Made by a program: the position numbers and the translations under genes. A stretch of DNA of 64,000 bases from Acytostelium subglobosum LB1 (Eukaryota > Evosea > Eumycetozoa > Acytosteliales > Acytosteliaceae), in assembly GCF_000787575.1 (NCBI RefSeq), contig NW_012236526.1:1054001-1118000 (forward strand). Reading direction: 5' to 3'. Under the pieces are notes generated by a model, which had not been told where the DNA came from, did not search any database, and was given only the letters and a program-made list of their open reading frames with translations. Positions 1 through 64,000 of the stretch are shown piece by piece; the stretch's first letter is position 1; the number at the start of each line of letters is the position of its first letter.

Positions 1-567
1 GTCCGAATCAACAGCTGGTCGTTTGGTGCCAAGACCAACGCACTGCAAGTTCTCTTCCTGTCACAGGCTGCCGCATCAGTTGGGAACTGTGGCAATGTAC
101 AAAAGTCAAAGGTTAGCGCTGCCGTAAGCAATCAACAGTCTTCACTGCGTTCGATTGAAATTAGTCAGGGTGCTCTGGTGCTTGAGGGCTACTTCTCGGA
201 CCGTATCATCGTGGACGACAGAGTGTCACACAGTCAGGTCGATGTGTTGCCAGACACTGATGAGGCCGTTCAACAAGCAGTACAGACATATGGAGGCGAC
301 AAGCTCAACATCTTGACTTGCATCACCATACCTCACTTTGAACAATACGCAGTGGTCGATCCAAACTTTGGCTCTTTGTTGGTGGCCCCAGCAGACGGCA
401 ATGGAGAATGTTCTGGCAATGGAAACAACTGGAAGATTCCAGTCATTGTTACTTGTTCAGTTGTTTGTGCATTGTTAGTCGTCGTTGCAACTATCTTTAT
501 CGTAAAGAAAAATGCAGTGCTCAAACACAGAATGATGAGGACACTAAGTATGAAGCGATTCAAATAA
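1..567 (+). CDS. ComC-like type I membrane protein, C-terminal part (gene starts before the window)
   Basis: The frame is open from base 1 to the stop at 565-567, so only the last 188 residues are present. There is no ATG at the left edge, and an in-frame GTG at 178 is not a credible start. The visible part has a beta-rich extracellular segment with the motif GYFSDRIIVDDR, a short Cys-containing linker (GECSGNGNNWKIP), one membrane helix of about 22 residues and a short basic cytoplasmic tail ending in KRFK. This order (F-x-DR-x-x-D-x-R, DP-F motif, Cys linker, one helix, short Lys/Arg tail) resembles the C-terminus of the dictyostelid ComC/EGF-TIG surface proteins. The family call rests on remembered family features, and the diagnostic EGF repeats would lie outside the window. 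Confidence 0.55.
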   Translation, partial: VRINSWSFGAKTNALQVLFLSQAAASVGNCGNVQKSKVSAAVSNQQSSLRSIEISQGALVLEGYFSDRIIVDDRVSHSQVDVLPDTDEAVQQAVQTYGGDKLNILTCITIPHFEQYAVVDPNFGSLLVAPADGNGECSGNGNNWKIPVIVTCSVVCALLVVVATIFIVKKNAVLKHRMMRTLSMKRFK

Positions 568-788
568 AGTATGATGGTAGTTGTGTTTGTAGAAGATCAA
601 TCGCTCCCTAGAGAGAGATGAAGTTGAGGACATTCAAAGAGACTTCATTCACATAAAGACAAGTTAAACACAACCAGAGGTAGATAGTTGATGAAAGTAG
701 ACCAAAATCATTCCAGGTTTAATATAAACACTTTGCCTTGCCTGGAAATTCCTCATGCTACACAGGGTATCAATTAACAATAAGTATT

Positions 789-869
789 CGACACCTGCAG
801 GATTCGAACCTGCGCCCCCGAAGGGATTTGATTTCGAGTCAAACGCCGTAACCACTTGGCTAAGGTGTC
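789..869 (-). tRNA. tRNA-Ser (anticodon CGA)
   Basis: Read on the minus strand this folds as a class II tRNA. The 7-bp acceptor GACACCT/AGGTGTC is perfect with discriminator G. The D stem is GCC/GGC with an AAGTGGTTAC loop, and the anticodon stem TTTGA/TCAAA frames the loop CTCGAAA, giving anticodon CGA. A long variable arm (CCC-TTCG-GGG) and T arm GCAGG-TTCGAAT-CCTGC follow. The long variable arm and CGA agree on serine (codon UCG). A-box and B-box (GGTTCGAATCC) are intact. There is no intron and no encoded CCA. A clean T-run terminator is not obvious just downstream. Confidence 0.97.
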
Positions 870-1159
870 CTTATTTGAGGCCAGTTAACTGGATCCAACG
901 ACTTTAAACAAAAACCATGACTTAACATCGACACCTCCCGACCTCACCATGAACCTCGCAATCTTCACTGAATTCTTCTTCTTCCTGCTTGTTGTTTCCA
1001 GAGTCGAATTTTCTGTTGAGTTAATAGAAAAACAAATGATATTTGGATGAAATTTTGTCTAGTTTCCATCATTTTATTAAATTATCTAAAAAGAATGTGG
1101 TCATGATGATCACGACACATCATCAAAGACCATTCATTGATTAATTAATTATCTCCAAC

Positions 1160-1351
1160 ATGAACAACTACACTGCCTCCAGTGTTCCAACTGTGTCAGC
1201 TAAGAATACCATTGACCTCACCAACAGCGAAATCTCATGGAATGAGGACAACACTGTCGTTAGACCAGTCATCACTACTGAAGCTCCAGCTACCAATGAT
1301 CCAACTCCTGCTCCAATGGCTCCTGCCACCACTGCTAAAACTTCAGAATAG
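1160..1351 (+). CDS. small Thr/Pro/Ala-rich protein, unknown
   Basis: Single-exon frame of 63 codons plus stop, beginning at an ATG that follows an AT-rich leader with AATTAATTAATTATC. The codon choice (GTC, ACC, AAC, GCC) resembles that of neighbouring real genes. The first half is polar and acidic; the second half is a run of PVITTEAPATNDPTPAPMAP type, rich in Pro, Thr and Ala. No signal peptide, membrane helix or known domain is seen. The antisense frame is also open over the same stretch, so coding is inferred from codon use and AT-rich flanks rather than homology. Confidence 0.45.
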   Translation: MNNYTASSVPTVSAKNTIDLTNSEISWNEDNTVVRPVITTEAPATNDPTPAPMAPATTAKTSE

Positions 1352-1677
1352 CACGATGTCTTGTAATTGATCACTTGGGAATCATTTACATTAAACTATC
1401 CGGGGAGTTTGCTCATGCTTCTCTCTATCAATGCATCCTCCAGATCCCTCACTTTGATTATTAATAAATGTATCCAAGTAACTACAAATGTAAATAACAA
1501 CATGTAAGACACTCAAACATTGATATGCTTCACTATACATTGAATAACATCAATCTTTTTGTTTTGTAGTTAGCAGTAGTGTTACTACAGTGGCACACTT
1601 TATATAGCAACTCCCAACTTAACTGCAAATGCAAGTGAAACACAACAACCTATCGTTTCCTGTATGACGAATTCGTC
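1352..1677. other. intergenic spacer, no gene seen
   Basis: AT-rich spacer after the small protein gene. No RNA gene, open frame with coding character, or repeat beyond short ATT/AAT runs was recognised. Confidence 0.6.
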
Positions 1678-1757
1678 ATGATTGATTCAGTTGTCAAGAC
1701 AACCCAAACCTATATGGAGCCAATTCTTGAAAATAATCAGGCGGCCAGCTATTATGA

Positions 1758-2095
1758 TCAAATTGATCCATCGGCCATGCTAAAGATATTCAATATCATG
1801 GTACATGCTCCACTGACATATTGTGAGTCATAGAGATACAGAGTGTCATTGAATACTCCAATGCTGTACGGGTATTGATACCAATCACCTGGACTGCCCA
1901 TCCATTGAAAGATATCTTTAAAGCTAGAGTTACTCTTTAAAGTAAGTTGGTTGATATCTGCATCATAGAGATAGAAGGAGAACATTCTACATACATGTCA
2001 TATCCTCTGGCATTGACATGCAAAGGAGTATGAACTGGGTATCGGACACCACAGACACTACTCCCATGAATGGATTACAGTCTCCTCCATTAATC
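1758..2095 (-). pseudogene. decayed coding fragment, minus strand
   Basis: Two minus-strand frames look like protein. The segment from about 2095 to 1987 reads NGGDCNPFMGVVSVVSD and onward to PEDMTC. The segment from 1985 to 1758 includes FYLYDADINQLTLKSN and GSPGDWYQYPYSIGVFND. They abut in different frames, with a stop in the upstream frame at 1987-1989 and a stop just upstream of the ATG at 1985. No convincing GT-AG intron joins them. The alternating hydrophobic and aromatic pattern suggests beta-strand repeats, as in a propeller, but no family is recognised. It runs head-to-head with the plus-strand fragment to its right, so a scrambled gene remnant is likelier than a live gene. Confidence 0.45.
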
Positions 2096-2319
2096 ACGAT
2101 TGGTATGTTGTACAACTCACCAACAACTATCAAGGACCAAACAAACTCTACGTTGCCCAAATCAATCCAGAAACACATACTTCCAAGCCATTAATGGTCC
2201 AAACAAGTAATCTGGCACCAATCTATAATTACTCTGTTTCATTCGATCCAGTGAATGGATACCTTGGAGTGTTTGACAAAAGTATTCAACTGATGTTCAA
2301 CTTAATCACCTCATTCTAG
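2017..2319 (+). pseudogene. decayed coding fragment, plus strand
   Basis: A plus-strand frame open from 2017 to the TAG at 2317-2319 has strong protein character, particularly from about 2053: HEWITVSSINHDWYVVQLTN, then LYVAQINPETHTSKP and SFDPVNGYLGVFDKS before the end. It has no ATG near its left edge and no upstream exon was found. It looks like the C-terminal end of a beta-strand-rich protein. Its left part overlaps the minus-strand fragment at 1758-2095. A third weak plus-strand stretch (1678 to about 1833, starting MIDSVVKTTQTYMEPILEN) lies to the left. Confidence 0.45.
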
Positions 2320-2935
2320 ATTGTCACATTATCTGTCGTATTGACTCGAGAGATTGCATTTCGCATGCGAAAGGATAGCCAGAGTTGAACGTACTAACAA
2401 TGTTTGGTTGATCCAAGTTTGTTGTTAATGTAGGTGTATATATTTATTGAAAGATAGAAGGAGCTATGAGTGAGATATAGAGTTATCGGGTGGATACTAA
2501 GAACAGTCTACCCTAACAATACATACAATCAAAGTTAAATACATGATTGTGATAACAATCATGGTCATTGCCTTGAACATCATATATGATTGTTGTCGTG
2601 TCAATCGCAATCCTTCATTCAGTTACTCTCTCTTGAGACATACTTAATTTATCTAAACGAGGCAAGAAAAGTCTGAAGAGATGATGTTCAAATAATCCAT
2701 GTACTTGTTGTAGGTACCACGTGGACCAAAGAAAGGAGTTGTTTGATTGATTGTGGGTAGGTTGGTTCAAGTGCTACGTGTAGGTTCCAATCACAGTGGA
2801 TCACAAACAAGAATGGAAGAACAAGATAAGACGGTTGGATGAGTTTGTGTTGCGTTTAGTCGCTCAAAAATCTTTGGAACGTGATCTGATGACTCAGTAT
2901 ACCAAAGTAACAACTAATATAAACATAATATAAAT
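2320..2935. other. intergenic spacer, no gene seen
   Basis: AT-rich spacer before the HYPK-like gene. No coding frame or RNA gene recognised. The last 25 bases before the start codon are typical AT-rich leader sequence. Confidence 0.6.
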
Positions 2936-3348
2936 ATGGCACAGGCAGAGAAGCAGAGCATGAATAGTATGCTCCAGAATCAGACTACAGCTGTTGAGAA
3001 AGGAATTGACGATTCAAAGGCAATGAAGGCAATGTCACAACTGAATCAAACCAATAAAGAGGAGGAAGAGAAACGTATTGCAAGGTAGGTGTTGTGTATG
3101 AGAGTTAGTGTAGTTTGATCGACAGTAACAACTTACAATCATTCATTCAATCAATCATTCATTCGATCAATCATTATACATGATTCTTTAGACAAAAGGC
3201 ATTGGCAGCAGTAAAGGTTGATAAGGCAGATATTGAATTGATCTGTAGCGAATTGGAGACAACAGCCGATGTTGCCGAACTAGCACTGCGAGAGAATGAT
3301 GGTAAAGTTGTACCTGCCCTAGAGTCACTAATAAACACGAGAAAGTAG
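2936..3348 (+). CDS. hypk: HYPK-like protein (NatA-associated, UBA-like domain)
   Basis: Two exons, 2936-3084 and 3192-3348, joined by a GT-AG intron with ATTCA/ATCA repeats, give 101 residues. The N-terminal half is hydrophilic and Gln/Lys/Glu-rich and ends in an EEEEKRIA helix. The C-terminal half, from VKVDKADIELICSELE to VVPALESLIN, matches the UBA-like domain of huntingtin-interacting protein K, including the conserved pattern of a Val/Ile-rich helix, an acidic helix and a final N-x-V-x-x-A-L helix. HYPK binds the NatA N-terminal acetyltransferase at the ribosome and restrains aggregation of nascent chains. Length is close to animal and plant HYPK (about 110-130 residues). The start is the only ATG in frame upstream of the intron that follows an A-rich leader (TATAAATATGG). 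Confidence 0.85.
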
Positions 3349-4011
3349 TGTACTTCCATCGTCTGATACCTCAAGCCCATTCAATGTGCTAGCACATGCC
3401 CTCCTCATGCCCTCCTCATACCCACATAATCACAGGAGCTCTCAAAGTCAATTGACTCTTTGATTGATAGACCAACTTTGACTTGATTTCTTCAACCTTA
3501 AGATTAGTGAGATAATCAACACTCCACATTCAATCCAATCAATCGAAGAACCCATTCAATCAAGATCAATCATACATTTATGTATAGAGATAAAAATATA
3601 TGTGTGATTAGCCAGAGTGTTCATACACATGCAACGTTGCAGCAGTTGTTGGCAAAGGCAATTGCCAGGCTTTGTCTGAACGCACCATTATTGTCATTCA
3701 GTTTGTTGTTGCATTACAATCACACACGTCACTCATCAAATTAATAATAAATAAAAATCAATCATCATAATAATATGAGTGAAAGAGAGTGAGTGTGTAT
3801 GAGGAGCCACCTTCCAATTTCTTTGCTTGTGTGTGTTTGTGTATGAAAGTGAAAGACTCAATCGACTGAGAGCCAATCTCCATTTCACGCACATCAACTC
3901 AAACACACTTTATCTCTCCTATCTTTCACACACATTCACTCATTCATTCAACTTATTTTTTGATTATTATTATTATTACATATACATATACATATATACA
4001 ACAAACAAAGA
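3349..4011. other. intergenic spacer and promoter of the TM9 gene
   Basis: AT-rich spacer between two plus-strand genes. The last 60 bases before the TM9 start contain TTATTATTATTACATATACATATACATATATAC, a plausible dictyostelid AT-rich core promoter and leader. No other feature seen. Confidence 0.5.
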
Positions 4012-6284
4012 ATGATTATATCAACACAACTGGCGACAAAGTTGTTGGTCGCTTTGATGTTGATAAGCGCAGTGGCAAATGTCGATGCTTATTTGCCTGG
4101 AATGTTCTCAAAGGATTATAAGAAAGACGATGAGGTGTTGCTAAAGGTCAACAAGATCACCTCTGTTCACACTCAACTCCCATTCACCTATTACAAACTG
4201 CCAGTGTGCAGACCCGCCAAGATCCAAGACGAGTCTGAGAACCTCGGTGAGATTCTCCTTGGAGACAGAATCGAAAGTTCACTCTATGAAGTATGATTGA
4301 TTGATTGAATACAGAAACACAGACACAGAAACAGGAACTAATCAATCAATCACAATCTTTAAATTTAGATATCATTCTTGAATGAAGTCAATTGCAAGGT
4401 ACTGAACTCGATTGAGGGTGCCGTATGCACTGATGATTTGGATCAAGGACAATTGAAGGATTTGAGCGATAAGATTCAGAATGAATACAAGGTACATTGG
4501 ATCCTCGATGGTCTTCCAGTTAGATTGTCCGGTGGTTCACCTCATGAGCCAGGTTTCCCATTGGGTTACATTGGTACTGTTGATGAGGTAAGTGATTCGA
4601 ATGATTGATTGAATGATAGATTGAATGATCGAATGATCACATCTAACATGTATACCACTTTAGGAACTTGGAAAGAACTATGTATACAATCATGCCAACA
4701 TTACTATCCTTTATCACAAGAATGGAGAGGATGAATTTAGAGTGGTCGGATTCGAAGTGACACCAATCAGTATTGCTTACAACCCAGATACTTACCGTAA
4801 GGACCAGTCCGAATGTCCTGAAGTTAGGTCCGCCGCATATGGCCAGACTGTGACCTCGGCCAAGGAGACAATCTATTGGACATACAGTGTGACGTTCAAG
4901 CAGAGCGATGTCCGTTGGGAGAAGCGTTGGGACTCGCTGCTCAGCACCGACGTGCAGTCACGTCGCTTCCACTGGTTCTCCATCCTCAACTCGCTGATCA
5001 TCGTCTTCTTCTTGACGATCATGGTCGGAATGATCTTGATGAGAACGCTCAAGGCCGACTTTAGACGTTACAACACCATCGACGCCTCTGAGGAGGCTGA
5101 GGAGACTGGCTGGAAGATGATCCACGGCGATGTCTTCCGTCCCCCCAGTCGTCCAATGCTTCTCTCTGTCATGATTGGCAGTGGTGTCCAGCTCTTCTCC
5201 ATGGCTGGCGTCACCATGTTGTTCGCCTTCCTTGGTTTCCTTTCACCAGCCAACATTGGAAGTCTTGCAACTGCTCTCGTTGTACTCTTTATTATCATGG
5301 CGTAAGTATATTGTGGACCAAGTCCATGACACTGACATGACCCATCAACTAACACATCTCCCTCCCCATAGTATGTTTGCTGGATACTTCTCGACAAGGA
5401 ACTACATGATCTTCAAGGGTCAGAACTGGAAGAGGAACACTATCTACGTATGTTCATTCATTCAATCAATCACGATCCAACCTCACGCGACCAAGTACTA
5501 ATCTCAACAACTTTAACAACAACTTTATAGACTGCATTCGGTTTCCCAGGAATAATCTTTACAATTTTCTTTATCATCAATATGTTCCTTAGAGGCGCTG
5601 GATCATCTGCTGCCGTGCCCTTCCCAACATTCCTCTCATTGATCGCTATGTGGTTCGGTATCTCTGTGCCATTGGTGTTCTGCGGAAGCTACTACGCCTC
5701 CAAGAAGCCAGTGCCCCAAGACCCGGTGCGCACCAACCAAATCCCCCGCCAGATACCCGATCAGATCTGGTACATGAAGCCAACGCTCTCCATCCTGATG
5801 GGTGGCATCCTACCATTTGGCGCCGTCTTTATCGAGCTCTACTTCATCCTCTCAGCACTCTGGGACAACCAGTTCTACTACATCTTTGGATTCCTCTTTA
5901 TCGTTTTAGTCATCCTCATTGTCACCTCTGCCGAGATCACCATTGTCATGTGCTACTTCCAACTTTGTGCAGAGGTATGTTGATTGATCCGAAGATACAC
6001 AGCGCCATGTCCAGTCACTAACTAACCTCATTCATATCAACTAATAGGACTACCATTGGTGGTGGAGATCATTCTTGACATCGGGAGCATCGGCATTCTT
6101 TATGTTCCTGTACACTATTTTCTTCTTTAGACGTCTGCAGATCACCAAGTTTGTTTCCGTCCTCCTTTACTTTGGATACTCATTGATCATGTCACTGTCC
6201 TTCTTTGTGGTGACTGGTGCCATTGGATACTATTCATGCTACTTCTTTGTGCGCAAGATTTACAGTTCCATCCATATCAACTAA
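4012..6284 (+). CDS. TM9 superfamily (Phg1/EMP70) endomembrane protein
   Basis: Six exons (4012-4290, 4369-4587, 4664-5301, 5372-5447, 5531-5974, 6048-6284) give 630 residues, the normal size for the family. The order is a signal peptide (residues 1-26), a lumenal domain with the TM9 signature [10 protein letters not shown] and [11 protein letters not shown], then nine predicted membrane segments from about residue 300 to the end, with the family motifs IPRQIPDQ and [18 protein letters not shown]9 proteins sort membrane proteins with glycine-rich helices and in Dictyostelium (Phg1A-C) support adhesion and phagocytosis. The C-terminus reads [10 protein letters not shown], whereas most members end in a K-x-D/E Golgi-retention motif; the motif seems altered here. 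Introns carry ATTGA/ATCA repeats and CTAAC-like branch sites. Confidence 0.93.
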
Positions 6285-6583
6285 AACGTACATACACTAT
6301 TATTATCACTATTATTTTCAATCAATAACATCCGAGAAGAGAATAGAAGAGAAGATAAGATAAGAGAAACATCTTTGTGACCCTTTAATTAATAAATCAT
6401 TCATTCATTCATTCATCCTTGACTAATTCGCCAACTTGATTGAGTTCGAGTTCACTCTGGACTTGCAGAATTCTCTTCAAAGGGAGGGGGTCACGTTTCA
6501 TTGACTTTCGAAGACCTAATCAATCAATCAAACTTATCTGTAACATTATCTATACTTATAAATATATATACAATCTTCTAAAG

Positions 6584-7606
6584 ATGTCTGAACAACATAG
6601 TGCAAAGTCACCATCAGTTGAACCTATTGATGAGGATGAAGTTGTAGATACAATTAGTTTGGATCAACAACAACAACCACCTGCTACAAAGATAGAACAA
6701 CAGGATCAACAAAAGGATACAGATATTGAGGATGTTATAAAGACAGAGACAAACACAGAGACAGATCAACAACAACAGGATACAGAGATTGAAGAATCAG
6801 AAGAACAGGCAGTACCCAATCAGACTATATATGTTAACAATCTCAATGAAAGACCTTCGAAAAAGAGTAATATGACCATCACTCATTCATTCAAACAAAC
6901 ATGACCATCGACCATGGACTAACTATGAACCAATAACACATATAGAGCTTACAGAACAACTGAAAGGAGTGTTCTCAAAGTATGGAACTATATTGGATAT
7001 CGTTGTATCAAAGAGACAGAGAATGAAGGGACAGGCATTCATTGTGTATAGTGATGTAGAGTCGGCGTCAAAGGCGATGAAGGCAATGGATAGTCATGAC
7101 TTCCTCGGTAGACAGATGAAAGTAACATACTGCAAGTCAAAATCAGACGCTGTCGCCAAGCTCGACGGTACATTCGTAGAGAAGAAGAGACCTCGCGATG
7201 ATGAGGTGCTCGAGAAAAAGAAAGCTTCAAAGAAACAAGACACAAAAAAAGGACCATCCTTCTCCTCTTCGAGCAGGCCAGCCAAAGAGTTCCCACCCAA
7301 CAAGATCCTATTCGTCGAGAACCTGCCAGACATTTGCGAGCCGATGATGTTGGAGATGTTGTTCTCACAGTATGTATACAACGGGCAAGGCCGGAGGCTG
7401 GAGTAGTTCCAAAGATGATGTCTAACATTCTAAATCATTACAATAGGTTCCCAGGATTCCAGAGTGTCAATATGACTGCCGCAAGGAAGGGTGTAGCATT
7501 CATAGAGTTCGACGACGACATCAAGTCTGGAGTGGCAATGACCAATCTGCAGGCCTTCAAGGTGACACCTGTCAATCCAATGGCTATATCATATGCAGCT
7601 CAATAA
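6584..7606 (+). CDS. U1A/U2B-type snRNP protein with two RRMs
   Basis: Three exons (6584-6866, 6946-7369, 7447-7606) give 288 residues. The N-terminal 80 residues are Gln/Glu/Thr-rich and not conserved. RRM1 follows with RNP2 TIYVNNLNE and RNP1 KGQAFIVY, continuing to the U1A/U2B hallmark MKVTYCKSKSDAVAKLDGT. A Lys/Arg-rich linker leads to RRM2 (NKILFVENLPD, GVAFIEFDDD). This is the SNF/U1A/U2B-double-prime architecture, a core protein of the U1 or U2 snRNP that binds the U1 SL2 or U2 SL4 loop. Which of the two snRNPs it serves cannot be decided from sequence alone; many protists have one protein for both. The family protein normally lacks such a long acidic N-terminal extension. Confidence 0.9.
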
Positions 7607-7680
7607 TCATTCAATCATTCAATCAATCAATCAATCAATCGATCATTTCAAATGTATATATGGTTCAAAGCTACCACCCT

Positions 7681-9741
7681 TTATTTGATACCTATCTTGA
7701 CCATTCCTAGCTTGGCAGTTTCGACGGCGAGCACATAGTCCTCAGCCTTGTCTGGATCGTTCTGGAACCGATTGATACAATTGAATGCTCCTGGACCAAA
7801 CAGGACCATCAACATTGAGTTGGACGTCATTTGATCGTATATCTTGGTCAGCTGATCGTCGATGGTCTGGAACACATCAAACACTGGCTTGTTGACGGGT
7901 ATGGTTCCGTCCCACTTGCTCAGCTCCTTCATGATCTGCTTCTTTGCCTTGCCCTCGCTCGATGTGTCGTCATTGATCGATTGAATGAGTTGCTGCTCTA
8001 GCTGCTGCGATTCCTCCGATGACAACTTCTCCACAGCCTTGTAGTGATCGGCCAATTGATAGAGCTTAAAGATGATAAAGTCGCTGGAGCCCCGCAGCTC
8101 CTTCATGGCGCGCTCTGCCACCTCGCTCTTGGTGTTGCACTTAACGCACGACACCACGTTGGTCGAGTGCTGTGTGATCTCCTCGATCGTATCGATCATG
8201 GTCGCTCGCTTGTTATACTTGTGTAGAATGCTGAACAGGTTCTCGTTGTGCTCGAGCGATGTGCCATAGTCCTTGCCCTTTTCGATCTTGAGCTTGACCA
8301 GGTCCATGACGGCCTTGGCGTCCTCTATTGAGTTGTGACCATCGTTGCCTGCCTGGATCACGCGACCCAGATGCCTCTTGACCAGCACGCGCAGGGGGAA
8401 CTTGGTGTGATTGCCAGTGGGGAAACAGACAGAGGTGTCAATGATGTGGGGATGGTAGAACTTCATCGCATTGAGGTCATTCTCCAATGAGTGTCCAATC
8501 AGGATTGTGTTCTTCTTAATCAGATGTTTCAGCTTGACTTGAATATCATTCAGTGTTGTCGTCACGTCCCTCAGTGTTTCCTCTGAGATACCACTAAAGC
8601 GTGTAACATAGTCTGTGATTGGATTGTCTGGCTTTACATACTCGTCCATCAATACCGTGTTATTCTCATCCACTATACTAATGCGTGTCAGTTCTTTTCC
8701 AGTTGTTGTGACACACTGATTGATTGAGTGGGTGGGAAAGTGGAATGATTCCAGGGAGTTGGAGGTAAGTGATCGGTCGATTGATTAAGTGTCCATCAGA
8801 GACTAGTCTCGTGATCTTTGTCATACCATTTCACAATCGACAGCAAGGAGATTGAATGGATCATTGTCTTTGCCAAGGACAGCGCGTGCCCATGGTGAGG
8901 CTGTACAGTCTTTGGATTGAGGGTACCCATTCTCAATGAGTTCGTCGTCGGCAAGAAGGTATCCAGATGCTGGCAACACCTTGCCATTGGAGCCACCCTG
9001 TCTCTTTTCCTTGGCCACCAAAGTCTTGACAGTGAACAGATGCTCGTAGAGTGATTGTGAGGGAGGTTTGCTGGGCACAACAGTGTGTATCTTCATTGTG
9101 GATGAGTGTGGCAGCTTATCTGTGAACCATTCTTTGCCTGAGAGCAGACAGACCTTCTCGTACAGCAGGTCATCGATTGCTGGCACCACTACGACGACCA
9201 ACTTTTGTAGCAATGGTTTGTTCTTGGTGAAGATCCAGTTGGGCGTCGTCTCTGCAAAGTCTGACAACAACCATTTGATATAATGTTGAATGTCTCTTAT
9301 CGTCGCGTATCTACTCTTGTTTGCAATCTCCACACCTAGTTTGGCCTGCTCTCCATAGACCTCTGAATACTCTTTGAATATCTCTCTTCGCTCTGTTGTC
9401 GTTGTCGTCGTGGTTGATGATGTGAACACACTCTCAATAGTTGCCTTTAGCTTCTTTGAATTCTTGATTGCATCCTCATTGTCTCCATCAGTGTCATCTG
9501 GTAACAATCCAAATGGGTTTGAATAATCAACTAATGTGCGACCTGTTATCAATGTGGAAGTGGCTGCCTTGACAATGACCTTCTTCTTCTTGATGGGGGC
9601 GACCTCGACTACCTCCTCTACCTCCTCCACTTCCTCCACTTTCTCTACATCCTCCGCCTCATCAACCTCCCTCGATTTCCTCTTCTTCATCTTTTTAACA
9701 ATGACGTTGTTGCTGTTGTTGTTGTTGTCAAAGACAGACAT
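7681..9741 (-). CDS. REX1/REXO1-like RNA 3'-5' exonuclease (DEDDh)
   Basis: Two exons (9741-8827 and 8715-7681) give 649 residues. The splice joins the catalytic motif itself, giving AVDCEM|CVTTTGKELTR. Exonuclease motifs are Exo I (D and E of DCEM), Exo II (GHSLENDLNAM) and Exo III (HNSIEDAKAVMDL), so the DEDDh residues are all present. The N-terminal 60 residues are Lys-rich and Glu/Val-rich, suggesting a nuclear or nucleolar signal. Yeast Rex1/Rnh70 and relatives trim 5S rRNA, 5.8S rRNA and tRNA 3' ends; the same role is likely. The C-terminal 200 residues after the nuclease are helical and unassigned. It converges on the U1A/U2B gene with only 74 bp between stops. Confidence 0.88.
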
Positions 9742-9929
9742 GTATATGTGTTTATATAAATAAGATGATCAGGTATAAGTTGAACCCAAGAATGAACTTT
9801 ACAGATGTCAAAAGGGGTACCCTTCAAAAAAACGAACGAGTCCATCTCAAACTGGAAGATGCATGTGACGAATGTATACATTTATAAATGTCTAGAACTG
9901 ATTGATCATGTCCACCATTCATTGATATA

Positions 9930-12057
9930 TTAATAAGTTAGTTGATCAATATTATATTCAGGAATAATCAATCGTAGAACAGATAGTGCGGCTAAACATA
10001 GATTATGTGTTAGTTTGAATAAATGAACACGCAGCTCGAATGAAGAGATAGATACATACCAATGAATGATGACACTGATCCAGTTAACAATGATATAACT
10101 ATATCACCTCCAAAGAGATCAATGATGAAACTGATCGTCAATGATACTAGTAGTTGTGGCACCACCACGAATATGTTCATCACTCCAATGTGTAGTCCAC
10201 TCTTGCTGGCAGTTGATCCCATTCCAACTATTGTGAATGGCATTACCATGACGACTGCCCACGAGAATCCTGTTGCACCAATGAGGAACAGACACGATAT
10301 GCGTCCTTCGACAAAGAAGAACAGTCCAAAGCACACTGCTTGAATGAATGTTCCTATGAAGTAAATCTCCTTGTGTCCAATCAATCTTATCAGCCAAGGT
10401 AAAAGCAGGGAGGAGGCAATGGCCACGACTGATTGGATCGATAGGCCAAGAGAGCCTCGGCGCACTCCCTCTTGGAATAGGTCGAGACCAATTGATCCAG
10501 CGGGTGCGTTGGGATTGCCATGATAGACATCGACTCCAACCCATGTGGTGACGTAGAGAACAAAGCAGAACCATCCAATCCATGAGAAGAACTGTGTACA
10601 ACATACTCGCGACAAGTATGGAGGTATGTCTCGCAATGAGTCAAATATATGGCGGAGGTAGTTTGTCGATTCTAGATGTTGATTGATCGGTTGATAAGTA
10701 TCCTCCTTGATAACAATGAGTGTGATTGATATTGATATTAAAAGGACTATACTAGAGATGGCTTGGGTAGTGTATGTAAGTCAATGGCGTTATGGTTGAT
10801 CGATTGATTGAATGCTTACTAAATAATATCCGAATGTCTGTCTTCATAAAGGGTAGTAATCCAACCAAACTGAGTGAGCCCATGAAGTAACCTAATAGGT
10901 TACCAATGCCTAACATGATGGAGAATAGGGATGAACCTAGTCCTTGTTGAGCAGGTGGTGCGACATCAACCAAAAGTGCACGACAAGGTGATTGTACAGC
11001 ATTGTTTGAAAGGTCCAATATCCAGAATCCAATGATCTATATGATTGAAATAGTCAGTTCAGTTGCCACATCCTTTGGATTCCAACTGAAGAGTTATTAT
11101 CTTACCGCTAATATAATAGCCTTGGTCTGTTTATCTGGAGTATCACCCATCTTTGCTCCAATTGAAGGTGCATTTGATATTAACATAAGTCCAAGAACTA
11201 TGAGTTGGAGGTTAGTTTGATTGATTGAACGTAGACCTTGGGTTGTTAGGTACAACAACATACCAATACATATTGATCCAAAGAATATAAATGGTTTCCT
11301 TCTTCCATATTTGGATACCAATCGATCACTGATCACTCCAACAATTGGCTGGACTATCAGTCCTGAAACAGGTCCCGCGATCCAAATAAATGATACCCAG
11401 AATCGTGACACTCCAAGCTGTAAGAACATCGGAGTACTATATGCCATTTGCAAGGCCCCTATTGTGAAAACATGGTCATGGTCAGCCATGCATTCAATCT
11501 TTGATCTTGACATCATTCTTAATACACTTACAACCAAACTGAACGCCCAAGAAAGAGATTGAGAGTGCTATTAGTTTGTATAATGGCAGTAATGGTTGGT
11601 TGGGCGGAGGTTCGCTTGGCAGGTCATCTTCGTTGATATCAACATGTCCTATGTCCTGTATCAGAGGCACATTGTCCTGGTCCATTCCAGACATATATCT
11701 TTTGAAGTCGTCTCTTTCTCGTTCATCAAGGTCTTGATTGTTTGATGATTGCTTTTCTTCTCCTCCCGGATGAACATCCACTGACACTACACTATAGTTA
11801 TCACTTGTTTGTTGACCCTCTGGTATCACTAATATACGAGTTGGCATTGACGATGATAATGTTGATGATGAAGATTGTTGTTGTTGTTTATCGTATCGAT
11901 TGTGATTGTCAACATCTTTGATGTTGTTTGGTTGATATTGATCAATGTCTATTGATGATGATGTACCTGTCACAGCAGCTGTGTTGCTGACACTTGCATC
12001 ATTATCAGTGCTGACCAACTTCTTGTATGAAGCTTCTTTGTTCTTTAAGTAATTCAT
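9930..12057 (-). CDS. SLC45/GPH-family proton-coupled sugar transporter
   Basis: Exons 12057-11532, 11458-11106, 11036-10820, 10761-10060 and 9991-9930 close in frame at 619 residues. The start is the ATG at 12057. Residues 1-150 are a Ser/Asn/Gln-rich cytoplasmic tail. The membrane part shows the SLC45/sucrose-symporter hallmarks GVSRFWVSFIWIAGPVSGL followed by QPIVGVISDR and GRRKPFI, later NNAVQSPCRALLVDVAP and a second SWIGWF motif, with about 12 helices. Members export or import sucrose and glucose with protons. A 39-base stretch at 11198-11236 has GT-AG ends and no stop, so it may be an intron or may add 13 residues; removing it leaves QVLGLMLIS, which fits the family better. The substrate cannot be fixed. 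Confidence 0.88.
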
Positions 12058-12486
12058 TTCATTCAATCCAATAAATATTTATTTGTTTTAATTATTATGA
12101 TAACTATTTATTATTATTATAACATCATATAGTTGTTGATTATCATTATATAACCATTATCACCTTCAACATCATCAGATAACAACACCTTCGTGTTGTT
12201 GACACTAGTAGTGTATTGAAGATGGGGGTAACATGTGAAGTGTCAACACACCACACACATGTCCATTCATTCTCGCATGTCCTAGATTGGTATACATCTA
12301 CCTAGAAAAAAGTACATTCAATTGAATGTCCTATCCTATTCTATCCTTCTTTAATTATTATTGAATCATTCATTCTTTGAGAAACATAGATATAATTTTA
12401 ATAAAAGATAATTAGAGAGCTTTAAATATTGTTGGAGACAGTAATGTGGAGCAAAGTTGATAGAGAGAGAGACACATTCTAATGGA
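12058..12486. other. intergenic spacer in AT-rich region
   Basis: AT-rich spacer between two minus-strand genes. It holds a small inverted pair, GTTGACAC near 12200 and GTGTCAAC near 12240, that could form a hairpin in the 3' region of the U-box gene or upstream of the transporter. No gene seen. Confidence 0.5.
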
Positions 12487-13796
12487 TCATTTCCAAAACT
12501 CTGAAATCTCGATATTCCTCTTAGTCACCTCGTACTTGTTCATAATATCTTCTTCTTCCTTTGTGCATTTTCTAGCATCGGCAATCACCATCGGGGCTCT
12601 GGTCAATGGGTTTCTAGGATTTTTGTCCAATGCTTTTTCGAGGCAATCATAACAATAGTAAGTGACAGACCTTCCATTCAAAGTGTATACAGGGTTCCTC
12701 AACTTTTCTCTGCAGATAAGGCAAATGTATCCGTTTGGCTCAACATTTGAGAGTGCTCTCAAGAACATTTCCTTAAGACCAACCTGGTCCTTGAGATGAG
12801 TTAACTTGGCCTTGTATAATAGAGACGTATCCACACTTTGATTCAATCCATTGATAAGCTTCTTAATATCATTGAACTTGATCACAGGGATGGCCACAGC
12901 AGTTGATCCAATACCTACTCCTACTGTTCCACCAGTAATCATCAATACTCCAGCGCCGGTAGAAACAAGTGAAGTGCCTCCAGTTACTGGAGAGAAAACA
13001 AATCCAGTAATAGTCAAAACAATACCAACTACTAAAGTGGATATTCCCACTCTATATTTCCAATAGATTGATTGATTAGTGTTAGTACTGAATAATGTCA
13101 TATATAATATTCTTTAACATACCCCAATCCAATATTCATATCCTTCTTGAGATCTTCTGATTGCATCTCCAACTCTGGAAGTTGTGTTGCAACACTTTTA
13201 ACCAATTGATTGGTTAAAGAGCTTATTGCTTGGTATAGGGACCACATATAGTTCTCGATAGACTCTAGTTTGGTGGCGTACTCTAATATTGAGATAGAAG
13301 CTATGTCCTTCTTATAACTATCTACGAAAAGGAGGTAGTGGGAAATAAACTCCAATATCTTTCCTTGTATGTTCTTCAGAGTATCTGGAATTCCAGCACG
13401 ATTGACATGCTCAGAATATCTATTCTGGAAAATAATCAAGATGAGAGAGGATATACGTTCCAACTCAAATTTCAAGATTAGTTTGGCAAGGACAAAGAAT
13501 TCAATCTAAAAATGGGAATAATAAAGGTTAATAAATGATTAATATTAATATTGCCCAAAAATAATACTTACAGTATTGACCTCAGATTCAATTCTCTTTA
13601 ACATTTCAGTATATTTAACTTGATCCTCCTTGAATGTTTTATAATCATTATTATTCTGGTTGTTGTTGTTATTATTATTGTTTGGATCCTTAGATAGAGG
13701 TTTTTCCTTCTCACAACATGAGATCTCTAAGGGAACTGAGACTGGGAGATATATCTGATTATTGTTAAGGGTTTGTTTGTTATTTGAGTTGCCCAT
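12487..13796 (-). CDS. U-box-like protein with ApoL-like glycine-rich membrane hairpin
   Basis: Three exons (13796-13572, 13505-13123, 13051-12487) give 390 residues. Residues 1-75 are Asn-rich and polar. Residues 76-200 are mostly helical (for example SSLILIIFQNRYSEHVN). From about 204 to 260 runs a hydrophobic, glycine-rich double segment, VVGIVLTITGFVFSPVTGG then GAGVLMITGGTVGVGIGSTA, whose pattern recalls the membrane-inserting hairpin of apolipoprotein L and glycine-zipper pore proteins. The C-terminus has a RING/U-box hybrid: CLICREKLRNPV, then YYCYDC and NPLTRAPM, keeping two Cys pairs with a U-box-like core. The likely role, by inference, is a membrane-inserting ubiquitin ligase. A paralog lies at 25516-26700 with the first intron at the same place. 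Codon use is far richer in A+T than in neighbouring housekeeping genes. Confidence 0.75.
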
Positions 13797-14122
13797 TGTT
13801 AATTAAATGTAGAAATTGGATAATGATATATTAAGATGTGTTTCATGGGTTTTTATAATCATAATTAGTTAAGGATTTAATATTAATATTTAACTTTAAC
13901 CAAATTATTAAACTAATTGATTTAATCATTCTTCCTTTCCCTCTCCAATAGTTTAGTGGTATCACGAAAATCAAACTCATAAACACACTTTTGTTGATTA
14001 ACTTGAAATACAAAGTTATCACTCACAGTTTGACATTATTGGCCCCAATAATATTTGTGTTATATTTATTATAATGTATTGGTGTTATTATTATTAATAA
14101 TAATAAATGGGTATATTTGGTG
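13797..14122. other. intergenic spacer, no gene seen
   Basis: Very AT-rich, with runs such as TTATTATTATTAATAATAATAAA. It separates two minus-strand accessory genes and would hold the promoter of the U-box-like gene. No other feature recognised. Confidence 0.55.
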
Positions 14123-14578
14123 TTAACACCAATCTCTTGAATCACATTGAGCGTATCTTGAATCAAGAGGTGGTGTTCCGCTCCAAATTGGGCAACCCTG
14201 GTTAAATGGCTTCCATCCTGGTTTAATATTGAATGTTAGAAAAAGAATATTAAATCAATAATAAAATAATTATTTACCTGATGAGAAACCATTTCTTGAG
14301 AAGTAGAACTCGTTCTCACCGAGGTTCTGGCAGTTGTGTCTTGTGGTCATGAAACCATTGGCATCACTTCCTCCCCAAAAGATTGTGTACCAAGTGAAAC
14401 AGTTGTTAAAGTTGATTGAACGTACCTCCTCAACTACATTTCTTCCATTATCATTAGCAGTCAAATGAATAGCAGTTGAATATCTTGTCATATAAGTCTC
14501 CAAACAACCATTTGTAGTTTGGAATACACAAACAAGTACAACCAAAACTAGGACTATCTTGTTAAAATTATTATACAT
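14123..14578 (-). CDS. small secreted Cys-containing protein, unknown
   Basis: Two exons (14578-14278 and 14217-14123) give 131 residues. A clear signal peptide (residues 1-24, hydrophobic core IVLVLVVLVCVF, cleavage after TTNG) starts the protein. The mature part has Cys at its first residue and further Cys in NNCFTWYTIFWGG, RHNCQNLGENEFYF, QGCPIW, AQC and the terminal DWC, an even number fit for disulfides. Aromatic residues are frequent, suggesting a small beta-sandwich. I do not recognise the family. It is next to the hairpin U-box gene in the same AT-rich island and on the same strand, but promoters appear separate. A lineage-specific secreted effector, inhibitor or adhesion protein is possible. 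Confidence 0.7.
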
Positions 14579-15070
14579 TATTAATTATTTGTTTGAAAAT
14601 TATAAAATATTATTACATCTATCTCCTGAAGGAGGATATCTATTTATACATTTGGTATCATTTGTATTATTAGTTATTAGTAGATATTTTTTGTCAATGA
14701 TAAGAATACCCATTGTAATATAACCACTTTATTGGGGCTTCATAATGTATGATTCATCTAAAAAACAAACCTTTTGCTTACTACTTGCCCATCATTCGTC
14801 GACATTCATTCATTTCCATGTCCCTGTCTGTTAACCAACGCAAGACATATACAGATATGTAGGTAGGTATTACCCGGTTACAATGATCTAGGTGTTATTC
14901 AATGAATAATGGTAATGAATAATAATAATGGACCAGACCACATCATGTACACTTTGGTTAAAATATATAAAGATAATGATGATTTATTGGACTGTGGACT
15001 TGGACTGAGGATGGATGGATGGATGGATGAGCAGATCCGACCCATCCTCCTCTAAACCGTCAACCTCTGT
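14579..15070. other. intergenic spacer, no gene seen
   Basis: AT-rich spacer containing a short perfect hairpin ATCTCCT-GAAG-GAGGAT near 14623 and GGAT/ATGG repeats near 15010. No gene seen. Confidence 0.5.
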
Positions 15071-17122
15071 TTAGTGTCCATGCTGGTCACCACCCTTCTT
15101 GGAAACAGCCGAGGCAATGTGATCGACTCTAAGCATTGTGCAGGCTGATTCAATGGCGGTCTTCAAAGTCTGCACCTTGACGGCGTGAGTGTCCCAAATG
15201 CCCAACTCCTTCATATCGACAATAATACCTTTATCTCCATCGACTCCCCATGTATTGTTCTCCATTGGGTTGACAGCGTGCTTGGCCTAAAGATGGTAGT
15301 GTGAAGATGTTAGTGTTTGATTGATTGAGTATCGTGATGTATTGTGTTGACTTACTCTCAACTCAGTTAGCAGCTTGATTGTGTTTGATCCACAGTTCTG
15401 AGCCAGAATCCTTGGGATACACTCGAGGGCTGTAGCGACAGCCTTGTATGGGAATTGGTAGATGTCTTCAATGGACTTGGACTTCTCAGAGAGTGCCTGT
15501 GAGATGGCCATCTCGATGGCACCACCACCGGGCACCAGACGTGGGTCCAAGACAACGTTGCGCGCGACGCTCATAGCGTCCTGGATGTTCCTCTCGACTT
15601 CGTTGAGGATGTCCTTGCTGGCACCACGCAGGACGATGGTGCAGGCCTTGGGGTTCTTGCACTCCTCCAAGAATGTGAAGTATTCGTCACCGATCTTGCG
15701 GATCTCAAACAGACCGCACTCGGTACCGACGTCGCTCTCTTGCAGCTCGTCGGTTCTGCTGACGATGGTGGCGCCAGAGATCCTGGCAATACGGTTGTTC
15801 TCGGTCTTCTTGAGACGACGCAGACAGGTGATGCCCTTCTTGACAAAGTGATGCTGGGCCAAGTCAGAGACACCCTTCTCGGTGAACACCAGATCGGGCT
15901 TGACGCGGATGATGTCGTTGCATATCTTCTGAACGTACTCCTCCTCGATCTTGAGCAGCTTGGTGAAGTCGTCCTCGTTGGTGATGTCGACCATTGTATC
16001 AGACTCGCCCTTCTTATACTCTAACGCACAATCTAACAGTACAATTCTTGGATTCTTGATCATTCTCTTCATCTTGGCGTGAGTGACATCCTTGTTCAAC
16101 ATCACTCCCTTCAATACTTTGCACTCTGTGATGTCTCCACCTGGAATCTAATGTTTGATTGATTGAATGATTGATTGATAGTCGAGTTAGCATGGCTTGG
16201 CATGTTTGATTGATCGACATGATAACTCATTCATACCTTCTCAATCTTTGCGTATCTCTTGATGTCGATCTCCTCACGCTCCTCATCTTGGATGCGAACG
16301 GTCATGACGGCATCCAATGCGAGGTTGCACATCAGATTGCTCCACTTGTTGATGAACTTGGTGCCAATGGATGACTGAATGACCTTGAGGATCTCATTGC
16401 GGTTCTTCAAGTCGATCTTGAGCGAGTACAGGTCCATGAGACGCAGGGCGTCGTCGAGGGCGATTCTGTAGCCCTTGATGATCTGTGTGGGATGGATGCG
16501 CTTGTCGATCAGGGGCTCGCTGACAGTGAGCATCTCGGCACTGAGGATGACGACCGATGTGGTGCCATCGCCGACGTTCTCATCTTGAGCACGTGACAGC
16601 TCGATGATTGACTTTGCCGCTGGATGAGTTACATCGATCTCTCTAAGAATGGCATTGCCATCGTTTGTGACCACAGTCGATCCCATTGGGTCCAAGATCA
16701 TCTTCAACATTGCCTTTGGTCCAAGGCATGTCTTGATAATACTTGCAACAGCCTAATATTATATGATTGATTGATTGATTGATATCGATGTCAATAAACC
16801 TGTTTAATCTTTATCTATCGCTGATGTCTGTGATTGATTGATTATGTTGCTGTCACTGTATTCGCCCCCTGTCTGCTGATTGTTTGATTGATTGAATGAT
16901 TGATTGATCGCGATCACCTTACCTTGACTGCCATGAAGATACCCTGCTGGGCCTCCTTCTGATCCTCGCGCTTTGCGTTGGTGTCTAATTGTTATGAACA
17001 TGATGTTATTGTTGTTAGTCTCAATTTTTATATTGATTGAATGATTGAGTTGAAATCAATGACTATGATCATCATAATCATTATTAACAAGACATACTTA
17101 AGACGAATACAGGAGTGTTCAT
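15071..17122 (-). CDS. cct3: CCT gamma subunit of the TRiC/CCT chaperonin
   Basis: Five exons (17122-17098, 16984-16923, 16752-16237, 16147-15356, 15286-15071) give 536 residues, the usual size. The first exon encodes only nine residues (MNTPVFVLN, the last shared), as is common for CCT genes. Chaperonin motifs are all in place: GPKAMLKMILDPMG, TNDGNAILREI, and the ATPase motif DGTTSVVIL; the apical domain carries LVFTEKGVSDLAQHHF; the C-terminal intermediate domain has LDPRLVPGGGAIEMA and NTWGVDGDKG. The LRVDHIASAV ending followed by a short hydrophilic His/Gly tail is typical of gamma. The subunit is one of eight in the cytosolic ring that folds actin and tubulin. Introns contain TTGA repeats. 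Confidence 0.96.
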
Positions 17123-17569
17123 TTTATGAGTATATATATATAAAGTTAACAAATCTCTGTATATTGATTGATCAATGAAGGAAGTAAGAACAGTTCAAAG
17201 TTGTCTTGTCGACTGGCGCGAGAGATTCATGCAGAGAGGGAGGCAAGTTCGAAGATCCATAAAGTCTGTGGTGTGTATCATTCATGAATGTGGGTGAGAG
17301 GTAAAAAAATCAAAGAGAACACGAAGTCCAATAAACAAACAACAACGTTACACACTTCATCTTCCAAAGTTGTAAAAAGATCATCCACACCAATCAGATA
17401 ATATGATTGAATTTGAATTATGGGATGTCGCGACATGCTTGTCAGCAGGTGATGTACTTGTCTCATTGATTGAATGAATGTATGAATGAATAATAATATC
17501 ATTATATGTTGTTGACAGTTCACTGAGTCAACAAACTCTTCATTTATTCATTGATATATATAAAGAAAA
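17123..17569. promoter_or_regulatory. shared divergent promoter region (cct3 and RhoGAP gene)
   Basis: The two genes start 447 bp apart in opposite directions. AT-rich TATATATATA blocks sit just upstream of both starts (near 17130 and 17558). The middle is less AT-rich and contains GTCGCGACATGC. A bidirectional promoter is inferred; no known factor site is claimed. Confidence 0.4.
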
Positions 17570-20123
17570 ATGATAAATAATAATAATAATAATAATAATA
17601 TTAGTATAGGATCAAAGAGGACTGTACTACCTCAAGATGATACGACGAATGCACAGGGTACAGGTAGTGTAGTTGGTGTCAGTGTTGCAACAACTAAACT
17701 ATTATTTCAGAACAAGTTGAATAATGCCAATGGTGGAGGTGGCACTGGTTCTCCAACAGTATCACCATCTTCTTCATCATTACATGTTGGTGACACAACA
17801 ACAACAACACCGACAATATCATCGAAGTCATCATTAGGAATAAATAGACAAGGTCAAGTGACGCCCACACAACAACATGTATCACCATCATCATCATCAC
17901 TCAATCAAACAAAGGTGGTCCAACAACAACCACAACAACAACCACAACAACAACAAGAGTATAGTAGAGTTGCACCTCAATCAAACAGATCAAAGACATT
18001 GATACATTCACATGTAGCGCCAACTGCGCCAACTGCACCAACATCTGCACCTACGACGACGACGACCACTACTGGAGTAAAGCCAAATATACCGAGGGTC
18101 ATGGGTGGACTGCAGATTGGTGGCCGAACAAACAATAAGATTGATGAGCCTCCACCTTTGGCTGATATGACTGATGATCAGTTTGAGAAGATCAATCTGT
18201 TTGATGACAAGTCTAAACTGTTGCTTGTGGATGTTGATGACGAGGAACCGTCATGTGCCGTCATCAAACAGACACCTTGGTCAGGTCAAAAGACATCGAC
18301 GACGACAATGTCAAAGCCACATGCTGGTAGCAACGATGCATTTGGTCCACGTGGTCGCACGCTTGGCAAGCCTTCAGCGATTGTTATTGGAGGTCATCAT
18401 GATGAGGACAACAAGACAGGGAACAGTGCTGGTCTCAAGCCTTACTCATTCAATCCAGGTCCAGCTCAGCGACCAAAGCCACAGTATCACACCATCGACA
18501 CTGCCAACATCCCACAATGGCAGAGGAACAATGCTGATCTACTCGAATCATATGATCACAAGCATGGTGGACTACAAATTGGAAACAACGCCAACAACAA
18601 CAACTTGACCAAGGTCCCGACTCCAGCTCCAGCTCCAACTCCAGCTCCAACAACATCTGAGGGTGGTGTCGGTGGACTTCGTTCGAACCTCACCAGCAAG
18701 TTCAGCTCGATAGTAAACAAGGCGACAACAGCAGTCTCACAATCTACATCTTCAACATCATCACCATCATCGTCATCGAGTGGCACTGGCATGACACGAG
18801 CAGAGGCCGAATACGCAGACTATCTTCAGAGATCGAAGCAGGATACATTCAAAGATATCGCATCACTCAATTTTATATACCGCGCTGGCAAGGACAATCT
18901 TGGTCGTTCCGTGATTGTTGTTATCGTGTCAAACTTGCCCGCCAAGCAGACTGACATGGATCGCGTCCTACTCTACACCATCTCCGTAATGGATCCAATC
19001 GTCGATGATGACTACGTCCTCGTCTACGTTCACACCAACATGTCCAACGATAACAAGCCAAGCTTTGCATGGTTGAAGAAGGTCTATACCATATTCAACA
19101 GAAAGTATGTGTCCTTGCACTCACTCAATCAATCAATCAATCAATCATGCTAACTCTCGACTCACATTCACTAAGGTACAAAAAGAACTTAAAGGGATTG
19201 TATGTTGTACACTCGACAACATGGGTCAAGTTCACACTGCGACTATTCAAACCATTCATCAGCTCCAAGTTCTGGAAGAAGCTGACCTACATTGATGACC
19301 TGAGCGACCTATTCAAATATTTCTCGAGGGAACAACTCAATCTTCCATCATCCGTCATGTCGTAAGTTGGCCTCAATCAATCAAACAATCAAATCCAAGG
19401 ACTAACACCCTATCCCGATGACCCAAGATATCGACCAGCGGGTAGGAAGTCACCGCCATACTTTGGCGTGCCATTGCAGGAGCTGTTGAATAGACCGGAC
19501 AATACTCATGATGTTCCAATATTGTTCATCAAGGGAATTGACTATTTGGAGAGAAGGGGACTGCAAGCTGAAGGATTGTTCCGTCTATCTGGTGCCAACT
19601 CACAAGTCAAATCACTCAAACTATGTTTCGACTCTGGTGAAGATGTCAACCTTGACGACTGCGAAGATGTCCATACCGTTGCCAGTCTCCTAAAGATGTT
19701 CCTTCGTGAGCTTCCAGAGCCACTCTTCCCCTACTCCACCTATCCATCATTCATCGAAGTAGTCAGTAAGTACCCAAACAAAGTCACATGATTGATTGAG
19801 TGAGTGAGTGAATACTAACAAGATTGATCCATGATGATGTAGAGGTGAACAGGCCATTGGACAAGAAGATAGAGTCGTTGAAGTTGTTGATGTCATTGTT
19901 GCCAGTGGCTAATAAGGCATTGACTAGATATTTGTTCAAGTTCTTGGATAAGGTGATCAAGAATTCAAACATCAATAAGATGTCACCGGCTAATCTGTCG
20001 ATTGTACTGGCACCCAACTTACTCAAGAGCCAAGATACCAATGTCATGAACGTAGTCAATGATACTCAGAATGTTAACCAAGTAGTCCAACTGATACTGG
20101 AACATATCAATGAGATATTCTAG
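17570..20123 (+). CDS. BCH/CRAL-TRIO plus RhoGAP protein (p50RhoGAP type)
   Basis: Four exons (17570-19104, 19176-19361, 19428-19765, 19843-20123) give 779 residues. Residues 1-410 are low complexity (poly-Asn, Gln, Ser, Thr, Pro), with a repeated GGLQIG motif seen twice. From about 420 to 570 is a Sec14/CRAL-TRIO-like BCH domain (IYRAGKDNLGRSVIVVIVSN, ending FKPFISSKFWKKL). RhoGAP covers about 582-779: FGVPLQELL, the arginine-finger motif EGLFRLSGA near residue 625, LLKMFLRELPEPL and NLSIVLAPNLL. The order matches ARHGAP1, which turns off Cdc42/Rac at endomembranes. The long disordered head is a dictyostelid feature. The GTPase target cannot be read from sequence. Confidence 0.92.
19122..19148. 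repeat. (TCAA)n microsatellite in an intron of the RhoGAP gene
   Basis: About six to seven tandem TCAA units inside the first intron of the BCH-RhoGAP gene, followed by a CTAAC-like branch region. Confidence 0.8.
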
Positions 20124-20299
20124 AGTCACATCCGTCCTTCAAGTCCATTATCCATTATCCATTATCCATTATCCATTCATTCATTCACATTGCCAAGCAA
20201 ATCCTTGGCATTTTATAAATTGTGTAACTTTCGAAAGTTCCAGCCTTTTTTTATCACTTTTTGGTCTTTGCTTGATTGATTGAATCATCAGTGAAAAGA

Positions 20300-21306
20300 A
20301 TGAGTACGAATACAAATAACTTAAGGAATTATGACTCTCAGATTGCAGGTCATACAGAAGATACACCTGGAACAGAGGGATTACCACCATTCTTGATGTC
20401 ATCTGATGGTTATGTCTACAAACCTGTACCAGGCAAGCGTGGAAAGAAGGAAGTTGACTTCTACCAACAAACAGTATCCACACTACATCAACAGACCATC
20501 CATCAGTTCTTGGCAAAGTTTGACAAGGTCATACAAGTGAACGATATTGGTATGCTATGAATTCCTATGAATGGTCGTGTCACCTGATCAACTACTCACA
20601 CTCATCAACAACATATAGAGTACATGGGACTTGAGGACTTGACGTATCCTTATCACAAGGATAGTGTTTGTGTTGCTGATATAAAGATGGGAATGAGGAC
20701 TTATGACAGCACTGCCACACCAGAGAAGATCAAGTATGAGGAGCACAAGTCAGTAAACACAACAACATCATCATTGGGATTCCGTTTCTGTGGTGCAAAG
20801 GTATGTGTGATCACCAACACTGGAATCATTCCAATCACTCGCTCACTCGATCACTTACACACATCATGATCATTCTTTCAATCATTCATTAGTTACATCA
20901 TCCAGAGACACATGAGATATTGAGATTGGATAAGAATTGGGGCAAGGACATGACAAAGGAGAATATGTTGAAGGATGGCCTTGAGAGAGTGTTCAAGTGC
21001 GGTGGACAGGGAGTGGTGTTGGCATTCATAGAGAGGTTGGAGGTACTACTTGATTGGTTCAAGAATCAGAATAGGTCAATGGCATTCTACTCTTCATCAT
21101 TGTTATTCATATATGGCAAGGTTAGAGATGGTTCTCAACAAGATGTTACAACAATGATCTCACAAGACACTGGAATCACCATCAAGATGATTGACTTTGC
21201 ACATGTAGACCATCTCACTGGACCATCAACAACACAACAATTGTGTTTGGACACAAGTTACATTCATGGACTTGAGAACCTCATCAACTTGATGAAACAA
21301 CTTTGA
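20300..21306 (+). CDS. ipmk: inositol polyphosphate multikinase
   Basis: Three exons (20300-20549, 20619-20800, 20893-21306) give 281 residues, close to plant and yeast IPMK. The inositol-phosphate kinase signature P-x-x-x-D-x-K-x-G appears as SVCVADIKMGMRTYD; the ATP-site motifs YSSSLLFIYG and MIDFAH (the DFG-like metal site) are intact. The absence of the long insertions of IP6 kinases and the small size favour IPMK, which phosphorylates IP3 and IP4 to IP5 and can act on PIP2. The first ATG gives MSTNTNNLRNYD. It follows the RhoGAP gene by 176 bp on the same strand with its own AT-rich leader. Confidence 0.9.
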
Positions 21307-21647
21307 GCACCTCTGTCTTTGGTTCATCATCATTCATCCATTCATTCATTCATTCATTCAGTCAATCAATTGAGAATATGTATATGTTCACATGTCAAGG
21401 GTTGTCAACACCCTTGAGCCTTTAGCCCAAAGCCCCCACACACTTTACCAAAAAAGGAACTTTCCATTTTGGTCCTCCAATCAACCATCCTATCCACTTA
21501 TTTGAATGAATGAATGAATTAACCTATGTCATATCCATTCATGCATCCTTTAACAAAAGCTATTATTATCTTTATTATCATTTTTATTCTTAGATATATA
21601 TAAATAATGTAATATTTTATACACTTTTAATCAAACAAACAATAATA
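21307..21647. other. intergenic spacer and promoter of the lipase maturation factor gene
   Basis: Spacer with an ATTC repeat (about 21333-21360), an inverted pair TCAAGGGTTGT/ACACCCTTGA near 21397-21418 that may act in the 3' region of the IPMK gene, and an AT-rich block ending TATATATAAATAATG before the next start. Confidence 0.45.
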
Positions 21648-23631
21648 ATGGCAGCAGTTAGAGCAACAAAGAGATCAGTTGATCATTTTCTATCAAGGAT
21701 TATAACACCAAAGTCATTTAGGATATTCTTCACCTTATTATATATTATCTCTATCAAATCTTTCTTTCAATTCACTGTTACAAGAGTATATTTCAACAAG
21801 AATCCAGATGACAAACTTAATCAATTCAATCAAATACAATGGATGTTCATCAGATTGTTGGCATTGGTATACTTGTCATCATTCCTAAGTTTGAAAGCAC
21901 AATTGATTCCACTGTTTGGTGAACGTGGAATACTACCAATCCGACAAAACATTGAGAAGAAGAAAGAACGAAGCAAATCATTCATTGAAAGTCCATCACT
22001 CTTTATCCTACTTCCCAACAAATACCTCACAGACAAGTTCATCATCAACACATGTCACACTGGTATCATATGTTCCATCCTACTCTTCATGGACATTTGT
22101 CCAAGTCTAATGCTACTACTCCTATTCTGCAATCACCTCTCATTTAGGGTATGTACCCTCACCAACTCTCACTTACTTACTCAATCAACTAATCAACGCC
22201 TGGATCATTTCTAGAACTGTGGCGGAGAGTTCTTCCAATTGCAGTTTGATAACCTTTTGATTGATACTACATTTTGGACATTGTTGTTGCCACCATTCAG
22301 GTTCATTCCATTTGTTAGTATACCTGCATCTTCGTTTTATCATCGTTCAATATGGTGGCTACTGCATTGGATGTCAATAAGATTGTTCATGGCCAGTGGT
22401 ATATGTAAGCTTACCTCAGGCGACACATCATGGACTGAAGGATTGGCACTCAACTATCACTTCTGGTCACAACCTATGCCCATCTGGCAAAGCTACATCT
22501 TCCATGAACTACCACTACCCATCAAGAAGTTAGGATGTTGGTACCACTTCATTGTGGAGATGACATGTCCCCTACTACTTATGCTTCCACTCTTCATCAA
22601 GTTCAGTATGTAATAATAATGGAATGATTCCACACGGCTCAATCACTAACTAACACTCATACTCATACAGATGTATTCAATCTATTATTCCTTCAGATAT
22701 TGATTGCAATAAGTGGAAACTATGGTATATTCAATCTAAACTCAATGGTTATATCATTGATATTCCTTGATGATTCAATATTCCCATCAACAATATCAAG
22801 TGTAATCAATTATATTATAACAAATAATGATCAGACGATTGGTGGCATCATGTACGAAGCGACCTTTGCATCCATCGCACTTGGTATCGTAGCCATCACC
22901 CTCATTCTATCATTCATCCCACTTACTCAGGTAAGTACATCCAACCCAATATCATCATTTACACGCACTCACTCATACTCTATCAATCAAAGTTGACACG
23001 AGGAATGGTTGGCTTTAGCAACAAGTTGGTCGTACCGTATATGTATGTTTCCAAGTTTGGATTGCTAAACTATTATGGTTTGTTTGCTTCGATGACTACA
23101 AGTAGGAAGGAGATATTGTTCCAGGGATCAACGGATGGACAGGAGTGGCATCAATATGAGTTCAATTGGAAGCCTGGTGACTTGGATGTCCAACCTCGAT
23201 TCATTATTGGTCATCTACCAAGATTAGAGTGGCGACTATGGTTCTGCCAATTCGAATCATTCGGTACAACTGGAGCATGGTTCGATAGTTTCTGCGACAA
23301 ACTATTGCGCAATGAACCATCTGTCGTCGGCATGCTTAGGAAGAACCCATTTGCACAAGGTACACGACCCAAGTATCTTAGATGTCTGATCGCATCTTAT
23401 AAGTTCTCAGAGAAGAATCCTTATCGTGCTGTACTAAGGCCAAGGGAGTATTCAAAGAAGGAGACACAAGAACTGTGTCAACAAGTTGATGCCCAGGGCC
23501 AGGCCACTATCCCATCTGACAAGAAGTATGAGGAAGGCAAGTGGTGGCGCAAGGGCAAGTCCTTCCTCTACTATCCCATCCTATCACTAAAGGATGGTGA
23601 GCTTGTATATAGAGTTCAAAGATTGGAATAG
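21648..23631 (+). CDS. lipase maturation factor (LMF1/LMF2 family)
   Basis: Four exons (21648-22148, 22215-22605, 22671-22930, 22993-23631) give 596 residues. The N-terminal two-thirds has several membrane helices. The family core includes WWLLHWMSIRLFMASGICKLTSGD, here split by Trp-rich text, then TEGLALNYHFWSQPMP, LPIKKLGCWYHF and the C-terminal soluble part with PRFIIGHLPRLEWRLWF and a basic tail RPKYLRCLIASYKF. Animal LMF1 works in the ER to fold dimeric lipases and other disulfide-rich secreted proteins; a general ER folding role is likely here. An arginine-rich RPREYSKKETQEL segment near the end is the usual family ending. Confidence 0.9.
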
Positions 23632-23660
23632 AATAGAATAGTTGTACATAATAAATATAT

Positions 23661-23679
23661 TTGATTGATTGATTGATTG
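23661..23679. repeat. (TTGA)n microsatellite between convergent genes
   Basis: About five tandem TTGA units in the 52-bp space between the convergent lipase maturation factor and PHP genes. Confidence 0.8.
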
Positions 23680-23683
23680 CGCG

Positions 23684-25018
23684 CTATTTGTGTTGAACAT
23701 CATCCAAGGGTATGTCAACATCTGATTGATCTTTGGCTCGTGATCTTGACGGAGAGTTGACGTCAACCATGTCATAGCCAAGTGGTGAGTTGCTGTCTAT
23801 ACTACCATCGTTGTCCCCTTTGTTGCCATGACGACGTCCACGAAGGTAGTTTATCAACGTAGCGCCAAAGAATAATGTAAGTTGTACAAGTAAGAAGAAG
23901 AAGATTATCCATGCAGCCAAGCAAATGATCTCGGGCGTATGAACGATGACCTCCTCTTTGGTGCAGCTGCCATCGACGAATGAGTACATTCCCTTCTTGA
24001 GCTCAAAGAACGTGTGGAAGAACGAGCCAAGCTGAATCCATGGCGAGAGGAATGTGTAGAGTGATGTCTGTTGCGACAGCTCCTTCAACACTCCAATCTT
24101 GCTGCCAACTGCATCAAACAGGAATGATATGTTTGCATTCTTGAGCGCATCCATTATGATTGATTGATTGAGGTAGCGTGCATTGATTGGCTCGCTGGCA
24201 TTGTATCGTCCGCCATCATTCACTTGTAGTACATTCCAGGATGCCACGTCTGATCCCATGTGGAAGTCGGTGCCGACCAAGTAGCGCAAGTTATTACGTC
24301 TGGCGAATGTGTAGCCAGAGAAGTCAAACGTATCGCCATTGACAACTTCAATAAAGTCGATGCCCATCTCCAGGAACTCCTGAAGCGTCGGCTGCTCGAG
24401 GTTAGCCCACGTCGACCATGGGTAATGGTTCAAGACGGCAAAGCCGCCCTTGGAGTGGGTGAGATCGATGATCTCTTTGATCTGCTCGTTGGTTGGGAAC
24501 TTGTAGAGTGGGACGTCCTCTGTGAGGCCGATGAGACCCATGTGACACCGACAGTTGGTCCACTCAATTCCGGGGATGACCACGATCTTGTCGCTGTACT
24601 TCTCGAGAGCGATTCGCTGGCCAGCGACACCGCCCGACGCTGTGTTGTGATCGGTCAGCACCATGGCGTTGAATCCGTTCTTGATGTGCCAGATGATGTT
24701 CTGCTCGGGCGACAGACCGCCGTCCGAGTAGGTTGAGTGTGAGTGAGCATCGAGCAACACGTTGTACGTTGGCACACGGTCTGCGTCGTAGACGGTGTGG
24801 TTGATGCGCGGATCTACGCTGTCTGGGCCGTCAAACGATGCCTTACTCGACAAGTATCGTCTCGGTGGTGAATTATATATTGATATAGATATCGGTATGA
24901 TTAGTATTAGCAGTACAATCAGCACCAGTGCATGGAAAGAGCATTGTCTACAGAACACTGCCGCAGTAGACTGTGACTGTGACACTTTTCTTAGTTTCCT
25001 TTTCACTGTCGTCAACAT
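23684..25018 (-). CDS. membrane-anchored PHP-domain metal phosphoesterase
   Basis: Single exon of 444 residues. A short basic head is followed by one membrane helix (about 28-47, ALVLIVLLILIIPISIS). The PHP domain starts near residue 88 with LDAHSHSTYSDGGLSPEQ, then AMVLTDHNT, VVIPGIEWT and RCHMGLIGL, with a final GTDFHMGSD, so the His/Asp/Glu metal ligands of the family are in place. A second membrane helix lies near 375-398 before a polar Ser/Asp-rich tail. The domain would face the lumen or outside if both helices span. Bacterial PHP proteins of this subgroup are phosphatases or nucleases; the substrate here is unknown. The stop codons of this gene and the convergent lipase maturation factor gene are 52 bp apart. 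Confidence 0.85.
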   Translation of the reverse strand: MLTTVKRKLRKVSQSQSTAAVFCRQCSFHALVLIVLLILIIPISISIYNSPPRRYLSSKASFDGPDSVDPRINHTVYDADRVPTYNVLLDAHSHSTYSDGGLSPEQNIIWHIKNGFNAMVLTDHNTASGGVAGQRIALEKYSDKIVVIPGIEWTNCRCHMGLIGLTEDVPLYKFPTNEQIKEIIDLTHSKGGFAVLNHYPWSTWANLEQPTLQEFLEMGIDFIEVVNGDTFDFSGYTFARRNNLRYLVGTDFHMGSDVASWNVLQVNDGGRYNASEPINARYLNQSIIMDALKNANISFLFDAVGSKIGVLKELSQQTSLYTFLSPWIQLGSFFHTFFELKKGMYSFVDGSCTKEEVIVHTPEIICLAAWIIFFFLLVQLTLFFGATLINYLRGRRHGNKGDNDGSIDSNSPLGYDMVDVNSPSRSRAKDQSDVDIPLDDVQHK

Positions 25019-25515
25019 TATATAAAGTTAAGTTAATTATATATATATAAATGGGAAGTTAAGTTTAGTCGATCAAACAAACATCACAACAACACTACTT
25101 GTATGTATCTGTTTGCTTGCTTGCACACACGTACACACTGAGGGTAAAGATATTCGTCAATTATCTGCCTTTCCCACACTGGTCAACTTCGTCAACTTTG
25201 AACCCCACTCAATTGTACTGATCTACACACTCATAATAGCAATAATATAATGTAGGTCAATAATACAAGTATCCAATGCCAATCATTATATCATATTCTC
25301 TAATACTATTAATGGTATTTATGATTGGTAAAGTATTAAACTGGTATTAGAATTTATTCAAGTTCTGTCTAGCTAGACAATGTTCTATTACAACTTAAAA
25401 AACCAGGTTGAAAAAGTATTGGAAGGAATTTATTGATAATTAATTTGATTATATAAAGAGTACCGATCTAAAGTTAGGAAATCATTGGATACAAACTTAT
25501 TAAATTGAAGAGATA
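25019..25515. promoter_or_regulatory. divergent promoter region (PHP gene and U-box paralog)
   Basis: Spacer between oppositely oriented genes, with TATATATATAAAT beside the PHP gene start and AATTTGATTATATAAAGAG upstream of the U-box paralog. It becomes strikingly AT-rich from about 25250 on. A short palindrome TCTAGCTAGA lies near 25367. Confidence 0.4.
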
Positions 25516-26700
25516 ATGGATAAAAAAACTACAAATATTAATAATAATAATAAGAATACTTATGAGGAAGTAAAGACTAATATAGATACCAACAATGTTG
25601 ATTTTATAGAACATCCTGTTGAGTTCAATTCTGAAGGACAAAATCAAGAAGTATTATGGACCAACCTCTTAAATTTAATCGGGAATATTGAGAACGAAAT
25701 TATCCCTAATGTAAATATTATTCAATTAATTATCAACTATAAAATTATGATAATATATATTTACTTTCTTGACTTTAAGGTCTCCTTCCTGGAGAATTCA
25801 AGGAGATTGATGTCTTTTGAATTCAATCGTCTTGAACAACTTCGAAGAGTATTGTCTCAACCAAACTATACCACCAAGGTGATTGAAGCTAGTATTCCTG
25901 AAAAGTTGTACAACATAATTGACAAGACTAAACAATTTGTACAACAATATGAAAGATTTTTGTACTTGTACAAACAGGACGTTACTAGAATCCAGATAGT
26001 TCAATATGCGGAGGATTTGGAAAATATTCAAATAAGAATGGATAGAATGGGAAGTGAGGTCACTGAATATGTCAATAATCTCATTCCAGAGGTTTCTACT
26101 TTGATTAGATCACTTGGAATTGATCGTCTATCATATAGTGATGAAATAGTAACAAAAAGTGGACGTATATTAACAAAGATATTTATTTATTTTGGTGGCT
26201 CAATGATATGCAAGAAATATGGTATCAATATCAGCAACTTCATTCGATTTGATGATCTCCCTCAAGTGATAGAAGATTCCCATACTGCATTTATTTCTGT
26301 CCTAAAGTATAGTGAGATCAAGGAAATAATGTATCAGCTCGATTCAAGTGTCCTGGAATCAATTGTGTACCGTGACAACATTCGCAAATTCACCTCGGAA
26401 ATCGGTCTCAAGGAACACTTTATGAGAGCATTGGAGAATGTTGAAGTTGCAAACCAACTTATTTGCGGTATATGTCTAGACAGGATGGAGGACCCATGCT
26501 ACATCAATGATGGCATTAGCAACAGTTACTACTGTTACCAATGTATCAAAGGTTGGTTAAGTGTTCATCCAACTAACCCAAAGACACGTGAACCGTTGGA
26601 TGAAGAGGATATTCATAAGTGTGATCGCAAGTGGGTCCAAAAGAATATCCACTTCCAAGAGATCAAGCTTAGAGTCAAGGTTTATGAATTCTGGAGATAA
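25516..26700 (+). CDS. U-box-like protein, paralog lacking the ApoL-like hairpin
   Basis: The whole stretch is open for 394 residues, but bases 25711-25779 (69 bases, GTAAAT...TTTAAG, stop-free) look like an intron. Removing them gives 371 residues and places the intron exactly where the paralog at 12487-13796 has its first one. The helical N-terminal region aligns in pattern (YERFLYLYKQDVTRIQIVQYAEDLENI against the paralog's SYKKDIASISILEYATKLESI, shortened here). The C-terminal third matches well: IGLKEHFMRALENVE, CGICLDRMEDPC, SYYCYQC and NPKTREPL. In the middle, where the paralog has the glycine hairpin, this one has only ILTKIFIYFGGSMICKKYG. The result is an E3-like protein without a clear membrane segment. 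Codon use is AT-rich. Confidence 0.75.
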   Translation: MDKKTTNINNNNKNTYEEVKTNIDTNNVDFIEHPVEFNSEGQNQEVLWTNLLNLIGNIENEIIPNVNIIQLIINYKIMIIYIYFLDFKVSFLENSRRLMSFEFNRLEQLRRVLSQPNYTTKVIEASIPEKLYNIIDKTKQFVQQYERFLYLYKQDVTRIQIVQYAEDLENIQIRMDRMGSEVTEYVNNLIPEVSTLIRSLGIDRLSYSDEIVTKSGRILTKIFIYFGGSMICKKYGINISNFIRFDDLPQVIEDSHTAFISVLKYSEIKEIMYQLDSSVLESIVYRDNIRKFTSEIGLKEHFMRALENVEVANQLICGICLDRMEDPCYINDGISNSYYCYQCIKGWLSVHPTNPKTREPLDEEDIHKCDRKWVQKNIHFQEIKLRVKVYEFWR

Positions 26701-26785
26701 TATAAATGGAGATTCTGGAACTAGTCCAATCAATTATTTAGTGGATTTATACAAATAAATAAAATATTTTAGTTTAGTTAATTAA

Positions 26786-27886
26786 TTAATAAACAACATT
26801 GGGCATTCTCTCATAAAGATCTCTCTTGTACGAGTTGAATGAAAATCGTTTGTTACTCCTCTTGCTGCTGCCGCTGGAGGTGCTGGAGATGACGTTGAAG
26901 TTTTGTCGCTCAATCTGAAGACAGCCAGTGATTGACAGAGTCTCGAGTGTGGTCTGCACCTTGGAGAACAATGTTTGAATGTCAATCGTGGAAACACATC
27001 GACAATAGTCCAAATTGAGTGATCGCAGTTGGTATGTTGTAAGATTCTTTCGAGAGTCTGGCACGAGTGCAGAGATTGTGTTCTTGCCAACGGGGTTGAA
27101 TGAGAGATCGAGCGAGAGCAGTGATGCGGGCAGCGTCTGCACGAGCATGGAACCATCCTCATCCGACAGGAATGCCTTGGCGAATGAGAACTCTTGCAGG
27201 GAGGGGAATACAAAGCTAAAGTTGCACATGTTTCTGATGGCGATACTCTTGCAGCCAGTGAGGTCAAGCTCGACAAGGTTTGACATGCGCATCATTGCGA
27301 ATGAGTTTGGGTGTGGCGCGGGCGTTCCGTCTGATGAGCGGGATGTAGGCATCAGGGCCATGGCGGTGGCCATCGAGCGCTGGAATACCGCACCGCCAAT
27401 ACCAATGCAGTCCTGTAGCTTGAGTGTTTGGAGTTGTCTACAGTAGTAGCTGATGAAATGTAGTGATGAGTCGTTGAGACGGATACAACGCGACAGGTCG
27501 AGATGTTTGAGACGAGCACCAATTACACGCAGGAATGGTACCAGTTGTCCAACGGTGAAGTTCTGTGCATTGATCTTGAGTGATGTAAGTTGGGTACATC
27601 GCTCGAGGAATTGAAAGGGGAAGTTGCCAGTCATGTTGAACTGGGACCAAAACAATGTTGGCACAGTACTAAGATCGAGATGAGTCGTTGATTTGTTCAC
27701 CAGAGCTGACAACCAACGTGGAGAAGGTGCAGGTGGTAATGAACCTCTATAAGAGAACTTTGGTGTATTCGGACATAATAATCTCTCTAATATTCTCCCC
27801 TTCAAAGTATCATCAAAGCTTTCCAATTGTTCTGGTATTGAGTTTAACAATATCTTATCAATACATAATATCTCTAATGAATTCAT
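26786..27886 (-). CDS. leucine-rich repeat protein (FBXL/AMN1-like repeats)
   Basis: Single exon of 366 residues. The N-terminus, MNSLEILCIDKILLNSIPEQ and onward to LKGRILERLL, resembles the leader helices found before LRRs in F-box-like and Cullin-adaptor proteins, but a true F-box is not evident. At least six cysteine-containing LRRs follow: LTSLKINAQNF, LKHLDLSRCIRLND, LQTLKLQDCIGIGG, LVELDLTGCKSIAI, LLSLDLSFNPVGK, LRSLNLDYCRCVST and LETLSITGCLQIE. A Ser-rich linker and basic tail end the chain. Such proteins often recruit substrates to ubiquitin ligases; that role is inferred. Its stop is 85 bp from that of the convergent U-box paralog. Confidence 0.8.
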   Translation of the reverse strand: MNSLEILCIDKILLNSIPEQLESFDDTLKGRILERLLCPNTPKFSYRGSLPPAPSPRWLSALVNKSTTHLDLSTVPTLFWSQFNMTGNFPFQFLERCTQLTSLKINAQNFTVGQLVPFLRVIGARLKHLDLSRCIRLNDSSLHFISYYCRQLQTLKLQDCIGIGGAVFQRSMATAMALMPTSRSSDGTPAPHPNSFAMMRMSNLVELDLTGCKSIAIRNMCNFSFVFPSLQEFSFAKAFLSDEDGSMLVQTLPASLLSLDLSFNPVGKNTISALVPDSRKNLTTYQLRSLNLDYCRCVSTIDIQTLFSKVQTTLETLSITGCLQIERQNFNVISSTSSGSSKRSNKRFSFNSYKRDLYERMPNVVY

Positions 27887-28557
27887 TTCTTATTATTATT
27901 ATTATTTATATATATATATATTATATATGATTGATTGACTGAGTATGAGTGAGTGATTGAGTGAATGATTATATATTATATTATATCTTTCTTTATACAT
28001 TGATGATTAAGATGAGTTCATCAGTTTTATACTTGTAGTAGTGTCGTCTGTTTGATTAGAATATTGCGGCTACTAATAATAGAATCAATCAAATATATAT
28101 GTATTATTTCTGAAAAGGTGTTGGAGAACCAACAAAACAGAACTAAATTGAGTGACCTCATCCATCCACTTCACTCTCAAGTGTTCTTGCCAAACAATTT
28201 CAAAAACAATCATTCAGCGAATTCAAGAGACAATTTATGTGTGTGGATGTAGTTTTGGCTGAACCAGGCTTATTCAATATTCGACACAGACCAGACCTGG
28301 GTCATATTATTCATACATTCGTTCAACTTCAACAACTTTCAATCATTAATGATCTGCCCCTTTGTTTGTCAAACATACATATAATAATCATATTAACTTG
28401 TGTGATACCTTCAAAGCTTGTGCAAATGGGGTGCTCATGTTCACTCACCCAATCAACCTTGATTGTGAATGAATCCCAAGGTGTTGGTATCAATGATCAT
28501 TGGTTGTTGAAGTTAATAGATTAGATTAAGAGAAGAGATAAAGGTAGTGTTGTGAGA
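27887..28557. promoter_or_regulatory. divergent promoter region (LRR gene and mannitol dehydrogenase)
   Basis: AT-rich beside the LRR gene (TTATTATTATTATTTATATATATATATTATATATG near 27890-27928), with further TATATTATATTATATC near 27970. The right half, 28050-28557, is more mixed in composition. No further gene is supported: an open frame at 28237-28524 has no coding character. Confidence 0.4.
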
Positions 28558-29988
28558 ATGAGTGATAATAATAATAACAAACAATTAGTATGGATGCACA
28601 TTGGAAGTGGAATGTTCCACCGTGCACATCAAGCTTATTATTTAGACAAGTTGAATAACAAACTTGATGAAGAGGAGAAAGAGAAAGAGAATAGTGGCAT
28701 TAGTAGATGGTCAATAGCATTGGGTAACATTAGAGATGATGTTGGTGATATATTGGAAGTGTTACAAAGACAACATTGCAAGTATACATTGGAGACTGTT
28801 GACTCTGTAGGTGACAGACAACATCATGTTATAAAATCAATCAAGATAATAGTGCCCTACGACCAGGATGGCAAACATCTAGTTCAACAAGGTGCACATG
28901 TTGATACCAAGGTCATATCATTCACCGTTACAGAGTCTGGCTACTACTATGACGTAAACCTACAGCTTGTCGCCACGCATCCCGACATCCAACACGATCT
29001 TAAGGGTGGCTGCAAGACAATCTACGGCTCAATAACCAAGATACTAAGGGAGCGCATGAAGATTACTGGCACTGCAGACTCGAGGATCACTCTACTAAGT
29101 TGTGACAATGTTCGCAAGAATGGAGTTGTGTTCAAGACATGCTACCAACAATTCCTTGAGATGGTTGGGGATAAGATGTTGCTGGAGTGGTTCCAGGCCA
29201 ATACGACATGTCCCAATACAATGGTGGATCGTATCACTCCTCGCCCGCCAGCTGACCTTGTGGCGCGTGTGGCCACCCTGCACCAAGACTTTGAGGACCG
29301 TGCGCCAGTGATGTGCGAGAAGTTCACGCAATGGGTGATTGAGGACAACTTCATCATTGGCAGACCGGCCTTGGAAAAGGTTGGCGTGGAGTTTACCCAA
29401 GACGTCAAGCCCTATGAAGAGGCCAAAGTGCGCATACTCAATGCCAGTCACTGTATATTAGCTTGGGGCGGCACGCTCAAAGGCTACACGTACATCCATG
29501 AAGGAATGCGTGACCCTCAGATCAAGACCATGGCCTACGACTACATTACAAACGATGTGATACCGACACTCAAGGCCAAGACTCCACTCAATCTCGAGTC
29601 ATACAGAGACATTGCTTTGGACCGTTTCTCCAATCCCTATCTGGCCGACACCAATCAACGAGTGAGCTCAGAGGGATACACCAAGATACCGGGATTTGTC
29701 GTGCCAACGATCACAGCATGTTTCCAACGTGGCGATGCGCCTAGGTCCTCAATCAGACTCGTGGCACTATTCTTCGTGCTCCTTCAACGTAGCTATCAGG
29801 GCAAGCTGCCCTACATCTATGTTGACGCCGTGCTTACCAAGGAGATGCTTAACAACATCTTTAAGGCTACAGACCCCGTCCAAGCATTCGCCCATGATCA
29901 AGTCCTGTTTGGTACACTCAAGGATAATGCCCAGTTCGTGTCTCTTGTCCATGAAGAAGTTGTACAAGTCAATGCATGGCTTGGATGA
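28558..29988 (+). CDS. mannitol dehydrogenase family polyol dehydrogenase
   Basis: Single exon of 476 residues from the ATG giving MSDNNNNKQLVWMHIGSG. The Rossmann start is HIGSGMFHRAHQAYYLD, a variant of the family's G-x-G-x-F-x-R-x-H motif. The catalytic signature K-x4-N-x2-H is present in KVRILNASHCILAWGG, identical in spacing to Pseudomonas mannitol 2-dehydrogenase. The C-terminal domain has DRFSNPYLADTNQRVSSEGYTK, the usual family run. Members oxidise mannitol, arabinitol or uronate derivatives with NAD(P); no metal is used. It lacks introns, unlike most neighbours, and the family is mainly bacterial and fungal, so lateral acquisition is possible. The Asn-rich start is host-like. Confidence 0.92.
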   Translation: MSDNNNNKQLVWMHIGSGMFHRAHQAYYLDKLNNKLDEEEKEKENSGISRWSIALGNIRDDVGDILEVLQRQHCKYTLETVDSVGDRQHHVIKSIKIIVPYDQDGKHLVQQGAHVDTKVISFTVTESGYYYDVNLQLVATHPDIQHDLKGGCKTIYGSITKILRERMKITGTADSRITLLSCDNVRKNGVVFKTCYQQFLEMVGDKMLLEWFQANTTCPNTMVDRITPRPPADLVARVATLHQDFEDRAPVMCEKFTQWVIEDNFIIGRPALEKVGVEFTQDVKPYEEAKVRILNASHCILAWGGTLKGYTYIHEGMRDPQIKTMAYDYITNDVIPTLKAKTPLNLESYRDIALDRFSNPYLADTNQRVSSEGYTKIPGFVVPTITACFQRGDAPRSSIRLVALFFVLLQRSYQGKLPYIYVDAVLTKEMLNNIFKATDPVQAFAHDQVLFGTLKDNAQFVSLVHEEVVQVNAWLG

Positions 29989-29996
29989 ACGTATAT

Positions 29997-32900
29997 TTAT
30001 AAGAAGTCCTTGATATAAACACTCTTCTTGACTGCATTGGTGAATCCTTCTTGATACCTATACCTTATCCTTGGCGCTTCCCTCTCTGTCTTTTGTGTCT
30101 GTTGCTCGGGTGCTAGGTGAATGTGGATGTTAGTTAGCCTTGGACATAGATGTGGAGCGGTCTGCAACACATACATAGTTGTATCGGTCTTCCAAAGAAG
30201 TCCAACAGCACTGGCGCAGTGGCGACAGGCTTGGGCGTACTTGGCGGTGTTGGAACTTTGAATGGTGATTGATTGGACGACTCATCCTTCTTGTTTGGTG
30301 TGGCCAGTGACTTGGCTGACTGAGCAGGGGCACTTGTCTTTGCAGGTGTGGCTGGAGCTGGAGCAGCCATCAAAGTCTCATCATTCTTCTCTCTATATTG
30401 TACAACTGCCAGTGATATTATCTGCTTCTGTGCATTTGTCAACTGGACATGTTTGGATACAGCTGTTCGCTTCGTTGATGCTGTTGGATCAGGCTTGACC
30501 ATCTGGATAACAGTGTCGATTGGTCTATGGATTGATCGATTGAGTGAGTGAGTGAGTGAGTTGGAATCATCCCTTCTTGATCATTGACTTACGGGTTAAG
30601 TACATATTGCAGGGTAGAGTCGGTGGATGAGGTCTCGAGTGTGTAGCTGATGTTGTAATACTTCATGATGCGAATCAGGTTGTTCAATGATGACTTCTCC
30701 TTCTGATTGTAGAGATGTGGATTGACGGTCCTGATTGGAATGGAGATGATATCGATAAAGTGTGAGATAAAGTCACGGACAAAGGCCGATCGGTGAAGTG
30801 AGTGATAGATGTGTGGCGACACCATCTCAGACAACAGAAATGAATCGATTGTGTTGGCGGTGTTCTTCTGCTGGACGTAGCAATCGTAGTCGCTGTGAGG
30901 ATATGTCAACTTTGGTGCCACGTTGGAGCACTTCTTATGAATGGCCAGTGGGGCCAATGACTTGTACCTGTCATCATTGGTGGAGTCCGAGTAAATGAAC
31001 CAATCGAGACACTCAACAGTCTTGGCGGAGGAGGTTAGAGATGACCATCATGGACATGCTTAGGGAGCAACACACTATACTTACTCGATCCATGGTGTAG
31101 TCATTCGTCATGTTGGCCGGGTAGTTCTCGTAGAGACCTTCCAGCAACTTGTCAAACTGGGTACATGATGTGATCTCATTCTCCAGACTCTGGAAGTTGT
31201 GTGATTCTGTAGTGGCAGGAGTGTTAGTGATTGGGACTTGATCGCGATCAAGGATCCTCCAACGAGGACATACCTATCTGATTGTTTGTGGTGGATGATT
31301 GACTGACACCTTGGAACACTCCCTTCCAAAGATCAAACAGACCGCGCTCCATGTCTTTCTGGCCAATCACATTGTCCATGCTCTTCTCTTTGAGTACGGT
31401 GGAGTTGAGAACGGCGGTCCTGGTCTTGATGAACTGCAGTGAGTTCAAACATGAACGGATATCGTGGCCGGTCATGTTGACCAGCTGGTGCAGTGCCGAG
31501 TCATCGGCCTTCAACTCCTCCTTCTGGCAGATCTCCTTGAGACGCGACATCAGTCTTGTGGACTTGGGCTTGGCAAAGGCGAACAGCAGTGCCTCCTGTC
31601 TAAGCTTCCTCAACGATGGCACGAACTGATCGTTACAGATACATATGATTGGTCTGTTAATGCGGGACGATGAGCCCGACTTGCTGCTGCCGCTCTTCTT
31701 TGTGGACTTGGACTTGGACTTGTCTAGCGAGTTCTCCTCGTCGTCGCCATTATCTCCGCCGTCATCCTCGTCTTCATCTTTGCCTGCCTTCTTGGCGGCT
31801 GCTGCAGCACCAGACTTCTTGCTGTTGGCCAACAATCGCAATATTAGTTCGATTGGACCCTGTCATTATGGGGTGAGTTAGTGATTGATTGGAATGATTC
31901 CATGAATCCGATCATACATTGTCCCTGCCAGATATACCATCAATCTCATCGATGATCAAACAGTTTGGCCTCTTGTCCATGAACACAGACTTCATCTCGA
32001 GCGCCGACAAGAACTTGGTCTCGAACTTGTCTCCTGAACGGTCGTCACTGGAAGTGATTGATTGATTGAGTTAACGAATGAGTGGACCCAACATTGGCAT
32101 TGGCTATCATCTTACCTTGCGTTGATCTCAACTGGGTTGTAGCCAGCTTGTTTGGCCAAGATATGAGCGAGTGTGGTCTTGCCCAGGCCAGGTCCACCTG
32201 TAAGAAGTATGATCTTGTGTTGTGGAAGGTTGTTGCCGTCGAGTCCGGGCGCGCCACCCTGATTAGAGGTGGCAGCCGATCCGCCAGACATATTCGACGA
32301 GCCAAACCTTGACTTCTGTTGAAAGAAGTGAGTGTTACTATTGTTGGCAGCCTTCTTCTCGGCCATCAACTTTGTTGGTAATGGCTTTCCAAACACGCTA
32401 TGATCCCAAAGTTTCAGCCATGTCAGTATGTCCTTGTTCATTTTCTTTGAGTGATGCGCGGGAGATGTTTAGTTGTGAGTCAGTGGACGTGTAATTCGAT
32501 CGAGTAGGCTTGCTTACATCATCGGAGAGCAACTCGTGGAAGGAGGTGGGCGCGTACTTGTCCACCCATAGTCTGTTGTCAATGCGCTGTTGTGTACCAG
32601 ATGTGGCGACAGCTGCAGTGGTACTCTGTTGCTGTTGTTTGAGTTCCAGTTGTTGCTGATGCTGGAGCTCGATCAATCGCTTGGTCTCGAGGTCATCGAT
32701 CTCATTCTTGAGATCTTCAATTGATTGTTTGAGTAGCTTGCCCTCCACGCGATTCAGCTCGATCCTCTTCCTTATACTGTCCTCGTCATAATAATGTTTG
32801 TTATGGTCGTAGTCAAAGTCATCATCATCAGCTACACCATTCGCACTACCATCATCATGTCTCTTATTGAACTTTGTATAAACTCTCTTGCCATTGAATG

Positions 32901-33152
32901 ATGTTATCGATATAGTCTCACTATCAATTGTGAATGGTACAACTGGTTTGGTTGCCAACTTCTTGATTAAACTGCTACTCTTGCTATTGCCATCTGTCTT
33001 GTACTTCTTGACTGTGAGTGATTGATTGATTAGTGATTGATTGATACCATGTGTTGGAACTGTTCCAATCAATCAAACATACTCAACTGCTCTTGGTTAA
33101 TGCCATCCGTATCAATGCCAATATCCAACTGTCTCTTTTGTCCCAACATCAT
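29997..33152 (-). CDS. chtf18: Ctf18, large subunit of the alternative RFC clamp loader
   Basis: Nine exons (33152-33083, 33011-32518, 32444-32116, 32047-31918, 31859-31274, 31206-31085, 31020-30593, 30524-30175, 30112-29997) give 874 residues. An N-terminal coiled region with Gln runs is followed by WVDKYAPTSFHELLSDD and LTWLKLWDHSVFGK, both Ctf18 hallmarks. Walker A is LLTGGPGLGKTTLAH, the sensor region EINASDDRSGDKF, and Walker B LIIDEIDGISGRD. A Ser/Lys/Asp-rich insert separates AAA parts. The C-terminus reads IRYRYQEGFTNAVKKSVYIK then DFL, matching the conserved tail that binds Dcc1-Ctf8. The protein loads or unloads PCNA and aids sister-chromatid cohesion. The stop lies 8 bp from the convergent mannitol dehydrogenase stop. 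Confidence 0.93.
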
Positions 33153-33749
33153 GATGAATGAGTGACCGTGTTGGTTGTGTCAATGTATAAGTATGATGAT
33201 GATGTAGTTATAACAAGACAAGAATGAATGAATGAACTAAGACACACACATTCATTCATATACTAGAATTTGGCGCCATTTTTCAAACTTTGTTCAAAAC
33301 AGACCCATAAACCAAATCAGTCCAAACACTTATGGGTTGTTCAAACTACTCAAGCCATCCTGAGTTTCGATTATTCTGTGAACATCTGTACATTTGTTTT
33401 ACAAATGTTGAACAGATAATAAATATATGAAGTAAAGATACAAATATATTGCTCGTTTATTTATTATCTATTGAAACATTTGTGATACCAGTTGCGAACC
33501 ACAAGTTAACTCAGGATGACTTGAGTGGTTTGGTTCAAGATATGGCACGTTCTTCTGAAAGGGAGACACACGATCACACCAAACAATTCAAACAAGTCGA
33601 ACCACTTTTTTCATGATGAGACCGAACTGAACACACATCTTCTTTTCTGCTTTTCAAAATATTTAGTCATATTATAAGTTAAACAGTTTATTCGATCGGT
33701 CGACAATCTGCAGAGAATTACAAATAAGGAACAAAGTCAAAGCAATGAA
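33153..33749. other. intergenic spacer with inverted repeat
   Basis: Spacer between the Ctf18 start and the end of the next minus-strand gene. It holds the imperfect inverted repeat described separately (about 33337-33535). No coding frame seen. Confidence 0.5.
33337..33535. repeat. imperfect inverted repeat of about 200 bp
   Basis: The outer arms are CAAACTACTCAAGCCATCCTGAGTT near 33342-33366 and AACTCAGGATGACTTGAGTGGTTTG near 33508-33532, complementary with only two or three mismatches. A second nested pair is ACAAATGTTGAACAGATAATAAATA near 33401-33425 against TTTATTATCTATTGAAACATTTGTG near 33459-33483. The middle parts between nested and outer arms are poorly matched. The structure could be a small non-autonomous element or a transcribed hairpin. 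No terminal target-site duplication was confirmed. Confidence 0.55.
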
Positions 33750-34610
33750 TTATGCTTTGATTGGTGTAGATGGTGTGGATGGAGTTGTGGATGTGGATGA
33801 TGATGCTGGTGATGATGGGACAGAGGCCTTTGGAAGTGGATGCAGGGTCTTGATGGTCATTTGTCTCACTGGAACATATGTTTGAGTGGATGGATTGTAG
33901 ACGGATTGGACGACAACCTTGGTAGACATTGATGTGGTTGGAGACACATTCTGCACTGAAGTCGTGGTCTTGGTACTCATACATGGCTTACCAGACATGC
34001 CACCTACTGTTGTTGTGGTGGTAGTGGTGGTAGTAGTTGATGATGGCGATGATGGCAACTTTGGTAACAATGTAAGTGATGATACATTGGTAGAGTATGT
34101 GTTGTTGCTAAAGTCATCCAATGCCTTCTGAGTGTAGTAGTAGATATCGGGAACATATGTACCGGCATTGTTGATTGGTGAAGGGTTGGGCTGTCGTGTC
34201 TTTGGGGAAGAGGAGGAGGGTTGGGCTTGGGAGGTGTTGGTCTTGATTGTTGTTGTTGTGTCCGATGGGGCAACAGGACTTGGAAGTGGAATTGGGAGAG
34301 GTAGCCCAGAGGGTTGGACAACAGGAGGATTAGCTACAACCAAGGATTGTGGAGTTGAGGTGTGTTCTACGACATTGACTGGAATCGAGACGGGAGTAGA
34401 GGATGAATCTGATTGGATTATTGGTACAAAAGGCTTATCAATAATCTCACAGTCATTATCGTCAATAACAAGAGCTGGAAGTGATGGCACTGAGGACAGA
34501 GGAGTAAACCTAAAAGTATGAGGTTCTCTGTTGTTGGTCCTTCTGTTGTAAGGAGTAAGTGTGGCTCTAAGTGTTGACAGCTTTGTGGAATGAGTAGATA
34601 GCTTGGTCAT
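33750..34610 (-). CDS. low-complexity Ser/Thr/Pro-rich protein, unknown
   Basis: Single exon of 286 residues. The first 40 residues are basic (TKLSTHSTKLSTLRATLTPY, then NRRTNNREPHTFRFTPL). Then come acidic text (VIDDNDCEIIDKPFVP), long Pro/Ser/Thr segments, a threonine run of about 10 and a compact, possibly functional stretch GTYVPDIYYYTQKALDDFSN and YNPSTQTYVPVRQMTIKTL. The tail is Ser/Thr/Pro. No domain or signal peptide is recognised. Codon use and absence of stops over 286 codons support a real gene. The short conserved-looking islands could be docking motifs; this is inference. Confidence 0.65.
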   Translation of the reverse strand: MTKLSTHSTKLSTLRATLTPYNRRTNNREPHTFRFTPLSSVPSLPALVIDDNDCEIIDKPFVPIIQSDSSSTPVSIPVNVVEHTSTPQSLVVANPPVVQPSGLPLPIPLPSPVAPSDTTTTIKTNTSQAQPSSSSPKTRQPNPSPINNAGTYVPDIYYYTQKALDDFSNNTYSTNVSSLTLLPKLPSSPSSTTTTTTTTTTVGGMSGKPCMSTKTTTSVQNVSPTTSMSTKVVVQSVYNPSTQTYVPVRQMTIKTLHPLPKASVPSSPASSSTSTTPSTPSTPIKA

Positions 34611-35750
34611 TTTAGAAACTGAATGAGAGAAGAGAGAAAGAAGGAGAATGATTGATTGAATGTTAATAAGATATTATAGGATAATGTCATGATAATTATT
34701 ACTTACTGTAAGGATTAAGAAGTGATTATTTATTTGTTTGATTGTTGGTATGTTATAATAGTAAATGAACAAGTGAGCTTGTTAAATAGGTTGTTGAAGT
34801 GAGATGGGAGTCTCAAGGTTCGTCGTGGTCAATCATTAGATGGACAGGACATCAATCACCACTCCCAGTCAATCAAATGAAGTCAGAATGCAAGGTCACT
34901 CCCACAGTTTGATTGATTGACAGACATCCAAACATACACCCACACGACTCGTTTTCGAATTTTCCATCAACACACCTCTGTCAATAAATCTTCACAATTT
35001 GATGAGCGTCGATCTCAATAGTCTTCTGTATTGACTTTGCTTCGAAGTTCATTATTAATTGACGTTTACACCTTCTTCTCATTGATAATAATTTTTCTTC
35101 TTTGTCCTTGCGAGTGAGTTGACGATGATTATATTATATCTTCTGGCATTTAATCTTAGTCTTCCAGTTTCTTTAAAAAATGATCATTTTGAGAGATCAA
35201 ACAAATACTAATTGTATATTTCTAGATCTTATCATAGTTGTTGAATAGTTCTTCAATCTTACTCCAATGACAAACCATGCCCTTCAGTGATTTGATCGAT
35301 TCGTTGAAGGTGATGGTTTAACTGACTAACTAGTCCAATGTGCCCCTTAAGATCAATAGATGAGGCCTCACACCCACCCAACAAACCATCAAAACACCAA
35401 CAAACAAACCAGTTCAATTATTATAAAGTGGACAGAGAGTCCATTCGTACACCTTTATGAAAAGGTTACCCCGCCTCAGCTCCGAACACTGTCTCCATAC
35501 TATCTAACTAGCCTAGCTGGCTAGACAAGGTTGTCCCCAACCCCATCAATGATATCCACCACCCTTTATGACTAACATGGGGAGGTATTCCATCCATCAA
35601 CTCAATTCGAATAGTTGCAAACAAACAACCCTTTGATTGATCCTCCTTCTCATCAATCATTCCCATCACTCCATCCACCATTCATTCATTCATTCATTCT
35701 ATCATACTATCAAACCTACCTCTTTTATTTATTATAACAATACAAACAAC
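34611..35750. other. long divergent intergenic region, no gene seen
   Basis: About 1.1 kb between two divergently read genes. Composition is mixed, with ATTC repeats close to the right-hand start (35680-35700) and a short palindromic stretch CTAGCCTAGCTGGCTAG near 35508. No RNA gene or coding frame was recognised; regulatory sequence for both genes is likely. Confidence 0.45.
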
Positions 35751-37176
35751 ATGTACAAAATAACATTATTTATAACAGCTGTCTTAATGATGGTTGCCGC
35801 AACTTCGGCTTTTCCAGATGCTTGTATGTTCAAAGTTAGATTGAGAGCTGAGGCCTATGCCTTGGCCCAAATCCGACAATTTGGTGACATCCAATCACAT
35901 TCACAGTCACACTAACACATATTCAAACAATCAATCACACATTACATAGCTGGAATAGTTGTTGTTGAAGTTGGAAACGATACAATCCGTACATACGAGA
36001 CGGTAGAAGGTATCAACTCCTTCATTGCCACTGGAACTGCAGTGTATGGCGTAAGTACCTGTCACCCTTCCACACAACACACTTACCATACCATCTCCAA
36101 TCACGATCCATACACACCATCACTTACAAACAAGCCATCACTCCACACCTACTTACCTACTTACTTATCTGCTCACTCCATACATTCGTTAGTCACTTAC
36201 CAACACAAGCCTCAATGCAATTGCCGACTCCAACATCTTCACATTTAGTGGACAGAACACTTGCCAGTACTCTCTGTCCTACAACCATTTGGCCGCTAGC
36301 ATTGGAGGTGGTGTTATCAACTTTAACGCCACAAGCTTCGATGCCGTCTACATGCCCTCGCTTCTCGTCGAGTACGTCGAGACCAATGGACAGGATGGAT
36401 TCCAGAATGGATCCGACTCATTGGTTGGCTGGGTTCGTCTGGACAAGTTGGTCGACACAAACAACCCCAACTGGAAGATCAACACCTCTGCTTCTGAGCC
36501 ACTGAGCACCCAGGCCAACGGCGAGAAGTTCCCCTTCGACGTTACATTCGCCGAGGCCATCTCGCCCCGTGGCCTCATCACATTCCACTTTGCCATCCCA
36601 GGCGCCCCAGTGATCTTTAACAACGTGCCACTCACTGCTGAGCAATCCAAGATCGACATCCTTATCAATGGTTACTACGACGAGGATGTCAACAAGGCCT
36701 CGGCTGGCTGCACTGCCGCCTCCTTGCCATACTCCTGTGCCTCAACCGGTGCATCCAGACAGCCAACTTCTCGTCTGGCCCTCGTGTCCTACGTGGCCAC
36801 TCTCCAGGCTCAAGCCGACTTGAACATCGATGGTTCCACCTCTTTGAGGAGCAGCGGTGGCGAGATTGATGCCTCGCTCACCTGGGTCGACAATGTCCTG
36901 ATCAACGGCACAATCACTGCCAAGGTGCACACTCAGGTCACCGACATCACTGCCAAGCCATCAAAGGCATTCAACAACTACTCGATCAACATTGGATTCA
37001 ATGCATTTGCTTCGCTCAACACCCAAATGCTCGTCCAATCATTCGATGCAATCAGACCCAACTTGGTCTACTGGGATCCAACATTCGGTGGAGAATCTGC
37101 CAAAGCCAGCAGTGGATCTTACCTCTTGCCATCCATCTCTCTCCTCCTCGTCACTCTGTTTGCAATTATGTTCTAA
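35751..37176 (+). CDS. secreted, probably GPI-anchored protein, unknown family
   Basis: Three exons (35751-35883, 35950-36050, 36193-37176) give 405 residues. Signal peptide residues 1-20 (MYKITLFITAVLMMVAATSA). The mature chain begins FPDACMFKVRLRAEAYALAQ, then VVVEVGNDTIRTYETVEGIN, and continues with Cys pairs such as NTCQYSLSY and AGCTAASLPYSC. It ends with SSGSYLLPSISLLLVTLFAI and two more residues, a typical GPI-attachment signal: small residues, then a hydrophobic end with no cytoplasmic tail. The pattern suggests a beta-sandwich surface protein of a dictyostelid-specific type. The first donor is uncertain: an alternative GT at 35823 would shorten the mature N-terminus by about 20 residues. 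Function not assigned. Confidence 0.8.
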
Positions 37177-37672
37177 ACAAAGACCCATGCCTCTCTCTCC
37201 TATCTCCGCATGGGCTGTTACCAGGACCCTTCGTCCTTGAGCACATTCTTTGATCCCATCGACGTCTGTTAATGATCCCGCTTCTTGGGAGGAATCTTGA
37301 TGTGGCTATTATGATTCTTCAAGGGCATTGTGCAACTTCAACTTGTGTGTTTGACTTTTGGTACATATCCAGTAATACATCAATGAATGGGATATGTTAA
37401 CCATACAAATGTTTTACAAGTTCAGACCCAGCAACCTTTTGTTTGATTGATTGTTTCTCTGAACGAATGAGTGCCTTGTTCCAAAAATGATCAAAATGTG
37501 AATACTTTGCTGATCTCCCACCTTTTGTTGACCCCCACAATGACCTCTTGTTTGTCATAAACTCGACTCGTGGTCGACACGAACTAAAGTACAATTGAGT
37601 TCACATCTACTCTTCATTCATTAATTCGTTCAACTACATATATATACATAAAGAGAGAGATATAGGGTTACT
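37177..37672. other. intergenic spacer and promoter of the RasGAP-VPS9 gene
   Basis: Spacer between two plus-strand genes. An AT-rich block ACTACATATATATACATAAAG lies about 30 bases before the next start. No gene seen. Confidence 0.45.
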
Positions 37673-40600
37673 ATGGATGATAGTATTATACTAAATGTAT
37701 TGACATTGGTTGATAAGAGACTTAATAGATTAAAGGGTGCAACACCATCACCAAACAAAGATGTTATAGAGTCTACTATTGAGAATTATCAAAAGACAAA
37801 GGAGATATTGAACAATGCAAAGAGATTACAAGGTCGTGGTTCAGGACATCCAGATGATATCAAACAGAATATACATCAGATTGAGATAAGATTGACTCTT
37901 GTGGACTTTGAGATCAATGCATTGGAGAAGAGATTACAAGATGGGGACTACAACAACACTCCTCCTTCAACATCACCATTGGCACATTCACCGACAAATG
38001 TTACTACGATCAGTACTACTACTGTTACTGCACCAACTAGTACTACCTCGTCTACTGCAAAGACGACGACTCACATGCCCATACCGACACAAATTGTTGA
38101 AACACTGGAAACTAAGGAATCTCCAAGGTCCATCTCACCCCCATCGGCGTTCTCATTCTCTCGTCTACTCAATAGTAATGGCAATGTGAATGGGACTCAA
38201 TCAGTCTCCGACTCAACATCATCAACAACAACAACAACATCAACAACGACTACTACTACAACATCAACAGAGAATGGTGATGCTGATGGATATATATCAA
38301 TAGCAAAGCGAGGTCAACAAATTGCAATGATGCTTAAACAACAACATAATGCCAGTGAGGTCGGTAGTTTGCCAACAACTACCACTACCACTCCAAGGAA
38401 GTTGAGTGAGGCCAAGAAGATGGATATCCACCTACCTCAAGGCCAAGGCTCGTCAAGTCCAACATTGAGCTCATCACCTCGATCACAGTCAATCCTGAGT
38501 TCATCACCTCAACCCAATCAATCAAAGATGTCCCCGCAACTAGTTGCCGCCAAGCTAGATCGATCACCTCCCATCATAATCAAGTCAGTAACCACAAAAT
38601 CTCCAACAATCACTACAACCACATCAATGCCATCATCATCATTGACAGATGAGTACATGAAGAATAATGCAGCAATGTCCGAGAATGGATTGTCAATCAC
38701 ACAGGCAATGAAGCCTTTTCTTAGGACTACGCCACCACCACAACATAAGGCATTCGCGCCAATGTCAACATCACTTCCACCCTCAATGGTACACACTGCC
38801 AATCTCAAGATAAGTCAGCGACTCAAAATGGCCAAGCACATCCCCATCCGCAAGACATCAGACGCACGCATTGGACACGCGCGTTCAAACTCACTCTCTA
38901 ATCGTCCGGCTCCCGCTCCATCCACAGTCATAGATGATGGAGTTGGCTCGAACAATGTACAATCACAATCACATTCACAAACACAATCACGTGGACAAGG
39001 CGAGAAGTTGGCAATCTTGCAATCAATGTTAAAGGCAGAGGAGCTGACGAATTCAGCAGATCGAAAGGTGTTGAGTGAGATCAACAAGGTCACGTATCAA
39101 AAGTCAGAGGAGTTCTATCAGTTGCTATGGGAGGTGCGCTACCTGGACAAGGCAATCGCACATATAGTGAGCAACAGGATACAGGTGTCCGACCTCAACT
39201 TCTTGTCTCAGTTCCCAGATGACGAACCACCAGCCGATGCATCGGCTGTCACTGAGTTGACAAAACATCTCAAAGTGTCACTGGAGCGAATCATTGTGTT
39301 GATGCGCAATGAGCCAGCAATCCTCTGTGACACACTTAGTCGCGCTGGATACCTCCGAGATGACTCGGACCGCGCCATCAAGTCTACTCACACAGACCTC
39401 TCACAGGCAATCGTATTCAGTTTGTTTGGAAACTGCTTCACCGCGAGTGATGAGCGATTACTACTCTTGCTGATCAAGCGCATTGCCGAACATGAGTTTG
39501 CGGCCTTCCCGGACAAGGCACGATTCGGCGCACAAGAGCCATTCGCATACACATTGCTGTCAACATACCTCAACTACACATTTGGCAAGCCTTACGCCAT
39601 CTCGGTGCTGAAGGAGTTGGTGGCGGCAATCGTACAGGATCACAACATGAACTTGGAGAACGATCCACAGAAGAAGGCCATGCTGGCTGAGATTGGCCTC
39701 GACCAGGAGCCCGATGTGGACCAACATGCGCTGCTCCAACAGTTCAGTGGCGAGTTCATTCATCGTGTCCTGGCTCTCGCCACTGGCCTGCCCTATGGCC
39801 TGCGCTGGGTGTGCAAGGTGCTACAGAACCTGTACCGCGCACATCTTCGATCAGTGCGCCCAGCCGACCATGTCGATACAGCATTCTCTCGCATCAAGGA
39901 CTCGCGCGTGGAGCGCGAGCTACTTGTACATCTCGTGTTTGAGCACTACTTCATCCCAGCGCTGATCAGACCCGATCACTATGGCGTGTTGACAGGCTTG
40001 AACATCAGCCACAAGACACGACACAATCTCATTCAGATTGCTAAGTTGGCACTTAGCTTCCTTGCCAACCCGGCCGAAGTTCCAGCCTGGTTGGATGAGT
40101 CGCTCAACTTGCGTGCACGCATGGATGAGTACTTTTCCGAGTTGACTCAGGTAGATGAGCCCGAGCTCTACTACCATCGACCAGTCTACGAGTTGGAACT
40201 TGGCCAGAACCTGTTAGTGTCATCCACAGACTTGTTCATGATCATGGAGCTTGTCTTTCACAATCGACCTCAGACATCGGATGAGACAGAAACATCGGCG
40301 TTACAATTGGAGCTTGTGGACATGATCAAGGACGTTCAAAAGGCATCACATTTGCAGGATGGAATGAAGTTCCTCGTGATCAATGTGTTGCCCAAGAAGA
40401 AGGACCCATCACAAGACCCCACCAACCCACGTCACAGCATCATGATGCTGAGCCAACCTGTCAAGCTTGCCAAAGAGAACCTGGCCCTTGCACTCAGTGT
40501 CCTCAACTACATCTGTGGCTACTCCTCATCAACCAACATCTGCGAGATCCTCTTACTACAATGTGGAGTATGTTGTTGACAATCAATCGATCAATCGAAT

Positions 40601-41970
40601 GATCATATACTAATCCTTCCTCTCCCCCACATAAACAGAGAAGTAGATGCCTGGAACTCAACATATTGGAGGCACAGATAGAAGAGACAATCAGGAGCAT
40701 GTGGGCCTTGCCCGAGGCTTATAGGGCCAACGACTATGAGTTGTTGATCGACTCGATGTTTGATGACTATCACACACGTGAGAAGAAACGTAATATGGAG
40801 AAGCAACTCAAGGTACTCTATCTGGATCAGTTACAACGACACACTTCACAAATAATCTCACAAAAGAACATACACATGGAGTTCCTCACCAATCAAAAGT
40901 TCAGAATGTTCCGCGAGAAGACGTACGATCGCATGCAGACAGAGTTTGTCTGTGAGTTCATGTCACGATTCTCCATCGACACTGGCAACTGCTCGTGCAA
41001 TCCAAACATCGATGACAACCTGTCCAAGATATGCGATACCTGTAGTCTCAAGTCCACCATGATCTCCACCTTTGTCAAGCGTTCCAAAGATGTCATTGCC
41101 AAGAGTGAGTGGTGGAAAGGTTCCGACGAGGAGGACCTCGACATTGCACTCAGGACCTTGGAGAGGAACCTGATGACACATATTTATAATTAGTAAGTTT
41201 GATCAGTTGGAGATGATCATGTACCTCATTCATTCACTTACACAATCTCCTCACAGCTCATTCAGTGTTTCCAAAGAGGATGCCAAGTTCACCAAGCTCA
41301 TCCAAACAAGATCATCAGTCATTGATTACAAGGGACTGTACATTGCCGAGAAGTTCGCCAACCAAGCACCATGGGAGCTTGCCCAACAAGGTATGCGATG
41401 TCACAGACTCAAACATAATCTCATCAATCAATCATTTGCTCACTCATTCGCCACGCAAAACATACAGAGATCAGGAAGATCAATCTATACAAGTCTCCGC
41501 ATGACAAGATGAAGTGTATCATTGACACTTGGAACATTATATTAAGTGAGTGCCAATGGATTGATGGATTGATGGATTGATACTAACAAAGAATGAATGA
41601 ATGAATAGACTACACCAAACCACTTGGAGAGTCTGGTGGACCAGATGACTTCTTACCAATCATGGCATATGTGTTGTTAAAGGCGAGACCAGATAACTTA
41701 CTATCAAACATACAATATATATCACTGTATACAACAAGAATGGACCCAACCGATGAGATATGGTTCATGAATCTAAAGTCATCAGTGGATGTAGTCAAGT
41801 CTGTACTGACAGGTGCACACAACAATCAAGGTTGGACCAAAGGTATCCTCCATCCAAACACCGATCGAATGGAAATGCTCAAGAAGGAGGTCAAGAAGAA
41901 GCAGAAGAGTCGCAAGTTCCGTGCATCCATCATACGACTGGAGGCATCCAACAACAACATGGACATGTAA
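37673..41970 (+). CDS. RasGAP-VPS9 protein of the RME-6/GAPVD1 type
   Basis: Five exons (37673-40567, 40639-41192, 41257-41390, 41468-41545, 41609-41970) give 1340 residues. An N-terminal helical segment (1-95) precedes about 350 low-complexity Ser/Thr/Gln residues. The RasGAP domain spans about 560-790 (IVFSLFGNCFTASDERLLLL, ALIRPDHYGVL, SHKTRHNLIQIAKLALSFLA). The C-terminal VPS9 domain spans about 1190-1320, with KMKCIIDTWNIILNYTK, DDFLPIMAYVLLKARP and LLSNIQYISLY. GAP plus VPS9 is the layout of RME-6/GAPVD1, a Rab5 exchange factor acting at clathrin-coated and early endosomes. A basic Lys-rich segment (KKEVKKKQKSRKFR) near the end may bind membranes. The in-vivo Ras target is not readable. 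Confidence 0.92.
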
Positions 41971-42226
41971 AGATCGACCGAGGATCATTCCAATATATGT
42001 ATTTATATATGTATATGTATGTGAGTATGTTTGTTTGATTGAATGATTGAGTGAACGATGGGGAAGAGGAAGAGAAAGGGATAGATGATAAGGGGTGTAA
42101 GAGGCTACGATCGAGAGTACCTGGTGTATATATATCTATATTTATAATTATATGCTGCATCCGGCTTTGGACATAACCATGGACATAAACATGGACGACG
42201 AGGAGAAGGGAGGCAGCACATCGTTG

Positions 42227-43700
42227 TTACCGATTGCTAAAATTGACGCCAATACTACTACCTGTGGCCTGTTGTGGATCGTGACTGTGGAGGCCAATGT
42301 ACGTACTTAAGTACTTGGACTCCTCCACTTGGATGATATACTTCTTGACCTGGCAGCCACTCGTCGTGCACTTATAGTAGCTCTTGGGGTAGACACTGCC
42401 ACGCACGTACTTCTGGCCATACTTCTTCCACTGGTAACCATCGCTCAGCAGTTTGTCCATCGAGTCGGCCTCGATGACAACCGTGTGCGCATTGGCGTCG
42501 TCATATTCGTCATCATAATACGCCGAGATGTCTGGCGCACTATTACTCTTGTCTTGTTTGGATAGTTCCGAGTCGGTGAACTCCTCCAACGACAGGTAGT
42601 TGTCGGTCTCGTCGTCCTTATTGATCAGGGCATTGATATTGGACTTTCCCGGCTCAATATCTTCTAACCTCTGTAGGTTTGGCGGAGAATGGAATGGAAT
42701 GAATTAGTGATTGATTCTTTGGTTGATTGATTGATTGGTTGATTGATGATGGACATACCTTTGTATTCTCACCCTTTGCAACTGGGAGTGCGTGGACATG
42801 TCTCCCCTTGTACTGGATGCTGCACTTGTTATCTGTGGAGTTCTTCTCTTCTTGCTTCTTGGCCCGACAACCTGGATAGGTGCACTTGTAGTAGTTCCTG
42901 GTCAACTGATGGCCCTTGATATTCTTCTGGCCGTACTTGCGCCAATTGTAACCGTCTCCACCACTAGAGCTGGTGGGTGGTGCCGAAGCGGCTACAAACA
43001 TAGAGCTACCGGTGGCAGAGGAAGGTGAGGTGCTGGTGGTTGAAGTTTTCGCTGGTGATGAAGGAGGACGCTGGGGATTATGAGGAGGACGCTGCAGATG
43101 TTGTGGAGAAGGAGGAGGAGGCGGAGATAATGGGGAAAGTGGTTGGTGATAATGAGACTGGTGGTGGAGGTATTGTGAGGCGGATGATGTGGTTGTGGTT
43201 GTGGTTGTTGTCGTGGTCGTAGGTGGTGGACTGGTCTCGGGCTCTGAGTCGGATAAATTATCCTGTTCATCGGGTGACAGGAGGTAAAATGGTTGGAAGT
43301 GTCGTTTGCTGGACGCTCCAGGCTGCTGCGGATGCAGCCTGGATTCAAGAAAAGGTGGGTTGGTGATGGTGGTCGTTCTCGGCATCGGAAATGGATTGTT
43401 GAATGGTCTGTAGGGATGGTGGAGGTGAGTGGCCAGGCCGGGCAGCTGCGGTGGTGTTTGATTGGATATCAGGCCACCGATGGGGGAGGAGGAGGATGAG
43501 GAGGATGAGGAGGATGAGACGGGGGATGGCGCAGATGATGGTGGTGATGCCGGTGACTTTGAGGAGGATGATGCGGTGGATTGTGATGGCGCTGATTTAT
43601 TGGCGTTGGAGTTGGCGGAGGAGGACGAAGGTGATGATGCAGTGGATTTAGAGGACACTTTCCACCTGACAGGCGTGTGGTGGAACCGATCTGAATCCAT
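42227..43700 (-). CDS. wrky1: WRKY transcription factor with two WRKY domains
   Basis: Two exons (43700-42759, 42670-42227) give 461 residues. The first 240 are Ser/Pro/Thr/His-rich. WRKY domain 1 (about 251-305) has YNWRKYGQKNIKGHQLTRNY, the C-x4-C of CTYPGC, and the HxH pair in GRHVHAL. An acidic linker (DDEYDDANAH) precedes WRKY domain 2 (about 384-440), with YQWKKYGQKYVRG, CTTSGC and LHSHDPQ; its heptad is WKKYGQK, a variant of WRKYGQK. The intron follows the first zinc finger. Dictyostelium discoideum has a single two-domain WRKY gene, so orthology is likely. The factor binds W-box DNA (TTGAC core). It converges on the RasGAP-VPS9 gene. Confidence 0.95.
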
Positions 43701-46135
43701 AAGATAGGCAAACTATTATATGTATATATTTCGTTGTTCATGGAGATGGCCCTGGTGGCCTTGTTTATGGTAGATAAGTTGGTGTGGAAATATATATTGT
43801 TTAATTGATTGATTAATGAGGAAGAGTAATAGACGCCGTATCTTTGATAATAATTATATGATAATAATAATAATTAATAATAATAATTAATAATAATATA
43901 TATATATATATAGAATGAATGAATGTAGACGTAGTCTTGTGTAGTCTATGCTAGTTTTTGAAGTGTAGAAGTTTGTTCGAATTGACAATTTGATGGTTTG
44001 GCGGATTGTTTGAATTAGGAATGTGTGTGATTTGAATGAATGAAGGGTAATGTAGGAGTGAAGCGAAGAGGTGAAGTGAAGTTGCGTTGAGTTGTGTTGT
44101 GTAATGACCTTTGTTAACTTATTCTATCTTCTTTGGCGGTTCTTCTTTCTATTTCTATTTTTTTGTTTTCAATACTAAGCCAACAGGTGCTAGCTAGCTT
44201 GCTTGCTTACTTAATAGGTTATTGCAGATGTTGTAGTGGCAGTATCACAATTGCTGTCCATCATTCTCGTCGACAAGAATGAGGTGGTAATGTATGTATG
44301 TATGTTGGTAGTAATAGTAATAGAAGTAGTATTGAACTAAGGTAAGATTGATTGACTGACTGACGATTATTGACTGTCTGTGACTGAATGACTAGTTGCG
44401 GGTATTCTAAATATAATTATATATATATATATATGGTAATATATTAATATTGATTAATTGATTAATTGATTAAATCTAGGAGATGAAAAAAAATGTTGTT
44501 GTACTGTGAAGAGGGAGATCTTAGTTGGTGGGATCGACTGGAATTGTGCCAATGGATGGTGGGATTAGGCCTTTATGTGCGTGAGGCCTCCTTTTCTTGT
44601 GTTTTGTTATTCTCGAACACACACAAACAACACATACACACACAATCAAACAAACAATGTAAGTAATACTACACAACAACAGTGTAATTGTTATGGATGG
44701 ATTGATGAATGGTTGAATTGAAGATGATGGAGATGTGTGTGATGAGATGAAATGAAATGATGCAGAGCGATGTAATGTAGAATGATGCGCTGGATAACTG
44801 GTAGATTGACTGAATGACTGACTATGTATGAATTACTGTATGAAAGTATGGTTGTGTGAGTGAATGAGTGTGAACGAGGGAAGGAGATGGTGGAGGGTCT
44901 CCGGTGGTGGCAAAGGGGAGGGAGGATAAGGGGGGGATGGTGTCTGTTCGCCTTGAATGGTGGGGCGCCTGCGTATGGACTGTCACAACTCTCTCTTCTC
45001 AGCTGAGCTCTCTCTCTCTCTCTCTTTTGATTCAAAATCAATCAATCACAACAACACAAATTGTTTTATACAATGGAGGATAATGTATATAATGTGAGGA
45101 TAGATAGAGAATAATAATATACTGACTCTAAACGTGTTAAATTCGACGATGATTGTAGTTGTGTCCTCTAAGCTTGGGAGATGTGTCTCTCTCTTTGTAA
45201 GCGTAACTTAGTAAGTAAGTAAGACCTCCCCTCTCTAGCTCCGCTGGAGTCTCACGCCCATAGATGGGTAAATAATCTGCAAAAAGCTCAGGACACACAC
45301 ATCGATTGCCCACATACATGGCACACTTCATGAATTACTGGTGGTGCCCAACACATTGATATTTTTACTCACATAGTTATTCATGTGTGTTTTGGGGGTG
45401 GTGGTCCACCCAATCACCACTCCCCGCGATCACCTTGCCTCTCCTGCCCTAAATTGTCGTCAAATCTCCTAGCTGTTTTAGCATGGTCCCCAAGCATGCT
45501 AGCCCCATGGCCATCAACATGACCACCGCGCTTCAAACAGATCACTCAGTCTCTCTCACTCAAGTCATACTCTAAATAAAGAGGGACCGCGGGCTGTGGT
45601 GAGTAAAACTCCCCCTCAATCAAGATATCAATATCGTTCAATCACTCTATCAGTGAGTGAATTAGTCAGTGTTGTTTCAATCAACAATCATGAATGGTTT
45701 TCTTTGGTGTATGTTGATGGCGAGAGTCAGTCTACACTTACAACAATTAAAATTGGATGCGCTGAGGGACGTGAGTACACCTTTGCATTGATCAATCATG
45801 ACTGGCGGTGATGGGATTAATAAGGGTGCGCGGGGGTTCTATCAATAAGTCAAGAGTACAGGTTACATCTAATGCATTTATTGCGCAACGCGGGAAGTTA
45901 TTGCCCTTTCCGCTGGTACAAAAGTACGCATTTGGAGTATACTCTGGGTTGGTCGGGAAGACTCCCCCCATTAAACTAACACACTCATCCATCGTTCAAT
46001 CACACTCCTACACTGACTGACACATACACCCCCTGATCAATAAATTATACTCACTCATTTCATTCATTCCATTGAATTGATTCAATCTTGCATTATTATA
46101 TCGACCATGCATGAATGCTGCAAAGGGAATGACTC
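43701..46135. other. 2.4-kb non-coding region upstream of the WRKY gene
   Basis: Long region with no supported gene. It holds AT microsatellites (about 43858-43912, ATAATAATAATT and TATATATATATATA; 44415-44435), CT runs near 45006-45024 and 5-base TAAGT repeats near 45209. A plus-strand stretch at about 45650-45811 has weak protein character (NNHEWFSLVYVDGESQS) but no start, splice context or family. Regulatory sequence for the WRKY factor is a reasonable guess for the part next to it. Confidence 0.45.
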
Positions 46136-46654
46136 TTAAGAGTCGAGGTGGTGGTCGAGGTGGTGGTTGGGTGTCGACCGGCGCGCGGGGGTTCGAACGA
46201 CGATCTCAGGGCTTGAATCAGGGGTCGCCGAATGTTGTTGGCGCCAACAATATGTTCCACCGCATTCCGTTGGACAACACAGATCATTGTCGGGACACGG
46301 ACGGTAGCTCGCACATATTGCTTCGCATGTCCTGGGGATGCCTTTGGTAGGGCAGTAGGACGTCGGATCGGCTTCCCCCTCGGTGGTCCAGATCTTGCTC
46401 GCTGGAGGATCACCATCGACCGCGTTCCCTGAACGCATGGTTATTTTAGCTCTTGATGGGGACGAAGGTGGGTCAAGGCCGACACCCTGTTCGGTCGCAT
46501 GGGTGTCAATCTTGATAGAGGTTGATGCCATCACATTGGACGATGACCAGCACAGCAGGTTTAATGTCAACAACATCATCAAAAGTGTAGCGGTCTTGAA
46601 ATTGAACCATCTCCAGATATTTAATGATTCACCAAATGTTATTGTTATTGACAT
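46136..46654 (-). CDS. secreted WAP (four-disulfide core) domain protein
   Basis: Single exon of 172 residues from the ATG at 46654; the frame extends further upstream but without a better start. An N-terminal hydrophobic segment (about 21-42, ATLLMMLLTLNLLCW) is a signal peptide or anchor. A variable linker follows. The Cys-rich core at about 100-137 carries eight cysteines: YCPTKGIPRTCEAIC, RPCPDNDLCCPTECGG then TYC. The adjacent CC and the final C-x3-C-x3-C-like spacing match the WAP pattern (C-P ... C ... C ... D-x-x-C-C-x3-C-x3-C). WAP proteins inhibit proteases or kill bacteria in animals. The tail is His/Asp/Pro-rich. The role here is inferred only. Confidence 0.65.
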   Translation of the reverse strand: MSITITFGESLNIWRWFNFKTATLLMMLLTLNLLCWSSSNVMASTSIKIDTHATEQGVGLDPPSSPSRAKITMRSGNAVDGDPPASKIWTTEGEADPTSYCPTKGIPRTCEAICASYRPCPDNDLCCPTECGGTYCWRQQHSATPDSSPEIVVRTPARRSTPNHHLDHHLDS

Positions 46655-47397
46655 CTTGTTATTACTAATGTAGTAGTAGGAAGTTATTTTTAGATTAGAG
46701 TTAGAGTTATTGTCGCCGTACGTATATAGTTGTTTAGAATGTTGTTGAGGTGATGGTGGTCGCGATAATGGAAGTTGTAGAAGCAAAAGCTATTACCCAA
46801 GTAGGGAGGGGGATGTACCAATTGCTTGTTTCTTTTATTGATTGATAGATTGGTAGATTGATTAATTGGCAGCCATTTGCATTGGCATGGATGGGCAGGT
46901 GAGGGGTAGGGTGGGGAGGTAAGGGTCAGATCATGACTCTAGCAAGATGGTAAGATTCATTCATCCGGCTGGCCGGCCGGCCGGCTTACAATTTGTACAT
47001 GGTTGTGATAATAGTAGTAATATTTGATTCATGATGCTCACAAATACACACACACACTTACACTCAAGTATCCACCCTTTGAACCCACTGGTGACCATCA
47101 CCCTTCACACTCGTGCGAGTGTGTATTTGGGTTAGATTGTGTCGATGCCAACCCTCCATCACTCAATCAACACAACAATATTGGCAATCGTTATTAGTTA
47201 TTCGTTATTCGTTATTCTTCATTATCGTCATCAATGGAATGTATGTCGGAAGAAATTACCTTCAAGGTCGTCCTACCTCACATCAAATATGACCACCACA
47301 GTGGCCACAGCCTACTGCTACTAGTACAACTCTCAGGAGGAGGTGGAGTAAGAGTCCAAAAGGATGGGCCATTTGTTTGTGTTTTTTTATAATTATT
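46655..47397. other. intergenic spacer with GC palindrome
   Basis: Spacer between two minus-strand genes. It holds an unusual GC palindrome, GCTGGCCGGCCGGCCGGC near 46969-46985, in otherwise AT-rich DNA and short ATTGATTGATAG repeats near 46838. No gene seen. Confidence 0.45.
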
Positions 47398-50300
47398 CTA
47401 CAATGTTTGTTTGCTGCTATTCCTTATTCGAATGGATGCAATGTTGTTGGAGAGGAACTTTACCAAGTCTTCTCTTGAGATGTCGTCCTCCTTTTTCTTT
47501 TCCACATTCTTCACCTTGATGATCTTCTTGTTACCCTTCTCTTTCAGTACCACGTGGAATGCGGCGCCACTGCTCGTGGCCAACTCTGTCTGCTGCTCAG
47601 CGGACGAGGACTCTTTGTAGACAGTCTCTACGCGGAATCCAGCACTCCACAAGTCTGACAATATACTAATCTTCTCCGGGAACAGATTCTGGCCAAGGCA
47701 ACAAATGAATATCTCTGGATGCGCGTAGCGACAGAGTGGCGTCTGGCTGCTCTGGATCTGTGGCGCAGCCTGCTCCAGCTGCGAGTGGCTGTACTCCTTC
47801 TCCTTGTTGTAGATCTTGTCCAGCGCAATGGACAGACCGACCACGGGCACGTTGGGCGCCTCCTCTGCGGGCAGCTTCTTGATCGATGGGTTCAGCTGTG
47901 GAATGAGCTTGGACACTGTTCGGTCGTAGCGTCCACCGACAGCGGCACACTCAAAGCGGCCTGCCTCGTCCCTGATCAGCACCTGGAACATCACGTCGCT
48001 GTAGAAGTTTTCGCAGAACACCAGACCCAGGTCAAATGACACCTTGTTGGTGATGCCAAACTTGTCTAGATAGGTCTGTAACGAGCGCATGTCGTCCAGA
48101 TAGTCAGTGAATGATGCACTGATTCGCATGTTGGTCTGAGATGCCGTGAGGAAACCAGTGTTCGAGTTGTTGCCGGTTGCCTCCAGTTTCTTGATCACGT
48201 CCGCCATGCTGCCCTTGACCAGGATCCAGTTGGCCAGTCGTTCGACCTGTTTGGGTGACATCTGAAGACGGTCGAGCAACACCTTGCGCACTGATGACCA
48301 TGGGTTGCGCAACAACTGTGACAGGACAATGCCAATTTCATCGCGCTGCTTCATGTCGCTGATGCCAACAATGCGCCACATGTGCTCCACGATTCCAGTG
48401 TGATTCAGTCTGATTACATAGTTGTTGACAGAGGGCAGTGCGTCAAACACCTCGCAGGCCACCTTGATTACCTCAGCATCCGACAGCATCGACGTCGAAC
48501 CAACAATGTCAAAGCAGCATTGCGAGATCTCTTTGGGTATCTTGCCAACGAGGTGTGGGCGGCGGAAGACTGTGGCCACCTCATATCTCTTGAGAGGCGT
48601 GTGTGAGAAGTACTCAATGAGATCTTCAAATGATGTGAGCTCCTTGTTGGGCACCAGTGGGGTGCCGTTCTCGTCGACGTCCTCCTCGCCAAGGCCACGC
48701 GACGCCAGTAATATACTATCGCCCGCGCCAATCGGATTGAATGTGTTGGCAAACTGCTGTGCCAGGTGCTCGGCAAATGATGTGCGCAGATCGAAGCGCA
48801 TCTCAAACAACTGTCCACTGTCGTCCATGATGATTGATCGCGCAGACTTTGTCTTTGGCTGTGAGTTGGATGTCGTCGTCGTTGTTGTCGATGTTGCCTG
48901 CCTTGACACTGGGCTAGTCTTGTTGGCCGCGAGTGACTTGGTCGAACTGCTGGACGAATCATCCTCCCAGTTCTTGGCAATGTTCATTGTGGGCGTGGGA
49001 AGCACATTGGCATTGTGCTTGCGGAAGATGGCCACGATGATGTCGTTGACAGTCTCGCGAATGCTAAACTCGTCCAGGGCGTAAAGTGTCGATGTTCGCT
49101 GCTGGTTGAGCTGCTGGTGGTAGATGTGCGCGTGGAGGTGTTGGTGATTGGGGGAGAAGAGCGAGTTGAGCATGTGTTGGTAGAACTGTGTTGTGGGGTT
49201 GGTGATGACACGGATCGAGTTCTCAACGTACTCGTCCTCCATCTTGGGCGGCATCAATTCGCTCTGAAGCAGATCCTGCGCGCTGGGTCGCTTGGCAGGA
49301 TCGTGCTCCGTCAGCCAGCGGATGAGCTTGGATTGGCGAGGGTGTGATCGCTCAAAGTCCTTGGGGAAGATGCCACGGTCACGGAGATCGCGCAGTACAG
49401 CCACACGCTCGTGGCCAGTCGAGAAAACGTACCACATCTCAAAGAAGACGATGCCCAAACTGTACATGTCGACTTTGTCGTCGTAGGAGCCCTCGCCTTC
49501 GCACACGCCAGACTCTTGCTCTGGGCTAGTGTAGAAGAGCGTGCCCACTCGCGCTGTGTGCTGGTCGACTGCGTCGAAGGAGAAGTCGTTCTCTTGCTCC
49601 TCGAGCGACTCCCAGAGATTGGCCTTGTTTGACGAGGACATTGATGAGCTGGTGGTTGAAGTCGACGATGTGTTGAGTGATTGAGTGGAAGATGACATTT
49701 TGGTCGTCGAGGATGAGGTCGAGGTCTTGTTGGTGGCCAGGCCAAAGTCTCCAATCTTGATGTCGCCACAGCTGTCAAAGAAGATGTTGCTTGGCTTGAG
49801 GTCTCTGTGGATGATGCCCTGGCTATGCACATAGGCCATGCCCTCGACGATCTGTCGGAACAACTTCCAAATGTCGTCGTCGTTAGAGCTGATGCCGCTT
49901 TCTGTGAGATTGCGCAGGATCTTCTGACAGTACTCCATCTGAATGTAGAGGTAGGCCGATTTGCGACGGCGCTGTTCCTTCTTCTTCTTCTTCTCTTGCT
50001 TCTTGCGCTCCTTGGCACTCAGGCGTCCTTGTCCGGCCTTCTTACCCTTCTTGCCCTTCTTGTGTCCATCGCTGCGTGATCCACTGGCGGTGCTGCCCGA
50101 TGCCGAGCGGCCGCCTCGTCTGTTGCTGGTGCTGAAGCTGGTCGTGCCCTTATTCAGGTCAAACACGTCCGCCAGGTAGCCCGAGTCCGAGTGAAGGAAT
50201 GAGTAGCTCTCCTCGGTCAGGTCAAAGCAGTCCAGCGACTGCTTCTGGAAAAGGATGTTCTCGGAGAAGCTAAAGTCCTCCTCCTCGGACTCACTCGTGT

Positions 50301-52259
50301 CATCATCATCGCTGTCATTGTTGCTTGAACTCTCGGAGGACTCTTCATCGTCGTCTTGGTCCTCGTCATCCTCCTCCTCAGACATCTCAGAGTCGTCCTC
50401 TTCTTCGTCCGAGAGTGAATCCTCCTCGTCGCCTTCCTCGCCCTCGAGACCTGGCAACTTGGTCTCTGTGTTCAAGCTCTCGGCACCCTCGATCCAGGCT
50501 TGATAGTAGCGCACAACGTGTTGGTGATGCAATCGCGACAGAGTGATGACCTCGCGAAGAATGCGCTTGTTGAGTGTTTGATCGCGATCCAGCTTGATCT
50601 TCTTGATGGCGTAGAAGCGACCGTCCAGTCTGTTCCTCACCTTGACCACTTGGCCGAATCCTCCGCGGCCCAGCAGCTGAATCTCCTCAAAGTCGCCATG
50701 ATATCGCGACGTCTGTACATTGGGATTGTAGGCCGTGGGCATGACCACCTCGTCAATGTCCGCGCGCTGACTGTTTTGCTGTTGTTGCTGTTGCTGTTGC
50801 TGCGAGAGCAGCTCCTTCTGCAGGCCGCTGGTGCCCGCGCCACCGCCGCCCAACCAGAAGCGCTCGACGAACGAACCGGGTGGTGGGCGCTTGACGCCCT
50901 CGGATGCGATCGACTTGGTGAAGTACTCGTGGAAGATCTGCTGGTAGATCTGGTTCGAGTTGGAGTTGTTGATGTTGAGCAGCGACAGATGCGTGGGCGA
51001 GATGATGCCCATGCTTGTCAACTGTGTGCCCAGAAGCTTGATCTGGTCGAGTGATGCGCTGATGTCATTCTGACACAGCATACGCAAGAGATATATAATG
51101 AATGTCTGCTGTTTGTCAATGAACTTGTCGGCTGCTGATTGATGTTGCTTGTGTGTTGACTTGCCAGTGGAGCCCGTCTGTTGCTGTTGTTGCTGTTGAT
51201 GTTGTTGTTGTTGTTGGGCCATGGTATCACCCCCTGTACGCTTGGGATCGGTGGTGTACTGTGTGACCAACTCGCGCTTCTTCTCCTTCTCCCATTGTGC
51301 ACGCTCGATGCTCTTTTGCAGACGGAAGTTCTTGCGATCCTCTTTGAGGTTGTTGTCCTCCAGCGTCGACTGCCATTCATTGTGCGCACTGCTGGCCGAG
51401 CCTGAGCCACCGCCATCCTTTAGCTGCTGCTGTTGCTTCAGCTTCTTGGAGGCGATGGCCTCCTTCTTCAGACGCTCTTGCTCCTGCTGTTGCTCGACCA
51501 TCTGCTCGTGGAATGACTTTGCCGATGGTTTGTGATTGTGCTTTGCCAGGAACTCCCTTGCAAAGCCACACAGATCAAACACCATCTGATTATCCAGCTT
51601 ACTGTTGGCCTCTTCGTGAAGTAGTTGTTCAAGTTCAGTTGCATCCTTCTAAATTGATTGATTGATCGAATGGAGTGAGTGAGCGAGTGATTGATTGAGT
51701 GAATGAATGAATGACTTACGATTGGAAGACCCTTGATAACGCCAACTGTTATGTTTGGCGCAGTTGTGGGGTAGAGTGGCACGAAGCCAAATGTTATACA
51801 AACGATGACGAAGCATTCTTGATCGCCGGGCTCACCAAAGAATGGTCGTACGGTGATCTGGAACTTGAACGTCTCGTTGGAGAAGGATGGCGCAGGCAGT
51901 GAGACAAAGTCGTCCTGGAAGATGGCACTTAGCGCCTCCAGCTCAGTCTGCTGGTCCTCTGCCAATCGTTTCAGCAATGCCTCCTTCTCCTTCTTCTTCT
52001 GCTTCTTCTTCTCAGTCTTCTTGCTGGCCGCCGCCTTCTTGCTTGCTGCCGTAGCGTCCATCATCAGCAGCTCCTCCTCATCAGACAGCAGTTCATCCAC
52101 CATGTTGTGTGTAGTACCAGATCCAGATACGTGTTGTCCTAGTCCTAGTCCTTGACCTTGGCCTTGTTTTATCTGTATTGGTTGAGTCTTCTCGTTTGTT
52201 CCACTGTTGGTTGTATTCGTCGACGTTGTATTATTATTGCTTTTACTAGGTTGAGGCAT
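47398..52259 (-). CDS. GCN2-like eIF2alpha kinase (RWD-kinase-HisRS-like)
   Basis: Two exons (52259-51720, 51648-47398) give 1596 residues. A Lys-rich coiled stretch precedes the RWD domain (about 95-180: [30 protein letters not shown]). The kinase begins near residue 500 ([23 protein letters not shown]) and has [11 protein letters not shown] near 796 and IGDFGLATN. Between the lobes lies a very long insert: an acidic run rich in Glu/Asp/Ser and then a Lys-rich run. A HisRS-like region covers about 1160-1500 ([14 protein letters not shown]-like text, [25 protein letters not shown]). This matches GCN2, which senses uncharged tRNA and phosphorylates eIF2alpha; Dictyostelium IfkA/IfkB are the relatives. 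No pseudokinase domain is obvious between RWD and kinase. Confidence 0.94.
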
Positions 52260-52971
52260 GTTGTTGATGACTTTTTCCTTGTATCTTTATATATACTCAT
52301 CTGAGAGATAGTTCTTATTGAATATGATTATAATTGTTTGTTGGTTCTTTCTTCGTTATGTTATCTTAATCAATTAATCAATCAATTAATCTAGCTTCTA
52401 TTTCATAACATGTAAGTAAGTACTTCAATCTATCGAGTCAATCAAGTCAATCGAGGTCAATCATACATACATCAAGTATTGAAACGGCATATATGTTTAT
52501 CTAGAGATAGGATTGAAAGTTATATATATATCTATTATAATTTATAAATAAACATTTGAAATGAAACAAGAAGATGGGATGAACCATGGTTCATGAATGC
52601 TTACTTTGATGTTTGAAGTGGGATGGTTGTCACATTCATCATTACTTTCTCAATTTGGGAACGACCACCTTTATTGGGCAAATGACCCCAAATAACACAC
52701 ACTTAAAGTATCCATGAATGAATGAATAGTTGATCATCATTTCATGTATTGGGGGTTATCGGTGCAATACCTTATACCAAACAAACAATAACATTGTTTA
52801 TTTGGGAATGGGAATGGGAATTGGATACAGGACATCGATGATTAATGGGACCTGGGGGCAGAGTCCACGACCTAAGCCCATCGGAAGACTTTGAGAATGA
52901 ATGAAAGATTGTTTGATTGATTGATTGATTGATCGACTTTATTAATATATTATTATTACTAAACTACTTTT
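52260..52971. other. intergenic spacer, no gene seen
   Basis: AT-rich spacer between two minus-strand genes, with TTGATTGATTGATTGATTGATC near 52913-52935 close to the 3' end of the KH-Smr gene. No gene seen. Confidence 0.5.
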
Positions 52972-54014
52972 TTAAAGTGTACAGGTGATTGAACCATTGT
53001 TCACCTCCTCAAAGGCGATGTTACGCTCCTTCAAAGTCTTTTGAATTAATGGTTTGATCTTTGGACCATTCTCATCAGAGTGATTGCCAGCACCAGTGAT
53101 AATGGTGAACTGCTTGCCCTTGTTGCCTTGCTTCCTCAGACTGTCCATCCTCTCATCCATAAACTCCAATGCATACTTTGTCTGCAGTCCATGCAGATCC
53201 ACTGTGAATGGGTCGAGCTTAGAGTTCCTATAAAGTTTGTTGCGCGAGTGAATGTTAGTATGATTGCGCGAGTGAATGAATGAATGAGTGGGACATACTT
53301 GTCGTTAAAGATTGCTCGGCTGGCCTTGGTCTGAGCCTCGTCACGGAGGGTGAGTTGCTTCTTGGCCTCCTCGCGAAGCTCTCTTGCGCGATCTTTGTTG
53401 CCGGCGTTGTACTCCTTGTCGGCCTCGGCCGAGAGGTCTTGACGTCTCTTCTCGTATTGGTCGATCTCAGCCTGGTACTTCTGGTACATGGCGTCGGTCC
53501 TCTGGCTCTCGGCTTCATGTGCGTCGCGCATCTGCTTGTGCTCCTGGTCGCGCTGTGCTTGGGTCTTGTGCTGCGAGGTGACGTCTTGGATGCGGGCAAT
53601 GGCGTCGTCGACGGCGCGCTCCGAGGGGCCGCTCACGCTGACATTGTCGCCGCCGTCCTGACCAACATCGATGGTGGTGCCGGTGGCATCTCTAATCTCC
53701 TTGATAGTTGCGCCCTTTGTTCCAATGATATACTTGTGCAGCTCCTTGTCCACCTTTATCGACTTGGTCGTTGGGCCGCTGCTTGAGGACGATGATGATG
53801 ATGCTCCAGCTGTGGATGTGGTTGTGGTTGTGGTTGTGGCTGGGGCAACCTTTTGCTTGGGAGCTTTGGCTGCTGCGCCTGGGGCAGGTGCTGGTGCACT
53901 ACCACCAACTGCGGCAGCTGGTGCTGGTGCAGCTCTGGCAGCGACTGGAGCAGGATTAACTCTTTCTCCCTTTGGTGGTGCCTCCTTTTGTTCTTTTCCG
54001 CATAGATTTCCCAT
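52972..54014 (-). CDS. KH-DUF1771-Smr protein with N-myristoylation motif
   Basis: Two exons (54014-53299, 53227-52972) give 323 residues. The N-terminus MGNLCGKEQ fits N-myristoylation at Gly2 with a palmitoylable Cys5. An Ala/Pro-rich linker and Thr/Ser runs follow to about residue 83. A KH domain spans about 84-145, with the GxxG loop IIGTKGATIKEIRDATG. A helical DUF1771-like segment (about 175-235: HEAESQRTDAMYQKYQ, GNKDRARELREEAKKQ) leads into a C-terminal Smr domain (about 245-323) with the TVDLHGLQ motif, ITGAGNHS and KIKPLIQKTL. Smr domains nick or cut RNA or DNA (Cue2/N4BP2 act in no-go decay). Membrane attachment plus KH plus Smr is an unusual combination. Confidence 0.88.
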
Positions 54015-54505
54015 GATTATGAAATATTATATATGTGTGTATATTTGTATTAAACGACAAAGAATAACTTTAGTTTGAATGAATTTACCTTAGCACTTTG
54101 TGTGTTTGTTCATTGTTTCAAAAAAGCGCCTTCATCCAGATGCAACGCAACAAACACATTTATTGTCGTGTAACGACAAAATTAATTCAACAAAAACTCA
54201 CTCTTATTTTTAGCAATGTTGATCACGCAACAACACTGTGTTGTGTATCGATGTGATTGAGCACAAGCTAGATTGTACTTAGTAAGGTGGGTCCCATTCG
54301 CGATGTCCTAGCGTGACATCACCTGATGTGGATTATGTGGTGGTTGGTCCATCCCCTTTACATTGTTCTATTTAAAGAGTAATGGTTCATGTCCAGGACA
54401 TCATCGTTTCGTGATTGAATGTACATCCCGGGATTGTCCATGTACAATTTAAGAGTCCAAAGCTTCTGTGTCTCCATTATGCGATCACCTACCAAAATAG
54501 GTAAC

Positions 54506-54536
<31 letters not shown>

Positions 54537-54856
54537 TTTGTTTACCTCTGGTAGTCCCTGACTCGGGTCACACGTATCACTTATTGATCACATATCTGTC
54601 TTTATTATTATATCTTTATCTTTTATCTTTATCATTGAAGATGTTGAGTGAATGATCTCAACACAAGTCCCAACACACACTTTTAACTTTGTTTGTTCGT
54701 GTTGGGGATTGAATGGGCGTGGTGTTCAACTTCAACAACACATCATCGCGATGAATGAATAACTCGATGTATATATATATATATACATGTAATGACTCAA
54801 GTTACCAAACATAATTAGTGGAAACAGTTATAAGAATAATAATAATAATAATAGAT
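54015..54856. promoter_or_regulatory. divergent promoter region (KH-Smr gene and mitochondrial carrier)
   Basis: About 840 bp between oppositely oriented starts. A TATATATATATATATAC block lies at 54769-54787, about 70 bases before the carrier start. An AATC repeat spans about 54507-54535. A short inverted pair, CGCAACAACACTGTGTTGTG, is near 54224. No gene is supported inside. Confidence 0.4.
54507..54535. repeat. (AATC)n microsatellite
   Basis: About seven tandem AATC units in the spacer upstream of the mitochondrial carrier. The same tetranucleotide, on either strand, recurs in many introns and spacers of the window. Confidence 0.8.
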
Positions 54857-55873
54857 ATGACAAAGAATGAGAAGAAACATAAACACTCACATTGGATTGA
54901 TATGGCATCTGGTTCAATGTCAGGAGCACTGACTCGTGCTTTTGTCGCCCCGCTAGATGTTATAAAGATAAGACTTCAGTTACAGAATGCTCCGAGAAAC
55001 ACTGCCCGCAACACTCTACAGTATCGTGGTGTTGTTCAGACGGCATTAAAGATAACTCACGATGAAGGACTGCGAGCACTATGGAAGGGCAATCTGATAG
55101 CCGAGGTGCTGTGGGTCAGCTACGCCGCGGCACAGTTCTCGCTCTACCACCACCTGCTGCGCAGTCTGGACGGCCCCAACTACACGCAGGCCGAGACGGA
55201 CCACAAGCACTATTCACCTCCGACGCCCGTGGCACTGGTTGCCGGTGGCGTGTCGGGTATACTCGCAACGGCACTCTCCTATCCCTTTGACACAGTGCGC
55301 ACCAACATCATCTCTCATCATCAACACACGACCATTCCCAAGGTGGCGCGGTCGATCCTCGCCGCCGACGGCGTGGCTGGCTACTACAAAGGCCTGTCCT
55401 CGTCATTGCTTCAGATCATCCCGCAGATATCCCTTCAGTTTGCCACGTATGAATGGTTCCGGCGCACCTATGTACATTTTATCGCGCTACGACATAATCA
55501 AGAACGAACCGAGTTGGAGGTGTCGCAGGATGCCCGCGGCCAACTGCTGTGTGGCGCAACATCCGGTGCTGTTTCCAAGTTCATCGTGTTGCCATTCGAT
55601 GTGGTCAAGAAGCGACTGCAGGTGCAGCCCACCCATGTGACCCTTGGCCAATGTGTGAAGAGGATGTACAGCGAAGAGGGTTGGCAAGCCTTCTACAAAG
55701 GTGGTGTGCCATCCATACTGAAGGCCGGTATGGCCGCATCACTCTCCTTTACAATCTACGAACAGACCAAACAATTAATAGCCAACACATTGTTGTACAT
55801 GGATAACAAAGATAATAACGCCAAAGCCACTCAATCAGAATCACAGCCACCGCCAACAAACAAATCCGGTTGA
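54857..55873 (+). CDS. mitochondrial carrier, thiamine-pyrophosphate type (SLC25A19-like)
   Basis: Single exon of 338 residues; the first ATG in frame gives MTKNEKKHKHSHWIDM. The three tandem carrier repeats show the signature P-x-[DE]-x-x-[KR]: PLDVIKIRLQLQ, PFDTVRTNI and PFDVVKKRLQVQ. Related motifs GLRALWKGNLIAEVLWVSYA, GVAGYYKGLSSSLLQIIPQ and GWQAFYKGGVPSILKAG follow each repeat. The first repeat with GAL-TR-FVAPLDVIKIRLQ and the WKGN-pattern match the thiamine pyrophosphate / deoxynucleotide carrier branch. It would import thiamine pyrophosphate across the inner membrane. The tail is polar. Other SLC25 substrates remain possible, so the substrate is less sure than the family. Confidence 0.9.
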   Translation: MTKNEKKHKHSHWIDMASGSMSGALTRAFVAPLDVIKIRLQLQNAPRNTARNTLQYRGVVQTALKITHDEGLRALWKGNLIAEVLWVSYAAAQFSLYHHLLRSLDGPNYTQAETDHKHYSPPTPVALVAGGVSGILATALSYPFDTVRTNIISHHQHTTIPKVARSILAADGVAGYYKGLSSSLLQIIPQISLQFATYEWFRRTYVHFIALRHNQERTELEVSQDARGQLLCGATSGAVSKFIVLPFDVVKKRLQVQPTHVTLGQCVKRMYSEEGWQAFYKGGVPSILKAGMAASLSFTIYEQTKQLIANTLLYMDNKDNNAKATQSESQPPPTNKSG

Positions 55874-56712
55874 GATTGAATGATTGGAAACGACAATGAA
55901 CACTCTTAACTTAACATAACCTACACAGGCAACATGCTTGTGTAGCGCTCACATTACAAATCAACGGTTGACCGTGATCCATATCCGATATTTATTTGAC
56001 GAATCATCTTGTTGATGTAGTTTGTCATCGCAAGGCCTTGAACAATATCGGGACAGATAGTACTCAGTCGACAACCATATGGAGTGTTGACCCTTCCAGT
56101 ACTATTCCTGGGCCCAGACCCAGCCTCAACCTAGGCCACCATACCTGCCCAAACTTCCAAAACAAAGGTGGTGATCTTACCAACCGACCCTTTAGATTCC
56201 AGCTGAACTTATCTTGACTGGGTCACCTCTCTCGCCTCTCGAACCCAGCCTTGCCCTTCACAAGTAATGTATCGAATCGAATCGAATAGTCTACTACTTA
56301 CTTTGTGGGTGTTTTGTCTGGACAACAGAAACTACTACTTTTTAGGCAAGTGGGTCCACACACATGGGCCTTTTGGACCAACCCCAAGTCCCCCAACAAC
56401 CACACACACTTTTGAGGTGAACTTGCCTATTTAGTTCAGAGTTAGATCTCTCTATTTCAATGACAATGTCTCTATCTTTGTAAGTGTGAGTGTGTTTTGG
56501 AACTGGAATGGAAGAGGACTCAAGCTTAAGTCCAACTTTGGTGAGAGTTGAAGCATAATAACATTACTTTATATACATACATATAACAAATATTTATATT
56601 TATTTATATTTATATATATATCTTTATTGTAATACTTGTCACCAATTCATATTAATTCTTTATATCTATTTTTTAATCTTTTTTTTTATTATGTAAGTAA
56701 TTATTAATGTTA
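55874..56712. other. intergenic spacer, no gene seen
   Basis: Mixed composition up to about 56550, then strongly AT-rich (TTTATATTTATTTATATTTATATATATATC). No coding frame or RNA recognised. Confidence 0.5.
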
Positions 56713-56773
56713 ATTATATTCCAAACCTAAAATATTCCTAACCCTTGCCCTTGCCCTTGTTTTCGAACCCCCC
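56713..56773 (+). repeat. direct repeat flanking the assembly gap, left copy
   Basis: A 61-bp sequence starting ATTATATTCCAAACCTAAAA and ending in CGAACCCCCC. It is repeated almost identically just right of the gap. It contains CCCTTGCCCTTGCCCTTG triplet-like repeats. Confidence 0.9.
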
Positions 56774-56873
56774 NNNNNNNNNNNNNNNNNNNNNNNNNNN
56801 NNNNNNNNNNNNNNNNNNNNNNNNNNNNNNNNNNNNNNNNNNNNNNNNNNNNNNNNNNNNNNNNNNNNNNNNN
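56774..56873. other. assembly gap, exactly 100 N
   Basis: A run of 100 N bases, the usual placeholder for a gap of unknown size. Both sides carry the same sequence, so the contigs probably overlap or the region is a collapsed tandem repeat rather than missing 100 bases. Confidence 0.95.
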
Positions 56874-56944
56874 ATTATATTCCAANCCTAAAATATTCCT
56901 AACCCTTGCCCTTGCCCTTGTTTTCGANCCCCCCCCCCCCCCCC
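56874..56944 (+). repeat. direct repeat flanking the assembly gap, right copy with long C-run
   Basis: Repeats the left copy with two ambiguous bases (56886 and 56928) and then a run of about 16 C. The ambiguous bases and the C-run point to low-quality sequence. The next gene starts 30 bases on, so its promoter lies in this doubtful stretch. Confidence 0.85.
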
Positions 56945-56973
56945 GATCAAACAGATAATCCATCTATTGAATA

Positions 56974-57799
56974 ATGAGTGGATTTGTAGGAGATTTATCT
57001 CCAGCTCAGGAGAATATGCTGTCAGAGATAAAGGCTAGGTTGGCCAAGAACCAGGACCCTTCACTCAAATTGGAGATTGAAAAGTTGGACGACTCGATGA
57101 TACTGAGATTCTTGAGAGCAAGGAAATGGAAGTTGGAGGACTCCTATAATATGTTGCAAGAGGCACTGTCATTCCGTGCCTCCTTCCAAGACAAGGGTGT
57201 GGACTTTATCACAGAGTCATCGGTGGAGAACGAGCTCAAGTGTGGCAAGAGCTTCTTCCATGGCAGTGACAAGGAGGGTCGCCCCATCTGCATCGTGCGC
57301 ACAAGGAAGCATGATAGCAGCCAACGTGACCTCGATGAAGCTCAACGATATATTGTCTACGTCATGGAGACTGGCAAAGAACTACTGCCCGAGGGAATCG
57401 AGACCTGTACACTAATATTCGATATGTCATCATTTAGTACCAAGAACATGGTATGTTTGATTGATCAAGGGTCATTGGCCTAACCTTCAACCTTTACCCT
57501 TACCCTAACGCTTGACCCTCAACCCTTAGGACTATCCTTTGTGTAAGTTCATGGTGGAGATGTTCCAGAAGTATTATCCAGAGTCATTGTCCAAGTGCTT
57601 TATATTGAATGCTCCATGGATGTTCATGGGCATTTGGAGCATCATCAAGCATTGGCTGGACCCATACACCGTGTCCAAGATTAACTTTGTCAAGAGCAAG
57701 CAGTTACTGGAGTACATTCATCCCGAGCAGTTGCTGACCTCATACGGTGGTGCCAGCGACTTTAAGTACACATACAAGGGCATCACTGTGGAGGACTAA
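56974..57799 (+). CDS. Sec14-like CRAL-TRIO lipid-transfer protein
   Basis: Two exons (56974-57450, 57530-57799) give 248 residues. CRAL-TRIO N-terminal helices (about 10-65) show LDDSMILRFLRARKWKLEDS, the standard start. The lipid-binding domain (about 85-235) has GRPICIVRTRKHDSS, ETCTLIFDMSSFSTKNM, CKFMVEMFQKYYPESLSKCF, LNAPWMFMGIW and the C-terminal LLTSYGGASDFKYTY. It binds a phospholipid or other lipid and moves it between membranes; no extra domain is present, so it is a compact single-domain member. The intron contains ACCCTTACCCTAACGCTTGACCC, a telomere-like repeat run. The promoter is next to the gap, so the true transcript start is uncertain. Confidence 0.9.
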
Positions 57800-57869
57800 G
57801 TGGTGCTTGACACGCACAGACACACATCACCAATACTGTACAGGAGGGAACTGATTAGTCAATGTACCT

Positions 57870-59598
57870 TTACTTTGCAATAATGAAATAAAAGGATATC
57901 AAGAGGTTTACGCCTAGCAATATGGTCGAGCCTAGGGAGATGTGGGAGTAGATTGAGTCGCGTAGTGCCTCCTGGCGCTCAACGGGCATGGCCGGGTAGT
58001 GATGTGTCACCGCCAGGTGCAGGAGTGATGTCATAATAAAGTGGCCGTCCAGGCCTCCAATTGGCAACATGTTCAACATGGCCAATCCCAATGATACGGC
58101 AATGATAAAGTTCTGCAATGTCATAAAGAAATAATGAAGGTCCACTGATTGTATCCATGACCATCTTGCTCTGTAGTGACTTGTTGAGACTGTGTTGTGA
58201 ATGGCGAGACTATGGTCAGTGTGCTGGGTCATGTATGATCGAGGCTTGAGTACTTACAAGAGTCCCATAATTCTTGTGCTGTACCAATGAATGGCAACTC
58301 CTCTTTGCCTTTGTAATCGTTTCCATGACTTTCCAGTATTAGATTAAACATTCGTGAAGGTGCAAGACTGGTGCACTTCTTATCCATTGCGCCACATGTC
58401 GATGAGTTGGCACAAGGCTTCATGTGAAACAGTTGTTCATGCTCAATGCATGCTCTTATCTATACAAGTTGATTGATTGATTTGATTGAGTTAGTGCATC
58501 ACTCATTCATTGTGACTGTTACATGTCCATCCATCATACATTCTGAGTTGTATCTACACAGTCTTTGAATCCAATTGGTAGACAGTATGAGTTTGGTTGG
58601 TTCCATGTGATGTCGATGCATTGGAAGTAACTGTTGGCATCTGTTACAGTGCAGTCTCCAACTGCTAGCACTCTGTCACCAACCTTGACAGAGCCATGCA
58701 ACAATGACTCTTTTGGTATGTTGTTAATATAGAGCTCCTTGGTCGAGTAGTGATAGAGTGGCATCAATGCATAAGGTGTCAGTGGCATCAACAAATATAT
58801 CACCAGACTCAGTACAATGTTGTGCCAGACACCTGCTGTGAATACCCGCAGCTTCATTCCATGTGCGATCCGTTTCAGGTCCTCCTGTTAATGTTGTTGA
58901 CGGAAGTGTTTGTGTCAGTTGATTGATTGATTGATTGAATGAGCGTGATTGAGTGAGGCCGTCAACATACTGCATTGATGTTGACATAGGCACTTGGGAA
59001 TATGAAGAACATGTGGATGCCAACTTCATTGATCCTTCGGTTGAGGCTAAAGGGTGTGCATACCGCACGGTTAGTTGAGCTGGACAATGAGTCACGTGAT
59101 TTGTTTGGGTACCTACTTGAGGAAACATATCGCATGTCCAGCCTCATGTATGATGGCACTAAAGATGAAGGACAGTATCAGATAGGCCAAGTGTGATGTC
59201 GGGAAGTTGACGCCAGGTACCTATCGATCGATCAAGAGTGATTGGATTGATTGAATGAGTAAGTGATCATACGAATGAATGAATGAGATATGACAACATA
59301 CGATTGGAGTGATGATGGCATTGTTTGTAGATCGTTGTGATAGTAGAATGAATAGATTGTATATGAGTGATAGTAGTGCCAGAGGTACCAAGAGTATGAC
59401 GATGGTATTGCCCACACGATACCAATGATGCCAGAATCGATCGAATCTTGTAGATAGTCGTTTAAGTGGTGCATTCAATTGTGTAGTTGACCAATTCAAT
59501 GAGAACAACTGTATATGTACTGATATCGAGTTGAGGAAGTCCAGGAGTACCTGGCCATATGTTATCTACACCATTCAAAGATTGTGTTAGTGTAACTC

Positions 59599-59633
<35 letters not shown>

Positions 59634-59746
59634 GTCCATATTCCATTCAAACTCACTTGTAATATCTTCAAGAATGTAAAGAATATCAACCATCCTATTG
59701 TTATGTATGATAGTATCGATATGATTGGATGTAGTTGTAGAAACAT
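57870..59746 (-). CDS. mbtps2: site-2 protease (intramembrane zinc metalloprotease)
   Basis: Seven exons (59746-59657, 59565-59302, 59220-59117, 59046-58971, 58884-58540, 58459-58258, 58189-57870) give 466 residues. The zinc motif HExxH appears as SAIIHEAGHAICFL near 145-158, split from the next conserved block by an intron. Then come a PDZ-like region (SVKVGDRVLAVGDC), a Cys-rich luminal loop (CANSSTCGAMDKKC), and the third zinc ligand in NMLPIGGLDGHFI near 395. About seven hydrophobic segments are present. S2P cleaves membrane-bound transcription factors such as SREBP and ATF6 after site-1 cleavage in the Golgi. The gene converges on the Sec14-like gene with 70 bp between stops. Confidence 0.93.
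59599..59633. repeat. (TCAA)n microsatellite inside an S2P intron
   Basis: About nine tandem TCAA units within the first intron of the S2P gene (between exons ending at 59657 and starting at 59565). Confidence 0.85.
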
Positions 59747-60844
59747 ATCTTGAGTGATCGCTAGTGATCAGTTCTTGTCTTCTATCCTTGAGTTGAATGC
59801 AACTTCAATCTGATTCCTCCAAGTATTGGTAGTTGTCAACTAATGACTTGACTAACTTCAAGTTTATAATAATAAATAGTAATGTACACTTGTTAGTGAT
59901 GTTGGTCTAAGAACTGAGTTCAGATCTGGACTTGCCCGCCACATCGCACACACATTCATTCAATCAAACAAACAAACACACACTAAGTATCTCTAGACCT
60001 ATGAGTCATCAAACAATGGTTCAATTTCCAAACTTTGCTGAGTCATTCATTCATTCATCCATCCATCTATGCAATAGTTGGACGGATACAACATGATTCC
60101 TGTTTAACCAGAACTAGTCAATTGATAACAACTAGTTAGATGAAGCCTGGAGTTTGACTATCCAAACATCCAACTACTAATAACCGAACTTCATCAATTT
60201 ATCTGACTTTTTTTTTTCATTCGTCTTTTGCTACAGAGTCAAAAGGTTGTTGTGGTTGTTGTTTTGATTCATTGACCATCATCACATACAAGTAAGTACA
60301 CACATAAACACACAGATGAATGAATGAATGAATGCTTTCAACATGATGAATGTTATATTTGCTACTCTTAGTACTGATGATTAATACGTCATATCCATTA
60401 TGACAACTGACCTGAATGCATTACATTTCAATTCTTATTCATATTCACCAACAACAACATATCTCGTTCAAAGTTTGCTAACCCTCCTACTCAACTCAAC
60501 TCAGCCTACAGATAATCATACATACATACATCGCCAAACGCATGCATGATAATGGTGTTAATAAATAGTGACAACATATTTGGTATTACCTTCTCATTCG
60601 TTCAATCCTTCATTCATTCATTCATGTCCAAAACAACTTTAAAGCGGTATGCTTGTTGATCTACCCTTGTTTACCAGTGATCACAATTGGTAAGTTAAAT
60701 ATGTAATGGTGAGGGTACGAATGATCAACACTAACTCCCATTCAGTCGATTGAAGGTTGACCATCTAATGACACATGTTTAGACGGTCGTTTATCAATGT
60801 TTTGATTAATCACAAACAAAAAAGTTGAAGATATTTGACAATAA
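59747..60844. other. intergenic spacer, no gene seen
   Basis: About 1.1 kb upstream of the S2P gene. AT-rich with ATTC, AATG and CATA repeats. No coding frame or RNA gene recognised. Confidence 0.5.
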
Positions 60845-61060
60845 TGCGCGGGTTTCGAAGATCTCACCCCATTGAGTACCTTGTTGGGCCTAGACTACCA
60901 ACGCCTCGATGCCATGTACACAAATGGTCAGTTGACCCACTACATCGATGTCGTCAACTTACTGGAGGTCAACTGGGTGAGTCCGAGTGCCAACTTGAAG
61001 ACCAATTCAAGTCAAGAACAAGTCAGGAGTGCGATCCAGGGGCTTGTCTTTGCACCCATT
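60845..61060 (+). pseudogene. orphan coding-like block, no start or stop assigned
   Basis: The frame opened after the TAA at 60842-60844 reads with strong coding character: GFEDLTPLSTLLGLDYQRLD, then MYTNGQLTHYIDVVNLLEVN and QVRSAIQGLVFAP, about 70 residues with GC-rich third positions. After about 61060 the text becomes AT-rich and repeat-like (ATCAATCAATCAATC). There is no ATG at the left and the only upstream possibility is an unseen exon. It ends next to the signal-peptide gene at 61129 but in another frame. It could be the tail exon of a lost gene or a duplicated fragment. I do not recognise the family. Confidence 0.4.
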
Positions 61061-61128
61061 ATCAATCAATCAATCATAGACCGGTCCTTATTATATTCAT
61101 ATATTACTATTATCTGTATCATCAATCA

Positions 61129-62607
61129 ATGTATTCATATTATATATTATTAATCACACTCATTGTTGTTTGCTTCTCCAACAACAACAATGGTGTAGTG
61201 GTCAATGCTCAACAAGCACATGCTGAATGTTTATACTCACATTCATTGCCCGACGACTCGATCCTGTTGCCAGACTCCACTGGACGATCGATGTTCCACG
61301 ACTTTTTTGGCAACACAGAGTCGAATGGATTCTCGACGATCGATTCAATGTACGCCAAGCCCAACACCACATGTGACGTGCTGCCCGACGCCAGCTCATA
61401 TTGGATACCCGCACTCAAGGTCAAGGGCATGATCATTCGTCCAAGCTACACCAAGATCTACTACCAAGGTGGCAACAGCTCCTTCTACCCCGTGTCTGTC
61501 ATGCCCAGAGGTCTGCAGATCATCGCCGGCAATCCAAAGAATACTGGACGTGCTCGCGGCGTATGGTTCTTGTGCAATGGCTATAACCGCGACCCTGTGA
61601 AGTACTGCCCGGCCAGTCCCGACACCTACAACGTCACCCAGTACAACTTCAACCTGATCTTCCCCAACTGCTGGGACGGAGTCAACATCCGCCCCAACTT
61701 CACCTACAGGAACGCAGTGTTTGACGACAAAAACATCGAGGGCAAGTGTCCACCCGACTACCCCGTGCGCATTCCCACGCTCAACATGCAGATCGCCTAC
61801 TACCTCAACGAGACTGATCTGTCCGACGCACAACTGTCCCTCAATCCTGTGGTTGTCAATGGTACATGGACCTACCCATGGGCCAGCCTGTACTCGGCCC
61901 ACGCCGACTTCTTCAATGCTTGGGACGAGGAGTCGATGAAGTACATGGTGGAGGAGTGTCTAAACAAGAACCGCAGCTGTGAGAACAGGGTGCCACGCGT
62001 GTACGGTCCCGCCGACGCCACATTTGCCATGGTGAACAACAAGAAGGTCAACACTCCCGTGCTCCAGATCAACAATGACAGCATCCCATTCATCAAGATC
62101 ACGATACCCGATCGCCTCAAGGGTCTCAGCTGGGCCTCTGGCAGAATCGAGATCAATTGCCAAAACAACAACCTCACTGCCTTGCCCGACTTTATCAATG
62201 TCTACCAGGTGACTGCCGAGTCCTTTGCCAGCTCATCACCAGTGTGCCCAAACAAGAACAGAGTCAGTGGCATCTACTTGGATGGAGAACTTGACTACCG
62301 TGGCATTGACATCACCGATATCGTACGCAATGCCACCGTCAATGGCGTCAAGGAGTTGTACTTCTGTCTCAGATCATCGGATGGCGTGGAGACATACTCA
62401 TTCGAATCGATGAATGGCCTAACTGGTAAATTGCCACGCATTCTCTTCATGGATCCTGGAAAGAAGATCATTGAGCAGCCACTCCCAGGTCTCGTGCCAT
62501 ACCTCTATGTCGACCCACCCCAACCAAAGCCAAACACTGGTGCAATCATGATGCCATCTCTGGCGATCACATTTGTCTCTTTGTTGTTGGCTATTATAAT
62601 TTATTAA
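61129..62607 (+). CDS. secreted DUF1996-like protein with GPI-type C-terminus
   Basis: Single exon of 492 residues taken from the ATG giving MYSYYILLITLIVVCFS, a signal peptide; the frame is open further upstream (to 60835) but that text is not protein-like. The first 300 residues carry the DUF1996 pattern: an early RMF-like SMFHDFFG, then GMIIRPSYTKIYYQG, RGLQIIAGN, FLCNGYN, NLIFPNCWDGVN, KCPPDYPVRIPTLNMQIAYY and SLYSAHADFFNAWDEE. A second region of about 150 residues is unassigned. Many N-x-S/T sites occur. The end NTGAIMMPSLAITFVSLLLA and four more residues fits a GPI signal. DUF1996 is known mainly from fungi and bacteria, of unclear function; copper or carbohydrate links are not shown here. 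Confidence 0.82.
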   Translation: MYSYYILLITLIVVCFSNNNNGVVVNAQQAHAECLYSHSLPDDSILLPDSTGRSMFHDFFGNTESNGFSTIDSMYAKPNTTCDVLPDASSYWIPALKVKGMIIRPSYTKIYYQGGNSSFYPVSVMPRGLQIIAGNPKNTGRARGVWFLCNGYNRDPVKYCPASPDTYNVTQYNFNLIFPNCWDGVNIRPNFTYRNAVFDDKNIEGKCPPDYPVRIPTLNMQIAYYLNETDLSDAQLSLNPVVVNGTWTYPWASLYSAHADFFNAWDEESMKYMVEECLNKNRSCENRVPRVYGPADATFAMVNNKKVNTPVLQINNDSIPFIKITIPDRLKGLSWASGRIEINCQNNNLTALPDFINVYQVTAESFASSSPVCPNKNRVSGIYLDGELDYRGIDITDIVRNATVNGVKELYFCLRSSDGVETYSFESMNGLTGKLPRILFMDPGKKIIEQPLPGLVPYLYVDPPQPKPNTGAIMMPSLAITFVSLLLAIIIY

Positions 62608-62703
62608 AATCAGTGAGTGAAGGCATGACCAATGAACATATTATTACCAACCTGTACTACTCCATAGGGCCAACATAATTGATTGATCAATTACAAATTA
62701 CAT

Positions 62704-63045
62704 CTATTTCTGATAGAATTCTGGAATAGTGCACCCCTCCATTTGGAATATCTTGTTGACCATGATGAATAACATTACTCTCTTCTCATTCATGAATATA
62801 CTTCTTTGATACTCAACTCAAGCTCAGTTAGGTTGTCAAGCTCACCACCGATCACATCAATTCAAATGTGCTCTCTATTATGTTGTTGTCATTCGCACAA
62901 TGATTGATTTGAGGCTGGACAGTCTCTTCTCGGGTAGTATACCGACACTCTGATTAAAGTATTCAGTCTCATCTTTGTAGTCGCCTATTGTGATGTCAAG
63001 TGTAGACCAATGATATGTGATTGCAACATTTGAAGGTGGTGTGTA
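62704..63045 (-). pseudogene. decayed coding fragment, minus strand
   Basis: Minus-strand text is protein-like in at least three frames in succession. From 63045: TPPSNVAITYHWSTLDITIG, then YFNQSVGILPEKRLSSLKSI. Further on: VIGGELDNLTELELSIKEVYS. Near the end: MLFIMVNKIFQMEGCTIPEF, with a stop at 62704-62706. The pieces are interrupted by stops and frame changes and no plausible introns separate them. I infer a decayed gene of unknown family, C-terminal part. Low complexity does not explain it. Confidence 0.45.
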
Positions 63046-63187
63046 CTACTACACCACTCTGAGAAGTGTGGACCATTGCCAACTGATCAACGTTCAGTTG
63101 AATATCCCATCGGACAAGGCATATGCCTACTCGCCATTAAAACAATGGAACCCTTCTGTCCTCCAATACTCACTATTAAATCTTTAA
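63014..63187 (+). pseudogene. decayed coding fragment, plus strand
   Basis: A plus frame open from 63014 to the stop at 63185-63187 reads GGVYYYTTLRSVDHCQLINV, then QLNIPSDKAYAYSPLKQWNP and ends VLQYSLLNL. It has no start codon and no upstream exon. The left edge overlaps the minus-strand fragment by about 30 bases, so the two are head-to-head. It looks like a C-terminal remnant of an unrecognised protein. Confidence 0.4.
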
Positions 63188-63509
63188 TTTATTCAAACAA
63201 TATCTTTGTGAAACTACCACTCAAAATGTTTGATTGATAGATTGACGGGAGTGTGAATTTGATTGAATTATGATTCGCTCGAATCTAGTTGACATTAGTT
63301 TGTAACCTTGGCAGGGTTGATCAAACCTTGAACCAGTCCTTCGTCATCCTTGTTTGGACTTGTGGTGATGGGTAAGCAAAGACCTCCGATCCAAATTATC
63401 TTTTTTGTTACCTTTGGAGGCCCTAAAACTGATTTGGTGCCATTAATGTTACTAGTCAACATCTATAAAATGCCCCGATAAGATTTTTTTGTCATCATTC
63501 GTTTTTTTT
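63188..63509. other. spacer between decayed fragments
   Basis: AT-rich, no gene or repeat recognised beyond short T-runs near 63485-63510. Confidence 0.5.
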
Positions 63510-63757
63510 TTAAACTGAAAAACTGATCTTTTGGAACTGAAGCCCGATCGTCAAACAAGGATCTGGCCAATCTCCGTCTCCATTATATGGACACCCCTTC
63601 ATAAAGGATGGTGGCCCCAGCTTGTCATATGTGGAGAAAGACTCATCTTCCCCTTCTCCTTGATTCGATCTTGTGTGATGCGTGCCAACCTGTGACACTC
63701 ATCAGCCCTCTCAAACGACAGGTCGTCTATTGTCCAGTCAGCTGACACTTCACAACA
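63510..63757 (-). pseudogene. decayed coding fragment, minus strand
   Basis: Two overlapping minus-strand frames are protein-like. One reads SADWTIDDLSFERADECHRL then ARITQDRIKEKGKM. The other, to the left, reads ESFSTYDKLGPPSFMKGCPY, then NGDGDWPDPCLTIGLQFQKI. The switch of frame lies near 63645. No splice sites explain it. The family is not recognised. A stretch of T/A bases (63484-63511) follows the end. Confidence 0.4.
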
Positions 63758-63859
63758 TTATTCATTCAACAGTGTTGTTTCAACTACCTATCTGTTGTTA
63801 TTACACATAAAGATATTTATCTCTATTTTATCAATAAAATTATAACATTCAACATCAAA

Positions 63860-64000
63860 ATGATGATGAGTTATAAGGTTATTTCATTGTTGCTTGCCTT
63901 GTGTGTTGTTGGCACATTTGGTCAAGATCAAGTCCAGAACCCTGTCACAGGGCATTGGTACCAATGGCGTAAACTCTCCCAACCCGCCTCCTATGACGCA
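63860..64000 (+). CDS. secreted protein, N-terminal part (runs off the window)
   Basis: The ATG at 63860 opens a frame of 47 codons to the window edge: MMMSYKVISLLLALCVVGTF is a clear signal peptide with cleavage after TFG, then QDQVQNPVTGHWYQWRKLSQ. The motif NP-x-T-G-H-W-Y after a signal peptide resembles the start of the C-type-lectin-like domain in several dictyostelid surface proteins, but too little is present to be sure. An AT-rich leader (TTATCAATAAAATTATAACATTCAACATCAAA) precedes it. The Met could also be the second or third of the three. Confidence 0.6.
   Translation, partial: MMMSYKVISLLLALCVVGTFGQDQVQNPVTGHWYQWRKLSQPASYDA

What the first reader, a model, noticed from the sequence alone, without database searches (positions are those of the whole stretch)
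12487..13796. U-box-like protein with an ApoL-like glycine-rich membrane hairpin
Seen in the sequence: a helical N-terminal region, two adjoining hydrophobic glycine-rich segments at about residues 204-260, and a C-terminal RING/U-box hybrid with only two Cys pairs. Known: apolipoprotein L and glycine-zipper proteins insert such hairpins in membranes, and APOL3 attacks bacterial membranes in animal cells; U-box/RING domains pass on ubiquitin. Inference: a self-inserting ubiquitin ligase, perhaps used against bacteria or damaged phagosomes in an amoeba that eats bacteria. The AT-rich codon use and island setting fit a lineage-specific immune-type gene.
Basis: partly seen in the sequence, partly recalled or inferred. 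Interest (0 to 1): 0.75.

Follow-up and report, generated by a model that had tools for sequence, protein, structure and literature searches.

The report
Membrane-anchored ubiquitin ligase with soluble twin
An amoeba-like genome carries a gene for a protein that probably tags others with ubiquitin while sitting in a membrane, and a nearby sister gene makes the same protein without the membrane part, so the proposed bacteria-killing role is possible but unproven.

Summary
The gene is real: three exons on the minus strand (13796-12487) encode 390 aa. The described parts are mostly there: a helical-looking N-terminal half, a 58-residue stretch without any charge (203-260) that fits a membrane hairpin, and a C-terminal RING/U-box domain (controls 67, 68). 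That domain keeps only the Cys pairs of zinc site 1 (C313, C316, C336, C339); site 2 is U-box-like.

The ApoL likeness is weak. Pfam ApoL matches 56 of 298 profile positions, below its cut-off, though 0 of 9 shuffled or reversed controls match it. Glycine-zipper spacing does not exceed what the composition gives.

The main new result is a paralogue in the same window (25516-26700, + strand). It shares the N-terminal half, linker, RING/U-box and the position of intron 1, but not the hairpin; that segment is unalignable between clearly homologous flanks. The hairpin is therefore an exchangeable module.

Best reading: a family of divergent RING/U-box ligases, one member tethered to membranes and one soluble. 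An antibacterial role is untested. Both structure predictions failed (mean pLDDT 42 and 34), and scans of viral and prokaryotic contigs found no relatives.

The parts
13572..13796 (-). gene A exon 1 (residues 1-75): poly-Asn-rich tail beginning MGNSNNK
   Evidence: splice model
13506..13571 (-). gene A intron 1, 66 nt, GTAAGT...TTTTTAG
   Evidence: same aligned position as the intron of gene B
13123..13505 (-). gene A exon 2 (residues 76-202 and part of codon 203): presumed helical domain
   Evidence: residues 76-194 align with B at z 13.3 against shuffles; no Pfam match of exon 2
13052..13122 (-). gene A intron 2, 71 nt, GTATGT...TACTAAC...ATATAG; lies at the start of the hairpin and is absent from B
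12487..13051 (-). gene A exon 3 (end of codon 203 to 390, and stop): hairpin, linker, RING/U-box, tail
12880..13050 (-). uncharged Gly-rich hydrophobic hairpin-like segment (residues 204-260), in A but not B
12736..12873 (-). conserved linker (residues 263-308) with GLKExFxRALxNVE
   Evidence: 18 of 46 aligned positions identical to B
12589..12735 (-). RING/U-box domain (residues 309-357): zinc site 1 C313, C316, C336, C339; site 2 replaced by N350-P-x-T353-R
   Evidence: controls 67, 68
25516..25710 (+). gene B (paralogue) exon 1, residues 1-65
25711..25779 (+). gene B intron, 69 nt, open in frame; same aligned position as A intron 1
25780..26700 (+). gene B exon 2, residues 66-371 and stop
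   Evidence: tblastn E 2.9e-40; blastp E 3e-46
26131..26295 (+). segment of B (residues 183-237) in the place of A's hairpin; no good membrane helix, not alignable with A's hairpin
26452..26598 (+). RING/U-box domain of B (residues 290-338), same four Cys, with a Trp where E3s often contact the E2

Best explanation
Gene A encodes a membrane-tethered ubiquitin ligase. The C-terminal domain folds like a RING on the zinc site 1 side and like a U-box on the site 2 side, and it recruits an E2 through the usual surface. The N-terminal half binds substrates or partners. The uncharged Gly-rich hairpin, perhaps helped by N-terminal acylation, holds the protein on an inner membrane so that ubiquitin is placed on proteins there. 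Gene B is its soluble sister with the same ligase and helical parts. Shown: the gene structure, the paralogy, the RING/U-box kinship, the four retained Cys, and the presence of the hydrophobic segment in A but not B. Inferred: ligase activity, membrane insertion, which membrane, and the substrates.
For: A profile of the two C-terminal domains matches solved E3 domains: TRIM37 3.3e-5, LNX 4.5e-5, U-box 12 6.6e-5, and LubX 3.1e-5 (LubX summed over two domains that are each weak). Reversed and column-shuffled versions of the same profile find no RING or U-box (2 matches, best E 0.98, and 0 matches). The four Cys sit at ligands 1, 2, 5 and 6 in both paralogues with identical spacing; these hold one metal in a cross-braced finger (PMC7614390, passages). 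Residues that normally meet the E2 or ubiquitin are kept in both: I315 between the first Cys pair, R354 after the lost last ligand, and P356 (positions; their roles recalled). B also has the usual Trp, W324. The protein sequence looks constrained: identity at codon positions 1, 2, 3 is 0.47, 0.57, 0.33, against 0.27 expected at position 3. The hydrophobic segment is 58 residues with no charge. A begins MGNSNNK, which fits the N-myristoylation pattern (recalled, not scored by a tool); B begins MDKK.
Against: No structure supports any of it: mean pLDDT is 42 and 34. Pfam RING and U-box scores are below the curated cut-offs in both proteins. A has Ala (A343) where B and many E3s have the E2-contacting Trp, so A could be a weak or dead ligase. 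The second hydrophobic segment is marginal (flat Hessa sum +2.94), so the region could be one membrane helix, or a buried hairpin in a soluble fold. Only two sequences are available.
Confidence: 0.6

Rival explanations
1. A is a self-inserting, ApoL-like defence protein: the hairpin enters damaged phagosome or bacterial membranes and the ligase domain then coats the site with ubiquitin.
For: Pfam ApoL is the best match of the hairpin region (E 2e-4 for residues 150-305), and 0 of 9 shuffled or reversed controls match ApoL. The match includes the stretch before the hairpin (183-238). APOL1 and APOL3 are described with a TM hairpin next to helical hairpins, APOL3's hairpin as flexible through many helix-breaking residues, and APOL3 as a killer of intracellular bacteria (PMC10937811, passages). 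A ligase for endolysosomal damage, TrafE, exists in Dictyostelium (PMC10181826: title and start of abstract, one passage).
Against: The match covers 56 of 298 ApoL profile positions and is below the cut-off (18.6 of 25.9 bits). The sister protein B lacks the hairpin. APOL1's hairpin carries acidic residues that tie insertion to low pH (PMC10937811, PMC8446801, passages); A's has none, though APOL3 is reported to act independently of pH, so this counts against likeness to APOL1 only. There are no expression or localisation data.
Confidence: 0.12
2. A is a helical pore-former related to the bacterial HBL/Nhe/MakA toxins, captured by the amoeba and fused to a ligase domain.
For: phmmer against the PDB lists HBL-L1 first (E 0.023 whole protein, 0.0079 for residues 150-305), with MakA (0.51, 0.16) and NheL1 (0.56, 0.21) further down at roughly collinear positions.
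Against: The reversed hairpin gives far better but meaningless matches in the same search (E 1.7e-16 to designed proteins), so such E-values mean little for this stretch. The joint profile of A and B lists no such protein among its 48 matches up to E 10. The stretch between hairpin and RING is only some 45 residues.
Confidence: 0.04
3. A is an ordinary integral membrane ligase: the hydrophobic stretch is a constitutive two-pass anchor (for example ER or endosome) and the protein does quality control or trafficking, with no link to defence.
For: Many RING ligases are membrane-anchored (recalled). The first segment scores as a strong, uncharged membrane helix, and the zipper spacing is not above chance. 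This is the null version of the best explanation.
Against: The second segment is weak for a constitutive helix and very Gly-rich; AT-rich codons suit a conditionally or weakly expressed gene.
Confidence: 0.3
4. A is a decaying or non-catalytic scaffold: it lost the E2-contacting Trp and zinc site 2 and no longer ligates ubiquitin.
For: A343 replaces the Trp seen in B; site 2 ligands are absent.
Against: B lacks site 2 as well, U-boxes work without zinc (recalled), the reading frame is intact and RING plus linker is the best conserved part of the pair (z 20.3; 21 of 52 and 18 of 46 identical).
Confidence: 0.12

Closest known systems
U-box and RING E3 domains (PDB matches LubX, TRIM37, LNX, U-box 12)
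   Same: First Cys pair with Ile between (RING side), Gly turn, helix after the second Cys pair, and a U-box-like P-x-T-x-x-P close
   Different: Only zinc site 1 is kept; site 2 looks like a U-box. Canonical RINGs bind two zincs and canonical U-boxes none (recalled)
Apolipoprotein L (Pfam PF05461; APOL1, APOL3)
   Same: A hydrophobic Gly-rich hairpin-like segment preceded by a helical-looking stretch; weak profile match 183-238
   Different: Below cut-off, 56 of 298 positions; no acidic residues in the hairpin (unlike APOL1); C-terminal RING/U-box where APOLs have HC2-LZ2; sister gene lacks the hairpin
TrafE, TRAF-like ligase of endolysosomal damage in Dictyostelium (PMC10181826)
   Same: A proposed amoeba ligase with a RING-type domain acting at endomembranes (for A this is inference)
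   Different: TRAFs have an N-terminal RING, a series of zinc fingers and a TRAF domain (passage); no TRAF family is listed by Pfam for A or B
HBL/NheL1/MakA helical pore-forming toxins
   Same: Gly-rich hydrophobic stretch in a helical protein, roughly collinear position
   Different: Match not above the noise of a reversed control

Membership tests
RING/U-box E3 ligases | Sequence-profile kinship with known RING or U-box domains | tested here: met
   Two-paralogue profile: LubX 3.1e-5, TRIM37 3.3e-5, LNX 4.5e-5, U-box 12 6.6e-5; reversed and column-shuffled profiles find none. Single-sequence Pfam scores are below cut-offs
RING (canonical, two zincs) | Eight Cys/His ligands in cross-brace | tested here: not met
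   Only ligands 1, 2, 5, 6 present in A and B
U-box (canonical, no zinc ligands) | No metal ligands; Pfam U-box above cut-off | tested here: not met
   Four Cys kept; Pfam U-box 15.5 bits of 21.4 in B, not listed for A
RING/U-box E3 ligases | Transfer of ubiquitin with an E2 | not testable with these tools
   Needs an in vitro assay
Apolipoprotein L | Pfam ApoL match above the gathering score | tested here: not met
   18.6 bits of 25.9, E 0.0014; 21.4 bits for residues 150-305
Apolipoprotein L | N-terminal helical bundle, TM hairpin, membrane-addressing hairpin, C-terminal HC2-LZ2 | tested here: inconclusive
   A hairpin-like segment is present, the C-terminus is a RING/U-box instead; folds not predictable. 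Features from PMC10937811 passages
Glycine-zipper membrane proteins | GxxxGxxxG in excess of composition | tested here: not met
   One GxxxGxxxG, P 0.35 in 20000 shuffles
HBL/MakA toxins | Significant sequence or fold match | tested here: not met
   E 0.0079 while the reversed control reaches 1.7e-16 to unrelated designs; fold not tested
TRAF family | TRAF domain and TRAF-type zinc fingers | tested here: not met
   No such Pfam match listed for A or B up to E 10

The most novel reading that the evidence does not exclude
A ubiquitin ligase that carries its own conditional membrane-inserting hairpin: soluble at rest, it enters a damaged phagosome or bacterial membrane and builds a ubiquitin coat there, merging in one protein the APOL3-like and RNF213/TrafE-like steps of cell-autonomous defence (RNF213 recalled). 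Its hairpin-free sister acts in trans as a brake or amplifier.
Probability: 0.08. Interest if true: 0.75.

Novelty: new variant of a known kind. Interest (0 to 1): 0.36.

Why it matters
If the ligase activity holds, this pair is a natural experiment: the same helical and ligase modules with and without a membrane hairpin, close together in one genome. The domain that keeps zinc site 1 of a RING but closes site 2 like a U-box is also a useful intermediate for the question of how metal-free U-boxes arose from RINGs. A defence role, if shown, would put membrane attack and ubiquitin tagging in one protein, but nothing here shows it.

Tried and rejected
Structure: two AlphaFold2 jobs on alignments made only of window sequences (B exon 2 with A exons 2 and 3 as separate rows; A exon 3 with the matching part of B) gave mean pLDDT 42 and 34. 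In both, the first residue of the A exon 3 row was read as Met by the tool (GTG). No fold search was run on the models, because matches would mean nothing.

Relatives: three scans of viral contigs and one of genome contigs found none. By their descriptions these collections are viral, bacterial and archaeal, and each scan used two to six short peptide patterns, some of them poly-Asn, so the absence says little. The window's own genome is not held. The phage, plasmid and E. coli collections were not searched.

HBL/MakA kinship: considered because HBL-L1 headed the PDB list; dropped after the reversed control. Only one control was run for that search.

Ancestral hairpin with decay in B: tested by aligning A 195-258 to B 183-237. 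79% of 2000 shuffles score as well, so no remnant can be claimed, and gain in A versus replacement in B cannot be told apart.

More copies: a six-frame profile search of the window found no third member (next best E 0.19 among 1498 frames).

Papers: 'Dictyostelium' + 'U-box' + 'apolipoprotein L' gave 0 papers; 'apolipoprotein L' + 'Dictyostelium' gave 1, on curcumin and prostate cancer. Further searches: 15 of 27 listed; 14 of 14; 0; 6 of 7; 0; 25 of 57; 5 of 6. None of the titles listed names this protein. Subscription papers are mostly not held.

Full report
What is there. Gene A lies on the minus strand from 13796 to 12487. Exons 13796-13572, 13505-13123 and 13051-12487, joined at introns of 66 nt (GTAAGT...TTTTTAG) and 71 nt (GTATGT...TACTAAC...ATATAG), give 390 aa with one stop, at the end. 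Within the limits searched, two other GT/AG choices for intron 2 also keep the frame (385 and 373 aa), but only the chosen one has a GTATGT donor. The frame looks constrained at the protein level: against its paralogue, identity at codon positions 1, 2 and 3 is 0.47, 0.57 and 0.33 over 301 codons, with 0.27 expected by composition at position 3; 9 of 28 comparable fourfold sites are identical.

The paralogue. tblastn of A against the window finds a second gene at 25780-26697 on the + strand (E 2.9e-40). Gene B has exons 25516-25710 and 25780-26700 around a 69-nt intron and encodes 371 aa. The two align over most of their length (blastp E 3e-46, 108 of 382 identical), and B's only intron falls at the same aligned position as A's intron 1. 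A's intron 2, which sits right where the hairpin begins, is missing from B. A six-frame profile search finds no third copy in the window (next best E 0.19).

The hairpin. Residues 203-260 of A hold no charged residue or His. The peak 19-residue hydropathy is 2.29 in A and 0.89 in B. By a flat Hessa sum the first half is a good membrane helix (-0.47) and the second marginal (+2.94); the best segment of B scores +8.86. The zipper-like glycines (GGTVGVGIG at 243) are no more than the composition predicts (P 0.35 for GxxxGxxxG, 0.52 for GxxxG). The segment is not alignable with B (79% of 2000 shuffles score as well), while the stretch before it aligns at z 13.3 and the stretch after it at z 20.3, with 0 of 1000 shuffles reaching the score in each. 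A discrete module was thus gained, lost or replaced between conserved flanks.

ApoL or not. Pfam ApoL matches A at residues 183-238 with 18.6 bits (E 0.0014), against a cut-off of 25.9. For residues 150-305 alone it is 21.4 bits (E 2e-4), while none of eight shuffled and one reversed version matches ApoL (best control match to any family E 0.0051). So the likeness is a little more than composition, but 56 of 298 positions below the cut-off is no membership. The PDB list headed by HBL-L1 (E 0.0079) is not trustworthy, because the reversed hairpin gives E 1.7e-16 to designed proteins in the same search.

The ligase domain. Single-sequence scans are below threshold (A: zf-C3HC4_2 17.9 of 27 bits, 19.5 for exon 3 alone; B: U-box 15.5 of 21.4). 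A profile of the two C-termini matches LubX, TRIM37, LNX and U-box 12 at 3.1e-5 to 6.6e-5 (LubX by the sum of two weak domains), and the full-length profile finds U-box 12, LNX and TRIM37 at 3.3e-4 to 9.1e-4. Both proteins keep C-x2-C-x19-C-x2-C. In a cross-braced finger one metal is held by ligands 1, 2, 5 and 6 and the other by 3, 4, 7 and 8, and RINGs are cross-braced (PMC7614390, passages); so all four Cys belong to one site. The other site reads N-P-x-T-R-x-P in both, as in U-boxes (compare the U-box 12 alignment). Ile between the first Cys pair and Arg after the last lost ligand, recalled as E2- and ubiquitin-contacting positions, are kept in both; the Trp of the E2 face is present in B (W324) and is Ala in A (A343).

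N-terminus. A begins MGNSNNK, which fits the recalled N-myristoylation pattern; B begins MDKK. If real, A has two membrane features and B neither. This was not scored by a predictor.

Mechanism. The most likely reading is that A is a ligase tethered to an endomembrane by the hairpin and perhaps an acyl group, with the N-terminal half choosing the substrate, and that B is the soluble sister. Shown: gene structure, paralogy, domain kinship, retained ligands, presence and absence of the hydrophobic module. Inferred: catalysis, insertion, membrane identity, substrates. APOL3's attack on bacterial membranes and the TM hairpin of APOLs are described in PMC10937811 (passages), with the membrane-insertion domain of APOL1 in PMC8446801 (passages); neither transfers to A on the present match. 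In fairness to that idea, APOL3's hairpin is described there as flexible and rich in helix-breaking residues, as A's is rich in Gly.

Setting. A and B have GC3 0.40 and 0.36, against 0.39-0.72 in 20 other mechanical ORF stretches of the window, some of which may include intron read-through; intergenic GC around A and B is 0.21-0.30 in four stretches. That fits weakly expressed genes that drift to the background composition as well as it fits a recent arrival. Of ten ORFs scanned, those with Pfam matches look housekeeping-like or ordinary (TCP-1 chaperonin, mannitol dehydrogenase, RasGAP, exonuclease, LRR, PHP, MFS, DUF1996; two had none). The social-amoeba setting rests on poly-Asn runs, short AT-rich introns and a WRKY-like ORF at 42654-43712 (motif recalled); no call identified the species.

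Limits. Two sequences only; no usable structure; no eukaryote collection to search; scans of viral and prokaryote contigs empty.

Noticed in passing
whole window, e.g. 7619-7638, 13077, 16179, 54506-54533, 58489, 59601-59632: Runs of the tetranucleotide TCAA in any register (3 to 8 units, mixed registers allowed): 43 sites on the two strands against about 3.4 expected from a first-order Markov model. Several lie on the sense strand of genes soon after a branch-point-like CTAAC (13077, 16179, 58489), as if they stood in for the pyrimidine tract of introns.
   Followed up: partly
14578-14278 and 14217-14123, minus strand: Small secreted-looking Cys-rich protein (131 aa, signal-peptide-like start, one intron) just upstream of gene A on the same strand; no Pfam match.
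   Followed up: partly
10013-10780, minus strand (ORFs up to 12057 may belong to it): Membrane-transporter-like (MFS) gene downstream of gene A; sub-threshold Pfam match, 19.2 of 33.4 bits.
   Followed up: no
42654-43712, minus strand: ORF with a WRKY-like stretch (GYNWRKYGQK...CTYPGC; motif recalled), a plant-type transcription factor domain in an amoeba-like genome.
   Followed up: no
60847-62604, plus strand: Secreted-looking protein with a DUF1996 domain (E 1.3e-33).
   Followed up: no
A residue 365 / B residue 346: A fifth Cys in a KC motif after the RING/U-box is invariant between the paralogues; the TRIM37 alignment shows a Cys near the same place. Meaning unknown.
   Followed up: no
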